Shown here one piece after another: positions 1-64,000 of a stretch of DNA of 64,000 nt. The stretch lies in IMG/VR virus record IMGVR_UViG_3300000553_000006, positions 64,001 through 128,000 of that record; one strand, 5' to 3'. Source of the stretch: a virus. The notes beneath the pieces were generated by a model, which was given only the letters and a program-made list of their open reading frames with translations, did no database searches and was not told the origin of the DNA. A program made the translations under genes and the position numbers. Position 1 is the first letter of the stretch; every line of letters starts with the position of its first letter.

Positions 1-557
1 TTTGCTGTTTTGATCTTCTTCATAAGTGCAGCATGATCAGGATTGTTTGGATCTAGAGCAACACCGCCAGCCTTTTTCTCAGCTTTCTTCTTAGCATGCG
101 CAGCCATAGCTCTGGCTTTGTTTCGACTGGCTCTGTCTCTGGCAGCTGCAGCAGCGTTTCTTCTTGCTTCAGCGTTCTTACGATTTTGTTCTACTCGGTC
201 AAAAATAGCCTTTTCGACTTCTTGCTTTGCTTTTACAGAAGCATCACTTCTAGCTGTGTGTCCAGCAACACGAATTTCTTCTTTTTCTTTATGAGCAGCA
301 TTTCTTGCAGCAAGTCTTTGTTCATGATCTTGATTACGTTCAGCTCGACGCTTTTGACGATCAGCTTCGGCTTCTTGTTTTCTCTTTTGACGATCAGTTT
401 CCGCTGCGCTGTGCTTGGCTGCAGCAGCCTTCTGTAGTTTCTTCTTTCTAAAATGCTTTACAATTGCTCTTGGAATACTAGATGATACGTTTGAAGCAGT
501 TCTAAAACTGATTGCTTCAACTAATCTTGTTCCGAGTGTCTCATCATTATTTGACAT
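1..557 (-). CDS. Basic Ala/Lys/Arg-rich protein, C-terminus cut by window edge
   Basis: The reading frame opens at an ATG (555-557) and stays open to position 1, so about 185 codons are visible and the C-terminus is missing. After an ordinary start (MSNNDETLGTRLVEAIS) the protein becomes a long run of K, R, A, E and Q with repeated DRQKR-type segments, which looks like an extended charged helix or coiled coil. There is no signal peptide, membrane segment or catalytic motif. The start overlaps the stop of the preceding minus-strand gene by 11 bp, suggesting translational coupling. I do not recognise the family. A head-internal or nucleic-acid-binding role is only inferred from its basic composition and from the neighbouring capsid-targeted HAD gene. 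Confidence 0.7.
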   Translation of the reverse strand, partial: MSNNDETLGTRLVEAISFRTASNVSSSIPRAIVKHFRKKKLQKAAAAKHSAAETDRQKRKQEAEADRQKRRAERNQDHEQRLAARNAAHKEKEEIRVAGHTARSDASVKAKQEVEKAIFDRVEQNRKNAEARRNAAAAARDRASRNKARAMAAHAKKKAEKKAGGVALDPNNPDHAALMKKIKTA

Positions 558-1584
558 CTTTGTATCCTTTGATGTCCTTGAGTCTTTTAAGCTTCTTACC
601 TTGTTCTACAGCAGGATCATTACCTGGAGCATCTAGACCAGGTCCGCGAAGTCCACCAAGATCAGTTCCGTATGATTCGCTTGAATATTGTCCCTTACCT
701 GTTACGTAGTACTTACCTGTACCTTCATCACGTTGAACAATACCACCCCAACGTCGAGCCCAAGCGCGAGCTACTTCAAGATTGGCGAACATCTTTCCCT
801 TGGAAACAGGCGCATCACCATCTTCCTTAACGATTTTCTTCTTCTTGATCTTACCAAGAGTAGTTGTTGGTTCGTTGTAGACGTTGGCGTTGTCTGTAGT
901 TTGGTCGCCTTCTACTTCACCAGCAATCGTACCTTCAGCTGACAGCTTTGGCTTCTTTTTACCAGCAGTCATTGGTGCGTCACCAGCTCCAAGCATTTCT
1001 TGAACTTGCTTGACAAGTTTTTGTTGACGACGACGAGGCATCTGCTTGTTTGTGACTTTTGCTTCAAGATCCTTGTCAGCGCCAAGAACTACTTTAGCCT
1101 TGTCTTCACCAGCACGTTGGAATGGAACAACCGGACGACCTTCTTCATATACTGGATCTAGAGGAACTGCACCTGGCTGCGTTTTCTTAGACTTATACTT
1201 TGGTTTTTGTCCTGGAGTATCCTTGGCGTACTTATCAGAAAGACGAGTAGTTCCCTCGAATCCAGCACCATATTCTTCCTTGACATCAATCTTAGTGTCA
1301 ACAGGAGGAGTATTGTCTGTTACTGCGCGCTTTACTCGCTTCTCTGACTTCGTTACGTTTGGTGCTTCTCTGTGTCCACCCTTAGCTTTACCTGTCTCAG
1401 CAGCCTTAACTCTTTGAGCAAGAGTAGTTTCATTTGGTGGCTTGGCTGGAAGAGCATACGATTCGTTCGTATCCTTCGTTGGTGGATCGATGATGATTTG
1501 TTCTAGAGGCTCGCCAGTCAACGTCTTACCGTTACCTGATCCAGCTGACAGCATAGCCTTAATCTTGTCTAGAAACTTTCCCAT
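547..1584 (-). CDS. Low-complexity hypothetical protein (345 aa)
   Basis: The protein is rich in K, G, P, T and E and looks largely disordered. A short amphipathic start (MGKFLDKIKAML) leads into repeated basic and proline-rich stretches. Only the last 80 or so residues look folded (ARAWARRWGGIVQRD ... GKYYVTGKGQYSSESYGTD), followed by a basic tail. The start ATG follows TAGGTCGCT just after the HAD gene stop, so the two are probably co-transcribed. No family was recognised. Its composition resembles the 532-aa prohead-core-region protein elsewhere in this window, so a virion-internal role is possible but unproven. Confidence 0.75.
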   Translation of the reverse strand: MGKFLDKIKAMLSAGSGNGKTLTGEPLEQIIIDPPTKDTNESYALPAKPPNETTLAQRVKAAETGKAKGGHREAPNVTKSEKRVKRAVTDNTPPVDTKIDVKEEYGAGFEGTTRLSDKYAKDTPGQKPKYKSKKTQPGAVPLDPVYEEGRPVVPFQRAGEDKAKVVLGADKDLEAKVTNKQMPRRRQQKLVKQVQEMLGAGDAPMTAGKKKPKLSAEGTIAGEVEGDQTTDNANVYNEPTTTLGKIKKKKIVKEDGDAPVSKGKMFANLEVARAWARRWGGIVQRDEGTGKYYVTGKGQYSSESYGTDLGGLRGPGLDAPGNDPAVEQGKKLKRLKDIKGYKDVK

Positions 1585-1590
1585 AGCGAC

Positions 1591-2220
1591 CTATACTTTC
1601 GTTGTTGTTATTTTTGTCTTTCCACTATTAGGATCATGATCAACGTGGTGAGCATTAAAGGTTACAGTAGGATGTTCTTTCTTCAAGCTCAAAAAGTGTT
1701 CGAGATTAGGATGATGATCGTCGTATAGATGAACATCCTTATACCCATGCTTATTTATGAGTTCATGAACAACTCGCTTCTTGTTGTCTGGTGCAGTTCC
1801 TCCAAGATTCCCTGCTCGTCTTACATGGACTTTATCAGTATCGATACCGTGTCTACCAAGGTGTCTACTGAAATGATCTTTGTCATCCATGTCTGATCTG
1901 GCGGTCAGGATCTCAGCCTTTCCGCCTTTACCTACAATCGAATGCAGTTTCTTTAATGTCTTCTTAATGGGTTTTGCTGTATCAGAAAATATCTTAGAGT
2001 TTCTAAACTCCGAGAAATCATGTGAATGACCATGAGGAAGCTTGTAACTGTTAAACTCTCCAGAATTGAGAGTCTTGACTCGCTTACCTTTGTGGTCATT
2101 CACATGCACTTTAACACCAGTCCCGTCTTTGGGATGGCGGAATAAAGTGTCATCTAAATCAAAGAAGTGAATTGATTTGTGATCAGCTTCTTCAGTAATG
2201 TAGTCTTGAAAAGTTTTCAT
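1591..2220 (-). CDS. HAD-superfamily phosphatase with T4-type capsid-targeting N-terminus
   Basis: The HAD motifs are present in order. Motif I is FDLDDTLF, with nucleophile D21 and acid/base D23. Motif II is LTARSD (T106). Lysines near 147-148 could be motif III. Motif IV is YDDHHPNL (D167, D168). A phosphohydrolase on a nucleotide, nucleic acid end or small metabolite is expected. The first ten residues, MKTFQDYITE, closely match the MKTYQEFIAE capsid-targeting sequence of T4 internal proteins. They end in I-T-E, which fits the gp21 protease rule (I/L)-x-E. The protein is very His-rich. Inference: it is packaged in the prohead, trimmed after E10 and injected with DNA. The enzyme class is well supported; packaging is a hypothesis. 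Confidence 0.85.
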   Translation of the reverse strand: MKTFQDYITEEADHKSIHFFDLDDTLFRHPKDGTGVKVHVNDHKGKRVKTLNSGEFNSYKLPHGHSHDFSEFRNSKIFSDTAKPIKKTLKKLHSIVGKGGKAEILTARSDMDDKDHFSRHLGRHGIDTDKVHVRRAGNLGGTAPDNKKRVVHELINKHGYKDVHLYDDHHPNLEHFLSLKKEHPTVTFNAHHVDHDPNSGKTKITTTKV

Positions 2221-2248
2221 ATATCCATCATAGCTGTTTACAGACTAT

Positions 2249-2725
2249 TTAGGAAAACCACTCCGGAACTTCTCGGTGTGACCATTTCGCCATATAAGCT
2301 TTGTCACCGCGATAGTAATTACGATAGGCGTCCACAGGATTGTCTGTCTTAAATTCGTCAGGCATGCACTGCGGAATCGGAGTCAGATAACCAACAGGAA
2401 TGTTCTTTGGCAGAGACATTAGAGTCTTACGAAGCTTCTTGTCAGTTGCATGAGTCTTACTGTAACGATGAGTGTATTCATCACATAGATCGGTAAACAA
2501 ACAGTAGAGCCAAGTGTAGTTGTTGTTCGATTCGCGAACCCACTTAGCTGAAGGATGATTCGCATGAGTTTTGCGATACAGTCCTTCAGGTACATTTTCA
2601 CCATCTAGAACATGGTGAGCAGTAGACAGCAACTGAGCATACTCAAGAATCATCTTGACGACATGCTTGTCGCAATGCATTGCTGCATTGGTCTTAGTGT
2701 TTTTGTCCAGCAAGAAAATGTTCAT
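2249..2725 (-). CDS. Conserved phage protein with HCDKHVVKM motif
   Basis: This 158-aa protein starts at the ATG giving MNIFLLDKNTKT. An upstream in-frame start exists at 2794, but it would run through the neighbouring small gene and the extra residues do not fit the family. Conserved blocks are HCDKHVVKMILE near the N-terminus, THANHPSAKWVRES in the middle, and TPIPQCMPDEF with DAYRNYYRGDKA at the end. I know this pattern from a widespread phage family usually left as hypothetical, and I cannot assign a reaction. Conserved His, Cys and Asp residues suggest metal binding. It begins inside the end of the preceding 50-aa gene. Confidence 0.8.
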   Translation of the reverse strand: MNIFLLDKNTKTNAAMHCDKHVVKMILEYAQLLSTAHHVLDGENVPEGLYRKTHANHPSAKWVRESNNNYTWLYCLFTDLCDEYTHRYSKTHATDKKLRKTLMSLPKNIPVGYLTPIPQCMPDEFKTDNPVDAYRNYYRGDKAYMAKWSHREVPEWFS

Positions 2726-2846
2726 TACGATTCCAGTCGATGTTCTTTTCGTGACGAAGGACGAGACCATTATCGGTAGACCACATTTGGCCATACTCGA
2801 ATTTCCAGAGACGCTTGCGGTCTGGCTTGTTCATACTAATCTTCAT
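2694..2846 (-). CDS. Small hypothetical protein (50 aa)
   Basis: Frame MKISMNKPDRKRLWK ... LAGQKH. Its ATG overlaps the TAA of the upstream 98-aa gene (TAATG), and its end overlaps the start of the HCDKHVVKM gene by 32 bp. Both overlaps fit the packing seen throughout this genome, which is the main reason to call it. No domain is recognised; it is basic and aromatic. A second in-frame ATG lies four codons in. Confidence 0.5.
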   Translation of the reverse strand: MKISMNKPDRKRLWKFEYGQMWSTDNGLVLRHEKNIDWNRNEHFLAGQKH

Positions 2847-3142
2847 TAGAAATGTCTCCACTCATACTCAGAATTACCAGTCTTAAATTGAATCGTGCGA
2901 ATATCTTCGTCAGTTGTATCTGACAAAATCTCGGTGATAATAGTAGTCTGCCACCAGTCTTGAGCAGAATAAGAACGACCATAATGAGAACCAACTCGCA
3001 TGGCTACGCCAACACGAGGAATACCTGGCTCTTCTTCTTTAACATCAACAATTTTACCTTCGTCATAAACTGGAACCAGAGCCAGAGACATTTGACCTGA
3101 GTCGCCAGCATTATCGCGTGTACGTCGTAGAGAATAGGGCAT
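2846..3142 (-). CDS. Hypothetical protein (98 aa)
   Basis: Small soluble protein with no signal peptide or membrane helix. The mid part GIPRVGVAMRVGSHYGRSY and the C-terminal half look like a beta-rich small domain. No family is recognised. It sits 1 bp after the deaminase stop and its TAA overlaps the start of the next small gene, so it is an internal cistron of the same operon. Confidence 0.65.
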   Translation of the reverse strand: MPYSLRRTRDNAGDSGQMSLALVPVYDEGKIVDVKEEEPGIPRVGVAMRVGSHYGRSYSAQDWWQTTIITEILSDTTDEDIRTIQFKTGNSEYEWRHF

Positions 3143-3143
3143 G

Positions 3144-3554
3144 TTACCTCACAAGATATTCATAAGTGTTTTCGTCAGTAGAATAGATAACTTCTGGAAT
3201 GCGATACTTACGAATCGCCTTCATACATCCAGCACAAGGCTTGGCAATCCCGAGAATCAGAGTCTTATCGTGTGTTGATACACACTTTACTCGTGATACG
3301 TAAAGAGTGCACTTAGAAAGAAGCTCAGGATCGTTAAGTCGAAGAGCGTTCTTAATCGCGTCGATCTCTGCGTGGAGATAGATACAATCCTCATTCTTCG
3401 AGAACCTTCTTTGTAGTGGATGTGTCTTCTTTTGATTGAAGCCAATCGAGATAATCTCGTTGCGAATAGCCAAAACAGCACCAACCTTGGCCGAGGAAAA
3501 TCTCTCGGCGGAAGCAGCAATGTTTTCTACAGTTCTGATAATCTTTCCGTTCAT
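3144..3554 (-). CDS. Zinc-dependent cytidine/deoxycytidylate-type deaminase
   Basis: The CDA-fold signature is complete: H61-A-E63 (LHAEIDAIKNAL) supplies one zinc ligand and the catalytic Glu, and PCAGC (C107, C110) supplies the other two ligands. At 136 aa it matches small phage deaminases, which commonly convert dCMP to dUMP, but the sequence does not fix the substrate, and it could act on a free base or nucleoside. A sigma70-like promoter (3561-3589) sits so close that transcription would begin at or next to the ATG, and no Shine-Dalgarno is visible, so the mRNA may be leaderless. It would take part in pyrimidine nucleotide supply. Confidence 0.82.
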   Translation of the reverse strand: MNGKIIRTVENIAASAERFSSAKVGAVLAIRNEIISIGFNQKKTHPLQRRFSKNEDCIYLHAEIDAIKNALRLNDPELLSKCTLYVSRVKCVSTHDKTLILGIAKPCAGCMKAIRKYRIPEVIYSTDENTYEYLVR

Positions 3555-3560
3555 GGTTCA

Positions 3561-3589
3561 ATCATACCCTGATACGGAATTAAAGTCAA
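3561..3589 (-). promoter_or_regulatory. Sigma70-like promoter before deaminase
   Basis: TTGACT (3584-3589), a 17-bp spacer, then TATGAT (3561-3566), read on the minus strand. The ATG of the deaminase at 3554 lies about where transcription should start. Confidence 0.65.
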
Positions 3590-3747
3590 AGTGGTTTTTC
3601 TAAAACCCATCCTTTGATTGGATCGAAATAAGTGTTGCAGCTGAAAAGATTCTCTAGCTTAGAAGCCACAATCATGGATTCCTTATCGCTAAAGGTCAGA
3701 ACTTCCACCGGCTTGGTGTCGTGTTCCATAATCAACTCATCTTGCAT
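3586..3747 (-). CDS. Small hypothetical protein (53 aa)
   Basis: Frame MQDELIMEHDTKPVEVLTF ... GWVLEKPL. The start is preceded by a strong Shine-Dalgarno, AGGAGAAGTAA, which lies inside the last codons of the upstream 72-aa gene (11-bp overlap). The ribosome site and the overlap together make it a convincing gene. No family is recognised. Its 3' end overlaps the -35 box of the deaminase promoter. Confidence 0.65.
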   Translation of the reverse strand: MQDELIMEHDTKPVEVLTFSDKESMIVASKLENLFSCNTYFDPIKGWVLEKPL

Positions 3748-3955
3748 TTACTTCTCCTGTTACTGTTGACAAATACCTGATTGGATAATCTTTATCGGGT
3801 GGATTATCTAACACCACAATACAACTCTCGTTGTATATGCTCTGAATGACTGCAGTATAACGAATGGGAGTTTCAGTTATCGTAGCTGTCCCATCAGCGT
3901 TTAGCTTACCGACAGACTTCGTAGAGTCGTACTGTATTCTGTCACCAATATTCAT
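3737..3955 (-). CDS. Small hypothetical protein (72 aa)
   Basis: The start was placed at the ATG giving MNIGDRIQYDSTKSVG, with AGGATTCGAA upstream. A longer frame to 4006 exists but would begin inside the tRNA-Ser gene, so it is not credible. The protein looks like a single small beta-barrel (IGDRIQY ... IRYTAVIQSI ... CIVVLDNPPD). No family is recognised. It is the first gene after the tRNA cluster in the direction of transcription. Confidence 0.6.
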   Translation of the reverse strand: MNIGDRIQYDSTKSVGKLNADGTATITETPIRYTAVIQSIYNESCIVVLDNPPDKDYPIRYLSTVTGEVNAR

Positions 3956-3969
3956 TTCGAATCCTAAAA

Positions 3970-4059
3970 TGGCGGATGGTATAGGAATCGAACCTATCCG
4001 ACCCATTACAGGTCGTACTGTTTAGCAAACAGCTGCAATTGCCACACTGCCCACCATCC
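3970..4059 (-). tRNA. tRNA-Ser (GCU)
   Basis: 90 nt including an encoded CCA. The acceptor GGATGGT pairs fully with ACCATCC; the discriminator is G. The anticodon stem GCTGT/ACAGT holds loop TTGCTAA, anticodon GCU. A long class II variable arm (CGACC/GGTCG) and a T arm ATAGG-TTCGATT-CCTAT confirm serine. It would read AGC and AGU codons. Confidence 0.93.
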
Positions 4060-4065
4060 AAAAAA

Positions 4066-4140
4066 TGGTACTAGAGGAAGGTACCGCCCCTTCTACCACA
4101 GAGCTGTCAGCTCTGGCCCTCGCTTCTCGGACTCTCTAGT
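4066..4140 (-). tRNA. tRNA-like RNA, anticodon GAC (Val-type), atypical D and T loops
   Basis: 75 nt lying between two tRNA-Ser genes. The acceptor ACTAGAG pairs fully with CTCTAGT, followed by A and an encoded CCA. The anticodon stem CAGAG/CTCTG closes a 7-nt loop CTGACAG with U33 and A37, giving GAC. The T stem GAAGG/CCTTC is perfect, but its loop is GGCGGTA instead of the usual TTCRANY. The D stem is short (TCC/GGG) and the D loop GAGAAGCGA lacks the GG pair. The overall length is normal. It is either a divergent tRNA-Val, a decayed tRNA or a tRNA mimic. Confidence 0.6.
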
Positions 4141-4141
4141 A

Positions 4142-4235
4142 TGGAGGTAGGTGTGAGATTCGAACTCACGGAACCCCTTCCGAGGTCCTCTTGTTTTCAA
4201 GACAAGCGCAATCAACCTGACTCTGCCAACCTACC
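4142..4235 (-). tRNA. tRNA-Ser (UGA)
   Basis: 94 nt including an encoded CCA. GGTAGGT pairs with ACCTACC. The anticodon stem CTTGT/ACAAG closes loop CTTGAAA, anticodon UGA. There is a long variable arm, and the T arm is GTGAG-TTCGAAT-CTCAC. The discriminator base reads U, unusual for tRNA-Ser, where G is normal. It would read UCA and related serine codons. Confidence 0.92.
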
Positions 4236-4367
4236 GTGTTTTTCTGTCTTTCTTCGATATTCTTCCTTTTCCTTGAAGCGACCTTTATTATTGCCGCGCC
4301 AACGGTGAGGAGTGCATAGACTACAACGAATGGATCGTTTTGTTTTCTTGCGTTTGAAGTTAGACAT
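4212..4367 (-). CDS. Small basic CxxC protein (51 aa)
   Basis: Frame MSNFKRKKTKRSIRCSLC, then TPHRWRGNNKGR and a basic tail. The start has an excellent Shine-Dalgarno (AAAGGAGAACG). The CSLCTPHRWRGNNKGR segment resembles a common tiny phage protein of unknown function with a CxxC-x-PHK motif, so it may bind zinc or nucleic acid. Its last 8 codons overlap the 5' end of the tRNA-Ser(UGA) gene, which is odd and lowers confidence, although the strong ribosome site supports translation. Confidence 0.55.
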   Translation of the reverse strand: MSNFKRKKTKRSIRCSLCTPHRWRGNNKGRFKEKEEYRRKTEKHGRLAESG

Positions 4368-4376
4368 CGTTCTCCT

Positions 4377-4670
4377 TTATCGTAAAATCCCCATGATCGC
4401 CTTTTCCTTTAGCAGGAAGTAGACTTCGCCATAGACAGTGATATTGTCAACAGCACCACGGTGATAGATAACCTTGTCACCAACTTGAACAGTCAGAGGA
4501 ATAACATTCCCGCCATCGACGAGACCCTTACCAACAGCGACAACTTCGGCTGTTTGGAAAAGATCTTGAGTGCTATTTTGCGGAAGCATAATACCACCCT
4601 TGGTCAACTGACTATTCGCGATTGGATTAATCAAAACATAATCGTGTAATGGTTCAAAACTAAGACTCAT
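4377..4670 (-). CDS. groES: GroES-family co-chaperonin (Cpn10)
   Basis: At 97 aa this has the usual bacterial GroES length. Visible family features are the N-terminal LHDYVLINPI strand, a mobile loop with GGIMLPQ (the hydrophobic tripeptide IML that docks on GroEL), VVAVGKGL and the roof region, VGDKVIYHRGA, and the C-terminal YFLLKEKAIMGIL. It should cap the host GroEL during capsid protein folding. T4 does this with gp31, which has almost no sequence likeness to GroES, whereas this copy is plainly bacterial-type. The start has AAGGA eight bases upstream. It lies among the tRNA genes and is followed by the 51-aa gene. Confidence 0.9.
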   Translation of the reverse strand: MSLSFEPLHDYVLINPIANSQLTKGGIMLPQNSTQDLFQTAEVVAVGKGLVDGGNVIPLTVQVGDKVIYHRGAVDNITVYGEVYFLLKEKAIMGILR

Positions 4671-4694
4671 TCATATCATCCTTACTAAGAAAAA

Positions 4695-4780
4695 TGGCTC
4701 GCACTCAAGGTATCGAACCTTGCAGCCTTTCAGCGATCCGGTTAACAGCCGGTCCCGTTCACCATGCTCGGTCAGTGCGA
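4695..4780 (-). tRNA. tRNA with GUU (Asn) anticodon and long variable arm
   Basis: 86 nt including an encoded CCA. TCGCACT pairs with AGTGCGA; the discriminator is G. The anticodon loop CTGTTAA gives GUU. The T arm CAAGG-TTCGATA-CCTTG is canonical and the D loop has GG. The variable region is about 14 nt and can form a GCT/GGC stem with a GAAA tetraloop, a class II feature that standard tRNA-Asn lacks. The first anticodon-stem pair is an A:A mismatch. tRNA-Asn by anticodon; charging identity is uncertain. Confidence 0.85.
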
Positions 4781-4792
4781 TCAGTGTTTTAT

Positions 4793-5242
4793 TTATGCCG
4801 CAAATTTATTACGTACAGCGTGGTCAGCAGCGTGTGTGCTGGCCCATGCGTGAGGCTTCAGAATTGGGTCGAAACCGAATGATCCACGAACATATCCCAA
4901 CGCTTCTTTCACAGCCACGTTTGACTTGTGCTTGGCGTTAGTGTTGATGTCCAGGTGGATTTCCATGTGACGATCACCAATTACTTCGATCAATTCAGAA
5001 GCAGCTTCCACAGCGTAGCCAACTTCAGTTAGCAGACGTTGCTTCATGTTGCCGTAGTCAGGAAGTACCACTGACTTGTGGAACAGCTTACATCCGTGCT
5101 TCGTATCGTAGTGAAGAACGACTACGGTTGAGTAACGAGCGTACCAAACCTTGTCCTTCTTAAAACGAATTGAGTCACAGCCGATGTAGACTGATGATTC
5201 CTTGCTTGATCTACGTATCGCTTCTCTGGCTTCTTCTATCAT
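4793..5242 (-). CDS. RNase H-fold protein, YkuK/DUF458-like
   Basis: 149 aa. The N-terminal strand YIGCDSIRF carries the first acidic residue (D23) expected of an RNase H fold. A hairpin (WYARYSTVVVLHYD), the segment MEIHLDINTNAKHKSN and the C-terminal HAWASTHAADHAV follow, which is the pattern of YkuK-type proteins common in phages. Members have conserved acidic and His residues consistent with metal-dependent nuclease chemistry, but no activity can be claimed here. It overlaps the SprT-like gene by 32 bp and precedes the GUU tRNA. Confidence 0.65.
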   Translation of the reverse strand: MIEEAREAIRRSSKESSVYIGCDSIRFKKDKVWYARYSTVVVLHYDTKHGCKLFHKSVVLPDYGNMKQRLLTEVGYAVEAASELIEVIGDRHMEIHLDINTNAKHKSNVAVKEALGYVRGSFGFDPILKPHAWASTHAADHAVRNKFAA

Positions 5243-5678
5243 GACTATACCTCTTGTACTCTCTATATAGTTCTACTTCCTTAGTAAACGCTTCAATTTC
5301 CCATGGTCGACTCGTATATTCCGTATCGTCATATACTTGTTTCGCCCATTTGAATCGCTTACCGCCACCCACGTCTTTCAATTCGCCCTTGGCATATTGC
5401 TTTACGTGGACCATTTCATGAGCAAGTGTTTGAAGTAGCTCATCTAATGGAACCTTATTTAGTAGTTCTATCTCAAAATCTCGAGGTCGCGGATGGTCTA
5501 AATCAGTAAAAGCACAATATCCAAGCACATCCAGATCACGCTTTAGCATGATTTCTAGATAAATGTTGGGCGACAATCGTTTAGAGAACAATTTGGAAGC
5601 GAAAAATTCAGCAGCCTCCTTGAGTTCTATCTTTAGATTTGTATCGCGTGTTCCTCTGATTTTAATTTCCATACGCAC
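5211..5678 (-). CDS. SprT-like zinc metallopeptidase-type protein
   Basis: 155 aa. TLAHEMVHVKQY carries the HExxH zinc-binding motif (H87, E88, H91). The downstream RPWEIEA segment offers the third ligand position typical of SprT-like or other small phage metallopeptidases. Cellular SprT/Spartan proteins cleave DNA-bound proteins, which would suit a replication-associated gene, but the substrate here is unknown. The frame opens at a GTG with AGGAG four bases before it; an ATG two codons later is the alternative start. A weak sigma70-like promoter lies just upstream. Confidence 0.72.
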   Translation of the reverse strand: MRMEIKIRGTRDTNLKIELKEAAEFFASKLFSKRLSPNIYLEIMLKRDLDVLGYCAFTDLDHPRPRDFEIELLNKVPLDELLQTLAHEMVHVKQYAKGELKDVGGGKRFKWAKQVYDDTEYTSRPWEIEAFTKEVELYREYKRYSHDRRSQRSDT

Positions 5679-5696
5679 TCAACTCCTACTAAGCCA

Positions 5697-5725
5697 ATCA
5701 TACTGTATGGGCTATTTAATAGCAA
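5697..5725 (-). promoter_or_regulatory. Possible sigma70-like promoter before SprT-like gene
   Basis: TTGCTA (5720-5725), 17-bp spacer, TATGAT (5697-5702) on the minus strand. The -35 matches the consensus at four of six positions. It lies just inside the start of the gap after gp41. Confidence 0.4.
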
Positions 5726-5732
5726 GCACCAT

Positions 5733-7190
5733 TTATGAAATTTTCAATCCCGAAAAATCTTTCTTACCAGCCTTCTTCGTCATAAATTTCATAGAGTCGT
5801 CTTCATCCCATCGCTGACCAAAATCAGCATTATCCATCACAGGCTTATCTTCGGCTGGTTTCTTCTTACCACCCTTGTATTTATTGTCGACCATGATGTC
5901 GTCTTGGGCTGAGTTCTCCACATCATACAATCGCATCTTCGCTCGATGAATGCCTATCACAAATCGTTTATCTCGAGTCGGGTCATTGTATCGGTTCTTC
6001 AACTGAATGACCAACAGCTGATCGAGAGCTTCAAGTTCGTCATTTGATACGAGAGCAAACATGAAGTCGGCTGTCGCCGGTAGACCGAAGCTTTCGCTTG
6101 TGTTCTCGAGACCTGGATCGCTACTCGAATATCCATCTCTGTTTGTTTGTGTAGCAGTAACAACAGGAAGATTGAATTCAACAGCCAGACCGCGAAGTTC
6201 TTCGGCGATCGCCTTGATGTACAGATAAGAATTGATTGAAGAACCAAGCTTCAATCGTGAAGACATACAGATATTCAGATAGTCAATGTAGATAATATCT
6301 GGAGAGAAGTTCTTCTTTAACTTAAGTTCTTGTAGAAGATGTCTGAAGTGTCCAGCACCAGCAGCTGATGTTGGATATTCCTTGATGATCAGCTTACCCT
6401 TGACTCTACTCTTCAACTGGTTCATACGTTTGGCGTATGATTCTTTAGGTAGTTCTTGCAGTTCGTCAACAGTAATATTGAGAATGTTCGCATCAATACG
6501 TTCGGCGATCTTCTCTTCAGCCATTTCCATGGTGATGTAGAGAACGTTCTTACCTTGAAGAAGGTTAGCCGAAGCACAGTGAGTCATGAACAGAGTTTTA
6601 CCAACACCTGTTCCTGCCAGAATAACATTCAATGACTTACGTACAAGTCCACCACGAGTGATCTTGTTAAACATCTCAAGGTCAAACGGAATACGCGACT
6701 CAGTCTTATGGTAGAAATCGTAACGAGTCTCAAAGTTCTCAAGGAAATCGTGACCGATGTTAGAGTCAAACGAAACACTCAAAGCTTCGGTAAGAATTTG
6801 TGGGATCGACCCCTTGTCTTTCTTATCTTTACTGTTTCCATCAATAATGTTGATTGACTCTTTGATAGCGTTCAGAATAGCACGATCTTGACAATGCTTC
6901 TCAGTTTCATCCATCAACCAGTCACGATTAGTCAAAGGATCTGGATGAATTTCACTGATTACTTCTACAACTTCTTGATACTGTTCTTGGCTTACGCTGA
7001 GTTTTTCTGCTTCAAGTGCAAGGATCTTCTGAGTTGGCAAGCTGTTATACTTGTCAATGAACTCTTTGATCATGGTGTAAACAATTTTGTTCGGTGCATT
7101 TGAGAAGTAATCCTCCTTGAGAAAGGGGATTACTGCTCTACAATACTCTTCGTCTACTACTAGATTGTTCAGAATTGTGGTTTCAATCAT
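5733..7190 (-). CDS. gp41: Replicative DNA helicase (T4 gp41, DnaB-like)
   Basis: 485 aa, close to T4 gp41 (475 aa). The N-terminal helical domain (about 1-150) is followed by a RecA-like motor with Walker A GTGVGKT (193-199), Walker B-like IIYIDYLNICMS and the TATQTNRDGY sensor loop. gp41 is the hexameric helicase that unwinds DNA ahead of gp43 and works with the primase gp61. An acidic and lysine-rich C-terminal tail (KGGKKKPAEDK onward) follows the motor. It overlaps the preceding small gene by 8 bp and lies downstream of uvsX, as in many T4-like phages. Confidence 0.96.
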   Translation of the reverse strand: MIETTILNNLVVDEEYCRAVIPFLKEDYFSNAPNKIVYTMIKEFIDKYNSLPTQKILALEAEKLSVSQEQYQEVVEVISEIHPDPLTNRDWLMDETEKHCQDRAILNAIKESINIIDGNSKDKKDKGSIPQILTEALSVSFDSNIGHDFLENFETRYDFYHKTESRIPFDLEMFNKITRGGLVRKSLNVILAGTGVGKTLFMTHCASANLLQGKNVLYITMEMAEEKIAERIDANILNITVDELQELPKESYAKRMNQLKSRVKGKLIIKEYPTSAAGAGHFRHLLQELKLKKNFSPDIIYIDYLNICMSSRLKLGSSINSYLYIKAIAEELRGLAVEFNLPVVTATQTNRDGYSSSDPGLENTSESFGLPATADFMFALVSNDELEALDQLLVIQLKNRYNDPTRDKRFVIGIHRAKMRLYDVENSAQDDIMVDNKYKGGKKKPAEDKPVMDNADFGQRWDEDDSMKFMTKKAGKKDFSGLKIS

Positions 7191-7389
7191 AAACTGTCCA
7201 TCTCTTTGCGCAATCTTTACATTTATATGTTATCCAATAACTGTCAGCCGTTGGGTCATAATTACCAGTATTTGAACCATACTGTTTCTCATGGTTCAAA
7301 TGTTCACACTTAGCTTGAATTTCTCCAATCATCAACTCAATGTTATAGATTGTATCTTCAAGCAGCTTAACTTTCTCATGCGTCTTCAT
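7183..7389 (-). CDS. Small zinc-ribbon-like protein (68 aa)
   Basis: The start was placed at the ATG giving MKTHEKVKLLEDTIYN because GAGGAAC stands at the right distance; an ATG four codons earlier (7401) is possible. An N-terminal helix is followed by CEHLNHEK and YKCKDCAKRW, so C, H and CxxC could form a zinc site. It overlaps the end of uvsX and the start of gp41, suggesting coupling of all three. A helper or regulatory role in replication is only guessed from position. Confidence 0.65.
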   Translation of the reverse strand: MKTHEKVKLLEDTIYNIELMIGEIQAKCEHLNHEKQYGSNTGNYDPTADSYWITYKCKDCAKRWTVYD

Positions 7390-8446
7390 CCAGTTCCTCA
7401 TAAACTTGCTTCAGATCTTCATCACTGATCAGATTATCTCCAGCAAGCATGTACTTTTCTTCAATGTATGCACGGAACAAAGTATCTGTCAGAATTGGAA
7501 GCCAGAAGTCTTTACTGTAAGTATCAGCCTTACGGTAGTTTTTATCATAAACCTCACCTGTATTCATGTCAACCCTTTGATACCATCCATTTTTAGGCTT
7601 AATTACGTAACCAGACTCAAGTGCTACGTCAAGCAATCCTGACCATGTACTGATACCACCTTCAAACTTTACTTCAATCGGAATCTTTGACTTTTCCTTT
7701 ACGTAGCGTGACTTCTCTACGTTGATGATGAAGTTGTAACCAGTAAGTTCAGTACCATCCTTTTCTTGTTGTCGACCAATAATGAAAATGTTATCAGCTG
7801 ACAAATAAGGACCAGAACCACCAGATACGATAGCCTTCGGGAACATACCTTGTTCCATGTAGATGTGATTTACAACTACCATCGGAATATCCTTGATGGT
7901 CAGGTGTGGAGTAATAATACGGAACAATGACTTGATTTGCTTTGCTCTTGACATGTCTTGAGCAGAGTTACCAGACAGAGCGTCGTCAGCTTCCTTTTTA
8001 GAAGCAAGGTTGCCGAGTGAGTCGAGCATGATGATAACCTTGTCACCGCGCTTGATTTCTTCAAGTTGTTGAACGATGTCGAACTTGAGTTCTTCCATGT
8101 TAAGAACAGGAGTGTGAATTACACGTGAAGTATCAATACCAAGTGACGCGAAATACTTCTTACCAGCACCAAACTCAGAGTCATAGAACAGACATACAGC
8201 ATCTGGATACTTTTCTAGATACGCCTTAACAGCAATCAAACAAAACAGTGTCTTGAAGTGCTTGCTTGGTCCACACCACAGAGTCAGACCTGGTGACAAA
8301 CCACCATCTAAACTTGCTGAGTGAGCAACATTCAACATAGGGATTGGAAGTTGAACCATATCCTTCTTGTTGAAGAACTCCGAATCAGAAAGAATATCAG
8401 CGATCTTAATTGTTGATTTCTTTAGTAGTCGTTCCTTCAAACTCAT
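7376..8446 (-). CDS. uvsX: UvsX RecA-like recombinase
   Basis: 356 aa. Walker A is GPSKHFKT (59-66), the variant form also seen in T4 UvsX. VIIMLDSLGNL is Walker B, and PMVVVNHIYMEQGMFPK with the GGSGPYLSADNIFII region are the DNA-binding loops. UvsX coats single-stranded DNA and drives strand exchange for recombination-dependent replication and repair, loaded by UvsY, which is also in the window. It overlaps both neighbours by a few bases. Confidence 0.96.
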   Translation of the reverse strand: MSLKERLLKKSTIKIADILSDSEFFNKKDMVQLPIPMLNVAHSASLDGGLSPGLTLWCGPSKHFKTLFCLIAVKAYLEKYPDAVCLFYDSEFGAGKKYFASLGIDTSRVIHTPVLNMEELKFDIVQQLEEIKRGDKVIIMLDSLGNLASKKEADDALSGNSAQDMSRAKQIKSLFRIITPHLTIKDIPMVVVNHIYMEQGMFPKAIVSGGSGPYLSADNIFIIGRQQEKDGTELTGYNFIINVEKSRYVKEKSKIPIEVKFEGGISTWSGLLDVALESGYVIKPKNGWYQRVDMNTGEVYDKNYRKADTYSKDFWLPILTDTLFRAYIEEKYMLAGDNLISDEDLKQVYEELDEDA

Positions 8447-8712
8447 TTCTTTTTCTCCAGTTCGTCAATTTCTGCAATGAATTGGTCGATCCGTTCTTTA
8501 CGATTGGGCCAAACAATTGTGTCTTTTTCAGGGGATTTCGATAGATTATTCAGCAGTGGAAGGATCATTCCTTTAAGCTGAAAGAATTTGTTCTCCCAGC
8601 TCTCACTAGCCTTTGTTTTTGCTTGCTTTTTTGGCTTGATTTCTTCTGGTTTCGGATCAGGCTGACTGTCAGTAAATCCGAAATCATAGTCAGGTATCTG
8701 CATTACATCCAA
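8443..8712 (-). CDS. Conserved T4-like hypothetical protein between uvsX and gp43 (89 aa)
   Basis: Acidic N-terminus (PDYDFGFTDSQ), a Pro/Lys linker, then a helical C-terminus FFQLKGMILPLLNNLSKSP ... TIVWPNRKERIDQFIAEI. I recognise this arrangement as a small conserved protein next to uvsX in aquatic T4-like phages. No function is known to me. It overlaps the uvsX start by 4 bp and the end of the 51-aa helix-turn-helix-like gene by 10 bp. Two starts (8712 and 8703) share the same AAAGGA site. Confidence 0.7.
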   Translation of the reverse strand: MDVMQIPDYDFGFTDSQPDPKPEEIKPKKQAKTKASESWENKFFQLKGMILPLLNNLSKSPEKDTIVWPNRKERIDQFIAEIDELEKKK

Positions 8713-8858
8713 TCCTTTATTGGTCGTATTCTCCAGCCTACTTTCTTGACGATAAAGTTCTTAGAAACACCGAAGCGTTCCATCACCCACCGAGGAGAAA
8801 ATCCGAGCTCTAACGCCGCGCGGACCATTCTCTTCAGTATATCGTCGTAGCTAGTCAT
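8703..8858 (-). CDS. Small helix-turn-helix-like protein (51 aa)
   Basis: Frame MTSYDDILKRMVRAALELG, then FSPRWVMERFGVSKNFIVKKVGW. The ELGFSPRWVMERFGVSKNFI segment has the spacing of a helix-turn-helix. Its ATG overlaps the gp43 stop region by 8 bp and its stop overlaps the next gene, which supports translation. It could be a small DNA-binding regulator; no family is assigned. Confidence 0.55.
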   Translation of the reverse strand: MTSYDDILKRMVRAALELGFSPRWVMERFGVSKNFIVKKVGWRIRPIKDWM

Positions 8859-11331
8859 CAAAGAAACTTTCTAGTGTGTTAACATATTCAGTCTTCCACC
8901 CAATAGTTCCAGTGATAATCTTCAGTGGGTCCAGGAAGGATTTGTCAAATTGCAAGTCATAATCTATATATTGGTCGATTCCAAGAGCTTTTGGAAGGCT
9001 GTGAACAACTGAGATGATGTTCTCTTTTACTGGGTTTGGTAGCTTCAGATAACAGAACTTGATCTTCTCACCTTCCATTACTGGAGGATAACGCTTGTCA
9101 AGACCACGAGTCTTAAGTAGATGGTTGTAAACAAGAGCACCACGCACGTGAATTGGAGTTCCAGAAGCATAGATGTTCGAAGCACTTGAGAATTTCGCAA
9201 GATTATTACACCCACGAGGGAAAGCAATATCTTCGAATGGAAGTGTTCTAAACTCTTCTCGGAACTTTGAGATAAATTCCATCAATGTTTCTTCATCACC
9301 GTTCATGATAATGTTGAGAGCTTGCTTGATCTTGTTTCGGCAAGCAGATGGAGTTGATGACTTAACTGCTTCAATACCCATCATCTTCAATTCAGGAGAC
9401 TTGTAACGAACACCTTCGTTGTCCCACACGTTCAGAATGTAACGCTTCTTCGCAGTCCAGATACCCTTGTCAGCAATAGACTCACGCTTCATTTCCAAGA
9501 AGTTGGTGTAAGAATTTGTAATTTGAGCAAACTGAACAAAAAGTTTGTCAATATGTGGACCAAGTTTTTCTTTACATACAGTATCAACAAAATTAATCTT
9601 ATCTTCCATAGATCTATTCTTCATGTACATATTGACAAAAGATCCTAGTTTCAGATAGTTTGAGTCAGTATCTACTGCAATTACATAATCAGCCTTGGTC
9701 TTAAGAAGGTAATTCAAGTATCTATTCATACCTGTTTCAATATAACGAATGGCATACTGACCAGACAAAGTAATTGCTTCAGCAAAGTCAACAGAATACC
9801 AACGGCAGTAAGCATTTCCGATAGCGCCGTAAAGGCTGTTCAGCTGGATCTTACGAGCCATCTGCATGTTATTGTATCGGGCAATCAGATTCTTGTTTTC
9901 TTTACTTGGATTTTCTTGATACGCCTTCTTGGCTTCAATCATAAGCTTCTTATAACGCTTACGATCTTCCATCATTGTTTCAACAATCTCTGGGAACAAA
10001 CCCTTCTTAGTCTTGTCCCATAGAGTACCGTTCGCAGCATAGGTCACATCGTAACCAAAACTACGATCAACATTTACATTATCAAGTAAATCATCTACGC
10101 TTGGATACGGGATCTTACCTCTATACGTTTCTGGAGACAGATTATATTGTACAATCAGAGACGGATACAGAGAAGTAACGTCAAATGATACTACCCATTC
10201 ATGCAGACCAACTTGAGGATCTTTAACATACGCACCAGCATATTGGTCGTTCTTGTTTGATACCTTGAGTTGTGGAATCACAAGCTTACGATCAAGCATG
10301 TAGTTGTGAATGATGGTATCCCAAAGTCGAACAGAAGTAAACACATCTTCTAGATTGATCTTGGCGTCATACGCAATAGTAAACGCCTGATCAAGCAGGT
10401 TCATTTTCTCGTCTAGTTTATCAACGAGCTCAACGTCGCGGATGTTATACTCAATGAATTTCTGAAAGTCTCTTTTGTACAGATCGAATAGATTGTCGTA
10501 TTCAGAATAATCCAACTTCTTTTCACCAATTTCGACAAAGCAGATATGGTCAAGACGGTATGACTCCTGTTGAGAATACGTGAACTTCTTGTACAGTTGT
10601 TGATAATCTAGAGTAACAATACCCATTGGAGTATAGGATTGTTGCTCACGACCGAAGATCTCAATGTTATGCTCGTTCAGAATTCTCCATGGAGAGAGAA
10701 GCTTTGCGAATTCTTCTCCAAGAACAAGACGAATTCGATTTACCAGATACGGAATATCGAAGAACTCAATGTTCCATCCAGTAATAACATCAAGGTCAAA
10801 TGCTTCCCATGACTTCAGAAACTTCAGTAGAAGTTCTTCTTCGTTCTTACAACGGAAGTACATAATGCGTTCATCATTGTGTGTAAATTCGCCGCATCCA
10901 AATACATGGATTCGGTTACCACACTTCAATGTGATAGCTGTTACTTCACGGTTGGCAAGCTTAATGTCAGGGAACCCGCCTTCAGAATCAACTTCGATGT
11001 CAAGTGTACCGATGTTGATCTTTTCTTTTTCGTAGATGATTTCGCCTGGATAATAGTCGTTGATGAAAGCATAGACGAACTTGTCAAGACCATAAATCTC
11101 AAAGTTGCTTACGTCAGAATACTTCTTCAGAAAGTCTTTACCTTCTGAGATATTCTCAAACGTAATCTTTTCAACTGGTGTTCCGTCTAACGTATGGTAT
11201 TCACTTTCCTTCTTGGACGGAACGAACAAGTAAGGCTCGTATTGAATTTTTCTATTGATTCTTCTTCCGTTATCGTAACCCCGAAGGTAAATGTTATTTC
11301 CCCTCTGAATTGCGCTCGTGTAAAATTTCAT
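8851..11331 (-). CDS. gp43: Family B DNA polymerase (T4 gp43)
   Basis: 826 aa, somewhat shorter than T4 gp43 (898 aa). The proofreading exonuclease begins with Exo I DIEVDSEGGFP (D111, E113). Exo II falls in WNIEFFDIPYLVNRI and Exo III near YNIRDVELV. Polymerase motif A is DVTSLYPS (384-391), motif B KIQLNSLYGAIGN (494-506) and motif C VDTDS (553-557). It is the replicative polymerase, tethered by the gp45 clamp encoded nearby. It has its own sigma70-like promoter. No intron or endonuclease interrupts it. Confidence 0.97.
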   Translation of the reverse strand: MKFYTSAIQRGNNIYLRGYDNGRRINRKIQYEPYLFVPSKKESEYHTLDGTPVEKITFENISEGKDFLKKYSDVSNFEIYGLDKFVYAFINDYYPGEIIYEKEKINIGTLDIEVDSEGGFPDIKLANREVTAITLKCGNRIHVFGCGEFTHNDERIMYFRCKNEEELLLKFLKSWEAFDLDVITGWNIEFFDIPYLVNRIRLVLGEEFAKLLSPWRILNEHNIEIFGREQQSYTPMGIVTLDYQQLYKKFTYSQQESYRLDHICFVEIGEKKLDYSEYDNLFDLYKRDFQKFIEYNIRDVELVDKLDEKMNLLDQAFTIAYDAKINLEDVFTSVRLWDTIIHNYMLDRKLVIPQLKVSNKNDQYAGAYVKDPQVGLHEWVVSFDVTSLYPSLIVQYNLSPETYRGKIPYPSVDDLLDNVNVDRSFGYDVTYAANGTLWDKTKKGLFPEIVETMMEDRKRYKKLMIEAKKAYQENPSKENKNLIARYNNMQMARKIQLNSLYGAIGNAYCRWYSVDFAEAITLSGQYAIRYIETGMNRYLNYLLKTKADYVIAVDTDSNYLKLGSFVNMYMKNRSMEDKINFVDTVCKEKLGPHIDKLFVQFAQITNSYTNFLEMKRESIADKGIWTAKKRYILNVWDNEGVRYKSPELKMMGIEAVKSSTPSACRNKIKQALNIIMNGDEETLMEFISKFREEFRTLPFEDIAFPRGCNNLAKFSSASNIYASGTPIHVRGALVYNHLLKTRGLDKRYPPVMEGEKIKFCYLKLPNPVKENIISVVHSLPKALGIDQYIDYDLQFDKSFLDPLKIITGTIGWKTEYVNTLESFFDD

Positions 11332-11356
11332 ACTGATACTCCGTTTGTATTCAGTA

Positions 11357-11385
11357 ACTATACCTCAAGTCTGATAAATTGTAAA
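11357..11385 (-). promoter_or_regulatory. Sigma70-like promoter before gp43
   Basis: TTTACA (11380-11385), 17-bp spacer, TATAGT (11357-11362) on the minus strand, about 26 bases before the gp43 start codon. Confidence 0.6.
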
Positions 11386-11393
11386 GTGTTTTG

Positions 11394-12005
11394 TTAGTCA
11401 ATAACCAGCTTTGCGCTGTTATAATACAATGTTCTTGTATTCAGTCCATTGTATCCACCATTTACATGGTAGGTAACATCTTTGATGTTGTCTGCATCAG
11501 CAAATCTATTGATGCCATTTGCATGCCAATACCACCCAGCGGAACGTGTAGCTCCTTCAGGTGTTGACAAATAAGTCTTAAGCTCATCTAATGACTTGTT
11601 GATAGCTCTTGACAATGCAGTGTAGTTGGTTCTACCTGTAATTTGAATTAGACCACGTCCTCTAAACGCCCATCCGTCACCAGATGCTTCATCACCATTT
11701 CCGCCACGCTCTGCATACGCATGATTAGCAATCTTTTCAGGATTGCGAGCGTAGTTACTTACATTATACTTGTTGAAGTGGCTTGGCCAAGTTTTCAGTA
11801 AACCATCAGCAGAGTAATTGAGATTCTCTACTGTTCTTGAAAAGAGCGCAGATTCTACACCAACCGTAGCCAAGAAAGCGCACTTACGAAGCTTGGTGTT
11901 GATCTCAAACTCAGAGAATGCATTCTCTAAGAATGGAATGTAAATACCAAAGTTAGTGCTTCTAGCCCCATAGGTCTTTTCTAGTTGGTCTACTGTCAGT
12001 GTCAT
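11394..12005 (-). CDS. GH19 (chitinase-like) endolysin
   Basis: 203 aa, a single glycoside hydrolase family 19 domain. The region CAFLATVGVESALF ... VENLNYSADGL holds the likely catalytic acid E51 and second acidic residue E60. GDGWAFRGRGLIQITGRTNY is the substrate-cleft signature, and AGWYWHANGINRFAD lies at the C-terminal side. GH19 phage enzymes cut the peptidoglycan glycan strand to lyse the host. There is no signal peptide, so a holin is needed, and none was recognised in this window. It overlaps the end of the nucleotidyltransferase by 44 bp. T4 uses an unrelated lysozyme (gene e) instead. Confidence 0.9.
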   Translation of the reverse strand: MTLTVDQLEKTYGARSTNFGIYIPFLENAFSEFEINTKLRKCAFLATVGVESALFSRTVENLNYSADGLLKTWPSHFNKYNVSNYARNPEKIANHAYAERGGNGDEASGDGWAFRGRGLIQITGRTNYTALSRAINKSLDELKTYLSTPEGATRSAGWYWHANGINRFADADNIKDVTYHVNGGYNGLNTRTLYYNSAKLVID

Positions 12006-12447
12006 TTTCTGCGATTCTCTTTCTCAATTCAGAGGAACTGAAGGAGTGGTTCCTTGATATATAGTGAATAGGGACAAGAGATGAGGCAGTAATAAGAGAT
12101 TCTTTGCCTGCATAATCTGATCCGAGGAAACGAACATTGATGTCTCGAGTTTTAAGTATGTTGATGAGATCGTTTTCAGTCTCGTAGACTATAATCTCAT
12201 CAACATACTTGCATCCTTCTAACTGAGTATAGCGTTCGTAGATTGATTGTATTGGCTTGTTTTTACTATCACGTTCAATACGTGGATTCACATGCAGACC
12301 AACAATAAGATGATCGCATACCTTCTTGGCTTCTTTTAGGAATAGAACGTGTCCAGTGTGGAATAGATCCCATGCGCTCGCAGTGAATCCTACAACCTTT
12401 TCCACTTGCTCCCGAGGGTAATAGTAGTCCACATTCGTCTTGACCAT
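11962..12447 (-). CDS. Cytidylyltransferase-like nucleotidyltransferase (HxGH family)
   Basis: 161 aa. FTASAWDLFHTGHVLFL carries the HxGH motif (H30, H33) and ISRNHSFSSSELRKRI near 130-145 matches the C-terminal ISRTxxxS(S/T) motif of the glycerol-3-phosphate/ethanolamine cytidylyltransferase and RfaE-like families. Such enzymes join CTP or ATP to a phosphorylated alcohol or sugar, giving an activated donor. The acceptor is not identifiable. One possibility is supply of an activated group for the glycosyltransferases in this window; another is host envelope chemistry. It overlaps the endolysin start. Confidence 0.82.
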   Translation of the reverse strand: MVKTNVDYYYPREQVEKVVGFTASAWDLFHTGHVLFLKEAKKVCDHLIVGLHVNPRIERDSKNKPIQSIYERYTQLEGCKYVDEIIVYETENDLINILKTRDINVRFLGSDYAGKESLITASSLVPIHYISRNHSFSSSELRKRIAENDTDSRPTRKDLWG

Positions 12448-12566
12448 GGTACATCTTCCATAAAATACAGCATTAGATCTTTGTCTGGGAACATCTTACA
12501 TTCCCACTTGGGTTTGGGCTGGGCAGCAACGTACCCAGCCCTCTCATCCCATTTTAGTTCTGACAT
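12390..12566 (-). CDS. Small Trp-rich protein (58 aa)
   Basis: Frame MSELKWDERAGYVAAQPKP, then CKMFPDKDLMLYFMEDVPW and an end TITLGSKWKRL. The ATG overlaps the TAA of regA (TAATG), and the 3' end overlaps the nucleotidyltransferase start by 58 bp. The pattern of a short leader plus a C-terminal W..R..W...LGSKW segment resembles tiny phage proteins I have seen without function. Support comes mainly from the stop/start coupling. Confidence 0.5.
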   Translation of the reverse strand: MSELKWDERAGYVAAQPKPKWECKMFPDKDLMLYFMEDVPWSRRMWTTITLGSKWKRL

Positions 12567-12961
12567 TACCTTTTCCCGATAGAGTATTTGGGTATTAGCT
12601 TCCAGTCATCCTTCTCTTTGTGGGCAACGATCTTGATTTGACTCATGGGTGCAGTTGGGCTGGAAGTTGACTTCGAATCAACAATAGTTACTAGACCCCA
12701 CTCGGCAAGAAGATTAGCAATAGTATTTCTACGAGCAATATCACTTTCGGAAAAATCGGTTGGCTTACCGTCCAGAACAAACATTTGCTTAAAGTGGACA
12801 ATGTAATACTTGTTCTTCTTGTGCAAAATGTGACAAGATTGATAAAGGATTTTCTCTTTTCTGGAAGCAACGCCGATTCGTGTAAGCGTTTCCTTGACTT
12901 TAAGAAAGTCATCTGGCTTTGCCAGCTTAACTTCGACCATCGATTCTAAAATATCACTCAT
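12566..12961 (-). CDS. regA: RegA translational repressor
   Basis: 131 aa from the ATG at 12961 (AAAGG eight bases upstream); a GTG three codons earlier is the alternative. The match to T4 RegA is direct: KPDDFLKVKETLTRIGVAS, ILYQSCHILHKKNKYYIVHF and DWKLIPKYSIGKR at the C-terminus. RegA binds the start regions of early phage mRNAs and blocks ribosomes, tuning expression of replication genes including its own. Its place next to gp62 and gp44 is the same as in T4. Confidence 0.95.
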   Translation of the reverse strand: MSDILESMVEVKLAKPDDFLKVKETLTRIGVASRKEKILYQSCHILHKKNKYYIVHFKQMFVLDGKPTDFSESDIARRNTIANLLAEWGLVTIVDSKSTSSPTAPMSQIKIVAHKEKDDWKLIPKYSIGKR

Positions 12962-12966
12962 TACTA

Positions 12967-13359
12967 TCACCTTTGTTCTTGTTTCTTCTTCAATAATTTG
13001 ACTTGTGCGTCAGTGAGAATGGCAAGAGCAGCTTCAGCCTTTACAGTGTTATATCCATAAGCCTGTTTTACTATCTCAAGGTCACTCACACCTTTTTCTT
13101 TCTTGTACCAGGGAGTGTAGGGTCGTTTCCACTTCCTTACACTATTTATGAGGTACTCGAATTGCATCAAATTATCAAGACCATGAAACAAATTCATGTT
13201 GTTTGAATCCATTACCGTGTCAATATTATACGATAATGCTTTGTTTACAATAAACGGATTATACTCTTGTTCTTCAACTTCAGGTATCTCTCCGTTGCGA
13301 ATGATATTCTTCCCGTCTTGAAGAATATCCTTTACATACTCAAAAGGGTTTGTTGACAT
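12967..13359 (-). CDS. gp62: Clamp loader small subunit (T4 gp62)
   Basis: 130 aa from the ATG giving MSTNPFEYVKDILQDGKN, which has GGAGAG five bases upstream; a longer frame to 13407 would start inside the leader of the opposite-strand gene and is rejected. YNPFIVNKALSYNIDT and MNLFHGLDNLMQFEYLIN are typical of gp62. It is shorter than T4 gp62 (187 aa), as in aquatic relatives. One gp62 joins four gp44 to open and load the gp45 clamp. Its start faces the start of a plus-strand NUMOD3 gene. Confidence 0.88.
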   Translation of the reverse strand: MSTNPFEYVKDILQDGKNIIRNGEIPEVEEQEYNPFIVNKALSYNIDTVMDSNNMNLFHGLDNLMQFEYLINSVRKWKRPYTPWYKKEKGVSDLEIVKQAYGYNTVKAEAALAILTDAQVKLLKKKQEQR

Positions 13360-13370
13360 AAACTCTCCAT

Positions 13371-13378
13371 TATAAATA
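13371..13378 (+). promoter_or_regulatory. Late promoter (TATAAATA) for plus-strand NUMOD3 gene
   Basis: Perfect match to the T4 late box on the plus strand, 60 bases upstream of the ATG at 13438 and just upstream of a hairpin. It lies in the space between divergent genes. Confidence 0.6.
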
Positions 13379-13381
13379 AAC

Positions 13382-13411
13382 GTAGGTCGCGAGGGTGAGA
13401 GCTCCACCTAC
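13382..13411 (+). promoter_or_regulatory. Leader hairpin upstream of NUMOD3 gene
   Basis: GTAGGT (13382-13387) pairs perfectly with ACCTAC (13406-13411) around an 18-base loop beginning CGCGAG. A matching structure with a CGCGGAG loop precedes the next plus-strand endonuclease gene. Confidence 0.5.
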
Positions 13412-13437
13412 ACTAGTCCCTGAAGGAGAACCAGCAC

Positions 13438-13938
13438 ATGACTATTTATTGTCCAATCGCCGAAGCATTAGGTGTGACTCCCCAAGAAATTGACTATGTC
13501 AATGGTTGGGAAGGAAGAATTGTACATACGCATATTCATTGTAACTTCAATCTTGGATTAAAAAGATCTGAAGAAGCAAAACGAAATATGAGTTTAGCAC
13601 AAATCAATTCCAAAAATCACTCTACTAGAAATAAGAAAAGACCAGATTTTGCTAAAAGAATGAAAGGTGAAAACAATCCTTTCTTCAATAAGTCTCATAC
13701 TGCTGAAACTAAATCTAAAATGTCAATAGCTGCACAGAATAGATCAGAAGAAGTAAAGAAAAAGTATTCTGACATAGCTAAAAATAGATCTAAAGCATAT
13801 ATTGAGAAATTAAGTAAAACTCAGAAAACTAAACGACATTTTACTGATGGCGTAAACAATCTTTTCATAAATCCAGCAGATGGTATACCTGATGGTTATC
13901 GTCCAGGAAGAACACTTAAGCCCAGAGTGCTCATTTGA
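13438..13938 (+). CDS. NUMOD3-type homing-endonuclease-like protein lacking a visible nuclease domain
   Basis: 166 aa on the plus strand, with AAGGAGA nine bases before the ATG. NUMOD3-like DNA-binding repeats are visible (KRSEEAKRNMSLAQ; NPFFNKSHTAETKSKMSIAA) and the C-terminus has the TDGVNNLFINPADGIPDGY type segment found in phage homing enzymes. The first 45 residues are too short for, and do not show, a GIY-YIG or HNH core. It could be a decayed or chimeric mobile gene, since its first codons (MTIY) resemble the start of the GIY-YIG gene at 42433. Its 3' end overlaps the gp44 stop on the other strand by 8 bp. Confidence 0.8.
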   Translation: MTIYCPIAEALGVTPQEIDYVNGWEGRIVHTHIHCNFNLGLKRSEEAKRNMSLAQINSKNHSTRNKKRPDFAKRMKGENNPFFNKSHTAETKSKMSIAAQNRSEEVKKKYSDIAKNRSKAYIEKLSKTQKTKRHFTDGVNNLFINPADGIPDGYRPGRTLKPRVLI

Positions 13939-14890
13939 AAGTACAGTTGATCATGATTTCAGTAAAGCAAGCAACTGCATTGATCTCAGGATTAGCAACG
14001 AACGCATGCTTGAATTGATATTCGCCAGCCGTGATTACAAACTGAGGAATAGACTCTGCTTCAAGAACATCAACAGCGTTGTCATACAACATACGAAGCA
14101 TAGTGTTGAAGTCCATGTCTGAGTTTTGAGCAACCCAGCGACGCATCTTACCAAAGTCCTTATCCTTCAGAGCCTTGATTAGAGCACGGAAAGAGTCGAC
14201 GTTGTGATCAACTAGAATACCAGAGTCAATCTTACCAGTTACAGAGTAACGTTGAAGCTCATTGATAATACGACGGAAGTCTGGGAAGTGTACACCGATC
14301 AACTCGGCAACAGCACCCTTGTCATATTCAATACCTTCAAGAGTAAGAATTTCTTGAATACGCTTGAACAGTTCCATTGCGATCTGTTCTTTGTCCTTCT
14401 TCAGAATCTTGAATTCGATAGGAGGACAACGCGAACGAAGCGGCTCAAGAAGCTTGTTCTTGTAGTTACAAGTCAGAATAAATCCACAGTTTGCAGAGTA
14501 TTCTTCAATGAAGTTACGAAGAGCAGGCTGAACAGATTGAGCGTTTAGGTAATCCGCTTCGTCAAGAATGACGTACTTTCTGCGTCCAGTAAATGATACA
14601 GTAGCCGCAAAGTCTCGGATATGTGTGCGAAGAGTGTCAATGTTTCTCCCTTCAAGTGATCCGTTGATAACAATGTAATCAGCTTCAAGTTCTTCAAGCA
14701 TAGCTTTGGCAACAGTAGTCTTACCTGTACCTGCACCGCCGCTAAGAGTCATGTTTGGAACATCACCTTTAGCGACGAATTGCTTGAAAGTTTCCTTTAG
14801 ATTTTCTGGTAGAATACAGTCATCGATCTTCCTTGGACGATACTTCTCTGACCATAGGAATTCGTTTTGATTAGTATTTAATTCATTCAT
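13931..14890 (-). CDS. gp44: Clamp loader large subunit (T4 gp44, AAA+ ATPase)
   Basis: 319 aa from the ATG at 14890 (GGAG seven bases upstream), exactly the length of T4 gp44; a start six codons earlier is less likely. Walker A SGGAGTGKTT is near residues 50-59, Walker B is KYVILDEADYLN, and LRSRC is the arginine-finger SRC motif. The C-terminal collar domain follows. It hydrolyses ATP to load the gp45 clamp on primed DNA. It is flanked on both sides by plus-strand mobile genes. Confidence 0.96.
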   Translation of the reverse strand: MNELNTNQNEFLWSEKYRPRKIDDCILPENLKETFKQFVAKGDVPNMTLSGGAGTGKTTVAKAMLEELEADYIVINGSLEGRNIDTLRTHIRDFAATVSFTGRRKYVILDEADYLNAQSVQPALRNFIEEYSANCGFILTCNYKNKLLEPLRSRCPPIEFKILKKDKEQIAMELFKRIQEILTLEGIEYDKGAVAELIGVHFPDFRRIINELQRYSVTGKIDSGILVDHNVDSFRALIKALKDKDFGKMRRWVAQNSDMDFNTMLRMLYDNAVDVLEAESIPQFVITAGEYQFKHAFVANPEINAVACFTEIMINCTFK

Positions 14891-14905
14891 TATAATACTC
14901 CATGA

Positions 14906-14913
14906 CATAAATA
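14906..14913 (+). promoter_or_regulatory. Late-promoter-like box (CATAAATA) for plus-strand GIY-YIG gene
   Basis: Seven of eight matches to TATAAATA on the plus strand, 64 bases before the ATG at 14977, in the same relative place as the box before the NUMOD3 gene at 13438. Confidence 0.45.
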
Positions 14914-14923
14914 ATCATATAAT

Positions 14924-14952
14924 GTGGTTCGCGGAGTACCAGTCCCAACCAC
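14924..14952 (+). promoter_or_regulatory. Leader hairpin upstream of GIY-YIG gene
   Basis: GTGGTT (14924-14929) pairs perfectly with AACCAC (14947-14952); the 17-base loop begins CGCGGAG. Downstream sequence (GGAGAACAGCACATG) is nearly the same as before the 13438 gene, so the two leaders look homologous. Confidence 0.5.
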
Positions 14953-14976
14953 TCTATTCTAACGGGAGAACAGCAC

Positions 14977-15501
14977 ATGTTTACTTATATTCCTTACACT
15001 TACCTCATCGGCTGGACCAACCACAATAAGTGGTATTATGGTGTACGATTTGCTAAGAATTGTTCTCCATCAGAACTGTGGAGAACATATTTCACATCAT
15101 CAACTCATGTAAAAGAATTCAGAAAACAATATGGTGAACCTGATGTAATTGAAATCAGAAAAACCTTTGTTGATTCTCTAAAAGCAAAAACTTGGGAACA
15201 TAAAGTTCTAAAGAAACTCAATGTAATTAATGAAGAGAAATGGCTAAATCAAAACCATAACATGTTTCCATTTAATACTAAGAACAAAGATTATATGAAA
15301 ACGCCTGAATACAAAGAAAAGATGAGGCTTGCTAAACTTGGATCTACACCTTGGAATAAAGGTAAGAAAGGTCTCCAAACACAATCAGCAGAAAGAAGAT
15401 TACAAGTTAGTCAGCAAATGAAAGGAAATACTCATCTTAAAGGATTTAAACATAGTGAAGAAACCAAAAGAAAGATGAGTGAAGCTCACCGAAAATGTTA
15501 G
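14977..15501 (+). CDS. GIY-YIG homing endonuclease with NUMOD3 tail
   Basis: 174 aa. The N-terminal YTYLIGWTNHNKWYYGVRFA is a GIY-YIG core (YLI...YYG, with R following) and WEHKVLKKL provides the conserved Glu region. The C-terminus holds NUMOD3-like segments (EYKEKMRLAKLGSTPWNKGK; HSEETKRKMSEAHRK). It is clearly paralogous to the gene at 42433. Such free-standing enzymes cut sequences near their own locus and spread by recombination. It sits between gp44 and gp45, on the opposite strand, and its stop overlaps the gp45 stop by 4 bp. GGGAGA lies eight bases before the ATG. Confidence 0.88.
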   Translation: MFTYIPYTYLIGWTNHNKWYYGVRFAKNCSPSELWRTYFTSSTHVKEFRKQYGEPDVIEIRKTFVDSLKAKTWEHKVLKKLNVINEEKWLNQNHNMFPFNTKNKDYMKTPEYKEKMRLAKLGSTPWNKGKKGLQTQSAERRLQVSQQMKGNTHLKGFKHSEETKRKMSEAHRKC

Positions 15502-16151
15502 CTTTTGCGAACTTCGGTGGCAATCCAGTATTCACGGTCGTCGTTCTCAAAGTGAGCGAGACCCTTAGAAGATACAGTAACTGTGTAGTCCAGTTGCTGA
15601 ACCTTTAGATTTTCTACCTTGAACACAACTCGGAAGTCTGTGTCCGTGTCACCAAGATCTAGCTTGAAAGTATCACCAGACTTGTTTGAAACGTCCTCGG
15701 CACTCACAGTAATTGTACCGTCGGCACCAGTAATAACCACTTCTGGAACTTGAAGAACAGAAGCAGCGCGGTGAATCTTATTGATTGCTTCACCCTTTAG
15801 AAGAAACGCTGCGTCGGTTGAAGGAAGAACAATATCCTTCTTAGGAGCAGCAACAATAGTGTCGATCGATGCATAATACATCTTCGTCACGTACTTGTTC
15901 TTATCACTGATGACCACATGATCAGACTTGAAGTCAAAATCAGGATCATCCATAATTGATACTACACCAAGAAACTTGGTAAGATTATGAAGAGCAATTT
16001 CCACTGGGAAGTTGTCATCTACTGTAGTCTTAGCCACAATAGTCTTTGAAGGTGAAACGGTCTTAAGTACATTTCCCTTACTAATCGCAATAGATGGATT
16101 GATCGTAGAGAATTCCTTGAGCGCGTTTACAGCCTTGTCACTTAATTTCAT
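15498..16151 (-). CDS. gp45: Sliding clamp (T4 gp45)
   Basis: 217 aa, near T4 gp45 (228 aa). The start MKLSDKAVNALKEFSTINPS and the segments ISKGNVLKTVSPSKTIVAK and EYWIATEV are characteristic of the gp45 clamp fold. The homotrimer rings DNA, holds gp43 on the template, and in T4 also activates late transcription by contacting gp55 and gp33 bound to RNA polymerase. AGGAG lies six bases before the ATG, inside the 57-aa gene, and a sigma70-like promoter within that gene can drive it separately. Confidence 0.95.
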   Translation of the reverse strand: MKLSDKAVNALKEFSTINPSIAISKGNVLKTVSPSKTIVAKTTVDDNFPVEIALHNLTKFLGVVSIMDDPDFDFKSDHVVISDKNKYVTKMYYASIDTIVAAPKKDIVLPSTDAAFLLKGEAINKIHRAASVLQVPEVVITGADGTITVSAEDVSNKSGDTFKLDLGDTDTDFRVVFKVENLKVQQLDYTVTVSSKGLAHFENDDREYWIATEVRKS

Positions 16152-16311
16152 AGTTTAACTCCTTCAACATTAACGAACCATCAGTATAAACCCATTGACC
16201 ATTATTGTCAACTGTTGCGTATACCACTTTATTAATACCTAACATGTGTTGTAATTGCTTCTCATATTTCTTTAGAATACAATACACTTCATGTGCTGTA
16301 TATTTTTGCAT
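16138..16311 (-). CDS. Small hypothetical protein upstream of gp45 (57 aa)
   Basis: Frame MQKYTAHEVYCILKKYEKQ, ending LMLKELNYEIK. Its ATG overlaps the TAA of the upstream glycosyltransferase (TAATG) and it runs 14 bp into gp45. Helical, no recognised domain. Its coding sequence also contains the gp45 promoter and ribosome site, so the protein may be partly constrained by those signals. Confidence 0.5.
   Translation of the reverse strand: MQKYTAHEVYCILKKYEKQLQHMLGINKVVYATVDNNGQWVYTDGSLMLKELNYEIK
16183..16211 (-). promoter_or_regulatory. Strong sigma70-like promoter for gp45
   Basis: TTGACA (16206-16211), 17-bp spacer, TATACT (16183-16188) on the minus strand, within the 57-aa gene and about 30 bases before the gp45 ATG. 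Confidence 0.7.
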
Positions 16312-17273
16312 TAGCTCTTGCTACCAAGCTTACCTGGGTCTACTGTTGCAGCAGCACCAACTTGAGCAAGATCCATCAAAGTACCACCGAAGATGTATGA
16401 GCCTACGTGTTGTAGACCAATCCATGGGCATAGCCATACCTTAAGACCAGCATTACGAGCCCATTGACAGAACATGTAATCTTCTGACAAGTAACGGAAT
16501 GAGAACTCATTACCATCTACGTCGTGCTTGGTGTCATCAATAAAGGCTACGATTTCATCAGGAGTAGCTTCTGGGTTCTTCTCAAAGAACTTACGAATCT
16601 GAGTACGAATATGAGCATGCTTATTGTCAATCAGAGCATCAAAGAATGCCATGATTTCGCGAGAACCATCAAATGCCGCAGTGCGCACGTGGTCTGGTCT
16701 GTACATAAGCTCAGTATACTTTTCTTGCATCTTCAGTAGTGAAGACTTACGGATCATCATAAAGCCTGTTCCGCCTTCAAGAATTTCTGCAGGTTCAGTG
16801 AGAAGAATTTGGTTCTTGCCGCCAGCTGGATTGAATACGTAGTCACCAACAAAGCGTCCAAGATTATTTGGGTCTTGATCGGCCATACCCTTATCTACTG
16901 CAACCTTGATCTTTTCCCAAGCAATACACTTCTTTGGGTAAGGACCGCAGAGAATATCATATTCGCTATCTTCTGATTGCATAGCAAGCATGTTAAACAC
17001 ATCTTGAGCATTGAATCCAATGTCAGAGTCAATGAAGATCATGTGAGTACAATCAGAACGAATGAATTCGTCTACGCAGTAGTTACGAGCACGAGTGATC
17101 AAAGATTCGTTAAACAAGTAATAGAAGCGAACTTCAATACCATAGTGGGTTGACATTGCAGCAAGATCGTTAGTAGAACGACAGAACATACCAGCGCATT
17201 GTCCACCGTACATTGGTGTAGCTACGAACAGCTTACGCTTTTGCATTTCCTCGATAGGAACATTTACTTCCAT
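16311..17273 (-). CDS. GT-A fold glycosyltransferase (phage family)
   Basis: 320 aa. LFVATPMYGGQCAG opens a nucleotide-sugar-binding fold, and CTHMIFIDSDIGF contains the DxD metal site (D82-S-D84). GGTGFMMIRKS and LSEDYMFCQWARNAGLKVW with WIGLQHVG are the usual acceptor-side and catalytic segments of this phage group. The start has AAAGGA upstream. It would move a sugar from a nucleotide donor to an unknown acceptor. Lying three genes from the TET-like dioxygenase, it is a candidate for adding or extending a sugar on a hydroxylated DNA base, though host-surface or protein targets cannot be excluded. Confidence 0.82.
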   Translation of the reverse strand: MEVNVPIEEMQKRKLFVATPMYGGQCAGMFCRSTNDLAAMSTHYGIEVRFYYLFNESLITRARNYCVDEFIRSDCTHMIFIDSDIGFNAQDVFNMLAMQSEDSEYDILCGPYPKKCIAWEKIKVAVDKGMADQDPNNLGRFVGDYVFNPAGGKNQILLTEPAEILEGGTGFMMIRKSSLLKMQEKYTELMYRPDHVRTAAFDGSREIMAFFDALIDNKHAHIRTQIRKFFEKNPEATPDEIVAFIDDTKHDVDGNEFSFRYLSEDYMFCQWARNAGLKVWLCPWIGLQHVGSYIFGGTLMDLAQVGAAATVDPGKLGSKS

Positions 17274-17284
17274 TTGAAATCCTT

Positions 17285-17695
17285 TTATTGGTGCTTTTCA
17301 TCTCTCAAGTCTACGCCTGCACCGGAACCAAATCCAGACTCATCTAGAATTGGCTGTACTGATACTTCCATAAGAATCTCTGGCTTACTTGATGTTACTG
17401 GAGTAGCAGGAGTCTTTGTGGCTTGTTCTTGATCGTGAATGTGTAATTGAATGATTGCGTAGTGAATAACCTTTAGAAGATCACTACGCCAAGCAGCCGG
17501 ATCACCCTTGCGACCGTAACGTTGTGCATACTTAAGTACGTTACCGATACAGAAGCCTGTGCCGTGTCCTGAGTCAATAATGAACTCAGTTGCTTGATAT
17601 TTGTTTTGGGAATAGTGTTGACCGTAGGTCTTGTCGATGTAAGATTGAAGTTCGGCGAGCGTGGCGCCTTCATTATACTTGTAGTCAATAGTCAT
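17285..17695 (-). CDS. DUF3310-like protein
   Basis: 136 aa. LQSYIDKTYGQHYSQNKYQ, FIIDSGHGTGFCIGNVLKYAQRYGRKGD and WRSDLLKVIHYAI correspond to the DUF3310 pattern common in phages, in which a short helical domain carries conserved His, Tyr and Gly residues. Its function is not established; it is sometimes linked to nucleotide metabolism. The C-terminal third is low complexity. A perfect TATAAATA late box lies 30 bases upstream. Confidence 0.65.
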   Translation of the reverse strand: MTIDYKYNEGATLAELQSYIDKTYGQHYSQNKYQATEFIIDSGHGTGFCIGNVLKYAQRYGRKGDPAAWRSDLLKVIHYAIIQLHIHDQEQATKTPATPVTSSKPEILMEVSVQPILDESGFGSGAGVDLRDEKHQ

Positions 17696-17724
17696 TGAAA
17701 CCTCACTGGATCATTCTTACGTTC

Positions 17725-17732
17725 TATTTATA
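17725..17732 (-). promoter_or_regulatory. Late promoter (TATAAATA) before DUF3310-like gene
   Basis: Perfect T4-type late box on the minus strand in the 50-base gap after the TET-associated-type glycosyltransferase, 30 bases before the ATG at 17695. Confidence 0.6.
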
Positions 17733-17745
17733 TAGCGCGTAGGGG

Positions 17746-18540
17746 TTAGTTGAAAAAATCTTCCAACGTATTTGTTGGAACTTCTGCGGTTCTGTCCTTC
17801 AGGCGAAGCTCTGCGTGGCCAGTTGTTTCACGAATATACATTGTGCAATGGTGTGGAAACATCTCAACGATCTTACAAATAGAATCATGGACGTATTCCT
17901 TGGTACGAATGGTTTGTAGACCACCATCTTCCTTGTAGTAGTTTGACTTGACAGTATAGTTGTCTAGTCTGCATACAGCACCGTTCTTGATGTATTGACG
18001 AATGCTGTATTCATAATCTTCACCGTGATTGGTAACACGAGCAAGGAATGGATCGTGTTCAACAATAACGCCGAACATAGAAGCAATCACATAACAAAGC
18101 TTTGTGTAAACGCGATCCTTCATGAAGTATGCGTTAGAAGCAGCGTAGATACCAAAGGTCTTGGCACCAACCTTTTCGCATTCTTCAAAGCCGCGTTCAA
18201 TGATTTCCTTTTCAAGATTGTCGATCGGACCAAGCTTTTGTTCACTGATCTTGCGTTGCACTTCCTCAACGTCATCGTCAAACATCATCAACTTGGTTCC
18301 TTCTGGATACCAGTTCTCGATGAAGTTACGTTGAGCACCAATAGTTGGAACACCAAGAACGATGTTCTGACAAGGAGTATCCTTCAGACTCTTAGTATAC
18401 GCGTCAAGTTCTTCTTCGTTAGCCACGAACACAGTGATCTTTGCTGGATCAATTTTGTGATGTTCAAGAACCTTCAGCGTCTTCTTCTTGATAGTTTCCG
18501 GTCTCTTATATGACGGAATAGCAATTTTATAGTCAATCAT
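17746..18540 (-). CDS. TET-associated-type glycosyltransferase (TAGT-like)
   Basis: 264 aa. KIAIPSYKRPETI, ITVFVANEEELDAY, GVPTIGAQRNF and KLMMFDDDVEEV (D88-D90, metal site) form a compact GT-A nucleotide-sugar fold. VTNHGEDYEYSIRQ and the Tyr/Lys-rich end complete it. The pattern fits the TET-associated glycosyltransferase family, whose members lie beside TET/JBP dioxygenases in phages and are thought to glycosylate the hydroxymethyl base. Here its ATG sits directly on the stop of the dioxygenase gene, so the two are translationally coupled. The family assignment is from memory of the motifs; the substrate is inferred. Confidence 0.78.
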   Translation of the reverse strand: MIDYKIAIPSYKRPETIKKKTLKVLEHHKIDPAKITVFVANEEELDAYTKSLKDTPCQNIVLGVPTIGAQRNFIENWYPEGTKLMMFDDDVEEVQRKISEQKLGPIDNLEKEIIERGFEECEKVGAKTFGIYAASNAYFMKDRVYTKLCYVIASMFGVIVEHDPFLARVTNHGEDYEYSIRQYIKNGAVCRLDNYTVKSNYYKEDGGLQTIRTKEYVHDSICKIVEMFPHHCTMYIRETTGHAELRLKDRTAEVPTNTLEDFFN

Positions 18541-19877
18541 TAAAAGAAATCCTCCAATGATCCGGCGGTAGCTTTACCGTAAGGATCTTCCATATTATGT
18601 TTGGCCATGTAATCAAACCACTCTTGCTCATCCCACATACCTGGAGAAACTCCATTCCAAAGCTTGCGCCAATATGGGTGATTCTTGTTAGCTCTACGTT
18701 CTTCTACGTATTGCTTACGTAGTTGTTCATACTCCCAAGACTTACAGTCAAGTAGATCTTCGCGAAGATAAGCAACGATAGTCATACGATCTGGATTTTC
18801 GCCACCGAGTGGAGCGTTTCCGTGAAGAGCAGTGTGATTGGCTACAAGAAGTAGATCACCTGGCTCTAGCTTAACGGCTGCTCTATACTCTGGTAGAATC
18901 AACTCAGCGCCTTCCCAACCTTTACCGAGAGCTGACAAATTAGAGAAGCCAGCAGCAAAGTCGCCAGCGTCAAGGTGAGCAGCTGTACGGAAGTTGTGAT
19001 TTACAGTGAGAGTACTAAAGACTGTTTCATCAATAGTGAAACGAGAATCTAGTTGATCAGCCGCGTAACGTTGAGCAGACCAACGTCGGGGAAGCAGTTC
19101 CCGGAAACAGTGGTTCAGTTTCTTAAGAAACTTGAATGACTTAGCAAAGTCGTCAGGGTATTTTTCGGTAAAGCTTGTAACACGCCCATAAGGAATTCTT
19201 GGATATCTTGAATAGAAGCCTGCAACACCGGACATAACTGTTTGGGCGTAGTTGGTTTCGGAGATAAAGTTGTCAAGAATGAATTGAGCTTCTTCTCTTC
19301 TTGTTGCATCATCTTTATTTGATAATCCCTCAACCCATCTGTCGAACCATCCAAAGTAGGGATCGTGGTGTGCACAGACCTCGCTACGTAACCATACGAA
19401 ACCACGTGTGATATCAACTTGCTTTCCTTCATGTCTCTTCTTGATAGCTTCTAGACTGTCATCGTCTAGTAGTGAGTTAGCTGTTCGAGTAAGGAACTCA
19501 AGAACTTCCACTTGATAAGGAGTAACCCACTCACGTCCGCCGCGACCAGAAGCATGCAGGAACTCACCGCGAGGACCAGCCGCCATCCCCCGATTTTGAG
19601 ATTCTGTGGCTGCGTTGATGAGTCCTTCATAGCATAGATCCTGTTCTTCTTGAGTGAACACATTCTTACGGAACATTACAAGAATATTATCTTCGTTCAT
19701 TGTTCCGTCAATAGAAGGTCCATAAACGTCAGTATCTTCAGTAATCAGAGTGTCATAATGACTCTCATCAAGAAACACACCACGTAGGTGGTCGCAGTTT
19801 AGTTTATTCTTGGCGTAGATTACATTTACATGTTTCTTGCGGCAAGGTTGATCACAGTCTTTAAGACAGTTCTTCAT
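18540..19877 (-). CDS. TET/JBP-family Fe(II)/2-oxoglutarate dioxygenase
   Basis: 445 aa from the ATG at 19877 (GTGGAAGA upstream); a TTG eight codons earlier is the alternative, and positions here count from that TTG. NHNFRTAAHLDAGD holds the iron ligands H309 and D311. DLLLVANHTALH holds the distal ligand H360. DRMTIVAYLR supplies the 2-oxoglutarate arginine R372. GFSNLSALGKGWEGAELILP is the intervening strand typical of TET/JBP enzymes. The N-terminus has a Cys cluster (C12, C16, C20). The family hydroxylates methyl groups of bases in DNA: 5-methylcytosine for TET, thymine for JBP. Coupling to a TAGT-like gene suggests the product is then glycosylated. Confidence 0.88.
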   Translation of the reverse strand: MKNCLKDCDQPCRKKHVNVIYAKNKLNCDHLRGVFLDESHYDTLITEDTDVYGPSIDGTMNEDNILVMFRKNVFTQEEQDLCYEGLINAATESQNRGMAAGPRGEFLHASGRGGREWVTPYQVEVLEFLTRTANSLLDDDSLEAIKKRHEGKQVDITRGFVWLRSEVCAHHDPYFGWFDRWVEGLSNKDDATRREEAQFILDNFISETNYAQTVMSGVAGFYSRYPRIPYGRVTSFTEKYPDDFAKSFKFLKKLNHCFRELLPRRWSAQRYAADQLDSRFTIDETVFSTLTVNHNFRTAAHLDAGDFAAGFSNLSALGKGWEGAELILPEYRAAVKLEPGDLLLVANHTALHGNAPLGGENPDRMTIVAYLREDLLDCKSWEYEQLRKQYVEERRANKNHPYWRKLWNGVSPGMWDEQEWFDYMAKHNMEDPYGKATAGSLEDFF

Positions 19878-19922
19878 TTGTATTCTTCCACGTTGAGTCA
19901 ATGATCAAGTATTTAGACAGAT

Positions 19923-19951
19923 ATTATACTACACTTTGACAAATTTGTCAA
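19923..19951 (-). promoter_or_regulatory. Perfect-consensus sigma70 promoter for the TET-like gene
   Basis: TTGACA (19946-19951), 17-bp spacer, TATAAT (19923-19928) on the minus strand. All twelve consensus bases match. It overlaps the last codons of the deformylase gene and points at the dioxygenase ATG at 19877. Confidence 0.8.
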
Positions 19952-20450
19952 TAGCTTTTCTGGCGCGCTTGACCTTTTTCCATCTATTCATGGCTTGTTC
20001 TTTGTGGAACTTGTGAGCTCTATTGATGTGGCACACACCAATAAGGTGATCATACTCATGAAGAAATACTCGTGCTGACATACCATCTAGAGTCATTGTT
20101 TGTGACTCATTTGATGGGAATGTAAAACGAACCTTGATCATTCGAGGACGACGAATCTTTACTGCTAGACCTGGGTATGACAAACAACCTTCGTCAAGCA
20201 GAACTGTCTCTTCTGACATCTCAACAATACGTGGATTGATTACAATAGTTGCTGGCGTAGAAGCCATAGCAAAGATACGATAAGGAATACCGACCTGTGG
20301 TGCGGCAAGCCCAAGACCGTTTTCATTGATCATCTTCTGAGCCAAAGCTTCTGAGAACTCAAGAATATTGAATGGCGAATTATCAAAATTGAATCGTTCC
20401 GCTTCTTGAGTTAGAATTGGGTCGTCATAGTTTACTAGAGTAAGATCCAT
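19929..20450 (-). CDS. def: Peptide deformylase
   Basis: 173 aa from the ATG giving MDLTLVNYDDPIL, which has GAGGAA at proper distance; the longer frame to 20513 is not needed. The three deformylase motifs are intact: GLGLAAPQ (about 45-52), EGCLS (about 87-91, Cys metal ligand) and HEYDH (about 131-135, two His ligands and catalytic Glu). It removes the N-formyl group from nascent proteins. Viral copies are common in aquatic T4-like phages. The C-terminus has a short basic extension (NRWKKVKRARK). Confidence 0.95.
   Translation of the reverse strand: MDLTLVNYDDPILTQEAERFNFDNSPFNILEFSEALAQKMINENGLGLAAPQVGIPYRIFAMASTPATIVINPRIVEMSEETVLLDEGCLSYPGLAVKIRRPRMIKVRFTFPSNESQTMTLDGMSARVFLHEYDHLIGVCHINRAHKFHKEQAMNRWKKVKRARKAIDKFVKV
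19936..19951. promoter_or_regulatory. 16-bp perfect palindrome over the -35 box (possible operator)
   Basis: TTGACAAATTTGTCAA is a perfect inverted repeat that includes the whole -35 hexamer of the TET-gene promoter. A dimeric repressor could bind here; it also encodes the last residues of the deformylase. Confidence 0.4.
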
Positions 20451-20580
20451 AGTATAGTTCCTCGTCGTCATGTACAATTGTTTTCTTTGGCTTAGGCTTT
20501 GGTTCAATACCAAGTAGAGAACGCTTTATTTCCTTTGCCATTTCACGTCGAAATTCATCTTCGTGTTCTTCTTCGTTCAT
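20425..20580 (-). CDS. Small acidic protein (51 aa)
   Basis: Frame MNEEEHEDEFRREMAKEIK, then a KPKPKK linker and an acidic end. Start overlaps the MazG-like gene stop as ATGA, and the end overlaps the deformylase start by 26 bp while carrying its ribosome site. Highly charged, probably helical. No function recognised; the overlap structure is the main evidence. Confidence 0.55.
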   Translation of the reverse strand: MNEEEHEDEFRREMAKEIKRSLLGIEPKPKPKKTIVHDDEELYYGSYSSKL

Positions 20581-20954
20581 AGATTCAATACTTTCCTTAG
20601 ATTAGGACTTTCGTAGTTTGGTCCCTTGATTACCTTACCGTCTTCACGGCGGACAGGTTTACCGTCAGCACCAAGCTTTGTCATGTTGCTTCTGTGAATT
20701 TCATCAAAGCAAGCATCAAGATCAATACCGAACGCTAGACCAGCACCATATACTACATATAGGATGTCTGTTAGTGCATCAGCAACTTCAACCAAATCTT
20801 TTTCTTTGATCGCGTCACGCAGTTCCTTGAACTCTTCACGAATCAAAGCAACGCGCAGATTTACAGTCTTTCTGTTTGGGAATTGAGGAGAAGGCTTGTT
20901 TTCTACTTCAAACTTCTCATGGAACTCAAGAACTTTTTGGAAATTACTCGTCAT
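20577..20954 (-). CDS. MazG-like NTP pyrophosphohydrolase
   Basis: 125 aa from the ATG giving MTSNFQKVLEFHEKF (AAGGA seven bases upstream, ATGA overlap with the gene before). LIREEFKELRDAIKEKD and EVADALTDILYVVYG give the ExxE and ExxD acidic metal-binding residues of the all-alpha NTP-pyrophosphatase fold. HRSNMTKLGADGKPVRREDG with GPNYESPNL is the usual phage C-terminal signature. It would hydrolyse (d)NTPs to monophosphates, for pool cleaning or to remove a specific nucleotide. Specificity is unknown. Confidence 0.85.
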   Translation of the reverse strand: MTSNFQKVLEFHEKFEVENKPSPQFPNRKTVNLRVALIREEFKELRDAIKEKDLVEVADALTDILYVVYGAGLAFGIDLDACFDEIHRSNMTKLGADGKPVRREDGKVIKGPNYESPNLRKVLNL

Positions 20955-21307
20955 TCTACTATCCTTATATAACATGGCTTGCCAAGTTTGTTCATTTGTT
21001 GAATCATGTTTTTGGAACCCGGAGAAGATCCGTCCCAAAGAACGATGGCTGCATCTGCAATCTTTGCCATTTCAGCATTTCTGATTGGTCCTGCAGCCTT
21101 ACCGTGTTTGTTCCAGTCAGCTGGCATTTCAATAAGACCGAGGTTTGATACTCTGGCATACTTCTCGCCTAGAGAATCTACACCTCTCGCCTTACCACAT
21201 ACAACATCAGTTATAGTATAGCCTGAAAGCTTAATAGTTTCAAGCAAAATCTTATAACTCTCAAGGTCTTCAGGGAAATTTCTACTTCCGGCGATCACTA
21301 CTTTCAT
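20951..21307 (-). CDS. YspA/cpYpsA-type SLOG-domain protein
   Basis: 118 aa. MKVVIAGSRNFPE, VVCGKARGVDSLGEKYA, MPADWNKHGKAAGPIRNAEMA and AAIVLWDGSSPGSKNMI are the Rossmann-like SLOG signature formerly called DUF2493. SLOG proteins bind nucleotide-derived ligands or cleave nucleotides and nucleotide-linked sugars, and some act in phage-host conflict. Ligand and role here are unknown. It is coupled by ATGA overlap to the MazG-like gene downstream and overlaps the 63-aa gene upstream. Confidence 0.85.
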   Translation of the reverse strand: MKVVIAGSRNFPEDLESYKILLETIKLSGYTITDVVCGKARGVDSLGEKYARVSNLGLIEMPADWNKHGKAAGPIRNAEMAKIADAAIVLWDGSSPGSKNMIQQMNKLGKPCYIRIVE

Positions 21308-21495
21308 ACTTTATCTCCATAGTTTTCCATTGCCCATTTATACTGACTGTGGTCAGGAGTGAGTAGTTCATCATTAATGTAAGTATCTCCAATCATGATA
21401 TTACGATATACCCAATAGGTGTTACCAAGATTATCATACGGACAGAATATACGTTCGCCAAGAGGTCCGCGAATTACTTCACTTGTCCAACTCAT
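21304..21495 (-). CDS. Small hypothetical protein (63 aa)
   Basis: MSWTSEVIRGPLGERIF, then a compact sequence rich in Tyr and Asn. Overlaps the SLOG gene start by 4 bp and abuts the gp46 stop, as expected for an internal operon gene. No domain recognised. Confidence 0.6.
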   Translation of the reverse strand: MSWTSEVIRGPLGERIFCPYDNLGNTYWVYRNIMIGDTYINDELLTPDHSQYKWAMENYGDKV

Positions 21496-23213
21496 TAGTC
21501 TACCATCCTGCTAAAATTCTTGACTTTTTCAAACTTTACTACACGCTCAAACTTGTCACTGATGTTCTCAGTCTTGTGACTGATAATGAAGATGTTCGTA
21601 TCCTTTACAAGTGATTGTAAGATCTTCATAAATTCTTCAGAACCTGATGCATCCAGCGATCCATCAAAAATTTCATCCATGACAAGCAGATTGGTACTGT
21701 TGCTATTTCTGATCTTAGATATGGTTCTCCAACAAAGCATGAGAGCCAAGTCAATACGACACTTCTCACCTTCACTGAAGGACTCGTAGGAGAAATCGTC
21801 TCGGTATCTTGACTTGATTTTTTCATTGAAGTTCTCATCCAGCTCGAATTGAACGAAGAAGTCCATCGCAGCTAAATACTTATTTATAAGTTTGTTCATG
21901 ATCGGAATATACTGCTTGATGATCTTGGCTTTAATCCCGCCATCCTTCAGCAATACAGACGCGATGTCAAGAGTAGCCTTGTCATGAACAAGTTCTTCCT
22001 TCAACGCTTCATAACCAGCAGCCAATTCAGTCAGTTCTTTTAGCTTCTTCTTTTCTACACGAACCGAAGAGTCTTCAGAATTGATTGAGTTGATTTGATC
22101 TTCTTCAGAAGCGATTTGTTTTTCAATGAATTTGATCTGACTGTTGTTTGTGTTAAGTGTTTGATACAACTCAATAAGTCTGTCCTTTGTTTCCTTGATT
22201 TCAGCAAGGCGCAGACTTACTTTGTTCCACTCTTCCTCAAGTTTAGTTAGAGCATCTTCCGTCTCTGTGAGCGATTCAGTTTTGGAATCGATGGTCGTGC
22301 ATTTGAATTCATGATCGATTCCCTGTCTGCACGTTGGACAGGTATCATTGACACTGAAGAAAGTAATATCTGCTTTAAGCTTTCTGAGTTTGTCATCTAA
22401 TTGTTTCTCCAATTGAGTAATGGTAACGGATTTTTTACTTACAGCCGTCTCGTCTTCAACAGTTGTTTCAAGTTCGCTGATGGTTTTTTGTAGAGCTTCG
22501 TTCTCATTTACGAGTTCAGTTACGTTCTCTCTCATGTTATGAATAAGAAGCTTCTTACCATCCACAAGCTTTTGACTGTTTTGTTCTAAACTCTTGATGT
22601 GTTTCTTTTGCATCTCGATCTTCTCATCATGAAGATCGATTTGATACTTAACATCCATCAGAGCAGACTTATTCTCTGCAATCTTATCACGAAGTAATCC
22701 AAACATGACAGAGAAAATACCAATGTCAAGTAGATCTTCGTTAAATTCTCTACGAGCGTGCGCTGGCAGCTGCATAAACGGAACGTAGGTTGATGCGCCA
22801 AGAGTAACGATTTGAGTAAATGATTTGTGATTAAGCTTTAGAATATGCTTCTCAAGATAATCTTGATAGTCTCTAGAAGCAGCATCTTGATTGATCAGAG
22901 TTCCATTTTGGAAGATCTCAAATATCGTAGGCTTAATACCGCGTCTTACCTTATACTCATTTTGATTGATAGAAAATTCAATCTCACAAAGCAAACCCTT
23001 ACCATTGATACTGTTAATCAGCTGTGGCTTGTTAATCTTACGGAAAGGCTTACCATACAATGAGAATGAAATCGCATCAATGAAAGTACTCTTTCCGGCT
23101 CCATTTTGTCCAACAATTAGTGTAGTTTCATGAGAGCACAAGTCCATTTCTGTAAACACATTTCCGCTGGACAACAAATTCATCCATCTTACACACTTAA
23201 ATATAATCGCCAT
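21495..23213 (-). CDS. gp46: Recombination nuclease subunit (T4 gp46, SbcC/Rad50-like)
   Basis: 572 aa, near T4 gp46 (560 aa). Walker A GQNGAGKS (35-42), a long two-part coiled coil with zinc hook CPTC (292-295), and a C-terminal ABC signature and Walker B (SYESFSEGEKCRIDLAL, LLVMDEIFDGSLD). With gp47 it resects DNA ends and takes part in host DNA breakdown and recombination-dependent replication. An HNH endonuclease gene separates it from gp47. Confidence 0.96.
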   Translation of the reverse strand: MAIIFKCVRWMNLLSSGNVFTEMDLCSHETTLIVGQNGAGKSTFIDAISFSLYGKPFRKINKPQLINSINGKGLLCEIEFSINQNEYKVRRGIKPTIFEIFQNGTLINQDAASRDYQDYLEKHILKLNHKSFTQIVTLGASTYVPFMQLPAHARREFNEDLLDIGIFSVMFGLLRDKIAENKSALMDVKYQIDLHDEKIEMQKKHIKSLEQNSQKLVDGKKLLIHNMRENVTELVNENEALQKTISELETTVEDETAVSKKSVTITQLEKQLDDKLRKLKADITFFSVNDTCPTCRQGIDHEFKCTTIDSKTESLTETEDALTKLEEEWNKVSLRLAEIKETKDRLIELYQTLNTNNSQIKFIEKQIASEEDQINSINSEDSSVRVEKKKLKELTELAAGYEALKEELVHDKATLDIASVLLKDGGIKAKIIKQYIPIMNKLINKYLAAMDFFVQFELDENFNEKIKSRYRDDFSYESFSEGEKCRIDLALMLCWRTISKIRNSNSTNLLVMDEIFDGSLDASGSEEFMKILQSLVKDTNIFIISHKTENISDKFERVVKFEKVKNFSRMVD

Positions 23214-23214
23214 T

Positions 23215-23781
23215 TTAAGCCTTATCTATACAAGAAATGGTATGCCTAGAAATAACATTTGTGGCGTAGCTTTTACCACAGTTACTACAAAGCACCTTTG
23301 AGAATACTCTTCCTTTGTTGTAAGAATGTCCCATATGAGCTAATCTATTTTGTTCTTTAGCTGATTCGGTATGTTTCTTACCTTTGAATCCAGAAATCGT
23401 CCCTTTCTTTGATTCTGAAATTTTTGCAGCCCAAAGCTCTTTTTCTTTGAACTTTCTAGACTTTCCTGTTAAAGAATCTCTACGTTTTGCAATATGCTCT
23501 TCGGATTGAGATTTTCCTAATTTAGCAATTCGCATTTTATGTTTTGATTCATCACTACATTTAATACCCAATCTACCTAATTTTTGCGCTGTTTTTATTG
23601 CTTCAGCGTTTGTTATTTGACCTGATAAGGTTTGCCAAGCAATTTTATCTTGCCATCTACCATACATTTCATATAATTGTTTATGCGCTTCAGCATGCTC
23701 TTCTATAGACAATTCAATTAAATTATCTGGAGAATTAGATCCTCCAACATGTTTTGGTATTTTATGATGTTTGTGATACAT
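23215..23781 (-). CDS. HNH homing endonuclease with NUMOD3 repeats and zinc finger
   Basis: 188 aa. The N-terminal YHKHHKIPKHVGGSNSPDNL with IELSIEEHAEAHK is an HNH nuclease core. It is followed by NUMOD3-like segments (CSDESKHKMRIAKLG; KSQSEEHIAKRRDSLTG) and a C-terminal LCSNCGKSYATNVISRHTISC finger. This is a free-standing homing enzyme inserted between gp47 and gp46 on the same strand. It begins 2 bases after the gp47 stop and ends 1 base before the gp46 start, so it sits cleanly in the junction. Confidence 0.88.
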   Translation of the reverse strand: MYHKHHKIPKHVGGSNSPDNLIELSIEEHAEAHKQLYEMYGRWQDKIAWQTLSGQITNAEAIKTAQKLGRLGIKCSDESKHKMRIAKLGKSQSEEHIAKRRDSLTGKSRKFKEKELWAAKISESKKGTISGFKGKKHTESAKEQNRLAHMGHSYNKGRVFSKVLCSNCGKSYATNVISRHTISCIDKA

Positions 23782-23783
23782 TA

Positions 23784-24851
23784 TTATTCTAAATTTACTG
23801 CTTCATAATAAAGAGAAGTCAATAATTTCTTTACTTGAACTGGATCTGAAGAAATTTCAGAAGCCATAGCATCAATTGTTTTGTTCAATATTGTTACTGT
23901 ATCTTCAACACCATCCACAATATCACTTTCATCTTCTAGTTGAAGACTCAACTCATCAGCAATAATTTCCATGTTCAATGGATTTGCTCGCTCAAGCTTG
24001 TCAATAAACATATCCAACCAGTATGGATTGTTCTTTTCCTTTACAATTACCTTAACATAAGTTCCGGTATATAGCTCAGGATCAAAGTCTAGAAGTGTTT
24101 CAATGCTGTGGTTAGCATCGTCATAGTATAATTTATTAAACATTGTATATGGGTTTGGTATAAAAGTCAAGCTTCTAGTATCGGTATCAAATACGTGAAA
24201 CCCTTTCTGATCACCATAGTCAGACCAAGTCATTTCATACGGACAACCCAGATAGTGAATGTTACCTCTATGTGACTTGTGATGAAGGTGACCAGAAGCA
24301 ACTAGATCAAACTTAGAGAATACGTTGGACTCAAGTCCATGATCAACGTAAGTTCCCTTGTACATTTCGAAGCCAACAATTTCCAGATGACCGAACAGTA
24401 CTTGAGCCTTAGTATTGTGTAGAAGCTCCATTGTTTCATCTTGATTATCTTGACAGATCCAAGGAATCAGAGCAATCTCAACACCATCGTATGTCTTTAC
24501 TTGAGGTCTATCCACAATGTTGTAACCCGCGTAACGATCAAACAGAAGGTCTGGTGAGTTTACATTGATGGTATTCTTGAAATATGATGTGTGATTACCT
24601 ACGATAAAATCGTATTGAATACCACGTGCTTCAAGTTGATCGAACCACATATCCTTGGCGCGCTTCAGAGTGAAGTAGTTTACAAACTTTCTTCTCTCGA
24701 ACGTGTCGCCAAGGTCGATTACGTTTGTAACATTGTGCTTGTCGATATATGGGAACACAATGTTTCTGTAAAATTTCTCATAGTAATCTAGAAAAGCAAT
24801 ATTATCATTACGAATACCAAAGTGTTGGTCAGTCATCAATACTATTTTCAT
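23784..24851 (-). CDS. gp47: Recombination nuclease subunit (T4 gp47, SbcD/Mre11-like)
   Basis: 355 aa, near T4 gp47 (339 aa). The calcineurin-type phosphoesterase motifs are present: MTDQHFG (D, H), VIDLGDTFERR, DFIVGNHTSYF, VLFGHLEIVG and VASGHLHHKS, supplying the two-metal site. It is the nuclease partner of gp46. It overlaps the 61-aa gene upstream as ATGA. Confidence 0.96.
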   Translation of the reverse strand: MKIVLMTDQHFGIRNDNIAFLDYYEKFYRNIVFPYIDKHNVTNVIDLGDTFERRKFVNYFTLKRAKDMWFDQLEARGIQYDFIVGNHTSYFKNTINVNSPDLLFDRYAGYNIVDRPQVKTYDGVEIALIPWICQDNQDETMELLHNTKAQVLFGHLEIVGFEMYKGTYVDHGLESNVFSKFDLVASGHLHHKSHRGNIHYLGCPYEMTWSDYGDQKGFHVFDTDTRSLTFIPNPYTMFNKLYYDDANHSIETLLDFDPELYTGTYVKVIVKEKNNPYWLDMFIDKLERANPLNMEIIADELSLQLEDESDIVDGVEDTVTILNKTIDAMASEISSDPVQVKKLLTSLYYEAVNLE

Positions 24852-25033
24852 ACTCTCGCCTTCTTGAAGTTAGCTTCACGATCATACTTTTCAATGTTAC
24901 TCTTGCAGAATTCTTGAATACTCAGTAGAGTAGTTCTGTAGTTGTAACGAATATTATCCGGAGTGTTTTTATCACTCAGCTTCAACGCCATATCAAGAAT
25001 CAGTGGCGGAATGTTGTTGTATTCCTTCTGCAT
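24848..25033 (-). CDS. Conserved small protein between gp55 and gp47 (61 aa)
   Basis: MQKEYNNIPPLILDMALKLSD, then NIRYNYRTTLLSIQEFC. I recognise this as a conserved small gene before gp47 in aquatic T4-like phages; function unknown. It overlaps gp55 by 41 bp and gp47 by 4 bp, with AGGAAG before its ATG. Confidence 0.68.
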   Translation of the reverse strand: MQKEYNNIPPLILDMALKLSDKNTPDNIRYNYRTTLLSIQEFCKSNIEKYDREANFKKARV

Positions 25034-25631
25034 TGTTATCTTCCTCTATAAAAACTTCCACGCCCTTCTTCTTGGCGGGCTTGTTTTTGCTTTGCAGCTT
25101 TGCTTCGTAGTCAGTAACGAATTTATCCATTCTGTCTACGTGATCTTTGTAGTGGTGATTTGATCCCTTCTTGTGAGCAGGCATGTCAGTACCACCTTCT
25201 CCTGAACCCATGTATTCCATAAGCTCATCTAGAACATTTAGGTTCTCAAATACCTTGTACTTCACATAGGTTTGCTTATGTTCCTTGGCGATCCTATGCA
25301 AGAATGCATTATAAATGATCATTGTAAAATAAGCAAATGGATTATTTGACTTTTCTGGGTTGAAATTGTGCATATAAGCAATACAATTCTCAATTCCGTC
25401 GCCAATCATTTCTTCCTTGTAAGTATAGGAAATGAAGTTTGACTTATACGATAACTTAGTAGCAATTTTCAAAATACAAGAACCAATATACTCCGGAATT
25501 CTAGGAGCCGGAAGGTCGTTCTTCTTACATTCTCTATACTCATTAATGTATTTGATCATATGAGTATACAGCAATTTATTATCAACGTAGTGTGCAAGAG
25601 CTTTCTTGCCGGTAGCAACTTTTTTATTCAT
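24993..25631 (-). CDS. gp55: Late-transcription sigma factor (T4 gp55)
   Basis: 212 aa, near T4 gp55 (185 aa). NNPFAYFTMIIYNAFLHRIAKEHKQ is the region 2-like segment that binds core RNA polymerase and reads the TATAAATA late box. The C-terminal part is charged and, in T4, contacts the gp45 clamp. Many late boxes are visible in this window, consistent with its presence. A small conserved gene overlaps its 3' end. Confidence 0.93.
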   Translation of the reverse strand: MNKKVATGKKALAHYVDNKLLYTHMIKYINEYRECKKNDLPAPRIPEYIGSCILKIATKLSYKSNFISYTYKEEMIGDGIENCIAYMHNFNPEKSNNPFAYFTMIIYNAFLHRIAKEHKQTYVKYKVFENLNVLDELMEYMGSGEGGTDMPAHKKGSNHHYKDHVDRMDKFVTDYEAKLQSKNKPAKKKGVEVFIEEDNNAEGIQQHSATDS

Positions 25632-25647
25632 CTAAGTACCTTTTTGC

Positions 25648-25675
25648 TTGACTTTTTTGCAGATCACGGTATAAT
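25648..25675 (+). promoter_or_regulatory. Sigma70-like promoter on the plus strand, antisense to uvsW operon
   Basis: TTGACT (25648-25653), 16-bp spacer, TATAAT (25670-25675) on the plus strand in the gap between gp55 and the Sm-like gene. No plus-strand gene follows, so it would make antisense RNA. It may be a chance match. Confidence 0.4.
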
Positions 25676-25688
25676 AGCAATGTGCTTC

Positions 25689-26069
25689 TTAATTAATAGT
25701 AGTGTTACCTGAACGTTCCACCATCGCAGTGATTAAGTCCATGAGCTGAGCCTTGTCCGAAGTAGCTGGAGCGGCGTCAGCCTCCGAAGGAGGAAGCAGC
25801 TTCCTTTTGTAGACGCCCATATATTTGTTGTAGTAAGAAAGTGTTTGTTCATTCAGATCACTGAAGTGCACAATATGTTCTCTACCAATATCGACATAGT
25901 CTGAAGCTGACAAAGAGTTATATTTCACAAAATATAGAATGTACTGTTCGTCTTGAAGACCGTAACGAGCTTCAAAAACATCACGTATACGGAAAGCATC
26001 ATTTCCAAGTGACTCTACTTCGCCTACAATTTCTTCACGAGTGGTGAGCTTAATTACTTTTACTGTCAT
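25689..26069 (-). CDS. Conserved Sm-like hypothetical protein (126 aa)
   Basis: The N-terminal 80 residues (VKVIKLTTREEIVGEVE ... DAFRIRDVFEARYG ... YSLSASDYVD-like segment) look like a small Sm-like beta barrel of the type seen as a conserved hypothetical between uvsW and gp55 in aquatic T4-like phages. The C-terminus is Ala/Pro-rich, then helical. Function unknown. It overlaps uvsW by 4 bp. Confidence 0.65.
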   Translation of the reverse strand: MTVKVIKLTTREEIVGEVESLGNDAFRIRDVFEARYGLQDEQYILYFVKYNSLSASDYVDIGREHIVHFSDLNEQTLSYYNKYMGVYKRKLLPPSEADAAPATSDKAQLMDLITAMVERSGNTTIN

Positions 26070-27508
26070 TTGAGATTCACCTTATAAATTTTGTATTCAA
26101 AACCTTCAGTAGAATAGATCTTGATTCTTTCTTTGAAATGGTTGAGAGTATAGTTCACATTGCTCTTGTGACTTAGATTGTCAGCAATGTCGAACAGAGT
26201 TGCTCCAATCTTGTCATCAGCTTTACGTAGAATGCGACCGATTGATTGAAGAATACGAACAATAGATTTGCTTGGAGAAGCAAAGATCAGATTGTGAAGA
26301 CGCTTGATGTTGATACCAGTAGAGAAGGTTCCGTAAGAAGCAATGATGATTGCGTTATCTTCTTTCTCAACAATAGAACGTATCTCATCACGTTCTTCAC
26401 CGTCGACTCCACCGTGCACATAATATACTGGACGATCAGTTTCTTTTTTGATCATCTCGAACAGCTTATCACCGTGCTTCTCAACGTATTGATAAAGCAC
26501 CAGAGTGTTACCACCATCAAGCGATAGAACCAAATTCTTGATAAACTTGTTGCGCTTCTCATTGCGCACTAGAAAATCCATTTCCTCTTGATATGTATAC
26601 TTCTTTGCAGCGTCACAATCTTCTGGTGAGTGATTGAGAACTAGAGCCTTGATCAACAGTTGTGAAACGTGTCCTTGTTCCATTAACTCAGAAGTTGTTG
26701 TTACTTTGCGTACCTTACCAAACAGACCTTCAAGAACCAGCTTGTTTGTAAGAGAACCATCAAGAGTGCCTGTAAGACCGAAGCGATATGAACAATCGGT
26801 AAGCTTGGTCATGATTGATACTAGAGAAGTAGCCTTGAACAAGTGTGCTTCGTCACCAAACACAACCTTGAACTGTTGAAAGAATTCCTTTGGCATCTTG
26901 TAGATTGACTGCCAAGTAGAAATTGTTACTCTTGCATTACTGTTCTTTTCAGAACCGCTTGTAATAGTATGGATCTCACCCTTGTATCCATAGTCTCTGA
27001 AGTCAGAAGCCATTTGGTGTACAAGAGAAACGGTAGGAACAATGATCAGAGTCTTTTCAGCATACGCTCTTGTAAGCATGTAAATGATAAGAGACTTACC
27101 TGAAGATGTTGGAGAAAGCAGAACAGCTCTTTTCTTGCGCATGGCGTAGATGAAAGCTTCTATTTGATATTCTCTTGGAACGTGTGGAAGATTGAGAGAT
27201 TCAATAAACTCTTCAGCTTCCTTGAGTGAGAACTCTTCATCACCTGATTCGTATTCATACTCTACTTCGTATTCTCTTGAAGCAGCAAATTCTTCAATGG
27301 CTGGAACAAGACCAGCATAGATCTCACGAGTAAGCATGTTAAATAGACGGATCTTACCGTCCCATACTTTTGCTCGTACCTTTGGATGGAACTTCGCGTT
27401 CGGTACTGTGAAAGTAAACTCATCAGAAAGTTCTTGCGCAGTGGATGGACTGCAGAAAATCTTTACTACAACCTCATTCACTTTCTTGATGAGTATTCTA
27501 TCAGTCAT
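26066..27508 (-). CDS. uvsW: UvsW DNA/RNA helicase
   Basis: 480 aa from the ATG giving MTDRILIKKVNEVVVKI, which overlaps the uvsY stop (TAATG); the longer frame to 27535 is rejected. The N-terminal substrate-binding domain precedes superfamily 2 motifs: SPTSSGKSL (I), GDEAHLF (II), FGLTGTLDG (III), GTFSTGINIKRL (V) and ILQSIGRILRK (VI). UvsW unwinds R-loops and branched DNA and shifts T4 from origin-dependent to recombination-dependent replication. Confidence 0.95.
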   Translation of the reverse strand: MTDRILIKKVNEVVVKIFCSPSTAQELSDEFTFTVPNAKFHPKVRAKVWDGKIRLFNMLTREIYAGLVPAIEEFAASREYEVEYEYESGDEEFSLKEAEEFIESLNLPHVPREYQIEAFIYAMRKKRAVLLSPTSSGKSLIIYMLTRAYAEKTLIIVPTVSLVHQMASDFRDYGYKGEIHTITSGSEKNSNARVTISTWQSIYKMPKEFFQQFKVVFGDEAHLFKATSLVSIMTKLTDCSYRFGLTGTLDGSLTNKLVLEGLFGKVRKVTTTSELMEQGHVSQLLIKALVLNHSPEDCDAAKKYTYQEEMDFLVRNEKRNKFIKNLVLSLDGGNTLVLYQYVEKHGDKLFEMIKKETDRPVYYVHGGVDGEERDEIRSIVEKEDNAIIIASYGTFSTGINIKRLHNLIFASPSKSIVRILQSIGRILRKADDKIGATLFDIADNLSHKSNVNYTLNHFKERIKIYSTEGFEYKIYKVNLK

Positions 27509-27945
27509 TATGCACCAACTTTGAACTGTTCCCACTTGACAGCATTCGTAATGTTGAAGTTACGACTGCCGATGGTTTTGATTATTGAATCGAGAAGTTC
27601 GATCTTTTCTTGCTGATAAGCAATGCGTAAATTAAGGTCAACCATCTCTTGGTCAGCCTCAATATACATTTCTGTGTCTCCACGGATGATTCTTTTAGGA
27701 TTTGGGGACCAACCCCGCTCTTTGAGCGTTTCTTCGTCTAAGACTCCGGTAAAGTATTCAAACTTAAGAAGTTTTAATTGCTTTTTCTTCTCATTTAGTT
27801 TTCTGAGCACCAAACGTTCGTTGGTGAAGATCTTAAAGTATTTGTTATGAAGCTTGGAAGTTTTCAGAGCTTCGTTGCCAAGTTCCGTTCTATCGATTTC
27901 AGAGTCAACGTCCCAAAGCTCAAAGATTTCATCAACTGTCATCAC
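27508..27945 (-). CDS. uvsY: UvsY recombination mediator
   Basis: 145 aa, near T4 UvsY (137 aa). The sequence is charged and helical with LHNKYFKIFTNERLVLRKL, the LKFEYFTGVLDEETLKERGW segment and a C-terminal SRNFNITNAVKWEQFKVG, matching the T4 ending RGFAIKHIQDMRAFEAG in kind. It loads UvsX on gp32-coated single strands. It is the first gene behind a good sigma70-like promoter and is coupled to uvsW. Confidence 0.9.
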   Translation of the reverse strand: MMTVDEIFELWDVDSEIDRTELGNEALKTSKLHNKYFKIFTNERLVLRKLNEKKKQLKLLKFEYFTGVLDEETLKERGWSPNPKRIIRGDTEMYIEADQEMVDLNLRIAYQQEKIELLDSIIKTIGSRNFNITNAVKWEQFKVGA

Positions 27946-27971
27946 GACCCCACAAAATTATCAATTGTTTT

Positions 27972-28000
27972 AATATAAGTCTTTCACCCATTAAAGTCAA
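27972..28000 (-). promoter_or_regulatory. Sigma70-like promoter for uvsY-uvsW operon
   Basis: TTGACT (27995-28000), 17-bp spacer, TATATT (27972-27977) on the minus strand, 27 bases before the uvsY ATG. The -35 flank TTGACTTTAAT is the same as at the deaminase promoter. Confidence 0.68.
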
Positions 28001-28006
28001 GTAGTT

Positions 28007-28531
28007 TTACAACTTAGTTCTTGTAAACTCACGGTATTTGAGAACAACGGTGGCGGTGATGTAGTCAATGTCAGTGTTCTTTGAGTCGAACTCAAGCATG
28101 CTCAAAGCTGATGGAATTACGTCGATGAAATTAATCAGAATGTTTGGATTCATTGAACTGTTAAGAATAGTAAGTGTAGCATCTCTCATGATACCTTTAC
28201 CAGTAGTTGGTCCCTGAGAAGCAATAGCATCATACTGACCATAGTTGTTAGGAAAACCAAGACCAGTCATCCAGTCAAAGATGTCAAAGTAACTGTTAAG
28301 GTCTTCATCAATCTTGAACTCAACAATTAGATCACCAAAAGTAACGTGATCGCCAGCAGTGATCAAACGATTAAACGGTGTTTGAATTACATTTGTGTTG
28401 TTAAGATTGTATGGTGGAAATTTTACAGACTGAACAAAGTAATTGAATGTGTGTAGATTTGGAATCTCAAACTTAAACCCAGTAGGTGAAAGGAAATTCT
28501 TGTTTGATGGTTGGTCAACAATAGCGTTCAT
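28007..28531 (-). CDS. Tail-tube-fold structural protein (gp19/gp54-like, possibly gp3)
   Basis: 174 aa. FLSPTGFKFEIPNLHTFNYFVQSV, FGDLIVEFKIDEDLNSYFDIFDWM and TATVVLKYREF form the pattern of tail-tube-fold proteins; the middle segment resembles the VISFRMDSEACNYRAMQDWV part of T4 gp54. Its length (T4 gp3 is 176 aa) and its place between gp23 and uvsY, where I recall aquatic relatives carrying gene 3, make tail-completion protein gp3 an alternative. Either way it is a tail tube end or baseplate hub component. A late box lies just upstream. Confidence 0.72.
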   Translation of the reverse strand: MNAIVDQPSNKNFLSPTGFKFEIPNLHTFNYFVQSVKFPPYNLNNTNVIQTPFNRLITAGDHVTFGDLIVEFKIDEDLNSYFDIFDWMTGLGFPNNYGQYDAIASQGPTTGKGIMRDATLTILNSSMNPNILINFIDVIPSALSMLEFDSKNTDIDYITATVVLKYREFTRTKL

Positions 28532-28550
28532 CGGTCACTCCATTTTCATA

Positions 28551-28558
28551 TATTTATG
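28551..28558 (-). promoter_or_regulatory. Late-promoter-like box (CATAAATA)
   Basis: Seven of eight matches to TATAAATA on the minus strand, 20 bases before the tail-tube-fold gene and just after the gp23 terminator. Confidence 0.5.
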
Positions 28559-28563
28559 TGCAC

Positions 28564-28592
28564 AAAAAAGGGGAGCAACAAGTGCTCCCCTT
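28564..28592 (-). terminator. Intrinsic terminator after gp23
   Basis: Minus-strand stem AAGGGGAGCA / TGCTCCCCTT (10 bp, perfect) with 5-base loop CTTGT, followed by a T run. It lies 27 bases after the gp23 stop and should end the abundant capsid transcript. Confidence 0.92.
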
Positions 28593-28618
28593 AGTTCGTC
28601 CGGTTGACCCGGCTTCTA

Positions 28619-29977
28619 TTATAGAAGGTTCTTGATTAGTGAACGACGGTAGAACACGTTCTTGTTTTGAACAAGAGTTCCGTCGGAGTAAGCAGCACCT
28701 TGTGAGAATGGATTTGCTACAACGCCGTAACGTGTCTTAAATCCAATCTTTGGTTGGAAGGTATCTTGACCAACTGCACGAACCATTTGTAGTGGTACGT
28801 ATGGGCAGTAGAATAGACCAGCGTCGAACGCTGAAGATCCCTTATAACCGATAACCGCATAGTTACCACCAGCGTATGGGTCTACGTAGACTCGGATACG
28901 TCCGTTTAGAACACCAGCGAAGGTATTACCTGTGTCATCAACTTGTAGGTTGTTGCTGTTTAGAGCAGGAGTGTAGTCTAGAACACCAGCCATTTGAAGA
29001 GCAGAAGCCACGTCTGAAGAACAGATCATGAAGTTACCCTTACCACGACGGGTTTGCTTAGCGATCGCATTTGATTCGCGTTCTAGTTGGTACATTAGAC
29101 CCTTGAACTTTTCAACTGACCAACGACCGTTTGAGTCGATGTCAAGGTCGAAGGTTCCTGATACTGAAGTTTCAACAGAACCTGGAACAGCTGTTAGCAC
29201 AACAGTACGGATGATTTCACGGTTGATGTCAGCCATGATTTCAGCTTGTAGAATTGTTGCTAGTTCTGTTTCAGCGTCAAGACCGTGGATAGCCTTTAGG
29301 TCTTGAGCTAGTTCGATTGAGTATTCAGCCTTTAGAGCACGGCTTTGAGCAGTTACTGATACGCGCTCAATGGTGATTGCCATTTGTGCGAAGTCAGTGT
29401 TGCCGGTTGAACCTAGAGCTTCAGCTTGGGCTGTTGACATACCACCAGCAAAGTTGTATGTTTGTGAGTTACCAGAAACAACAACAGTGTTAGATAGACC
29501 GTAAACACCACCAAGGTCAGAGTTAGCGTCACCAACTACTTGAGTGTTACCAGCGCGGATAGTTGACCATCCGGTGTTGGCTTCGTAGTAGAAGGCTGTG
29601 TTAGCACCAGTTGGGTCAGTGCTTGAGTTGTATTGTGCGCCGTATTGTGGACGTAGGGCGAAGATAAGACCAGTTGGACCAGTCATTGGCTGAACGCCGC
29701 AGAAGTCATAAGCTACGAGGTTAGGCATAGCACGACGGATTAGAGAGATAAGCACTGGGTCGTAGTTCAAAGAACCACCAGTTACGTTAACTGGAGCAGC
29801 GCCTGAAGTTTCTAGAAGTGAAGTAGGAGCAAACGCACCTGACTCAGCAAGAGCATGCTCGGTGTTTTCTAGAAGTTGAGCAGTCACTGAACGACGGTGA
29901 GAGTCTCTGAAAGAAGGCGCATCTGGGTGGTCGAGAACAGGTGCCCACTTCTTTTGAATTGCTTCATTAATATACAT
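28619..29977 (-). CDS. gp23: Major capsid protein (T4 gp23)
   Basis: 452 aa; T4 gp23 is 521 aa. Diagnostic stretches are MVRRAIPNLIAFD-type IRRAMPNLVAYDFCGVQP, ALKAEYSIELAQDLKAIHG, AEIMADINREI and the C-terminal IGFKTRYGVVANPF. The N-terminal 56 residues are helical and end with SLLE/TSG, fitting the (I/L)-x-E rule for removal by gp21. Hexamers of the mature protein build the head. A perfect late promoter lies 38 bases upstream and a strong terminator follows. No gp24 vertex paralogue is seen nearby. Confidence 0.98.
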   Translation of the reverse strand: MYINEAIQKKWAPVLDHPDAPSFRDSHRRSVTAQLLENTEHALAESGAFAPTSLLETSGAAPVNVTGGSLNYDPVLISLIRRAMPNLVAYDFCGVQPMTGPTGLIFALRPQYGAQYNSSTDPTGANTAFYYEANTGWSTIRAGNTQVVGDANSDLGGVYGLSNTVVVSGNSQTYNFAGGMSTAQAEALGSTGNTDFAQMAITIERVSVTAQSRALKAEYSIELAQDLKAIHGLDAETELATILQAEIMADINREIIRTVVLTAVPGSVETSVSGTFDLDIDSNGRWSVEKFKGLMYQLERESNAIAKQTRRGKGNFMICSSDVASALQMAGVLDYTPALNSNNLQVDDTGNTFAGVLNGRIRVYVDPYAGGNYAVIGYKGSSAFDAGLFYCPYVPLQMVRAVGQDTFQPKIGFKTRYGVVANPFSQGAAYSDGTLVQNKNVFYRRSLIKNLL

Positions 29978-30014
29978 ATTTTTCTCCTTGTATACTTTCC
30001 CTATGGGTTATTAT

Positions 30015-30022
30015 TATTTATA
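30015..30022 (-). promoter_or_regulatory. Late promoter (TATAAATA) for gp23
   Basis: Perfect late box on the minus strand between gp22 and gp23, 38 bases before the gp23 ATG, which also has an AAGGAG ribosome site. Confidence 0.8.
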
Positions 30023-30026
30023 AAAT

Positions 30027-31094
30027 TTACTTCTTTGACAATCTTGAGAGACTGTCAACATAATGTGACATAACACCTGTGGGCTTCACGTCATCGCCGC
30101 CATCGTTGTCATAATCTACGCTTTCTGTCAAGCTTTCAGCACCTGATGTCTTCTTATCAGTTGGGAAATAAGTTTCCTTGATGATACCAAGCTTCTTGGT
30201 GAATTCTTCAACAGAGTTATATTCTAGACCTTCAGATAGTGTACGTAGCTTTTCTACTTGAGTAAGAGCTAGACTTTCAGACAGTTCAGCAAACTTAGCA
30301 GCTACTGTTGCTTCAGTTACTTCTTGACTTAGGTTAATGCTACGTTCAATTTCTTCGTTTAGTTGAGCTTCAAGCTCTTCTACTCTGTTGGTTAGTTGTT
30401 CGATTACATCTACCTTTGACTCAGGAATGTCAATGTAGTGGTCTTCGAATAGTCCCTTAAGACCAGTGATGAAGTCTTCAACAACTTCAGTCTTAAGTGA
30501 TGATTCAATGGCTAGACGATTTTCCTTAACCCATTCCTCTACGGCATAGGAAAGATACTTGTCAACTGATTCTACTAGCTCAGCGCGAATAGTTTCAATT
30601 GTTTCTTCTAGGAACAATTCGTTTTCTTCTTCAATACGTACAAGTTCTGTTGAAAGCTTTGCGTTAACTGCTGCTTCAAAAACAACAGTAGCCTTTTCTT
30701 TGATTTCTTCAGATAGTTCGTCGCCAGTAAAGATTTCGTCGATGTCTTCCTTGGCAGTTAACTTAACTGATGTTGGAGAACGATAAGTGTGACCAATGAC
30801 TTCACCGTTTTCTTGGTCGCGAGGACGCTTAGACTTTGAGTGATCATGGCCAGCAGTCATACCCTTGAAGATGTCATTGATCTTTTCTTTTGGTAGACCT
30901 GAAAGGTGTTGAACAACAGCGTTAATACCTTCAATCTTAGTAGCGAAATCTGGGATTGCAATTTCACCATTATGCTTGTCGGCTGGGCGTGAACTATCCT
31001 TAGCGATTGGATCGGCTGTTTCGCCTTGTCCGTCAGACGCCTTGAATTCGTCAAGTTGTTCACTGCTTTCTTTAATAATCTTTCTTGGCATCAT
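30027..31094 (-). CDS. gp22: Prohead core scaffold (T4 gp22)
   Basis: 355 aa, acidic and almost wholly helical, with long Glu-rich coiled-coil runs (LVRIEEENELFLEETIETI; RVEELEAQLNEEIERSINL). Between gp21 and gp23 this is gp22, the inner scaffold around which gp23 assembles and which gp21 later degrades. T4 gp22 is 269 aa, so this form is longer. Two Met codons start the frame. The C-terminus (MSHYVDSLSRLSKK) is the short basic end expected to touch gp23. Confidence 0.92.
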   Translation of the reverse strand: MMPRKIIKESSEQLDEFKASDGQGETADPIAKDSSRPADKHNGEIAIPDFATKIEGINAVVQHLSGLPKEKINDIFKGMTAGHDHSKSKRPRDQENGEVIGHTYRSPTSVKLTAKEDIDEIFTGDELSEEIKEKATVVFEAAVNAKLSTELVRIEEENELFLEETIETIRAELVESVDKYLSYAVEEWVKENRLAIESSLKTEVVEDFITGLKGLFEDHYIDIPESKVDVIEQLTNRVEELEAQLNEEIERSINLSQEVTEATVAAKFAELSESLALTQVEKLRTLSEGLEYNSVEEFTKKLGIIKETYFPTDKKTSGAESLTESVDYDNDGGDDVKPTGVMSHYVDSLSRLSKK

Positions 31095-31120
31095 TTTCTC
31101 CTTGAGAACTATCTTATTTC

Positions 31121-31128
31121 TATTTATA
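31121..31128 (-). promoter_or_regulatory. Late promoter (TATAAATA) for gp22
   Basis: Perfect late box on the minus strand, 27 bases before the gp22 start. Confidence 0.75.
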
Positions 31129-31133
31129 ATTTG

Positions 31134-31799
31134 TTACTTTTTGGCCAATGAATTCAAGAAGCTTTCGAACATCTTGAACTTTCTAGATTCAATTTCTTCT
31201 ACAGTCATCTTCTTCATTTCGTTCTTTGTATCTTCAAGAGCTTCTTGAACTCTCCAAGTACCTTCAGCAATATCATACCACCAAGTTGCTCCTTCCATGA
31301 TACCCTTTACGAAAGCATCAGGAGCGGAAGGATCAGCCACAATATCAGCAGCGGTGGCAAGCATGAAGTCATCTTGTACTTCCATGATACCATCTTTACT
31401 TGTCTTTAGTGAACCAACACCACGTGAAGAAACTCCAAGATTAGCTCCTTCGTCGATTAGGTTCTGAGCGATCTTACCCATTGGTGTGTCAAGAACAACA
31501 GCCTTACCAATGTAGTTTGTTCCTTCTTTACGTAGTCCCTTAATCATGTGTGACACGCGGTCAAGATTAATTGAAGGACCTGGTGGGTGATTCAATTCAC
31601 CGTATGCTCTGTTCTGTTCAATTAATGACTTTGTATAGCGTGCTACTTCACGGTCCATAACATGTTCTGGATACATGCGACCGTTACGATTCTTGATGGC
31701 GCTTTGTAGAAACACACCTTCGATGTAATAACGCTTACCTTTTTCAGTGTTTTCCTTGAGGATTTGAATATCCTCAACCTTTTCGCAGATCAACAACAT
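31134..31799 (-). CDS. gp21: Prohead protease (T4 gp21)
   Basis: 221 aa, close to T4 gp21 (212 aa). YGELNHPPGPSINLDRVSHMI carries catalytic His (H71) and LGVSSRGVG the nucleophilic Ser (124 or 125); AADIVADPSAPDAF follows as in the family. The serine protease acts inside the prohead, cutting after (I/L)-x-E to trim gp23 and core proteins before DNA enters. It overlaps the 119-aa gene upstream (TAATG). Confidence 0.96.
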   Translation of the reverse strand: MLLICEKVEDIQILKENTEKGKRYYIEGVFLQSAIKNRNGRMYPEHVMDREVARYTKSLIEQNRAYGELNHPPGPSINLDRVSHMIKGLRKEGTNYIGKAVVLDTPMGKIAQNLIDEGANLGVSSRGVGSLKTSKDGIMEVQDDFMLATAADIVADPSAPDAFVKGIMEGATWWYDIAEGTWRVQEALEDTKNEMKKMTVEEIESRKFKMFESFLNSLAKK

Positions 31800-32158
31800 T
31801 AGTATTGTCCTCCAACAGCGCCGTTTGCGTATGTTTCCTTGTTTACTTGAAGCAACATAGTAGCTGTAGCACTGGCAGTGTTACATACTATGTTAGCTGA
31901 GTTCCATTCACGAAGAGCAACACCGCTGGCAGCTAGATCCCAATGTCCATTGTAGTCACCGTTAGTAGAGAATACTACGTTAGCGCCACGATAGATTGTC
32001 CAAGGACCAGTCCAGAAGATCTGAGTAATAGACATAGCTGAAGCATTACCTTCAAGCGTATTATTTGATACAAGGTCTGAAAGTTGAATAGTCGTGTTGG
32101 CATTCATACGAAACCAAGCGTGACCATTAATTCTATTTTGAATTGGTGGATATGCCAT
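31799..32158 (-). CDS. Hypothetical protein in prohead operon (119 aa)
   Basis: A small, Asn/Thr/Ala-rich beta protein (MAYPPIQNRINGHAWFRMN ... TIQLSDLVSN ... AMSITQIFWTGPWTIYRGANVVF ... GHWDLAASGVALREW). It has the look of a single beta sandwich like the small structural proteins of aquatic T4-like phages. Coupled to gp21 by TAATG. A virion or head-decoration role is inferred from position only. Confidence 0.68.
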   Translation of the reverse strand: MAYPPIQNRINGHAWFRMNANTTIQLSDLVSNNTLEGNASAMSITQIFWTGPWTIYRGANVVFSTNGDYNGHWDLAASGVALREWNSANIVCNTASATATMLLQVNKETYANGAVGGQY

Positions 32159-32160
32159 TA

Positions 32161-33759
32161 TTACTTACCTTTTCCCATCTGATCTTTAACGTCGGCTCGG
32201 ATTGCACCCTTAGCTTCGTCTTGTTCAGTTGTATTTATCCCACTCGTTTCTTTCTTTGGTCCACCGAATTGCTTATCAATTTTACCAAGAACTTTCTTTA
32301 GCATTTCTTTATGATAGTCAGTTGGTTGACCGTGACCAGCAGGAGCGATTGGAGTAGGACGGTATCCATAAACTCCGTAACGACCTTCAGTTACCTTTTG
32401 GCGAGCGCGCATCAGAGCAGCTAGACCACTACCTTTTTCTACTTGCTTGACAGCAATTGACTTACCCTTGGTTCCTTCGTCTTTAGTATACTTTGGAATA
32501 CCGCGCTTGGTAGCTTCAAGAACTGTTTCTTCTGACTTCATAGATGGTTGTCCGCCCTTGAATGCAGATGGCTTAGCATCTGTTTCGTCGTCTTGCTTGT
32601 CATCCTTGTCATCATCTTCATCTTCGTCGTCATCTGAATTTGCTGCAGCATCATAAATTTCTTGTATATCATTTAGAGCAGCATCGATCTTAGAAGTTTG
32701 ATCTGGATCAAGTTCCTTCTTAGCAGCAAGAAGTTCGTACAGTTGAGCAGAAGTAAGAGCAAGTTGTTCTAGTTGCTTACGATATGATGGCATGTTTGTG
32801 TCATCATCATCATCATTATCTTCTTCTTTGTTTGGATTGTTGTCATTCTTATCTTGTTGAGAATCAGTAGCAGGACTTTGTCCACCACCTTCACCTGGAT
32901 TATCTGATGTTGCTGAGTCGCTTGCTTCAGAAAGTTCTTCTTCATCAAGTTCTGTTTCTTCGTTCTTAGCACCATAGAATGCACCAAGAGCCATCTTGAT
33001 GCGTTCTTTCTTAGACTTACCCTTGAACTTTGGATTGTCTGATTTTACGAAATCCTTTACGTACTTACCAGCACCCATAGATGGAGTAAGCTTTTCAGTA
33101 AGATCTTCTTCTTCAACTTCTTCACGCATAGCACCGTTGTCAGCGTGATAGTCCTTGTGGAATTGATCAACATAATCACTGAAGTCCTTAGCACCAAGGT
33201 GCTTCTTTACAGCCTTGTTGATGTGATGAATAGCATCCATTGGATGAATACCCATACCACGAAGGTGATGAGTAATTGCTTCGTATCCATCAGTATCTGG
33301 ATAGTGATTAGCTACTTCAGTATTTACGTGGTGGGCGATTTGGTAGAGCTTACGATCTTCCGCTTTCTTGTTATCTTCCTTTGCTGAAGCAGCTTGAACC
33401 TTTGCAGCCGCCTTTGCTTGAGCGCGTTGAGCGGCTTGCTTTGCTTTGTTTTCTGCTGCGATTCTCTTGGCGTTGTATTCTTGAAGTTCTTCAGTATCTT
33501 CGTATACGTATTCATCTTCACCGCCTTCTGTATCAAGATGCGCCTTTACTGTAGTATCAGTCTTGATCTTAGGTGGATTGTCAAATACTTCACCACCACC
33601 CTTAACTCCGGTTGCAGCGTTAGGTTGGTTGTTGCGAATCTTGTCGATCTTCTTTACAACGTGCTTGTGGAAGAAACGCTTCTCATCACCAGCCTTTGGT
33701 TCTGTATATTTTGGATTAGGAACAGTACCTTTTGCAACTGAAGTTTGCTTATTTTCCAT
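32161..33759 (-). CDS. Prohead-core-region protein with gp21-like cleavage sites (532 aa)
   Basis: The start was placed at MENKQTSVAKGTVPNP because GAGG lies six bases before that ATG and the previous gene ends 1 base away; a longer frame to 33789 is rejected. The protein alternates basic Ala/Lys helices with extreme acidic runs (DDDDD; DDDEDEDDDKDDK). Sites fitting (I/L)-x-E occur at DLTE/KLTP, LSE/ASD and VLE/ATK. TPSMGAGKYVKDFVKSDNP and KFKGKSKKERIKMALGAFY form a motif I know from head-associated proteins of aquatic myoviruses. It occupies the gp67/gp68 place of T4, so an internal core protein is likely. Confidence 0.72.
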   Translation of the reverse strand: MENKQTSVAKGTVPNPKYTEPKAGDEKRFFHKHVVKKIDKIRNNQPNAATGVKGGGEVFDNPPKIKTDTTVKAHLDTEGGEDEYVYEDTEELQEYNAKRIAAENKAKQAAQRAQAKAAAKVQAASAKEDNKKAEDRKLYQIAHHVNTEVANHYPDTDGYEAITHHLRGMGIHPMDAIHHINKAVKKHLGAKDFSDYVDQFHKDYHADNGAMREEVEEEDLTEKLTPSMGAGKYVKDFVKSDNPKFKGKSKKERIKMALGAFYGAKNEETELDEEELSEASDSATSDNPGEGGGQSPATDSQQDKNDNNPNKEEDNDDDDDTNMPSYRKQLEQLALTSAQLYELLAAKKELDPDQTSKIDAALNDIQEIYDAAANSDDDEDEDDDKDDKQDDETDAKPSAFKGGQPSMKSEETVLEATKRGIPKYTKDEGTKGKSIAVKQVEKGSGLAALMRARQKVTEGRYGVYGYRPTPIAPAGHGQPTDYHKEMLKKVLGKIDKQFGGPKKETSGINTTEQDEAKGAIRADVKDQMGKGK

Positions 33760-33760
33760 C

Positions 33761-33937
33761 TTATTCCTCTGTTTCTTCTTCTGAGTCACCGTTAAAGAAA
33801 TTTTGTGCTACGACAATCTTTTCTACTTCTAATGCATCAGCTGCTTTACTTGAAAGGATGTCATCAATAGCATCCTTAAGTCCAACTTTGTCATCAGCAA
33901 CGATGAAATTTACAACGTCATCAACTGTATAGGGCAT
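33761..33937 (-). CDS. Small acidic prohead-core-position protein (58 aa, gp67-like by location)
   Basis: Frame MPYTVDDVVNFIVADDKVG, then DAIDDILSSKAADALEVEK and an acidic end EEETEE. It lies directly after gp20, where T4 has gp67, a small acidic core protein; sequence likeness is too weak to claim homology. It ends 1 base before the next start and carries that gene's ribosome site. A late-like box precedes it. Confidence 0.68.
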   Translation of the reverse strand: MPYTVDDVVNFIVADDKVGLKDAIDDILSSKAADALEVEKIVVAQNFFNGDSEEETEE

Positions 33938-33951
33938 AGTAATTCTCCAAT

Positions 33952-33959
33952 TATTTATC
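33952..33959 (-). promoter_or_regulatory. Late-promoter-like box (GATAAATA) for prohead core operon
   Basis: Seven of eight matches to TATAAATA on the minus strand, 15 bases before the 58-aa gene and right at the gp20 end. Confidence 0.45.
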
Positions 33960-33961
33960 TT

Positions 33962-35557
33962 TTATTTAGCTGCAGGACCTGGTGGTGGCATTGATGGCGC
34001 AGTAACTGGAGCTGGAGGAGGTGCTCCTGGAGCTCCCATTGGTGCAGCACCTGGACCTTGATTCATTTGATCTTGAGTCATACCAGGTGTATTTGGTGGT
34101 GGCTCAGAAGCAATTTCCTTGTCCATTTGCTCAATGTCTTCATCAGTCATACGTAGAACGTTCTTACGAACCCACTCTACTGAGTAATACTTACCAACGA
34201 AAGGATCGATCATACCAAGTGTTGTTATACGCTCGCGAAGGATTTCTGCATCCTTCATTTCAGCGAAGTAGTTGTCACGACGGAAGTCGAAGTGAATAGT
34301 ATCCTTGATAGTTTCCCAGTCCTCAGAGGTCATTACACCTTTGAGAATAAGTTGTTGTTCCAGAGCCTTCATGAATAGCTCTGAGAACTTCAGTCTTAGA
34401 CGGAAGATAAACTTTTGGAACTTGAGCTCGTCTCGAGTAATTTCAGAAGCTCGTCCAAGGTTGAATCCAGACTCCGATTCCATACGCGAAACTGGAACGT
34501 TAAGCGACTTGTAAAGTTTCTTTTCAAAGTAATGTACATCTGCTAGTTCTCCCAAATTTTGTCCAGATGGGAGAGTAGTGATTTCTGTTCCCTTACCTTC
34601 CCCTCGACGCGGTAGCCAATAGTCTTCAAGCATCGTCATGAACTTTCGGTCATCACGAATGTCGCCAGTCGTCGCGTCATATACTAGTCGATTCTTATGG
34701 CGAGTCATCATGTCTCGGACATGTTGCTCAGCCTTCATTTTTGGGAGGTTACCTACGTCAATGTAGAAAATTCTACGTTCAGGCGCACGACTGATACGGT
34801 AGATTACCGTAGCGTCTTCCAGAATACGTAGTTGGTTGAGAGGTTTAATAGCTTTGTGCAGGTAGCCAAGAACAATCTTATTGTCTTTATCAACAATACC
34901 TGAGGTTAAGTGAATGATCGAGTCTTTGGCAATTTGCAGTCCCTGGTTATCCATGTTTGTAGAAGAAGATCCTTTGAATCCTCTTTCATTGAACATATAG
35001 AATTCATTTTCAGTTACGTTTGAGTATACACCGTTCTTACGAACACGCTTAACTGTGCGGACCTTACGAATCTTACGTGGGTCGATGTAACGAAGTTCTT
35101 GAATACCTGCTCTTGGATTTTGAGTATCAATCATCACATGATAATACATACGTCCGTCAATATACCAACGACGGAAGATTTCATATCCATGCGTGTTTAC
35201 TTCAAGGAGCTTTGAGATTACATCCCATTCGTCCTTGATCTTATCTTTAATATTGTCTTTGAGAGGAACGTCGTCAAGGTTTAATTCAATAACCTTGTCA
35301 TTATCTTCTTTAACGATTGCTTCGTTTACGATATCATCAATTGCTGATTCACATTCTGGCTGAATTGACATTTCGCGATACTTCGCAACAATTTCAGCTT
35401 CTGTTTTAGCAGAACCTTCTAGGTCCAAGTATGTACCGAAGGTACCTCCAGCGGATACAACTAGAGCGCCGTCATCGGCTTCTTTTGCTGTAAAGGTTTG
35501 AACGCTGGAGGTATCTTCTTCAACTCGGTTAATTTCAAAACCAAATAGTCTAGCCAT
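33962..35557 (-). CDS. gp20: Portal vertex protein (T4 gp20)
   Basis: 531 aa; T4 gp20 is 524 aa. QPECESAIDDIVNEAIV, GYEIFRRWYIDGRMYYHVMID, QELRYIDPRKIRKVR and LEDATVIYRISRAPERRIFYID are the conserved portal stretches long used as gp20 markers. The dodecamer starts head assembly, binds gp17 for packaging and later joins the neck. The C-terminal 50 residues form a Gly/Pro/Ala tail (GAAPMGAPGAPPPAP) not needed for the fold. Confidence 0.98.
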   Translation of the reverse strand: MARLFGFEINRVEEDTSSVQTFTAKEADDGALVVSAGGTFGTYLDLEGSAKTEAEIVAKYREMSIQPECESAIDDIVNEAIVKEDNDKVIELNLDDVPLKDNIKDKIKDEWDVISKLLEVNTHGYEIFRRWYIDGRMYYHVMIDTQNPRAGIQELRYIDPRKIRKVRTVKRVRKNGVYSNVTENEFYMFNERGFKGSSSTNMDNQGLQIAKDSIIHLTSGIVDKDNKIVLGYLHKAIKPLNQLRILEDATVIYRISRAPERRIFYIDVGNLPKMKAEQHVRDMMTRHKNRLVYDATTGDIRDDRKFMTMLEDYWLPRRGEGKGTEITTLPSGQNLGELADVHYFEKKLYKSLNVPVSRMESESGFNLGRASEITRDELKFQKFIFRLRLKFSELFMKALEQQLILKGVMTSEDWETIKDTIHFDFRRDNYFAEMKDAEILRERITTLGMIDPFVGKYYSVEWVRKNVLRMTDEDIEQMDKEIASEPPPNTPGMTQDQMNQGPGAAPMGAPGAPPPAPVTAPSMPPPGPAAK

Positions 35558-35589
35558 GTTACCTCACTTGAATAATTACGAACTACTTA

Positions 35590-36141
35590 TTAGTTTCCAC
35601 CACCGTCGCCAGTGTTTCCACCAGTAACATCAAACCAATCGTACATGAAGTTAACTGTGAACTCTTCGATTTGGTCAGTAGCACCCCAATCTAGTGAGAT
35701 TGATGATACTGATTCTGGGTAGATACCATGGAAAGTATATTGGCGTAGAACGTTACCGCGCTTACCATATTGAGTAACAATAGCATCAGACTTATAAGCT
35801 AGTGGAGAAGCAGAACCAAAGGTACGTAGGTTACCTTGTAGTGAGTTGATTCTGTTTGACCATGTTTCTAGAGCATTACGAATAAGGAAGTCTTCGTCAT
35901 TGATAACAGTTACTGGCCAAGCTTCGAATGTACGGTCACCAGCAAGCTTTGTCATACGGCCGAAGAATGGAACCTGAATAGTGCCAAGTGTAGAGGCTGG
36001 CAGTGAAGCAGCCTTACACATAACAGGAACCTTAATATCAGCAGCACCGTCAGCAGGATTGATGAACTGAACATGGAATTGGGTTTGACGAGCACCCCCA
36101 AATTCTAGTTGAGCCTTAAATTCTTCAATACTGAAAGTCAT
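35590..36141 (-). CDS. gp19: Tail tube protein (T4 gp19)
   Basis: 183 aa; T4 gp19 is 163 aa. VPVMCKAASLPASTLGTIQV, PFFGRMTKLAGDRTFEAWPV and LRQYTFHGIYPESVSSISLDW are the tube-protein signatures. Stacked hexamers form the inner tube through which DNA passes. A Gly-rich tail (GGNTGDGGGN) ends the protein. Confidence 0.96.
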   Translation of the reverse strand: MTFSIEEFKAQLEFGGARQTQFHVQFINPADGAADIKVPVMCKAASLPASTLGTIQVPFFGRMTKLAGDRTFEAWPVTVINDEDFLIRNALETWSNRINSLQGNLRTFGSASPLAYKSDAIVTQYGKRGNVLRQYTFHGIYPESVSSISLDWGATDQIEEFTVNFMYDWFDVTGGNTGDGGGN

Positions 36142-36165
36142 CTTAGTATTCTCCTATGTTTCTTT

Positions 36166-36173
36166 TATTTATT
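36166..36173 (-). promoter_or_regulatory. Late-promoter-like box (AATAAATA) for gp19
   Basis: Seven of eight matches on the minus strand, 25 bases before gp19 and overlapping the gp18 stop codon. Confidence 0.4.
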
Positions 36174-38376
36174 AGAACTTACCAACAATTTCGGAGAATT
36201 CAACGCCTGTTCTAACAGCGACAAAGTTAAGCTGAATGAAGTTGATTGACTTCGCAGGCTTAATGTAGATGTCACCAACGAATCGGTTACCATCGATCAC
36301 TTCAGGAGTGTTGTTTGTGTCATCGCAGACTACGCGGAAATCGTAAATACCACGGCGACCTTGAACATCACGTAGGAATGGAGTCACTAGTGACACGAAT
36401 TGTGCACGAGTGAAAGCATCGTTGAACTCAAACAGAGTGAACTTAGAAGCAGTTGAGATTGCCTTTTCAAGAACAATGAACAGACGACGAACGTTGATTC
36501 TGTCGAAAGCACTTGGCTTTGCAAGCAGAGTCTTGTCACCGAATAGAACAGTTCCTTGACCTGGGAAGGTAACAACTGGGTTGATACCGTTTGAGTATAG
36601 AAGGTCGCGATCTGCCTTGGTTGGGTTCCATGCAAGCTTTACGATGTTTAGGATTTGACCACGGTTAAATCCGGCTGGTGACCACCATGGGTCACGTACA
36701 AGGTCAGTACGCACGCATAGACCAGCTGTATCACCGTTTAGTGGAACATAACGGTATACGTCGTTATACTTGTCGTATTGATACTTGTAACCTGAGTCCA
36801 TTACAACGTAGCTTGTAGAACGACCGAAAGCGTTACGGTAAGCTACTACGCTTGCACCTTCATTACCAGCGTTACTTACAACGTTGTTCTTTGGTGGTGA
36901 GATGAAGGCTACGCAGTCCTTACGAGCACCAACGATATTGTCAGCCACGTAGCCAGCAATAACAGCGCTGTTGCTTTCTGGACGACCAGTTAGAACTAGA
37001 GAAACAGTAATGTTTTCTGCTGATCTGTATTGGTCGTAACCAAATAGGATGGTGCTTGTAGCAACTGCAGTTTCGTCTGAACCGTCTGAACCATAATTGA
37101 ATGATACAGTAGTTGGGTTAGTAGCTGTAGATGAAACGATAGTTGTGCTATCACCAGAAGCGGCAGTAGTAGTATCTTCGATGTTATACACATAAGCTGA
37201 GTTGTTGTTTAGCACAGTACGGTAGTAGTTTGTAGAACCGTCTTGTGTCTTAGCTTGAGTATTTCTTGAAAGGTTTTGGTAAACTTCAAGAACTGTACCT
37301 GGGATACCAGTGAACGTGCCGTCTTGGTCAACAACCACAACGTGAACTTCGTCAACTACTGAAGTGTTAGCACCGAAGCTGGCTTGATAACTAGAAGTAC
37401 CTGGAGCACCAGCAACGTTGTTGAAGAACTGCCATAGACGAGTCACTGTTGTTTCAGTGATGTTAGCAGCCAACTTGTAGTTTTGAGCAAAGGTTAGGTT
37501 TACGTTGCTTCCGTTTAGAGTAGCAGCAGTGATTTGTAGATATTGAGTTCCAAGAGTTGAGTTACCAGCTGCAACATAGTCACCAACAGTAAGTTGTGAC
37601 AGAGCAGTGTTAGCCGCAGTTGGAGTAGAGAAGGTCATTGCTGTAGTGTTAGAACCAACTACGAATGCAGTATTTGTTGTAACAATGTTTGATGAGAATG
37701 CAGTAGCACTATCGCATTGTGATACTTGTAGAGAGTTACCTAGAGCACCTGGGAACTTCGCAATGTATGGAACTTCACCATCAGTTGGGAAGGTTGTGTT
37801 ATCGAATACAGCCTTGTTAGGAATGGTGAATGTGCTTAGTGGATTTGCGATAGCACCAGTATTACCGATAGCAGTAAAGGTAGTTGTTGGGTTTGCAGTC
37901 AGAATTGATCCGTTAACAGAAGCTGTTAGAGCCTTGTTAACTTGGATTGTTACTGTTGAACCGTTAGCAGTTACTTGGTTGTTGTACACAGTTGTTCCAG
38001 ATGGAATACCAGGTCCATAAACCAAGTCGCCGTTTGAAATACCAGGGGTGTTACCAGTAATTACTAGAGTGTTTGCTGAGTTGTTGGCAGCTGTAACTGT
38101 GTTTGCAGAACCTGTAGTATTGGCTGCACGAGTTACGTATAGTTGATTTCCGTATGCAAGGAAGTTAGCACCAGTGAACCATGTTTCTGCGTTAAAATTG
38201 GTTGGCTTACCGAAACGAGCAACTAGAGTTGATTCAGAATCAACAAGGATTGGCTGAGCAACAGGACCCCAACGGTATAGTCCAGCTATTGCTCCTGTAG
38301 TAGTAGCAACCGCAGGCACAACTGTAGTTAGGTCAATTTCGCTAACATTTACATCTGGGCTTATTTGAAACGCCAT
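36172..38376 (-). CDS. gp18: Contractile tail sheath protein (T4 gp18)
   Basis: 734 aa; T4 gp18 is 659 aa. The start ISPDVNVSEIDLTTVVPAV is the sheath handshake strand, GAIAGLYRWGPV and LVARFGKPT follow, and the C-terminus (FTRAQFVSLVTPFLRDVQGR ... FVGDIYIKPAKSINFIQLNF) is the conserved core. A middle Asn/Thr-rich part (about 70-400) is the surface-exposed insertion domain. The sheath surrounds the tube and contracts during infection. Confidence 0.97.
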   Translation of the reverse strand: MAFQISPDVNVSEIDLTTVVPAVATTTGAIAGLYRWGPVAQPILVDSESTLVARFGKPTNFNAETWFTGANFLAYGNQLYVTRAANTTGSANTVTAANNSANTLVITGNTPGISNGDLVYGPGIPSGTTVYNNQVTANGSTVTIQVNKALTASVNGSILTANPTTTFTAIGNTGAIANPLSTFTIPNKAVFDNTTFPTDGEVPYIAKFPGALGNSLQVSQCDSATAFSSNIVTTNTAFVVGSNTTAMTFSTPTAANTALSQLTVGDYVAAGNSTLGTQYLQITAATLNGSNVNLTFAQNYKLAANITETTVTRLWQFFNNVAGAPGTSSYQASFGANTSVVDEVHVVVVDQDGTFTGIPGTVLEVYQNLSRNTQAKTQDGSTNYYRTVLNNNSAYVYNIEDTTTAASGDSTTIVSSTATNPTTVSFNYGSDGSDETAVATSTILFGYDQYRSAENITVSLVLTGRPESNSAVIAGYVADNIVGARKDCVAFISPPKNNVVSNAGNEGASVVAYRNAFGRSTSYVVMDSGYKYQYDKYNDVYRYVPLNGDTAGLCVRTDLVRDPWWSPAGFNRGQILNIVKLAWNPTKADRDLLYSNGINPVVTFPGQGTVLFGDKTLLAKPSAFDRINVRRLFIVLEKAISTASKFTLFEFNDAFTRAQFVSLVTPFLRDVQGRRGIYDFRVVCDDTNNTPEVIDGNRFVGDIYIKPAKSINFIQLNFVAVRTGVEFSEIVGKF

Positions 38377-38419
38377 GTTTGTCTCCTATCAGGGTCTTTA
38401 TAAAGAAGAATCTTTTTTA

Positions 38420-38427
38420 TATTTATA
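38420..38427 (-). promoter_or_regulatory. Late promoter (TATAAATA) for gp18
   Basis: Perfect late box on the minus strand in the gp17-gp18 gap, 44 bases before the gp18 ATG. Confidence 0.72.
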
Positions 38428-38439
38428 ATTTCAAGGAAC

Positions 38440-40095
38440 TTAGAACCAACTGTCCCAGGCTTTGTTGAATTCTGCATCTAGATCAATTGTCTTAACAATA
38501 TCTTCGTCAGGCATTCCATCGTCATATACACCGAATGGAAGTAGATCTTCCATAACTTCTTCTTCGCTTCTATCTCGTAATTGAGTAATTGTATTTATGT
38601 CTGAGTATTCCTTAAAGAATGATTGGTCTGAGAACCAAGCAAACAGAACAAGACACATTACCAAGTCGTCGTGACAACCAGGTTCAGCTTCATATGAGTT
38701 GTTTTTCTTTGAGAACGTAGACATTTCTTGAATGGTATTAAAGTCATTGATGATGAATTGATTTTGCTCAACAAGCAACTTCAACATAGAACAACCAACA
38801 GCCTTAACGGTCTTAGTAGTCTTTACGCCGCGCTCTGCATTTTTACCGTAGCCGAGAGTTACCTTACGCCCTCCGTTCTTACCGTCGTTTGCAGTGTAAA
38901 GAATGTTGTCATAACCGTATTCATAAAGCACATTGTCTACTACTTGCTGACCGATGTCATTGTTTTCGGCAAGTAGAGCGGCTTGATTGTACAGCTTACA
39001 GATGTTGAATAGAATCTTTGAATATTCGATTGGAGTGATACGATTGTTTCTGAAGGTACACACTTGTTCGTATGGCATTTTTGTAACATCAATTACTTGG
39101 AATGCAGAGTAGTCAAGACCCTTACCACGTGAGGTGTCAGCAACAACTGCATAGATGTGATTTTCTTCGGGAGCCTTGTATTGATAGACTCCATCCTTAG
39201 CCATAAGAGGATCGATTGGGAACAGTTCTTTCAACTTCCAACCAGCAATCAGTGTACCAGAAGAACCGAGGAACTGTACTTCGTGTTCCTGACTGAACTT
39301 CTCAATGTCACCACCCATACCAGCAAGAGTAGAACGCTTCCATTCTTCGTCTCTTCCTGGAACCTTTGACCAGTGAACTTCGATAGGGTTATAATCATTC
39401 TTTTGAGTAAGAGCTTCTGCCCACAACTTGTAAAAGTGGTTCATACCGTTTGGAGTAGAAACCAGAACGATCTTAGTAGTCTTACCAGATGAAATGGTTG
39501 GAAATACAGATGTGAAGAATTCTTCCCAGTTTTCGATGAAGGCTGCTTCGTCGATGAAGAGCAGGTTGATGGCGTAACCACGAATGGCTGATGCTGAGGT
39601 AGCAGAAGCGATTACGCGTGAGTTGTTTTCAAGTTCTAGAGAACGTTTGTTCCATTCTACCACACCTTGTTGTAGCCACTTTGGTAGATGTTCGTAAGCA
39701 AGCTGTACCTTGCCAAGAATTTCTTGTGCAGTTTCAGCCTTGTTGGCAAGAATAGCTACGTTCTTTTCTGAGTGGAAGATGATGTACCAAAGAATAAATC
39801 CACAGGTAGTAGTAGACTTACCAACCTGACGAGCAGTCGTGATGATTGTATGGCGATTATCAGCCATACTGTTAATCATATCTTGTTGGAAATCGTGCAG
39901 CTTGAAGTTAACTAGACCATCATCTACGTTGATGATCTTCATGTATGTTTCAATAAAGTAGATTGGATTTTGTGCACACTTAAGGTATTCTTGAAGAAGC
40001 TCAGGAGTCCACTGTACAGAAACACCGCTTCTTTTTAAGTTGGAGTTCCCCATATAGGAACTATAATCAGAAATGTTTTCTATAGATCCTTTCAT
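38440..40095 (-). CDS. gp17: Terminase large subunit (T4 gp17)
   Basis: 551 aa from the ATG giving MKGSIENIS, which overlaps the stop of the upstream NUMOD3 gene as ATGA and has AAGGA nine bases before it; the frame to 40137 begins with TTG and is rejected. ATPase motifs are ARQVGKST (88-95) and FIDEAAF (about 180-186). The RNase H-like nuclease has VVADTSRGKGLDYSAF (D320, D328) and PGCHDDLVMCLVLF near the end. The motor fills proheads and cuts concatemers. Confidence 0.97.
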   Translation of the reverse strand: MKGSIENISDYSSYMGNSNLKRSGVSVQWTPELLQEYLKCAQNPIYFIETYMKIINVDDGLVNFKLHDFQQDMINSMADNRHTIITTARQVGKSTTTCGFILWYIIFHSEKNVAILANKAETAQEILGKVQLAYEHLPKWLQQGVVEWNKRSLELENNSRVIASATSASAIRGYAINLLFIDEAAFIENWEEFFTSVFPTISSGKTTKIVLVSTPNGMNHFYKLWAEALTQKNDYNPIEVHWSKVPGRDEEWKRSTLAGMGGDIEKFSQEHEVQFLGSSGTLIAGWKLKELFPIDPLMAKDGVYQYKAPEENHIYAVVADTSRGKGLDYSAFQVIDVTKMPYEQVCTFRNNRITPIEYSKILFNICKLYNQAALLAENNDIGQQVVDNVLYEYGYDNILYTANDGKNGGRKVTLGYGKNAERGVKTTKTVKAVGCSMLKLLVEQNQFIINDFNTIQEMSTFSKKNNSYEAEPGCHDDLVMCLVLFAWFSDQSFFKEYSDINTITQLRDRSEEEVMEDLLPFGVYDDGMPDEDIVKTIDLDAEFNKAWDSWF

Positions 40096-40583
40096 GATAC
40101 ACAATCCTTGTGGTGGTTTACATAATGACAGTACCAAATACCCTTTGATAAAGTACCAGATTCATTAGGTTTGTGACAAAAAACGCAAGAAACTACTACT
40201 CTATTTTTAGCAGCTAAAGATATTTTCTTCTTTGTTTCTTGTGAATGTGGGGAAGTATGAGAACCTACAGGTGGTCGAAATTTACCTGATCTACAAAGTT
40301 CTTTCATTAATTTGCTATGTTCTGGTCGTTTCTTTCCAGTGTTCTTTTTAGTAGCGGACACTGTCATTTTGATCATATGCTCTTTAGATTTTGGTTTACC
40401 TTTAAGAGATTCCGAAATTCTTTTCTTATGTTCTTCTGGAAATGATCTTCCTCTATTCCAATCAGTTTTTTGTTGTTTAGCGTAAGGAGAAAAACAATCT
40501 TCTGTTGTAGAATATTCAAATAATTTTGGAGTTAGACCTAATGTGATGCAAAGTCTATGTGAGTCAATAATGTTCTCTACCAT
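40092..40583 (-). CDS. NUMOD3-type homing-endonuclease-like protein with zinc finger, no clear nuclease core
   Basis: 163 aa. At least three NUMOD3-like repeats (SFPEEHKKRISESLKGKPK; SKEHMIKMTVSATKK; SQETKKKISLAAKN) are followed by a Cys/His finger (CVFCHKP ... YCHYVNHHKDC). No GIY-YIG is present, and an HNH can only be argued from the last His/Cys residues. It lies between gp16 and gp17 in the same direction: its ATG overlaps the gp16 TAA and its TGA overlaps the gp17 ATG, so insertion kept the reading overlaps on both sides. Probably a mobile gene; its activity is uncertain. Confidence 0.8.
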   Translation of the reverse strand: MVENIIDSHRLCITLGLTPKLFEYSTTEDCFSPYAKQQKTDWNRGRSFPEEHKKRISESLKGKPKSKEHMIKMTVSATKKNTGKKRPEHSKLMKELCRSGKFRPPVGSHTSPHSQETKKKISLAAKNRVVVSCVFCHKPNESGTLSKGIWYCHYVNHHKDCVS

Positions 40584-41002
40584 TATTCCTCATTCTTTTT
40601 CTGATCAGCAAGAAACTTCTGTAGTTCTGCAGTACTACCCACAAACAGATTGTTATTGATAGTGTCGCCGCCATTGCTTGCTCCAGGAGATCTGCCTTCA
40701 ATATCTTTGATTTGCTTACTTAGTGCAAGCAGTTCTTTGTTCGCATGAACAAGCTTTTCAATCATACCAGCAACGACTTCGTATGCTCTTGGGTGTTGAG
40801 TCTGAGAAGCAAAGTCAATCATATCACCAAGTGCTTGTTGACCATCTTCAATGATAGAACGAATATTAGAACGTGCATAGTCGTAGTCATCAGAAGCCTT
40901 GGTAGACGCCTTTGGCTCTTCAGGTGGAAGGACTTCTTGTCTTGCTGGAACAATTGGAGTAAGTCCTAGGAATTTGCTAATTGGATCGTTGTTCGCTGCC
41001 AT
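40583..41002 (-). CDS. gp16: Terminase small subunit (T4 gp16)
   Basis: 139 aa; T4 gp16 is 164 aa. DDYDYARSNIRSIIEDGQQAL, HPRAYEVVAGMIEKLVHANK and NNLFVGSTAELQKFL are the conserved helix pair and C-terminal segment of gp16. It forms rings that stimulate the gp17 ATPase and help pick DNA for packaging. Both ends meet mobile genes through stop/start overlaps. Confidence 0.93.
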   Translation of the reverse strand: MAANNDPISKFLGLTPIVPARQEVLPPEEPKASTKASDDYDYARSNIRSIIEDGQQALGDMIDFASQTQHPRAYEVVAGMIEKLVHANKELLALSKQIKDIEGRSPGASNGGDTINNNLFVGSTAELQKFLADQKKNEE

Positions 41003-41574
41003 TAGATATACTTTCTCAATTCTTTATTATATTTCTTACCCTTACGTAAACTGTTCATTATTCTATTTTGTTCAGAGCGTAGAGGCTTTTTGTGTCCTTT
41101 CATATTTTCAGTATTACTTTTTGGTCTCTTTAGTTTGATAATGGTTTCTTGAGAATGTTTTCTATTAAGAGCACTCGCTCTCATTTTTGCTTTTGTTTCT
41201 TCAGAAAGAGATTTCCCTCTCCAATAACCACCCATATTTACTTTGTTGGTTTTTGGTTTACGCATTTTAGATTTTGCGTCATCAGTATGATTCCCGAAGA
41301 ACCCTCCATCCATTCCATTCTCGAATTTTAAGTTTGCCCAATTCTCTGATTCAACAATATTATTCTCTACAGAAAATGATAATGCGAAAGAAGAACATTC
41401 TTTTTCTGAAGGAAATTCCCAGACTTTAAGTGTTTCTACAAATTTTCCGTGCGTCTTTAAGTGTCTTTTCCAATATTTCCCTGATCCATAATACTTATAT
41501 GGATCTCTAGTAGTTTTACCAAAATACTTAAGACCTGTAATTTTATGCTGTTTTATGTATAGAAAGATGGTCAT
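41002..41574 (-). CDS. GIY-YIG homing endonuclease (Seg-like) with NUMOD3 repeats
   Basis: 190 aa. LYIKQHKITGLKYFGKTTRD is the GIY-YIG core, followed by YYGSGKYWKRHLKTHG typical of T4 Seg-type enzymes. NUMOD3-like repeats follow (SLSEETKAKMRASALNRK; HSQETIIKLKRPKSN). It is inserted between gp15 and gp16 in the same direction, with an ATGA overlap at its start and TAATG at its end. It should nick or cut the matching uninserted junction in related phages. Confidence 0.9.
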   Translation of the reverse strand: MTIFLYIKQHKITGLKYFGKTTRDPYKYYGSGKYWKRHLKTHGKFVETLKVWEFPSEKECSSFALSFSVENNIVESENWANLKFENGMDGGFFGNHTDDAKSKMRKPKTNKVNMGGYWRGKSLSEETKAKMRASALNRKHSQETIIKLKRPKSNTENMKGHKKPLRSEQNRIMNSLRKGKKYNKELRKYI

Positions 41575-42395
41575 ATGTTTTCGGTAAAATCTATAATAAA
41601 TCCGTAGTTAGAATTTGCAGCAATGTTAGCCACTGGAATAGATAGTGCTGCATTAGAAGTAGGCTGTCCGTTCGCTGTTAGACCAGGAGTAGTAATGAAT
41701 GTTTGTGTAGCATTGGAAGTTCCGATTGCTTCATCAATTGTCTTACCATCTGGAGTATAGAAGTATACGTCTGCTTCCTTGATTACCTTTGGCTTTGTAA
41801 CTGGTCCGTACAGATATCCCTTGAGAGTAAATGACAGAGTCCAGTTGATAGATCTACGTGTCTCAAAATTACTTTCGTAGTTGTCGTCTTGTGACACTGT
41901 TTTAAGAATGACAGGAATATCCATCTTCAAAGCCATGTCTGGAATTACTGTAATAGTAGTAGTCCACTCAGGTTTGAAGTATGGAAGGATTTGTTCAACG
42001 ATTCTTGTTCCATCGTCCGCGTTTCTTGCCATCACAGTCATTACAATATCAAAATCATAAGGAACTGGATTGTATTGAGAATAGAATGTTGTCAGATCTG
42101 GATTTTGATTCTTGTTACGACCAACGCTGTTCAGCTTACGCTCTTCAGCGTAGCGAATGTTCTTGATCTCAAATGAGATACGTGGAAGTAGTTGATCGAT
42201 TTGGCGCAGTAGATCAGGATTTTGTTCTAGACGAGTAAGGTAACGTTCTCTTGGTCCGTATGAGATAGGAACCTTGATTGTCTTAAGAAGATTACCTGCA
42301 GAGTCGACTCGTTCAATATAGATGTCATTGAACAGAGAACCAAATAGAACAACGTATTTACGGATCAATCCGAAGTAAAAAGTAGAACCGAAAAT
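41571..42395 (-). CDS. gp15: Tail sheath stabilizer/terminator (T4 gp15), probable ATT start
   Basis: 274 aa if translation begins at ATT (42393-42395). Homologues begin MFGxxFY; here the codon at that place is ATT (IFGSTFYF), with AGGAGA upstream so that seven bases separate GGAG from the ATT. The only longer option is a TTG at 42422 without a good ribosome site. VPISYGPRERYLTRLEQNP, QLLPRISFEIKNIRYAEERK and YNPVPYDFDIVM identify gp15, which caps the sheath and tube and joins the neck. A plus-strand mobile gene starts just upstream. Confidence 0.92.
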   Translation of the reverse strand: MFGSTFYFGLIRKYVVLFGSLFNDIYIERVDSAGNLLKTIKVPISYGPRERYLTRLEQNPDLLRQIDQLLPRISFEIKNIRYAEERKLNSVGRNKNQNPDLTTFYSQYNPVPYDFDIVMTVMARNADDGTRIVEQILPYFKPEWTTTITVIPDMALKMDIPVILKTVSQDDNYESNFETRRSINWTLSFTLKGYLYGPVTKPKVIKEADVYFYTPDGKTIDEAIGTSNATQTFITTPGLTANGQPTSNAALSIPVANIAANSNYGFIIDFTENI

Positions 42396-42402
42396 GATAC
42401 TT

Positions 42403-42426
42403 CTCCTAAATAACACGCACAAGGAG
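42403..42426 (+). promoter_or_regulatory. Possible ribosome-site hairpin with late-like box before plus-strand GIY-YIG gene
   Basis: CTCCT (42403-42407) can pair with AGGAG (42422-42426), the Shine-Dalgarno of the gene at 42433. Within this stretch lies CCTAAATA (42405-42412), six of eight matches to the late box. Transcripts begun at that box would lose the upstream half of the stem. Confidence 0.45.
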
Positions 42427-42432
42427 CACGCT

Positions 42433-43086
42433 ATGACTATTTATACTCCATATACTTATCTAATTGGATGGACCAAATTAAACAAATGGTATTACGGATC
42501 TAGATACGCAAAGAAAAGCCATCCAAAAGATTTGTGGACTACGTATTTTACATCTTCTAAACATGTAAAGAAATTTAGAGATCTACATGGTGATCCTGAT
42601 AGTATTCAAATTAGAAAAGTTTTTACAGACGCGCAGTCAGCTAGATTGTGGGAAGAACGAGTATTACGAAAACTTGATGTGATACATTCAGATATTTGGC
42701 TTAACAAAACAAACAATAAAGGAATTGATCCAACTGTAAAACGAAACACAATACCCGGAAGCAAAGCTGCAGCAGAAAAAAGAAAAGGAAAAACATTTGA
42801 GGAATTATTTGGGATAGAAAAAGCCAAAGAACTTAAAGATCTTACTTCTAGAATAGCAAAATCTAATTGGTCTGATCCGAAACTAGCTGAACGTATGAAA
42901 CGCAAACCTTCAGATACTTCTCGTTATAAAGAAGCTGCAATAAAAAGATGGGCGAATAAAGAAGACTCTGAGAAAAGAAAACAGAGCATGAGTAAATCTG
43001 CAAAATCTAGAGTTAAAACTTCTTTAAGAAATGCTGAAGGGAAATTTACTGTGAACCACCTTCCGAGAACGGATCATGTACGCTAA
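42433..43086 (+). CDS. GIY-YIG homing endonuclease, plus strand
   Basis: 217 aa from the ATG giving MTIYTPYTYLIGWT, with AAGGAG six bases upstream; the longer frame to 42394 is unlikely. YTYLIGWTKLNKWYYGSRYA is the GIY-YIG core and ARLWEERVLRKL the conserved Glu region. It is a clear paralogue of the gene at 14977 over the first 100 residues (TYFTSSKHVKKFRD; WLNK). The C-terminal half differs, being basic and helical (SRIAKSNWSDPKLAERMKRK). It lies between gp14 and gp15 on the opposite strand; its last 41 bases are antisense to the gp14 3' end. Confidence 0.87.
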   Translation: MTIYTPYTYLIGWTKLNKWYYGSRYAKKSHPKDLWTTYFTSSKHVKKFRDLHGDPDSIQIRKVFTDAQSARLWEERVLRKLDVIHSDIWLNKTNNKGIDPTVKRNTIPGSKAAAEKRKGKTFEELFGIEKAKELKDLTSRIAKSNWSDPKLAERMKRKPSDTSRYKEAAIKRWANKEDSEKRKQSMSKSAKSRVKTSLRNAEGKFTVNHLPRTDHVR

Positions 43087-43777
43087 AGTCAATGAATGTG
43101 TCAGACACGCTCTCAAAGTATTTATTCTCTTCACCTCCAATTACGTTATCAACTTCACCGAATGATTCGTCAATTAGTTCTAGAGTTCCATCTTCAGTAG
43201 TTAGCCAGTTACCAAGCTCATCAGTAATTCTGAAGTTGTCAGAACCAGTATCGTAAGCAGTTTGTAGACCATCGATTTCTGGAACGCCAGTGTTGAATGC
43301 TTCACCAGAGTAATTGAACTTCTCACAACGTAGTTCATAAAATTGTAGAGCGCCAGTTTGATAGAAGGTTGCTTCGTGTTCTACGAATTTGATCTCAAAC
43401 ACACCCTTGGTAAATGGGAAGTATAGAAGATCTCCTTCGAATGGACGAACCATACTTAGCGGATCGCCAATGTCTTCTGCGAATCTACGACGAGCCACAC
43501 ACATAGTAAGTGTATCTCCAGCCATCAGACCGAACTTTGACATTAGATCTCCATCACCACCAAATCCAAGGTAGTTCTTAAGATACATCTCAATGAGAAC
43601 TGCTTTATTGAATGAAGAGGTAGGATCTTCACCAAATAGTCTGTCAGTATTTGAGCGTGTTCTTGGAATATAATATACGTCGATTCCATAAATCTTGATC
43701 ATCTCCTCAGCAAGATCGTTGAGAAGATTTTGAGTAGCACTAAAACCAAAATTATTGAAGAAGACGTTTGTAGCCAC
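43046..43777 (-). CDS. gp14: Neck protein (T4 gp14)
   Basis: 243 aa; T4 gp14 is 256 aa. ATNVFFNNFGFSATQNLLNDL, GIDVYYIPRTRSNTDRLFGED, MYLKNYLGFGGDGDLMSKFG and the region around ARRRFAEDIGDP identify it. With gp13 it completes the head so that the tail can bind. The C-terminus (SVSDTFIDFSVHDPFSEGG) overlaps the plus-strand endonuclease on the other strand. Confidence 0.94.
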   Translation of the reverse strand: MATNVFFNNFGFSATQNLLNDLAEEMIKIYGIDVYYIPRTRSNTDRLFGEDPTSSFNKAVLIEMYLKNYLGFGGDGDLMSKFGLMAGDTLTMCVARRRFAEDIGDPLSMVRPFEGDLLYFPFTKGVFEIKFVEHEATFYQTGALQFYELRCEKFNYSGEAFNTGVPEIDGLQTAYDTGSDNFRITDELGNWLTTEDGTLELIDESFGEVDNVIGGEENKYFESVSDTFIDFSVHDPFSEGGSQ

Positions 43778-43780
43778 AGG

Positions 43781-44521
43781 TTATCCAATCATATCTGTGA
43801 GTGGCATGCTGAAGCTGTTAATCATTTCATCTTCCATCTTGTCAATTTCTTTTTGAGCATCGTCAAAAATCTTGTTACCGTTAAACTTCATACCACCAGG
43901 TAGAGCTACTTCTTGGAACAATGAAAGATGTTTTCCCCATTGGCGCTTAATCAATGCAGTGCAGTAACGTTGAAGCCAACGATCACCCCATACATCAGAG
44001 TAAAGAGTTGGGTCAACTACTTCGTATGCTTCAACAACAAAGTATTCACCTACGTTGATCTTGGTCCAGTCCATGTCAACATACAGTCTATTCTTGTGGC
44101 GATTGTATCGAATTGGCTGTTCACCAACAAGCATTTGTTCAAGGAACTGAATGTGTTGCATAGCAAGATAGTAAGGAACAAGAGTAGTCGCAGTAAGATC
44201 ATACAAATCGTTCAACGCAATTTGATAACGAATGTTGAATAGATTGTTTGTTGATAGATTTTGTCCGATCGGAAAGATCTTCACAACGCCGATAATGTTT
44301 TCTGGAATTGTGATGTAACGATTCGCAATGTCAGATGCTTGAACTTGATATTTGTAGTAAGTTTTATCTGTACCGTCAAAATGATAATCCCAGTAATACT
44401 TAAGAGCTTCATCAACACGGTCGTCTACTTGATCGTCGTCTACGTTGATGTCGATCACAGGCTTACCAAGACTGCGGAGACAGTATTCTTTGAATTCTTC
44501 TCTGGTTGTAGGGACTGACAT
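43781..44521 (-). CDS. gp13: Neck protein (T4 gp13)
   Basis: 246 aa. FKEYCLRSLGKPVIDINVDDD, QVDDRVDEALKYYWDYHFDGT and SDVWGDRWLQRYCTALIKRQW are diagnostic of gp13. The helical protein forms a ring under the portal that connects head and tail. It precedes gp14 with 3 bases between them. Confidence 0.94.
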   Translation of the reverse strand: MSVPTTREEFKEYCLRSLGKPVIDINVDDDQVDDRVDEALKYYWDYHFDGTDKTYYKYQVQASDIANRYITIPENIIGVVKIFPIGQNLSTNNLFNIRYQIALNDLYDLTATTLVPYYLAMQHIQFLEQMLVGEQPIRYNRHKNRLYVDMDWTKINVGEYFVVEAYEVVDPTLYSDVWGDRWLQRYCTALIKRQWGKHLSLFQEVALPGGMKFNGNKIFDDAQKEIDKMEDEMINSFSMPLTDMIG

Positions 44522-44542
44522 CAGTTATCCTTTTATTTTTAT

Positions 44543-45265
44543 TTAGGCTGCTTGAAGTTCTCTGATACATACAAAGGACATAAGGTTATTTTTCAAACTT
44601 ATTGTAAGATTGTTAGACTTTACTTTACGAATAGTTCCATCTGGAAGCGAAACTCCATTTACAGTAACACCGTCTCCTCTAATGATGATGTAAGTAGTAT
44701 CTGAAGATTTATTATATGTTACAGTTTGACCATCAGTAAGAGTAACAAAATTATTGATCCAGTGTGCAGTATCTTTACTAATCATACAATAGACGAAGTA
44801 CCCATCATCAATAGCCTCTGAATAAAATGGTCCAAAGAATCCATATTGATTATCTTCTTGGTACCAAGTTCCTGGAACTCTTTTACCAAAATCAATAACT
44901 CTAGAATATGTTCTAAGATCATAATCTAGATGTCTATCGGTTGTCAAATACTCAAATGGAAATGGCGCGCGATCAAGATTGTCAAACAAATAGTGAGCAT
45001 CATTGTCCTGCTCTGGTAGCCATTTATTAATAGACAATACTCGACCATTATGCAGTCCGATGTAATCACTATTAGTTTTAGTTAACATTGAAAATTCAGG
45101 ATGAAATTCCAATCCTGTCTTAGACATATGTTCAAATGTTGCAAGATCAGGTACACCAAACATTTTACCTTTGTTTGCTGGATCAGTTACATAAGAATAT
45201 GCTAGAATGTTGTCAAGATTAGTTAGATCCGACCAAGTAAATGTAGTTCGAAATGCGTTAGCCAT
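44543..45265 (-). CDS. Hypothetical protein, probable virion appendage component (240 aa)
   Basis: An aromatic-rich protein (TDRHLDYDLRTYSRVIDFGKR; YQEDNQYGFFGPFYSEAIDDG) with a C-terminal beta region (TYIIIRGDGVTVNGVSLPDGT). No family recognised. Its place between neck genes and the fibre-type genes, where T4 carries wac (fibritin), suggests a structural or adsorption role. Its last bases are 21 bp from gp13, and its start overlaps the next gene by 1 bp. Confidence 0.62.
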   Translation of the reverse strand: MANAFRTTFTWSDLTNLDNILAYSYVTDPANKGKMFGVPDLATFEHMSKTGLEFHPEFSMLTKTNSDYIGLHNGRVLSINKWLPEQDNDAHYLFDNLDRAPFPFEYLTTDRHLDYDLRTYSRVIDFGKRVPGTWYQEDNQYGFFGPFYSEAIDDGYFVYCMISKDTAHWINNFVTLTDGQTVTYNKSSDTTYIIIRGDGVTVNGVSLPDGTIRKVKSNNLTISLKNNLMSFVCIRELQAA

Positions 45266-45627
45266 TAAATGTCCTCAGAATTTAGGAGATTTCCTTTTAT
45301 GAATGCAATTGTTACACCGTCAAAAGCGGCGTCAATTGGATCTGGATTCGGAACTAGAGTAGGATGAACTACTATTTCATATGTAGGAGAAACAGATTTC
45401 CCGTCTGGATTTACTTCAAACCCAAAATATCTAATGTCTTGTGTTTCAGGATCGTAATTAATTTCTGGCCAAATTACTGGAACATATCCATAATTGAATG
45501 CATCTTCTACACTCAGATGGTTAAACCCAGTAATCCATGTACCATCCTCAAGTTGATAAGAGTACGGTAATGGTCCAGGATCACTAACGATTTTACCGTA
45601 TTCAAGTTTAACGTATTCTTGTTCCAT
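45265..45627 (-). CDS. Hypothetical protein, probable structural (120 aa)
   Basis: Acidic, Pro/Tyr-rich (KIVSDPGPLPYSYQLEDGTW; VPVIWPEINYDPETQDIRYFG). No motif recognised. Stop/start overlap with the 240-aa gene indicates co-expression with adsorption genes; could be an accessory or chaperone of the fibre proteins. Confidence 0.58.
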   Translation of the reverse strand: MEQEYVKLEYGKIVSDPGPLPYSYQLEDGTWITGFNHLSVEDAFNYGYVPVIWPEINYDPETQDIRYFGFEVNPDGKSVSPTYEIVVHPTLVPNPDPIDAAFDGVTIAFIKGNLLNSEDI

Positions 45628-45636
45628 AGTTTCCTC

Positions 45637-47673
45637 TTATTTCAATCCAACAATAATAGCACCGTTTGCTCCTGGAACACCAGCTGCGTTGGCTACAGTA
45701 TACAATCCTCCAGTTCCAACTGGCCATGAAGAGTTGGAAACGTTCGTATTGGTACCAACTGCTCCATATACTTGAAGAGTAGAAGAGAAACCAAATCCTG
45801 CTCGGGCAGGTCCTGGCGCTCCACAGAAACCACCTTGACCCAAATCTCCAGTTGTTTTAAGCACAGCACCTACAGTTCCACCAATCCCCGCTGATCCATT
45901 TGCATTCAAATCGCCGCCGGAAGCAACGCCGCCAGTTCCATTAGCTGTTGTGTTACCATTTCCTCCAGGCTGACATACAATAGTATTAGCTGAAGAGTTA
46001 GTAGCAAGAACAGTAGAGTTTTGTTGTGCTCTTCCAACAACTAGAGGAACAGTTTGTCCGTTTGTAACTGTAATTGTTTTATATGCAAATCCACCACCAC
46101 CGCCAGGGTGAGTTGAGTTTCCTGATACGTTTGATGCAGCGTTTCCATATCCGCCTGGTCCATATACTTGCAAGAACAATTGTCCTGCTCTTGCAGCAGT
46201 ATATGTGTATGATCCTGGACCAGAATATGTATTAGTCAAAGATGATGTGTTTGCACTCAAAAATCTATATGCAATTTCGAAAGTGTTATTTACAGCACTA
46301 GAAATAGATAACGGTGCACCAACAGCGATGTAAATTCCTTGAACAGTTCCGCTTCTTGTAAAAATAGCACCACCACCAGCGTCCGCGCCTGGATAATAAT
46401 AAGAAGCTCCAGTAACTGCTTTACCAATAAGTTCAGGAATAGGGAAATTGCTGTTAGCTTGAATCAGATTATTAGAAGCATAAGAGTAAGTAACGGCTGA
46501 AGCAAGCAAAAAGTTGTTTGAATATCCCACATTTGAAGCAGGATCAGTATTTCTTACTGCTGTACCGAGAACTACGTTAGTGTTGTTGTTAAGGATTTGT
46601 TCAGCTTTATTGCTAAATTGTGCACCAATCAAAAGACTTGATAGATTAGAAGATACGTTTACATATGTGCAGACATTTGTAGTAGGGTTAAATGACCATA
46701 CTACAGGATTTGACGTTTTTGTATCAACATAAATGCTTGCTGTATTTGAAATTAATAGTACTGGTCTAGTTGCTTGGTACAAATTATTTGTAGCTAATGC
46801 TCCGTTGGCGCCAGCAGTAACAGTAGTTCCACTAATTCCAAGCATGTAATATGCACCAACACTTGCAGCATTACCTACTGAAGTAGCACAAACTGAGGTA
46901 GCATTTTGTACAATAAAGCCAATGTCTTGAGTACCAGTAGGAATAACTGCATATCTATTATTAAACACAGTAGCTGAACCAAACGTAATTGCTCCGTTGG
47001 TTGGGTTTACCGTAACAACTCTTGCTGAATAAACAGTATTTGCAACTGAAGCAGCAGCGTTAGCTTGAGTATGTCCAAGAATAACGGCTGTTGAATTTAT
47101 TTGAGCAGCAAATGATGCAACCAAGTTACCTACAGAAACAGATCCGAGAGTCCCAAAGGTGATTGTTTTAGATGCAGTATTAACTATCATAGCCTGCATT
47201 TGCACGTTACCGCTACCTGTAGTATTAGCGTTAACTCTATACATTACCATAAGATTATCATTAAGAAGTATAGAAGTAGTATAATAATCTGCAGGAGGGA
47301 TAGTAGCAGTAGAGTTAATAATAGCAGTGTTTACTAACGCAACAGTATTTGTTGTAAAGTCTGCTGAAAATACTACAACATAGTTGTTACCTACTGCAGT
47401 GGAGTTGGCAGCTCCGTTTGCATATTGAGCAGATGTAACAAAATATTGAGTAGATTGAAAACTGTTAGCAGTGATACAAAATGGTTGGTAAAACGCCGCA
47501 CCATATGCAGTAGGATAAAGATATGTTGAAGCTGCAGAGTTTGCGTAGATAGCGGATTGGTTTGCACAATAAAGTGGATTGAGCATGTCCCAACGAGCGT
47601 TGATGATTACGTTGGCTGCTCCACCACCCTTTTTTGCGCTTGCAAGAAGAAGCTTATTGGCAACTGAAGACAT
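45637..47673 (-). CDS. Fibre/adhesin-like protein with glycine-rich C-terminal domain (678 aa)
   Basis: About 500 residues of Asn/Thr/Ala/Val beta sequence are followed, from roughly residue 505, by a glycine-rich domain (SYTYTAARAGQLFLQVYGPG; THPGGGGGFAYKTITV; GGNGNTTANGTGGVASGG). This gel-like glycine-rich fold is common at the tips of phage receptor-binding proteins. It lies next to the giant tail fibre, so a receptor-contacting tip or second fibre is the best guess. The start has the ribosome site in the 15-base gap after the fibre gene. Confidence 0.72.
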   Translation of the reverse strand: MSSVANKLLLASAKKGGGAANVIINARWDMLNPLYCANQSAIYANSAASTYLYPTAYGAAFYQPFCITANSFQSTQYFVTSAQYANGAANSTAVGNNYVVVFSADFTTNTVALVNTAIINSTATIPPADYYTTSILLNDNLMVMYRVNANTTGSGNVQMQAMIVNTASKTITFGTLGSVSVGNLVASFAAQINSTAVILGHTQANAAASVANTVYSARVVTVNPTNGAITFGSATVFNNRYAVIPTGTQDIGFIVQNATSVCATSVGNAASVGAYYMLGISGTTVTAGANGALATNNLYQATRPVLLISNTASIYVDTKTSNPVVWSFNPTTNVCTYVNVSSNLSSLLIGAQFSNKAEQILNNNTNVVLGTAVRNTDPASNVGYSNNFLLASAVTYSYASNNLIQANSNFPIPELIGKAVTGASYYYPGADAGGGAIFTRSGTVQGIYIAVGAPLSISSAVNNTFEIAYRFLSANTSSLTNTYSGPGSYTYTAARAGQLFLQVYGPGGYGNAASNVSGNSTHPGGGGGFAYKTITVTNGQTVPLVVGRAQQNSTVLATNSSANTIVCQPGGNGNTTANGTGGVASGGDLNANGSAGIGGTVGAVLKTTGDLGQGGFCGAPGPARAGFGFSSTLQVYGAVGTNTNVSNSSWPVGTGGLYTVANAAGVPGANGAIIVGLK

Positions 47674-47688
47674 ATATCACACTCCGAA

Positions 47689-50600
47689 TTAAGCAGCAGC
47701 TAGGATCGCAGGAGCACCGTACCAAGTTGTTCCACCATCTCTAGTTGCAAATACAAGAATATCAACACCTGATGCAGTAAGTGTTGGAGCAGAACCACCA
47801 GCCCATTTAGTACCTGACATCCAGGTAATTGTTTGAGAACCACCATTGGTTAGCTCTAGAACAAACGACGTAGCATTACCAGTAGCAGCAACGTTCGCAG
47901 CGACAAAGGTGTTGGCAGCAGTAATTGTTTTAGAGAAGTATGTTCCTTGGTTCAAATCGAACACAGAACCTGTACCAACTGCGACTGCATCTTCAGCCAT
48001 CAGACCTTTATTATATAGTCCGCCAGTTGCAGTAATAGCACCAGTTACACCAAGTGTTGATCCGACAGTTGCAGCGCCAGAGAATGATGCGTTAGCTGTC
48101 CAGTTCCACCAACCAGTAGAGTTAGCGGACATATAAGAGTATTGAGAAGCACCTGTGTTGCTAACTATCTGAATAATAGATTGGTCAGTAGCAGAAGCAT
48201 CGCCTCTGATAATAACAGCCCCAGTAGTACTAGAAGCTGGTGACTTAACTAGAAGTGTACCAGTAGCTGCGACAAGGTTTCCTGATGCAGTAATTACAGT
48301 TCCTTGAATGGTAGAAGTAGCATTAACGAAACCAGTAATGGTTGTGTTGCCTGCTGCTAGTGTTGTTACACCAGTTACAGCGCCTGCAAGAGAAAGACCA
48401 GCACCACCTTGGATTGTTGACGTTGCATTAATAAATCCAGTTACTGTAGTGTTACCAGTTGCAAGAGTTGTAATACCAGTTACAGCTCCAGCTAGAGTCA
48501 TACCTGCTCCACCTTGAATGGTAGAAGTGGCATTGATGAACCCTGTGATGGTTGTGTTACCAGCAGCCAAAGTAGTAATACCGGAAGCAGCACCAGCGAT
48601 AGTTAGACCGGCTCCACCTTGAATGGTTGAGGTTACGTTAGCGAAACCAGTAATCGTTGTGTTACCACCAGCAATAGTTGGGTTACCAGAGATAGCTGTT
48701 GAAGTGATGGCTGTGTTAATAGTAGCATTACCAACATAGATATTTGTTGGAGTCAAGTTTACGTTAGCTCCAACTGCGATAGCAGTTGCTGAGATTGCAG
48801 AGTTTACGGTAGAGTTACCAACATACATGTTAGTAGCTGTTAAGTTTACGTTAGCTCCAACTTTAGCTGATGTTGAGTTGATAGTAGCATTTACTGTTGA
48901 GTTTCCTAGAGTTAGGAAAGCTGTAGAGTTACCAACCATCGTAATGCTTGCATTGTATGTATGAACACCAGTAAAGGTATATGCACCAGAAGTGTTTACA
49001 TAGTTGGCAAGGTTAGATGATAGCTGTGAATTTGATACTACGTTAACAGCAGCAACTGAACCAACGAATGACGTATTGTTAGCAGTCAATCCAGCTACGT
49101 TAGAAGAAAGTCCTGCAGTAGTTTGATATCCAGAAGCAGCAGTTCCACCAAGATAAGAAGCATTATTTGAAGACAAAGTAGCTACGTTTGCTGACAAACC
49201 AGCTGTTGTTTGATATCCAGCTGCAGCAGTTCCACCAAGATAATTTGAGTTATTGGCTGTAATGTTTGGTTGTGATGTGGTAACCAGAGTACCTGTGATT
49301 TGGTTAGCATACAAGTTCCAAAGAGCACCAGAAGAACCAAGATTTAGATTGTTAGATGCTGGTCCGAAGCCTACGTTTGAGGTCCATGAAGTAGTCGCAT
49401 CCTTATACACAAGGTTAGCAAAGGTTGAAGCAACGATACCTGCACCATCGGTAAGAGCACTGGTTCCTGCGCTGTTAGCGAAGACCATGTTCTTATCGTT
49501 TGTAGTAATTACAGTAGAGTTAACGAATGTAGTTGTACCAGCTAGAGTTAGATTTCCAGTCACAGTCAAGCTACCAGAAACCAGACCGTCGCCTGTTACG
49601 TTTAGAGAACCTACGTTTGCAGCACCAGAAGTAACAACGCTTCCTGTTGTAACCTGAGTAGCTGTTACACTACTGTTTACAGTAGAGTTACCAACTGATA
49701 CGTTTGTTGGAGAAAGGTTTACGTTGGCACCTACGCTCACAGAAGTAGATGTTTTCATTGAGTTAACTGTTGAGTTACCAACAGACATAGATGAAGTAGA
49801 TAGATTTACGTTGGCTCCAACATTCATTCCGCTTAGAGCACTGTGAGTATATGCGTTGATAATACCAACAGTAGAGTTACCTACTGCAAAGTAGTTGTTA
49901 ACTGTTACGTTACCTGTGAAGTTTACACCAGAAACAAGAGCGTAGTTGTTTAGGTTGTTTGTAAGGTTAGTAGAGGTAACATAGTTGGCTAGATTGCTTG
50001 ACAGTTGTGTATTTGACACAACGTTGGCAGCTGATACAGTTCCAACGAATGATGTGTTGTTAGCTGTTAGACCAGCAACATTTGATGCTAGTCCAGCTGT
50101 TGTTTGATAGTTGGTAAGGTTAGATGATAGCTGTGAATTTGATACTACGTTTGCGGCTGATACTGTACCAACGAAGCTTGTGTTGTTGGCAGTCAAACCA
50201 GCTACGTTAGAAGATAGTCCAGCTGTTGTTTGATAGTTGCTTAGATTTGAAGATAGTTGAGCGTTTGAAACAACGTTAGCAGCAGGTAGAGTTCCAATAT
50301 AACTTGCGCTATTTGCAGCACCAGTGAACGCAGTAGAGTTGATTGTTGAGTTTACAGTAGAGTTACCAACAGTAACTGTAGTTGAGATCAAAGGAGCAGA
50401 AGTGTTTGCGTAGTTTGATGCAGCCAATCCACCAAGATTGTATGCATTGTTTGCACCAGAACCGTTAGCGATTAGTGTTCCGCCAATTGAGATAGCAGTC
50501 GTATTGATTACTGTGTTGGTTACGTTCGTACCAACCTGCAAAGATACAGTTGTTGTTAGATTGTTGCCGATTGTTACGTTGTTTGTTGTCTTGTTGAATG

Positions 50601-52647
50601 TGAATCCAGCAGTAGAGTTGGCTGAACCAGAGTCGTTGAACACAACGTCAGTGTTTGCACCAGCAACAACAAGAGTACCAGATACGTTACCAGCAAAGGT
50701 TCCGTAGTATGTTGTAGCGTATACAGTTGTAGCATTGATTGTTGCAAGGTTAGCCACAGAAGCAATTACGTTGTTTGTAGAAACAATCGTAGAAGAGATC
50801 TGTGTATTTACTGAGCTGTTGCCCATGTTAAGAGCAGTAGCAGACATCTGTGTATTTACAGTAGAGTTTCCAACAGATACAGTTGAAGTATTTACTGATA
50901 CGTTAGCACCAATGTTTAGACCAGTTGAGGCATTAGCCACAGCTGTGTTTAGATTTCCTACGTTGGCAGTTCCAGATACGTTAAGAGTTGTGGCGTTTGC
51001 TGTAGTGAAAACACCAACACCAGGGGTTGTTGTACCTATAGATCCAGGTGCAGCGAAGGTAGCACCACCAAGATATGATGCATTGTTAGCAGAACCAGTA
51101 TAAGCTGTGCTGTTGATTGTAGCATTAACTGAAGAGTTACCAATTGTAATTGTGGTTGTATTTGCTACGATACCGATTGAAGTTGAGTTGATCGTACCGA
51201 CTGTTACGTTAGCAGATAGAGCAGCGTAAGAACCAGAAAGGTTAGCATAAGCAGTTGTAGTATTTACATTTGAAGTAGCAGTTACTGTAGCACCGCTTAC
51301 GTTACCGTAAAGAGTTGTTGTGATTACGTTGGTTGTAGCTGTAACTGTGTTACCAGCTACGTTGGCGTTTACAGTTGTTGCGTTTACGTTTGTAGAAGAT
51401 ACAACAATCGCACCAGTTACGTTACCAGTATGAATACCAGCAGTGTTGGCGTTTACTGATGTTGCGTTAACTGTTGTAGCCAGAACGCTACCAGTAGTAA
51501 GTGTTGATGATGTTAGAGAAGAATTGACTGTAGAGTTACCAACAGTATATCCAGTAATAGAATATGTAGCATTTGATGTGCTGTTTCCAACAGACATAGC
51601 AGCTGTTGTTAGAGATACGTTTGCGCCTACGTTAACTCCAGTAGATGCGTTGGCTACGGCTGTGTTTAGATTGGCTACGTTAGCCAAACCTGAAGAGTTT
51701 ATGGCTGTTGCGTTAACAGTTGTGAAATTACCAGTGTTCGCAGTTGTACCACCAATGGGTCCTGGAGCAGCAAAAGTTGCTCCACCTAGGTATGCCGCGT
51801 TATTGGCTGAACCACTGAAAGAGGTGCTATTGACCGTTGTATTTACGGAACTATTTCCAATGGTAATTGCTGCATTGGTGATGAGTACCCCAACTGACGT
51901 TGAGTTGATTGTAGCCAGTGTGACGTTACCAGAAAGCGCAGCAGTCGCACCAACAAGATTAGCATAGGTTGTAGTTGTGTTTACGTTGGCTGTAGCTGTA
52001 ACTGTGTTACCAGCTACGTTACCATAAAGTGTGGTTGTATTAACATTAGCTGAAGCGTTAATAACACTACCAACTACGTTACCGAATAGAGTTGGAGTTG
52101 TTACGTTTGCAGAAGCATTAACAGATGTAGATAGAACATTGACAGCATATACTGTGTTTGTATTAATGTTCGCAGTAGCAACTACTGTCGCTCCAGATAC
52201 GTTACCATATAGAGTTGTGGTGTTTACATTGGCAGTAGCTGTAACTGTGTTACCAGCTACGTTACCGTAAAGAGTTGTAGTAACTACGTTTGATGAAGCA
52301 TTGACTGTTGTAGCAACTACGTTACCAAATAGAGTAGCTGTTGTAACATTGGCAGTTGCAGATACGGTGTTACCTGCAACGTTACCAGTATGAATACCAG
52401 CAGTGTTGGCGTTAACAGAAGTAGCGTTTACGGTTGTAGTATTGATGTTTGCTACGTTAGCCAAACCATGAACAGTAAGCGTTCCGCCAATGTCTACGTT
52501 TGATACTACGTTAGCTGTACCCTGAATCTTCAGAGTTGCGTCTGGAGTTGCAGTCCCGATGCCGACATTTGATTGTCCACCAACGGCTACGATTAGATTA
52601 CCGTTTACGTACAATCCGTTCTTGATCTTAAAGTCAAAGTCTGACAT
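47689..52647 (-). CDS. Giant repetitive tail fibre protein (1652 aa)
   Basis: N-terminal anchor FDFKIKNGLYVNGNLIVAVG. The next 1450 residues are mostly repeats rich in N, T, V, A and S: 20-residue units of the type NVNTTTLYGNVAGNTVTATA, two copies of a module over 200 residues containing ASYLGGATFAAPG, 41-residue units with TTAGLSSNVAGLTANNTSFV, and four 35-residue units with TSTIQGGAGL. The C-terminus (VFDLNQGTYFSKTITAANTF ... SFVLELTNGGSQTITWMSGT ... VFATRDGGTTWYG) is a distal fibre domain seen in many aquatic phages. A long beta-helical receptor-binding fibre is expected, driven by a perfect late promoter. Confidence 0.88.
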   Translation of the reverse strand: MSDFDFKIKNGLYVNGNLIVAVGGQSNVGIGTATPDATLKIQGTANVVSNVDIGGTLTVHGLANVANINTTTVNATSVNANTAGIHTGNVAGNTVSATANVTTATLFGNVVATTVNASSNVVTTTLYGNVAGNTVTATANVNTTTLYGNVSGATVVATANINTNTVYAVNVLSTSVNASANVTTPTLFGNVVGSVINASANVNTTTLYGNVAGNTVTATANVNTTTTYANLVGATAALSGNVTLATINSTSVGVLITNAAITIGNSSVNTTVNSTSFSGSANNAAYLGGATFAAPGPIGGTTANTGNFTTVNATAINSSGLANVANLNTAVANASTGVNVGANVSLTTAAMSVGNSTSNATYSITGYTVGNSTVNSSLTSSTLTTGSVLATTVNATSVNANTAGIHTGNVTGAIVVSSTNVNATTVNANVAGNTVTATTNVITTTLYGNVSGATVTATSNVNTTTAYANLSGSYAALSANVTVGTINSTSIGIVANTTTITIGNSSVNATINSTAYTGSANNASYLGGATFAAPGSIGTTTPGVGVFTTANATTLNVSGTANVGNLNTAVANASTGLNIGANVSVNTSTVSVGNSTVNTQMSATALNMGNSSVNTQISSTIVSTNNVIASVANLATINATTVYATTYYGTFAGNVSGTLVVAGANTDVVFNDSGSANSTAGFTFNKTTNNVTIGNNLTTTVSLQVGTNVTNTVINTTAISIGGTLIANGSGANNAYNLGGLAASNYANTSAPLISTTVTVGNSTVNSTINSTAFTGAANSASYIGTLPAANVVSNAQLSSNLSNYQTTAGLSSNVAGLTANNTSFVGTVSAANVVSNSQLSSNLTNYQTTAGLASNVAGLTANNTSFVGTVSAANVVSNTQLSSNLANYVTSTNLTNNLNNYALVSGVNFTGNVTVNNYFAVGNSTVGIINAYTHSALSGMNVGANVNLSTSSMSVGNSTVNSMKTSTSVSVGANVNLSPTNVSVGNSTVNSSVTATQVTTGSVVTSGAANVGSLNVTGDGLVSGSLTVTGNLTLAGTTTFVNSTVITTNDKNMVFANSAGTSALTDGAGIVASTFANLVYKDATTSWTSNVGFGPASNNLNLGSSGALWNLYANQITGTLVTTSQPNITANNSNYLGGTAAAGYQTTAGLSANVATLSSNNASYLGGTAASGYQTTAGLSSNVAGLTANNTSFVGSVAAVNVVSNSQLSSNLANYVNTSGAYTFTGVHTYNASITMVGNSTAFLTLGNSTVNATINSTSAKVGANVNLTATNMYVGNSTVNSAISATAIAVGANVNLTPTNIYVGNATINTAITSTAISGNPTIAGGNTTITGFANVTSTIQGGAGLTIAGAASGITTLAAGNTTITGFINATSTIQGGAGMTLAGAVTGITTLATGNTTVTGFINATSTIQGGAGLSLAGAVTGVTTLAAGNTTITGFVNATSTIQGTVITASGNLVAATGTLLVKSPASSTTGAVIIRGDASATDQSIIQIVSNTGASQYSYMSANSTGWWNWTANASFSGAATVGSTLGVTGAITATGGLYNKGLMAEDAVAVGTGSVFDLNQGTYFSKTITAANTFVAANVAATGNATSFVLELTNGGSQTITWMSGTKWAGGSAPTLTASGVDILVFATRDGGTTWYGAPAILAAA
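48302..48681 (-). repeat. Four tandem ~105-bp in-frame repeats (fibre distal part)
   Basis: Four successive copies encoding the pattern GNTTITGFxNATSTIQGGAG plus a short linker, about 35 residues apart. They differ by a few synonymous and replacement changes, so they are not recent exact duplicates. Confidence 0.75.
49970..50290 (-). repeat. Tandem ~123-bp in-frame repeats (fibre middle)
   Basis: Successive units of about 41 residues built on SNLSNYQTTAGLSSNVAGL and SFVGTVSAANVVSNSQL. A diverged set recurs near 49000-49250. Confidence 0.7.
51930..52450 (-). repeat. Tandem ~60-bp in-frame repeats (fibre proximal part)
   Basis: Repeated 20-residue units of the kind TTTLYGNVAGNTVTATANVN. A second cluster lies near 51200-51420, each followed by a copy of the larger module. 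Confidence 0.72.
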
Positions 52648-52680
52648 CGGTTCCCTTTCCCCGAGCTATGTTAGTACATC

Positions 52681-52688
52681 TATTTATA
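52681..52688 (-). promoter_or_regulatory. Late promoter (TATAAATA) for the giant fibre
   Basis: Perfect late box on the minus strand, 34 bases before the fibre ATG, in the 55-base gap after the 110-aa gene. Confidence 0.75.
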
Positions 52689-52702
52689 AAAAGGGAATTT
52701 GG

Positions 52703-53035
52703 TTATCGTGTAACTTCAGGATTTACTGTAAAAATACCTTCTTGGATTCGTGTCACGATATTGTTCTGATCTACAAATTTGACATCATATACAAATCTTC
52801 CGAAATCCAAATTTCCAGAAGTATTAGCATCTAGTGCGATAGTGGCATTTTTAAGAGTAGGATCTGGAATAGAAGCCACAAGATTGATTGCGTTTGAAGA
52901 AGTATACCACTTTCGGACTTGGGCTTGAATAGTGCAGAATGCAAGATTAGAAGTATCTACGTTTTTGTCTGCAAGAGATATATTGTTCGTAAACGTGGAC
53001 CCCTGATCCACGTATAGATTGACTTTAGTAGCCAT
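52703..53035 (-). CDS. Conserved small structural protein (110 aa)
   Basis: ATKVNLYVDQGSTFTNNISLA, then VRKWYTSSNAI and GRFVYDVKFVDQNNIVTRIQEG with the end IFTVNPEVTR. This is a single beta-sandwich type protein that I associate with the structural gene cluster of aquatic T4-like phages. Role unknown; probably a fibre-baseplate adaptor or minor virion protein. Confidence 0.66.
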   Translation of the reverse strand: MATKVNLYVDQGSTFTNNISLADKNVDTSNLAFCTIQAQVRKWYTSSNAINLVASIPDPTLKNATIALDANTSGNLDFGRFVYDVKFVDQNNIVTRIQEGIFTVNPEVTR

Positions 53036-53045
53036 TAATAACCTC

Positions 53046-53630
53046 TTAGATTGCTAGAGTTGTTCGTTGGAAATTGACGTTATTAACTGCTGAGCTTGTC
53101 AATGGATTGAATTGTAGAATGACTGAAGTAGCATTAGCTGCACCACTGAATGTTCCCATAAGTCCATTGGAAGTTACCACAGCATACTCGGTAAGGAATG
53201 ATACACTTCCATTGTGCGTTACAATAAGCTCAGAAGTTTGACTACCTACTGCAGTAGTTACTTGGGCGAGATATTTGGCTGAACGGAAAGTAGAGATGCT
53301 GTAGCTGTCTACGTTTTGTCCAGCAGCGTTTGATGATGTACTGAAGAACCCTGAAACGATTGAAGAGTTTGCACCAATGTTTACGCCAGTGTCAATAGTA
53401 AGAAGAGCATTAGAAGATACGTTACCGCCGCGCAAAGTCGTACGAACAGCAAGAGTGTCTGCCGAGAACGTTCCATTAACATATGCGTTTCCTGTTGTTA
53501 CGGAACCAGTAGCAGTATTATCTGTGGTAACTACGTAGTTAGAGAATGCATTTGCAAAACCGTTGACCTTATTGATCAGCGATTGAAACGTATCAGTAGT
53601 TACGTCAAGTAGTGTAGTTGTAATTGACAT
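53046..53630 (-). CDS. Probable virion structural protein (194 aa)
   Basis: Starts with a helix (TLLDVTTDTFQSLINKVNGFA), then fibre-like beta sequence (TTGNAYVNGTFSADTLAVRTT) and a C-terminal beta domain (VTHNGSVSFLTEYAVVTSNG). Similar short fibre-like proteins lie beside the baseplate genes of aquatic T4-like phages. Abuts the 70-aa gene. Confidence 0.65.
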   Translation of the reverse strand: MSITTTLLDVTTDTFQSLINKVNGFANAFSNYVVTTDNTATGSVTTGNAYVNGTFSADTLAVRTTLRGGNVSSNALLTIDTGVNIGANSSIVSGFFSTSSNAAGQNVDSYSISTFRSAKYLAQVTTAVGSQTSELIVTHNGSVSFLTEYAVVTSNGLMGTFSGAANATSVILQFNPLTSSAVNNVNFQRTTLAI

Positions 53631-53842
53631 TATTTCTTATCCGCTAATACTTGAAGGAGTAACGCTTTAATCTCACTCATCTCAGATTTGATATTATTCA
53701 ATTCTTCTTTCATGTTCTCTTCTTCTCGAAACCTTGCAGCCTTGGCTCGATAAGCAGCTAATTGAGCATCGTTTGTATTTATTATGGCTCCAGTCTTTAC
53801 GTCACGAACTAGACCATTTACATCGGTCTTAACATAATCCAT
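53630..53842 (-). CDS. Small coiled-coil protein (70 aa)
   Basis: MDYVKTDVNGLVRDVKTGAII, then a helix of heptads (MKEELNNIKSEMSEIKALLLQV) predicted to form a trimeric or dimeric coiled coil. Single-base overlaps with both neighbours. Probably a linker or assembly factor of the structural module. Confidence 0.65.
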   Translation of the reverse strand: MDYVKTDVNGLVRDVKTGAIINTNDAQLAAYRAKAARFREEENMKEELNNIKSEMSEIKALLLQVLADKK

Positions 53843-55905
53843 TATGCTGTTACTCCGATTGCGCGGAACGCTGCTACTCTTGGTGCTACGTATGAAGTAT
53901 TTGATAGAAGAACGATCTTGAACGCCATAGTATCGAATGTGTCATACTGAGCCATGTTGCTGTTGTAATAACGACATACATTGCTGTTTTGTGGATTTAC
54001 GAATGCAGTATGTGGAGTTGATAGTTTGTCAATATTAAATCCAGTTCCAAGAATACTACTATTAGTATATGCAGTATCCATAGTAAGAACAGTAGTATTT
54101 GTAACAGCGACAACTGAAGTCACGAAATAGTTTTGTGGAGAGATCGTTGAGTAAACTTTAATTAGATCACCAACAACAATTTCTGTACCAAACTTTGTGT
54201 TTGCTCCAAGAATTTGTGCATTACCTGATGTTACAGTAGCTTGACCGTTAGCTGTGAATAGAGTAGGCGGTGAGGCAGGAAGATTATAAACTAGATCAAC
54301 ATAATTTGAGTTAGAAATGCTGCTGCTTACTTGAGTGTTTGAACTACTATTAGATGCAAGCAGAGTCCAATCTTTATCATCAAATGAATCAGAATCCTTT
54401 GCGTTGAATAGACGAGCATATACTTTAACATCTGTTCCAGCTGGTTTGTATGCTGTTACGTAAGCGAACACACCTTCAGCTGACTTGTTTTGATCAAAAG
54501 AAACAGAAGTAGTGATATGTTTACATTGAGCGTTACCGATACCGAGAGGTGAGTTCTCATTAGTAACGTCGTTATTGATACCGTTATTGCTTACAAAGAT
54601 GTCAAGCTTTTCGCTGTATAGTGCAGGAGATTGATACAATCCGTTCGCATTTTGCTTTACACCAATAGTAACATAGAAGATACCAGACTTACCATTAGTA
54701 AATAGTGAGTTGGCGTTACGAACTTCGTTAGAGTGAGAAAGAAGTTGTGCGCCATATTGGTAAACAGTTTCTAGTTGATTATTGATGAAATTCTTTTGAT
54801 TTGCGTTGTTGATACCGTAACCACCACCATTTGCGTAAGCAAAGTTGTACGCAAGGTTCATATAACCGTTTGGAGGAAGGTATGCCAAAAGTTCAGGAAG
54901 GAATTGGTGGACGCTTAGGTCTTGAATTGAGACGATGTTTGCAGAAGCTCCAGAAATTTCACCAACCACAGTGTTAGCAGCTGTAAAGTATACAGTTGAG
55001 TTTGCTGATGAGTTTGCAAGGTATAAAGTGTTTGCTACTGGATCTGTAAAGTAAACAGTTCCAACAACAGACTTGTAATACATTGCTTGTGAATTTGATA
55101 GAGGTAAAGGTGAATCTACAAGTAGAACAGATGAGTTTACATAAGTTACATTACGAATTAGATTAGTGTTACCTGAGTTGATAACAATGTTGTCACCAAC
55201 AGTAATTGTAGAAGAGAAGTTACCTGCACCATTAGAGAACACATAGTTATTTACAGCGAGGATTGATACATTACCAGTTACTGGAGTTCCGCTAACAAAT
55301 ACGCGTTCGCCGCCAACAAATTGTCCGGCTTGATTATTAACATTGAAGAACTCATAATTCTTATCAACGATTTGTACAGTAACGCTGTTAGATGTGAATG
55401 ATGCGATATTTACTTTAAGCTTAAGTTCTGTAGAAGAGATTGGTGTCCAAGTACCATCGTTTGCGTGACTGAATAGACCGCCAGTGAAGTTTGTTACACC
55501 AGAGTAAGGACTGTTTGTACCGAAAACACGATCACCAACCTTGGCTGACCATAGAATGAAATTAGGATCATCATAGTTGATCAGAATGGCATACTTCTTG
55601 CCAGTTGAAAGGCTGATAGGATTAGCAAAAGAGAACACAGTTGGCATGTCTGGAGTTGGTCCAGAGTTAATTGCAGGGTGTTCTACTCTAACCTTTGAGT
55701 TTTGATACAAAGTAGATAGATCAGGAACATCGTTTACTGTTTCGCAGATCGTGATCTCTACGCCCGGATATGTGATACCAGAGATAGTCTTAATAGGATC
55801 AGGCTTTGCTTTGAAGAATAATGCAAGACTTGTTAGATTAACAGCAGTAGCTCCACCCACTGTGTTTGGATCAACATAGAAAGTTTGCGCTAGGTTAAAC
55901 GTCAT
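53842..55905 (-). CDS. Baseplate/appendage structural protein (687 aa)
   Basis: NLAQTFYVDPNTVGGATAVNL starts a beta-sandwich domain with LALFFKAKPDP and KYAILINYDDPNFILW. A middle Asn/Val-rich region and a C-terminal domain (NSNVCRYYNSNMAQYDTFDTM) follow. The N-terminal pattern (QTF.vd....g....ltsvdlfFk.kp) is common in large structural proteins of aquatic T4-like phages near gp8-gp10. A T4 counterpart cannot be named with certainty; by position it replaces the gp9-gp12 region. Confidence 0.72.
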   Translation of the reverse strand: MTFNLAQTFYVDPNTVGGATAVNLTSLALFFKAKPDPIKTISGITYPGVEITICETVNDVPDLSTLYQNSKVRVEHPAINSGPTPDMPTVFSFANPISLSTGKKYAILINYDDPNFILWSAKVGDRVFGTNSPYSGVTNFTGGLFSHANDGTWTPISSTELKLKVNIASFTSNSVTVQIVDKNYEFFNVNNQAGQFVGGERVFVSGTPVTGNVSILAVNNYVFSNGAGNFSSTITVGDNIVINSGNTNLIRNVTYVNSSVLLVDSPLPLSNSQAMYYKSVVGTVYFTDPVANTLYLANSSANSTVYFTAANTVVGEISGASANIVSIQDLSVHQFLPELLAYLPPNGYMNLAYNFAYANGGGYGINNANQKNFINNQLETVYQYGAQLLSHSNEVRNANSLFTNGKSGIFYVTIGVKQNANGLYQSPALYSEKLDIFVSNNGINNDVTNENSPLGIGNAQCKHITTSVSFDQNKSAEGVFAYVTAYKPAGTDVKVYARLFNAKDSDSFDDKDWTLLASNSSSNTQVSSSISNSNYVDLVYNLPASPPTLFTANGQATVTSGNAQILGANTKFGTEIVVGDLIKVYSTISPQNYFVTSVVAVTNTTVLTMDTAYTNSSILGTGFNIDKLSTPHTAFVNPQNSNVCRYYNSNMAQYDTFDTMAFKIVLLSNTSYVAPRVAAFRAIGVTA

Positions 55906-55914
55906 AATTATTCC

Positions 55915-58900
55915 TTAAGATTTAATAAAGGTATTAGGTGACAGAACTGTTACCTTAGAATTGATCACTGTGTTACTTGAAGTACTGTTAGAAGCAACAT
56001 TTCCAGAGATCAATGTCAAAGTATATGTGGCAACTGAAGTGTTGTCAGAATTATTTAGTGAGATCACCTTGTTTCCTGCAAGAGCATTTAGCTTTGCTTG
56101 TAGAGTTGCTAGATCACTTGCTGTTGTTGCAACTGAAGAGATATTAGCTTCAAGAGCAAGATCAGGTGCAAAGTAGAAGTCGAATTGTAGCTTACCAGAA
56201 GCATCTGATACCATGTTATTTGTGTGGTTTCCAGAAGTCCAAAGTGGAGTTAGACCAGCAGCGAAAGAAGCTCCAGGAGCATAGAAGATGCTGTTCAAAG
56301 TTGGAAGCAACGCAGAAGCTACATAAGCACCATTTGAGATACAGTATTGAGTAGAATCAATACTATCGAAATAGAATGTGTGCTTAGTTCCAGGCTTCAA
56401 TCCAGTAGCAACAACGCTGATCTTATTAGCAGCTGACAAGTAAGTAGTAGGAACTCGTCTATGGTTTGTTCCCATCAATCCTCTTCCGTCAGATGTAGTT
56501 GCAAGAACTGAATCAAGACGAATTGAAGATGGCGTAGCAGTAATTGATCCGCCGTAATTTGCTGGTGGGATTGTGATAACAACCGCATTAGCTGAAATTA
56601 CAGCATTGCTTGAAGGATTAATTACAATGTTATTGCTTGTTGGATTGATAATAACGTTGTTGCTTGTGTTTGCAGTACCAATGATGTTTGTAGTACCATC
56701 GATTGGGTAGCAGAAACGATAAGCCCAAATACCTTCAAGTCCACCAGCTTCATCGCTTGTATAGATTTGATAGTATTGTCCAGCAGCAGGATTGTGAGTG
56801 AAGCTAATGATTTTTAGTTGTGAGTTAGAGATTGTTCCATTAGCTGTAGTTACAGAAGACAGATAATCCTTTAGTTGTGCAGTACTTAGAGCAACACCAT
56901 TGGCTTGATTCTTGATTGGTGACTTACCAGTGATAGAGAAGCCCTTGGTGTTTGCTTGATAGATTGAGAATAGTCTATCATTGTCTGTATCATTTGATCC
57001 ATACACGAATGTAATTGTGTTTGCAGTAACGCTGGCAGTATATTCAGCTTGCACACCTGAATTGTTTCCAGTTACGAAGGCGCACACGATGCTTTGTGAA
57101 CTTACGTTTACTACAACGTTGTTTGATACAACTACAACTGGTCCGTCAGTTGCTGAACTTTGATTGATCAGAGAGAATTCCTTGAATGGAAGATGCAGAG
57201 TCTTATCTCCTGAAACTACTGCTTCAGTAGTGTCATCTGAAAAGTCGTAATTGAACTCAAAGTTTCTAGTAGACTTTCTTGGAACAACTTCATTATTTTC
57301 GATTGTAGCAGAATATTCTGGGCTAGATGTGTCAGTATAATTTGTAGTAGAGAAATCGTCTGCGAAGAATCCATACTTGAATCGGTCGATAGAAGCATTA
57401 ATACTTGATGGAATTGCAAGGTGTTGAACTTCTTGTTCAAGCTGACTTAGGCTGAATGCTTGTTCAATGTTTGTCAATCTTCTATCAAGATTTGCAATGT
57501 CTTCCATTGAGTAACGAGCTGGTTGCTCAATTACGATCTCAGTGTCAGGAATTACTGGAATTGCGATAGCATGATCAGCGTCGCGTTGTACAGTGAACTT
57601 TTGGTTTGCAATCTTCTTGTCCAGAATTGTTACGAGGTTAGAAGCCTTTTGATCTGGAATAGAAGGATATGGTGGAATGTAAAGTAGGTTGATTGTCATA
57701 GTATCTGCTGGTTCGTCTGGAGCTTGCAGATTGTCTAGACCTGGAGTACCTTCGATCACGCGAATGTTAGCATTAGTATCGATTACAATACGGTCGACGC
57801 GACCCATGTATTGAGTAATGTCAGCAGTGAATGTAGAATCGATTGATGGTTGCTTAATTGGAGTTCCAGTATAAGAGAACTTCGCAGTAGCATTTACCTC
57901 TGGTGGGTTTGTTGTAAGATTAGTTGTGTTTGTAGTGATGTTTGCAGTTACTTGCACACGAGGACGGAAATCAATTGCGTTGATCAGGTCAAGGTATTGT
58001 CCCTTGCTTGAATAGATTTCTGAGATTTCGTGAATGCTGATTGTGTTGCTTGATGCAAGATTAGCTACAGTGTAAGCATCAGCTGAAGTGTTTACACTGT
58101 ATGAGCTAATTGTTACAAGACCTGGATTTGATTGTGTATAGTGATCGAATACTGCAAGCAATCCTTGAGTATTTGATAGAGTAAGATTAGAATTTGGCTT
58201 TAGATACAGATATGATAAGTCGTGATAATCGAAGTTTTGATTGTGGTCAATGTAGAATTGATTTGTTACATCTACTGAGTTGGTGTTTACTGTAGAAGTA
58301 TTTCCAAGGTAAACAGCCTTTAGACGGAATACGTCTGGGTGTCCAACAGACCAAGGTCCAGTTGTACCACGAATGTGCGTTGACAGATCGAGCTTAACCA
58401 TTGTATTTCGGTTAGCTGTTTTTGTTTGAGTAGTGTTTGTGTTTTGAATCTTTACATTGTGATTTACAATGACAAGAGCATTTGAGGTAAACACATTACC
58501 AAGAGAAACAGTTAGAATCTTACCTGTACTGTCAAGATTTGCATTTCTGTTAGGACGAATTCCATCCATTGGAATTGGAACAGAGGCTGGAAGAACTTGA
58601 ACAACGTTAGCGCCTGTTTTTGTAGAAGATAGGTTGGAATAAAGAGTAAGGTAAGTCGAGTTTACAACAGAAATAATTCTTCTTTTATCAACCACACCAC
58701 CATTTTGATATACCAGAACGACGTCGCCTTGATACAATCCTGCAGTACTTGGCACAACAAGAGTAGTATTGCTGAATGTATTGGCATTGTTTGTAGCAAT
58801 ATTAGTAGAGAAGATCAAATCTGAGTTTGGTACAAGGTGAAGCGTGTTTACTTGATCAGAAGTAAGAACAGCGCCGTTTGTATATGGATGATATTCGTTT

Positions 58901-61020
58901 GATCCAAGATTGCTGATTGTAATTGTACCAGCTGAATTGTTAGCAGCAATTCTTTGTGTGTTGCGATAGTAGTAGGTGTGATTAGCAGTAGAGCTCGTAG
59001 CGTTAGCTGGAGCTGGGAATACCATTCTTGAATTGTTTGTGTTTGCAAGATATGCAATGTTAGAAGCAGTTGAAGCATCGTACGTTAGAAGTACGTCTGC
59101 AATACCCTTTGAGTTTAGAGTAGCGTTGTTGCCATAGATACTCTTTGTGCTACGGAAGTTGTATCCGTTGGCAATATTAATATCATACAGATAGTATCTG
59201 TAAACAGCGTCTGGAGTACCAGCGATACCAGATAGAAGCTTACCGTTACGAATGCGAGCAGTACCAATTTGAGTAGCGCCTGATGCTGGGTCAAGATTGG
59301 CTGATGTTGCGTTTGCATATCCGGTAAGTGGAGATGTATAAAATTGCTTTGCAGTATCGTATAGGTAAACAAGAGGTCCAGTTGTAGCTTCGAAAGAACC
59401 ACCAAGTTCTTTGGTGTCTACATAGTTTCCGTAGTTCATGCTGATGGTTGCAGCATTTGAAGTTACTGTATCAATACCCTTACGAACTTTTAGAGAGTAA
59501 TTTGTGTAAGTCTTTACACGCTTACCGTTGATGTAAGCGTGTCCTGGGTCGATAGTAACACGGAAGTATCCAGGAGCGTCGTTAGCTACTTGAGCAGTCT
59601 TTGTTGAAAGTAGGAATGGATCAAGCACGAAGTTACCGCTAGACTCGAATAGACGACGAGACATTTCATCGTCTAGAGTGCTGTATGCAGTTTTTTGATT
59701 TTGCTTGTATGGTAGACCTAGAGAGAACTCGGTAAGCGGGAAGAACTCTGAATTAGAATCAGCATCTGCTTTCGTTAATACAACAAGATATGGAGTAAGC
59801 TTTAGACGGTCAGCGCCTGGGGCAAACTCGTTGGTTGTTCCTGTGGCGTTGTCGAATAGAGATGGATCAATGTCTGCATTGATAAGAGCTTCAGCTGTAT
59901 TAAATCCAACTGACTTGTCGTCTGGAGCATTTGAGTAAGGCTCAACAACGATAGTTTGTGGAGCTACCTTTAGGAAGTATCCCTTTTGATAGATGACACC
60001 TTCTGATACACCAAATGCGTATGCGCTACCAACTGCATTAGCAACAGTAGAAACAGTTACTTGAGCAATGTAGTTTTGTGGTTGTAGGTTCAGACTGTTA
60101 AGATCAGCTGATGGATTTACAGGCGCAATAGTAACGTAAGGATTTACAACATAATCATAACCATTGTTTGTGATGATTACTTGTTGCACGATACCTTGTG
60201 AGTCGGTAAGAATGTTACCAACTGCTGCAGAGCCGATGATTTGAGTTACGTTAGCAACAGAACCAGTTGTGTTGCTGGTGATGTTGTATCCAGTATTGAA
60301 TGCGTAACCAGCAGAGTTACCGCTAGTAAGGTCTGAGGTAACTGGCTTAAGCTTTAGAACAAGGCTGTTCGCAATAGCAGTTGTGTTTACTTCGATGATT
60401 TGAGCTTTGGCGTTTGTAGTAGATTGAGTTACAAGCTCGCCGTTTGTGAATGTGTTTGAAGAAGATACGCTAACAACCATAGCACTCAAAAATACTAGAG
60501 TGTCAGTGTTAGAGAAAGTCTTACCGCCGTTGATGATGTTTACTTGCTGAATTGGGTTGTTGATATCAAATACAGTAAGAATGTCTGAAGCGTTGAACGC
60601 TGTTTGTGCGTTATCGTTACCAGAGTTGATGTAACGAAGATATACTGTGTTTAGGTTTGGGTCTTGAGATTGGAAACCAGTTGATCCATCAAGAATGAAC
60701 GCTGTTAGATTAGCAGTATTACGGACGTAATGACCGATGTAAGCAGGAACGACAGTTGGTTCACCGTCTACTTGGGCGTCGTTGATCTTAGCGTAAGGAT
60801 AGTTGTTGTAGTATGAGAAGTTACATCCTTCAACGATAGTTCCGCGTTGAAGGATGTTGTCGCCAAAGCGTTCGATTTGGTTTTGAAGAATTGTTTGAAG
60901 CTGATTTAGTTCTCGTGTTTGAACACCAACCCCAGGCTTAAAGAGGATCTTGTGGTAGTTCTTAGTTTCATCGAAGTCGTCAAAATATGGGCTACCACTT
61001 AAATCAGTCTTGATTGGCAT
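55915..61020 (-). CDS. Very large DUF4815-type virion structural protein (1701 aa)
   Basis: The N-terminal domain DLSGSPYFDDFDETKNYHKI, FKPGVGVQTRELNQLQTIL, QNQIERFGDNILQRGTIVEG is the DUF4815 signature. It continues with repeated beta modules, a region with IYSSKGQYLDLINAIDFRPRV, and later SMEDIANLDRRLTNIEQAFS followed by Asn/Thr-rich C-terminal domains. Such proteins are baseplate-attached structural components in aquatic T4-like phages; the exact place in the virion is not known to me. Next to gp8, a baseplate-periphery role is likely. Confidence 0.82.
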   Translation of the reverse strand: MPIKTDLSGSPYFDDFDETKNYHKILFKPGVGVQTRELNQLQTILQNQIERFGDNILQRGTIVEGCNFSYYNNYPYAKINDAQVDGEPTVVPAYIGHYVRNTANLTAFILDGSTGFQSQDPNLNTVYLRYINSGNDNAQTAFNASDILTVFDINNPIQQVNIINGGKTFSNTDTLVFLSAMVVSVSSSNTFTNGELVTQSTTNAKAQIIEVNTTAIANSLVLKLKPVTSDLTSGNSAGYAFNTGYNITSNTTGSVANVTQIIGSAAVGNILTDSQGIVQQVIITNNGYDYVVNPYVTIAPVNPSADLNSLNLQPQNYIAQVTVSTVANAVGSAYAFGVSEGVIYQKGYFLKVAPQTIVVEPYSNAPDDKSVGFNTAEALINADIDPSLFDNATGTTNEFAPGADRLKLTPYLVVLTKADADSNSEFFPLTEFSLGLPYKQNQKTAYSTLDDEMSRRLFESSGNFVLDPFLLSTKTAQVANDAPGYFRVTIDPGHAYINGKRVKTYTNYSLKVRKGIDTVTSNAATISMNYGNYVDTKELGGSFEATTGPLVYLYDTAKQFYTSPLTGYANATSANLDPASGATQIGTARIRNGKLLSGIAGTPDAVYRYYLYDINIANGYNFRSTKSIYGNNATLNSKGIADVLLTYDASTASNIAYLANTNNSRMVFPAPANATSSTANHTYYYRNTQRIAANNSAGTITISNLGSNEYHPYTNGAVLTSDQVNTLHLVPNSDLIFSTNIATNNANTFSNTTLVVPSTAGLYQGDVVLVYQNGGVVDKRRIISVVNSTYLTLYSNLSSTKTGANVVQVLPASVPIPMDGIRPNRNANLDSTGKILTVSLGNVFTSNALVIVNHNVKIQNTNTTQTKTANRNTMVKLDLSTHIRGTTGPWSVGHPDVFRLKAVYLGNTSTVNTNSVDVTNQFYIDHNQNFDYHDLSYLYLKPNSNLTLSNTQGLLAVFDHYTQSNPGLVTISSYSVNTSADAYTVANLASSNTISIHEISEIYSSKGQYLDLINAIDFRPRVQVTANITTNTTNLTTNPPEVNATAKFSYTGTPIKQPSIDSTFTADITQYMGRVDRIVIDTNANIRVIEGTPGLDNLQAPDEPADTMTINLLYIPPYPSIPDQKASNLVTILDKKIANQKFTVQRDADHAIAIPVIPDTEIVIEQPARYSMEDIANLDRRLTNIEQAFSLSQLEQEVQHLAIPSSINASIDRFKYGFFADDFSTTNYTDTSSPEYSATIENNEVVPRKSTRNFEFNYDFSDDTTEAVVSGDKTLHLPFKEFSLINQSSATDGPVVVVSNNVVVNVSSQSIVCAFVTGNNSGVQAEYTASVTANTITFVYGSNDTDNDRLFSIYQANTKGFSITGKSPIKNQANGVALSTAQLKDYLSSVTTANGTISNSQLKIISFTHNPAAGQYYQIYTSDEAGGLEGIWAYRFCYPIDGTTNIIGTANTSNNVIINPTSNNIVINPSSNAVISANAVVITIPPANYGGSITATPSSIRLDSVLATTSDGRGLMGTNHRRVPTTYLSAANKISVVATGLKPGTKHTFYFDSIDSTQYCISNGAYVASALLPTLNSIFYAPGASFAAGLTPLWTSGNHTNNMVSDASGKLQFDFYFAPDLALEANISSVATTASDLATLQAKLNALAGNKVISLNNSDNTSVATYTLTLISGNVASNSTSSNTVINSKVTVLSPNTFIKS

Positions 61021-61031
61021 TACTATTCCTC

Positions 61032-62843
61032 TTAGAACGAAAGAATCAATTTCAGAGTTTCAGTCTTGTTGTTTGCTCTGGTAATCGGCTCGAAATTTTC
61101 AACATAGAGAATGTCACCTGTTCCAAAAATGATGTCTGGCTTTTTCTCATAGTTCGTATTATTTATGATAAAATTGGCAGAGCTTAGAGTTCCAACAATA
61201 GTATTTGATCCAGCGAATGTGCCGATTTTATTTGTTACAACAAGAGTGGTTGAATTTGAAGTAAGGTATAGAGCGTTAGCTTGTGTAGTATTTCCAACGT
61301 AGACTGGCTCGTCTGCAGAGAACGTCAAATAGCTACCAACTCCTGTATACTTATATGTTTGGTCATAGGTAGAAAAGTCTTTTTGTATACCTGAGATGTA
61401 GATGTTTCCGTTAACATAGCAAGATGAATTGGACGTTTGGTCTGTAATAACACCGTAAGTTGTATTTCCTGCAACGAAATTTCCATACACATTAGTAAGG
61501 AAGATGGCTGTGGTATTTACTGAAGTAACATAACCAGATGCGTTTGTGTTTGCTTGAATTACTTGGTGTCCTGGAATGAAACCAGAAATTGAGTTAACTT
61601 GAAGAGCTACGTTTGAGAATAGTGGACTACGAATCAATCCAATAGTTCTGTAGCTGCTTGTTGCAAATACTGTGTTACCTTCAGTGTTTGCGAACTTTAC
61701 ACCGATAGAAACAGAAGTAGAGAATAGTTCTTCATCAGGATTACCGCCGTGTCCTTCTTTTGGACTGATGATTGGATTTAGATTAGCAGCATAAGCTGGG
61801 TTCAGACCAACGTAAGGTGAAGCATAGACATATGCTGTGGCAAACCCATATCCTTCACCACCTGGTGTGTTACCAATAATTTGAACACCTGTTACAGAAC
61901 TACCTGTAATAAGAGCACGAGCTTGTGCATTTACTGTTTGGTTTCCTTCACCTGTAATGACTACCTTTGGAGAAATTTCGTATGTGTCTCCTGGGCTTGG
62001 AAGAACACCAAGCTTTTCAGTGAGTTGCACAAACTTTCCATTAACATTTGAGTTTGACGTAACAATCTCAGCGAACTGACCTTTAGCCACTCCGTTTGTA
62101 ATGTACAGATAGCATCCTTGATATACTGTATCTACAGTAGAAGCATTAGCTGAAATTTGGTAAACAACTGTATTTCCGTTTACTTGAATTTCAGAAGTAG
62201 ATTGGAAAGATCCTGAAACGAAATTGATATAACCATTACCAGGATAGATTACCTCTACAACATCGATAGCGCCAGGAGTTGCGTTTCCAGCGACATTTGC
62301 GTTTGGTGTGATTGGGATGTAATCAGCTGTAGCGAAATTACTGAAATCGGAAGCATTAATGCTGTACATATACTTCCATTGATATCCATCAGAAGTTTGA
62401 TAAAAGTTATCTGATTCTGATGTGTCTGACTTAGTTGGTACAGAAGTAGAAGGCGAACCGTTGTTGTTATTCAAACATTTGAACACATCGTAGTTTGAAC
62501 CGTTTTGCACACCAACATAGAATTGTTTGGAAGAAAGTAGAGGATCCTTGTTGTTATATTTGTCATAGACTGTGTTAGATACCCAATCATATCTTTTGAT
62601 AGCCATTTTAATGTTTGATTGATTAAGTTGCTTTCCGAAGATCATATCTTGGTATAGATCAAACTCAAGGCTACTTACTGTGTCTACTGGCGCGCTTACG
62701 TTAGCGTCGCCGCCAGGGAATGTGTAATGTCTTGCTGCAAACATGTAATATGTTTGTTCATCAGGTTCAGCGAAAGACTCAGCGAAATACTGAGCTTGAT
62801 GCATCGCGAATAGTTCTGGAATCAATTGTGATGAAATAGACAT
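61032..62843 (-). CDS. gp8: Baseplate wedge protein (T4 gp8-like, enlarged)
   Basis: 603 aa against 334 in T4. The first 200 residues match gp8 in plan: DTVSSLEFDLYQDMIFGKQL, IKRYDWVSNTVYDKYNN (T4 IPRRDWGDTRYP), VFKCLNNNNGSPS and SDGYQWKYMYSINASD (T4 GDGYVWEYLFEIP). The end DILYVENFEPITRANN matches T4 EMIYMENRPPIIMAMD. Between them lie about 330 extra residues of Asn/Val-rich beta repeats. It is part of the wedge around the hub. Confidence 0.85.
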   Translation of the reverse strand: MSISSQLIPELFAMHQAQYFAESFAEPDEQTYYMFAARHYTFPGGDANVSAPVDTVSSLEFDLYQDMIFGKQLNQSNIKMAIKRYDWVSNTVYDKYNNKDPLLSSKQFYVGVQNGSNYDVFKCLNNNNGSPSTSVPTKSDTSESDNFYQTSDGYQWKYMYSINASDFSNFATADYIPITPNANVAGNATPGAIDVVEVIYPGNGYINFVSGSFQSTSEIQVNGNTVVYQISANASTVDTVYQGCYLYITNGVAKGQFAEIVTSNSNVNGKFVQLTEKLGVLPSPGDTYEISPKVVITGEGNQTVNAQARALITGSSVTGVQIIGNTPGGEGYGFATAYVYASPYVGLNPAYAANLNPIISPKEGHGGNPDEELFSTSVSIGVKFANTEGNTVFATSSYRTIGLIRSPLFSNVALQVNSISGFIPGHQVIQANTNASGYVTSVNTTAIFLTNVYGNFVAGNTTYGVITDQTSNSSCYVNGNIYISGIQKDFSTYDQTYKYTGVGSYLTFSADEPVYVGNTTQANALYLTSNSTTLVVTNKIGTFAGSNTIVGTLSSANFIINNTNYEKKPDIIFGTGDILYVENFEPITRANNKTETLKLILSF

Positions 62844-62851
62844 TTAATACC

Positions 62852-64000
62852 TTATGCTTGTGTAATAGTTAATTTTGCAGAGACATTTTCCACATTAGCT
62901 TGAACAACTCTGAACACAGAACCAAATAGTTGAGTACCAGCAACGTGAACCACATTCTTTACCATGTCAGCATATTTATCAAAGTTTAGAGAAGATTGAA
63001 TTTCATATGAGAAGTCTTGATAGTAGTAACCGTCTTGAATATATTTATCCGCATCAAGGAAGCCGTTGGTATTCAAGAAGTAACCTTGTCCGATCCCTCG
63101 TTTTCCTGTAATAACTTGAGCAACACCAAAGTTTGGTGCGTTAGCTTCTGAGACGAAATTGACAGTTTCTGTGTTTACATAACCGAAGCCAGATCCCTTG
63201 AGCTTCAAAGCTGTTACCGAACCTGTGGCTGATTGTACATAATCGTTTACTGTGGCGTTTTCCGCAGAGATAACAGAATTAGAATACTCAGTAACACCAA
63301 CACAGTTTACGTTTACGCCAGAAGAAGACCCATATAGATTTGCACCAGTCACAAAATCTTGAGAGATTGATTGTCGGCGAACAATTACTGTGTTACCTGT
63401 TTGTGCAAGAACAAGTCCAACTGCAGTTACATTGTATGTAGAGTTGTTTACTGCGCTTATGTATGTATTTGATGGTAGAGACAAGAATGTTGCAGTAAAT
63501 GTTCCGCCAGTTCCGTTAGAAGCTGCGCCATTGGCTGCATAGATGCTAACAAGAACGTTGGTTCCATTTGAAGACATTGGGAACACACCACCATTGCTTA
63601 CTGTTACGTTAGCTGTAACGAAACCACCAGTAGCATTTGTTGAGATGTTGGCGTGAGCATTTACTGTACCGTTTGACACAACAATGTAATCGCTGTTGTT
63701 GTATCCAACTCTTGCAGTTCCACCTACTGTAATTCCATTCACATATTGTACGTTTGATCCATAAAGCAGAGTAGAGCTGTTTGATGTTGTAAACGCTCCA
63801 ACTACTGTTTGTACAACAATATTGTTTGAAGTTAGAGCGATCACTTTACCAACAGCGATATTTGCAGATCCGTTACTTTCATAAGCAAGTGTGTTGTATG
63901 AAAAGCCAGTAGATCCATTTACAGTAAGAGTAGTTGCGCTTGTGTATGGTACGTTTTGAGTAATAGTTTCGCCGATAACAAATTGCTTAGAAGCGTCAGG
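62852..64000 (-). CDS. Baseplate-type protein, N-terminus cut by window edge (gp7 position)
   Basis: The frame is open to position 64000, giving 382 residues plus stop; an internal GTG at 63844 is not the true start. The visible part is Asn/Thr/Val-rich beta sequence, ending with GYYYQDFSYEIQSSLNFDKY, ADMVKNVVHVAGTQLFGSVF. This end motif is shared by several large baseplate proteins of aquatic T4-like phages. By T4 order (7 before 8) it would be the gp7 counterpart, but sequence evidence for that name is weak. Confidence 0.72.
   Translation of the reverse strand, partial: PDASKQFVIGETITQNVPYTSATTLTVNGSTGFSYNTLAYESNGSANIAVGKVIALTSNNIVVQTVVGAFTTSNSSTLLYGSNVQYVNGITVGGTARVGYNNSDYIVVSNGTVNAHANISTNATGGFVTANVTVSNGGVFPMSSNGTNVLVSIYAANGAASNGTGGTFTATFLSLPSNTYISAVNNSTYNVTAVGLVLAQTGNTVIVRRQSISQDFVTGANLYGSSSGVNVNCVGVTEYSNSVISAENATVNDYVQSATGSVTALKLKGSGFGYVNTETVNFVSEANAPNFGVAQVITGKRGIGQGYFLNTNGFLDADKYIQDGYYYQDFSYEIQSSLNFDKYADMVKNVVHVAGTQLFGSVFRVVQANVENVSAKLTITQA

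Follow-up and report, generated by a model that had tools for sequence, protein, structure and literature searches.

The locus: question and proposed reading

Which base a T4-like phage modifies when it carries a TET dioxygenase, and where the methyl group to be oxidised comes from, is the question raised by the locus described here. T4 makes its hydroxymethylated base before replication, and the phage TETs that have been studied act together with a C5-methyltransferase of their own. The T4-like lineage considered here has a TET and neither of these, that is, no C5-methyltransferase of its own and not T4's pre-replication hydroxymethyl route, and the genes are also present in two phages that are in culture, Cr30 and DLP6. 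The window, a 64-kb stretch of DNA, is part of a whole viral record of 134,193 bp from a T4-like phage (G000). All sequence features that an initial annotation had described in it were found in place, and those that matter for the argument are the following.

18540..19877, minus strand: TET/JBP Fe(II)/2OG dioxygenase, 445 aa (PF12851 profile, fold, conserved residues)
17746..18540, minus strand: TAGT glycosyltransferase, 264 aa, with an FDDD metal motif (PF20691 profile, phrog_842)
18538..18542, minus strand: TAATG in which the TET stop and the TAGT start overlap (sequence)
19923..19951, minus strand: sigma-70-type promoter, TTGACA-17-TATAAT (perfect consensus match)
17285..17695, minus strand: DUF3310 protein, which forms the far, conserved boundary of the exchange slot (PF11753, 38.1 bits)
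16311..17273, minus strand: second glycosyltransferase-like protein (phrog_1574, with a DxD motif), adjacent to the cassette and outside it
11962..12447, minus strand: nucleotidyltransferase resembling HldE domain II or glycerol-3-P cytidylyltransferase (TIGR02199)

The TET and the TAGT probably form a two-step, post-replicative unit for the hypermodification of DNA, a reading to which a probability of about 0.7 is given. In phage DNA that is already replicated, the TET would hydroxylate a pyrimidine at its 5-methyl group; TAGT, whose translation is coupled to that of the TET, would then add a sugar to the new hydroxymethyl group, yielding a glycosylated 5-hydroxymethylpyrimidine that would shield the DNA from nucleases. 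The TET would thus be the constant maker of the chemical handle, and the tailoring would be exchangeable, being done by TAGT or another glycosyltransferase, or by ADDT and a kinase with or without an amidoligase and a GNAT protein.

The dioxygenase and the glycosyltransferase

The 445-aa open reading frame matches the Pfam profile Tet_JBP (PF12851) with 78.8 bits over residues 223-373 (cut-off 34.9, E 3.4e-22), and a search of the whole record finds one TET copy. The iron and 2OG ligands are H301 and D303 of the HxD motif, the distal H352, and R364, all of which are kept in 35 of 35 T4-like relatives. The initial annotation had recognised this motif, but its residue numbers (309, 311, 360 and 372) fit a 453-aa reading that starts at a TTG at 19901. 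The 445-aa start is preferred because its ATG (19877) has a GGAAG 7 nt upstream, whereas the TTG lacks such a site.

An AlphaFold model, built from 16 related sequences and of moderate confidence (pLDDT 71.6), was compared with the PDB, and the best 26 matches are all members of the TET family (CcTet, NgTet1, CMD1, TET2; E 2.4e-9 to 4e-5), with modest query-normalised TM-scores of 0.26-0.45. In a profile search of PDB sequences, TET2 ranked first. Profile, motif and fold therefore bear out the TET/JBP membership that had been proposed and speak against a non-DNA dioxygenase family, the TauD profile staying below its cut-off on this protein. By its sequence, the gene at 18540-19877 encodes a true TET/JBP dioxygenase, for which oxidation of a 5-methylpyrimidine in DNA is predicted.

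The protein encoded at 17746-18540 matches the full length (1-205) of the TAGT profile PF20691 with 61.4 bits (cut-off 27.5, E 1.5e-16) as well as phrog_842, beta-glucosyl-HMC-alpha-glucosyltransferase (E 1.7e-18), and its D-rich metal motif reads FDDDVEE. PF20691 also contains the enzyme by which T6 attaches a second glucose to glucosyl-hmC (PMC13216743). What had been called a TAGT-like protein is thus a true TAGT glycosyltransferase as judged by its profile match, and it is predicted to transfer a sugar to hydroxymethylated DNA.

The two genes share one base, in the TAATG at 18542-18538, and GGAGG stands just upstream at 18555-18551, which upholds the earlier view that TAGT is coupled to TET by stop/start overlap within one operon. 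An overlap of 1 or 4 nt between the TET stop and the next gene is found at 26 of 32 loci, irrespective of the family to which that gene belongs. Upstream of the TET, at the end of a peptide deformylase gene, lies a perfect TTGACA-17-TATAAT (19951-19923), the sole one in the window, where 0.14 would be expected. The corresponding site scores 12/12 in the phage C48C1 and in contig L027, and 11/12 in L013 and L014; promoter-like sites of 10-12/12 precede the TET also in L016-L018 and others, and in several loci they are weak or unconvincing. As a consensus match, the site suggests a separate transcription unit that would use the host RNA polymerase.

Exchange of the tailoring genes

The locus was compared with those of 31 viral contigs that have close TETs and with the complete phages DLP6 (from Stenotrophomonas), Cr30 (Caulobacter), S-CBWM1 (Synechococcus) and C48C1. 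Most contigs have the gene order TET, variable genes, DUF3310, second glycosyltransferase, sliding clamp, DUF3310 closing the slot in most loci. The slot holds TAGT alone in this phage and several others; elsewhere a P-loop kinase accompanies ADDT (PF18724) in the slot, sometimes joined by a glutamine amidotransferase, an amidoligase-like protein and a GNAT protein, or the slot is taken by another glycosyltransferase-like protein. C48C1 has a UDP-galactopyranose mutase as an extra slot gene, three relatives have an RrnaAD-like methyltransferase there, and in DLP6 a TAGT (39.1 bits), a nucleotidyltransferase/kinase-like protein and the TET stand in a row.

Mapped on the TET tree, the presence of TAGT changes 8 times, against a mean of 8.9 for shuffled labels, 163 of 500 shuffles being as low; at least 5 changes are forced by the starred branches of the tree. 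Contigs with TETs of 52-70% identity have TAGT proteins that share 79-87%, and the TAGT nearest to that of this phage (84%) is found in contig L039, whose TET is among the least similar (52%), so that the order of similarity in TAGT does not track that in TET. From the number of changes, which resembles that of the shuffles, and from this mismatch in identity, it follows that the tailoring genes have been exchanged independently of the TET. The TET is conserved, while the genes directly behind it change repeatedly among relatives. The slot would give phages a way to alter the decoration of their DNA by changing one step behind a constant hydroxylase, and such a change is plausible as an answer to defences that recognise bases.

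Source of the methyl group

No cytosine C5-methyltransferase (PF00145) was found in G000 at E ≤ 10, nor, at E ≤ 1, in any of 16 related records (the complete DLP6, C48C1, Cr30 and S-CBWM1 and 12 contigs), and the enzyme is also absent from the complete phages Acadian, Prairie, Zemanar, Margaery, HTVC112P and P12024L; control genomes, like the Melnitz phage, did give matches in the same search. By contrast, 66 of 72 Melnitz-type TET loci carry a C5-methyltransferase. A search for N4/N6 methyltransferases (PF01555) returned none. As for thymidylate synthase or dCMP hydroxymethylase (PF00303), G000 has only a sub-threshold stretch of 11 bits, and no such enzyme exceeds the cut-off in DLP6, C48C1 or S-CBWM1. 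Cr30 has a synthase, whose motif PYNIA contains the Asn that marks enzymes of the dUMP type (PMC8670742). The lack of a C5-methyltransferase and of a dCMP hydroxymethylase, initially reported for the window, thus extends to the whole record, the rest of which was searched for a 5mC methyltransferase and holds none that is recognisable; the description as a T4-like phage without T4's pre-replicative route agrees with the lack of a PF00303 enzyme over the cut-off. This also counts against the two-step reading, for no methyltransferase or dCMP hydroxymethylase was found in these searches to supply its substrate. A lineage with neither a C5-methyltransferase nor the T4 route must use thymine, host methylation or a methylating enzyme of an unknown kind.

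Other genes were considered for a role beside the TET. ThyX was rejected as a maker of 5mC, being absent from C48C1 and Cr30 and weak in DLP6. In a comparison of gene content, one further gene occurs in 4 of 4 TET-carrying relatives and in 0 of 2 TET-less ones; it encodes a Pyr_excise-like protein (window positions 2249-2794), which was rejected as the missing partner of the TET, since it is also found in 619 phage records, nearly all of them without a TET. A PADLOC search for defence systems gave weak matches only.

Base pocket and choice of base

In CMD1, Asp350, Phe416 and Arg418 bind 5mC, and in docking T bonds poorly to Asp350 (PMC7854593), a position that is occupied by Asp234 in NgTet1 and by Asn1387 in TET2 (PMC11040006). 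At the pocket positions of CMD1, the TET of the window has D306 (HxD+3), Y370 (R+6) and R372 (R+8). All of the 35 T4-like relatives have Y370 and R372, and 33 of them have D306; the model is weakest around D306, with pLDDT below 50 for residues 305-307. Position HxD+3 is Asp in the methyltransferase-linked Melnitz TETs and Asn in actinophage TETs without a methyltransferase, and position R+8, Arg in the window, is Asp or Gly in Melnitz-type TETs. Calibrated on CMD1, NgTet1 and TET2, the three residues would make up a cytosine-type pocket, which favours cytosine and is still compatible with thymine.

The DNA of DLP6 is listed as restriction enzyme resistant in a review (PMC8228603), and the enzymes used on it included several with T-free sites, namely AciI, HpaII, SmaI, ApaI and HaeIII (PMC5349666). 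Known in this way from a review listing, the resistance is suggestive of a modification by TET and TAGT, and of one that lies on cytosine. Taken together, cytosine has about an even chance of being the modified base, and thymine is a tentative second choice.

Were thymine the substrate, the TET would form 5-hydroxymethyluracil in finished DNA and the TAGT would glycosylate it, giving a product like base J, as with JBP. Thymine already carries a methyl group, so that no methyltransferase would be needed, and this possible route would agree with the lack of a C5-methyltransferase in five T4-like genomes with a TET (four of them complete) and in the six other complete phages. The filling of the TET-adjacent slot by ADDT and a kinase points the same way, as do the supply genes present, ThyX and dCMP deaminases. 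The kinase is, however, no proof of thymine, being found also beside TETs linked to a C5-methyltransferase (28 of 72 loci); D306, Y370 and R372 match a pocket that binds T poorly, and resistance at T-free restriction sites would be unexpected.

It is rather unlikely that 5mC is made by a phage methyltransferase that has diverged beyond the reach of PF00145. There would be room for such an enzyme among the many genes without a family, and the RrnaAD-like methyltransferase in the slot of three relatives might be taken as a hint. Yet the sole methyltransferase in a Pfam scan of 66 further G000 proteins is of the TylF/Methyltransf_24 type and has no orthologue in the relatives compared, and the only further gene that tracks the TET, the Pyr_excise-like one, is widespread in TET-less phages.

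The action of the TET on 5mC made by the host would reconcile a cytosine-type pocket with the lack of a phage methyltransferase, and the modification would then be sparse and host-dependent, or would serve regulation or counter-defence at methylated sites. This is improbable given the retention of the TET across hosts as different as Caulobacter, Stenotrophomonas and Synechococcus, and given the broad restriction resistance of DLP6, which sparse marks would hardly explain. More improbable still is a substrate other than DNA (RNA, protein or a cell-surface glycan) for the dioxygenase or the TAGT, for although glycosyltransferases of phages are able to decorate surfaces or capsids, the nearest solved folds are DNA-base oxidases, and the TAGT is homologous to a DNA glucosyltransferase and exchanges with ADDT.

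Comparison with known systems

The proposed two-step unit has parallels in several systems. Melnitz-type loci share with it a TET/JBP dioxygenase clustered with tailoring enzymes, TAGT and the kinase occurring there too, and differ in the C5-methyltransferase, which neither G000 nor its relatives have; Burke et al. in 2021 reportedly described a phage TET with such a co-encoded enzyme. With the T-even phages, T6 among them, the likeness lies in a sugar on the hydroxymethyl group of phage DNA, predicted in the present case, and in a PF20691 glycosyltransferase; there, however, hm-dCMP is made before replication, whereas a TET and no PF00303 enzyme over the cut-off are found here.

In kinetoplastids, base J likewise arises in duplex DNA by the successive action of a TET/JBP dioxygenase and a glycosyltransferase (JBP and J-glucosyltransferase), but in other organisms, with another transferase and on thymine, as opposed to the cytosine-like pocket predicted here. 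ADDT is associated with thymidine hypermodification, and the ADDT (PF18724) and P-loop kinase in the slot of the relatives recall phages of the phiW-14 and M6 type; these make hmdUMP before replication, in contrast to the proposed action of a TET on DNA. If thymine were used after all, a widespread T4-like lineage would combine a methyltransferase-independent TET with interchangeable decorations derived from sugars or amino acids, bringing base J-like chemistry to bacteriophages, a prospect that is at present doubtful.

What is new is that the relatives conserve the TET and swap the tailoring genes next to it, in a lineage without recognisable genes for making 5mC or hmC. New, too, are the apparent match of the TET pocket to the 5mC pocket of CMD1 despite the missing methyltransferase and, as a suggestive point, the listing of DNA from a phage with both TET and TAGT, DLP6, as restriction-resistant.

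The second glycosyltransferase and sugar genes

The protein encoded at 16311-17273 has an invariant D82-x-D84 and no Pfam family over the cut-off, and its model, of low confidence (pLDDT 65.8), gives weak matches to GT-A-like folds. It had been counted as a second DxD glycosyltransferase of the cassette, a role that was rejected on account of its occurrence in TET-less phages: the sliding clamp gene, gene 45, is immediately preceded by an orthologue in three phages that have no TET, phiM12 and phiN3 from Sinorhizobium and RHph_I1_18 from Rhizobium. From this distribution, it appears to be a gene of the phage lineage that is separate from the TET cassette.

The HxGH nucleotidyltransferase at 11962-12447 resembles heptose-1-phosphate adenylyltransferase and glycerol-3-phosphate cytidylyltransferase, matching TIGR02199 with E 8.7e-17, below the equivalog cut-off, and among the phages compared only Cr30 has an orthologue. 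It is a possible sugar-supply enzyme. The initial annotation had named it as the only one visible, which is right for the window, but a GmhA-like and an HddA-like gene lie outside it, at G000:39735-41355. Heptose as the donor sugar of the cassette is speculative, as GmhA-, HddA- and HldE-like genes are lacking in DLP6, C48C1 and S-CBWM1 and do not adjoin the cassette. In G000 and Cr30, which have all three, an NDP-heptose route is possible.

Putative sugar-nucleotide genes and contents of the tailoring slot

G000:C1:39735-41355 (phage record, outside the window), GmhA-like isomerase and HddA-like kinase genes
Window 11962-12447, HldE/GCT-like nucleotidyltransferase gene
L010 (Cr30) 14235-16471, adjacent ADDT and TAGT-like genes, then an inositol-1-phosphate synthase gene
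L032 2044-2820, RrnaAD-like methyltransferase immediately behind TET; also in L033 and L042 (3 contigs)
L054 (Rhizobium phage RHph_I1_18) 1032-4093, genes for 6-pyruvoyl-tetrahydropterin synthase and for GTP cyclohydrolase I

The presence of GmhA-like, HddA-like and HldE/GCT-like genes suggests a partial, phage-borne NDP-heptose pathway. Cr30 carries such a set too, adjoining glycosyltransferase and UDP-glucose 4-epimerase genes, and its ADDT/TAGT-like pair and inositol-1-phosphate synthase gene hint at further decoration. The RrnaAD-like enzyme found in the slot of three contigs could be a non-classical DNA methyltransferase. In RHph_I1_18, which has no TET, the pterin synthase and cyclohydrolase genes, typical of 7-deazaguanine synthesis, occupy the position of the TET cassette, and perhaps encode a different DNA modification there.

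TET loci of actinophages

A parallel gene order, in which a ParB-like gene is followed by TET and then by TAGT or ADDT, is seen in Arthrobacter phage Prairie (L045) and the mycobacteriophages Acadian (L044) and Zemanar (L059). This layout lacks a C5-methyltransferase in all three, and the HxD+3 residue of their TETs is Asn, not Asp.

Other genes

Window 2249-2794, Pyr_excise-like DNA-binding protein gene (phrog_624)
Window 13438-13938, 14977-15501 and 23215-23781, NUMOD3, GIY-YIG or HNH homing-endonuclease-like genes
L051 (DLP6) 49878-50366, 343-aa frame of unusual length with only a weak ThyX match (36 bits)

The Pyr_excise-like protein, encoded immediately upstream of TET in several contigs, is present in all four TET-positive complete relatives and is also common among TET-less phages. 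Homing-endonuclease-like genes of the same three types also lie at many other places in the record; many such genes, those in the window included, break up the replication gene cluster, and in the related contig L017 one is inserted between TET and TAGT.
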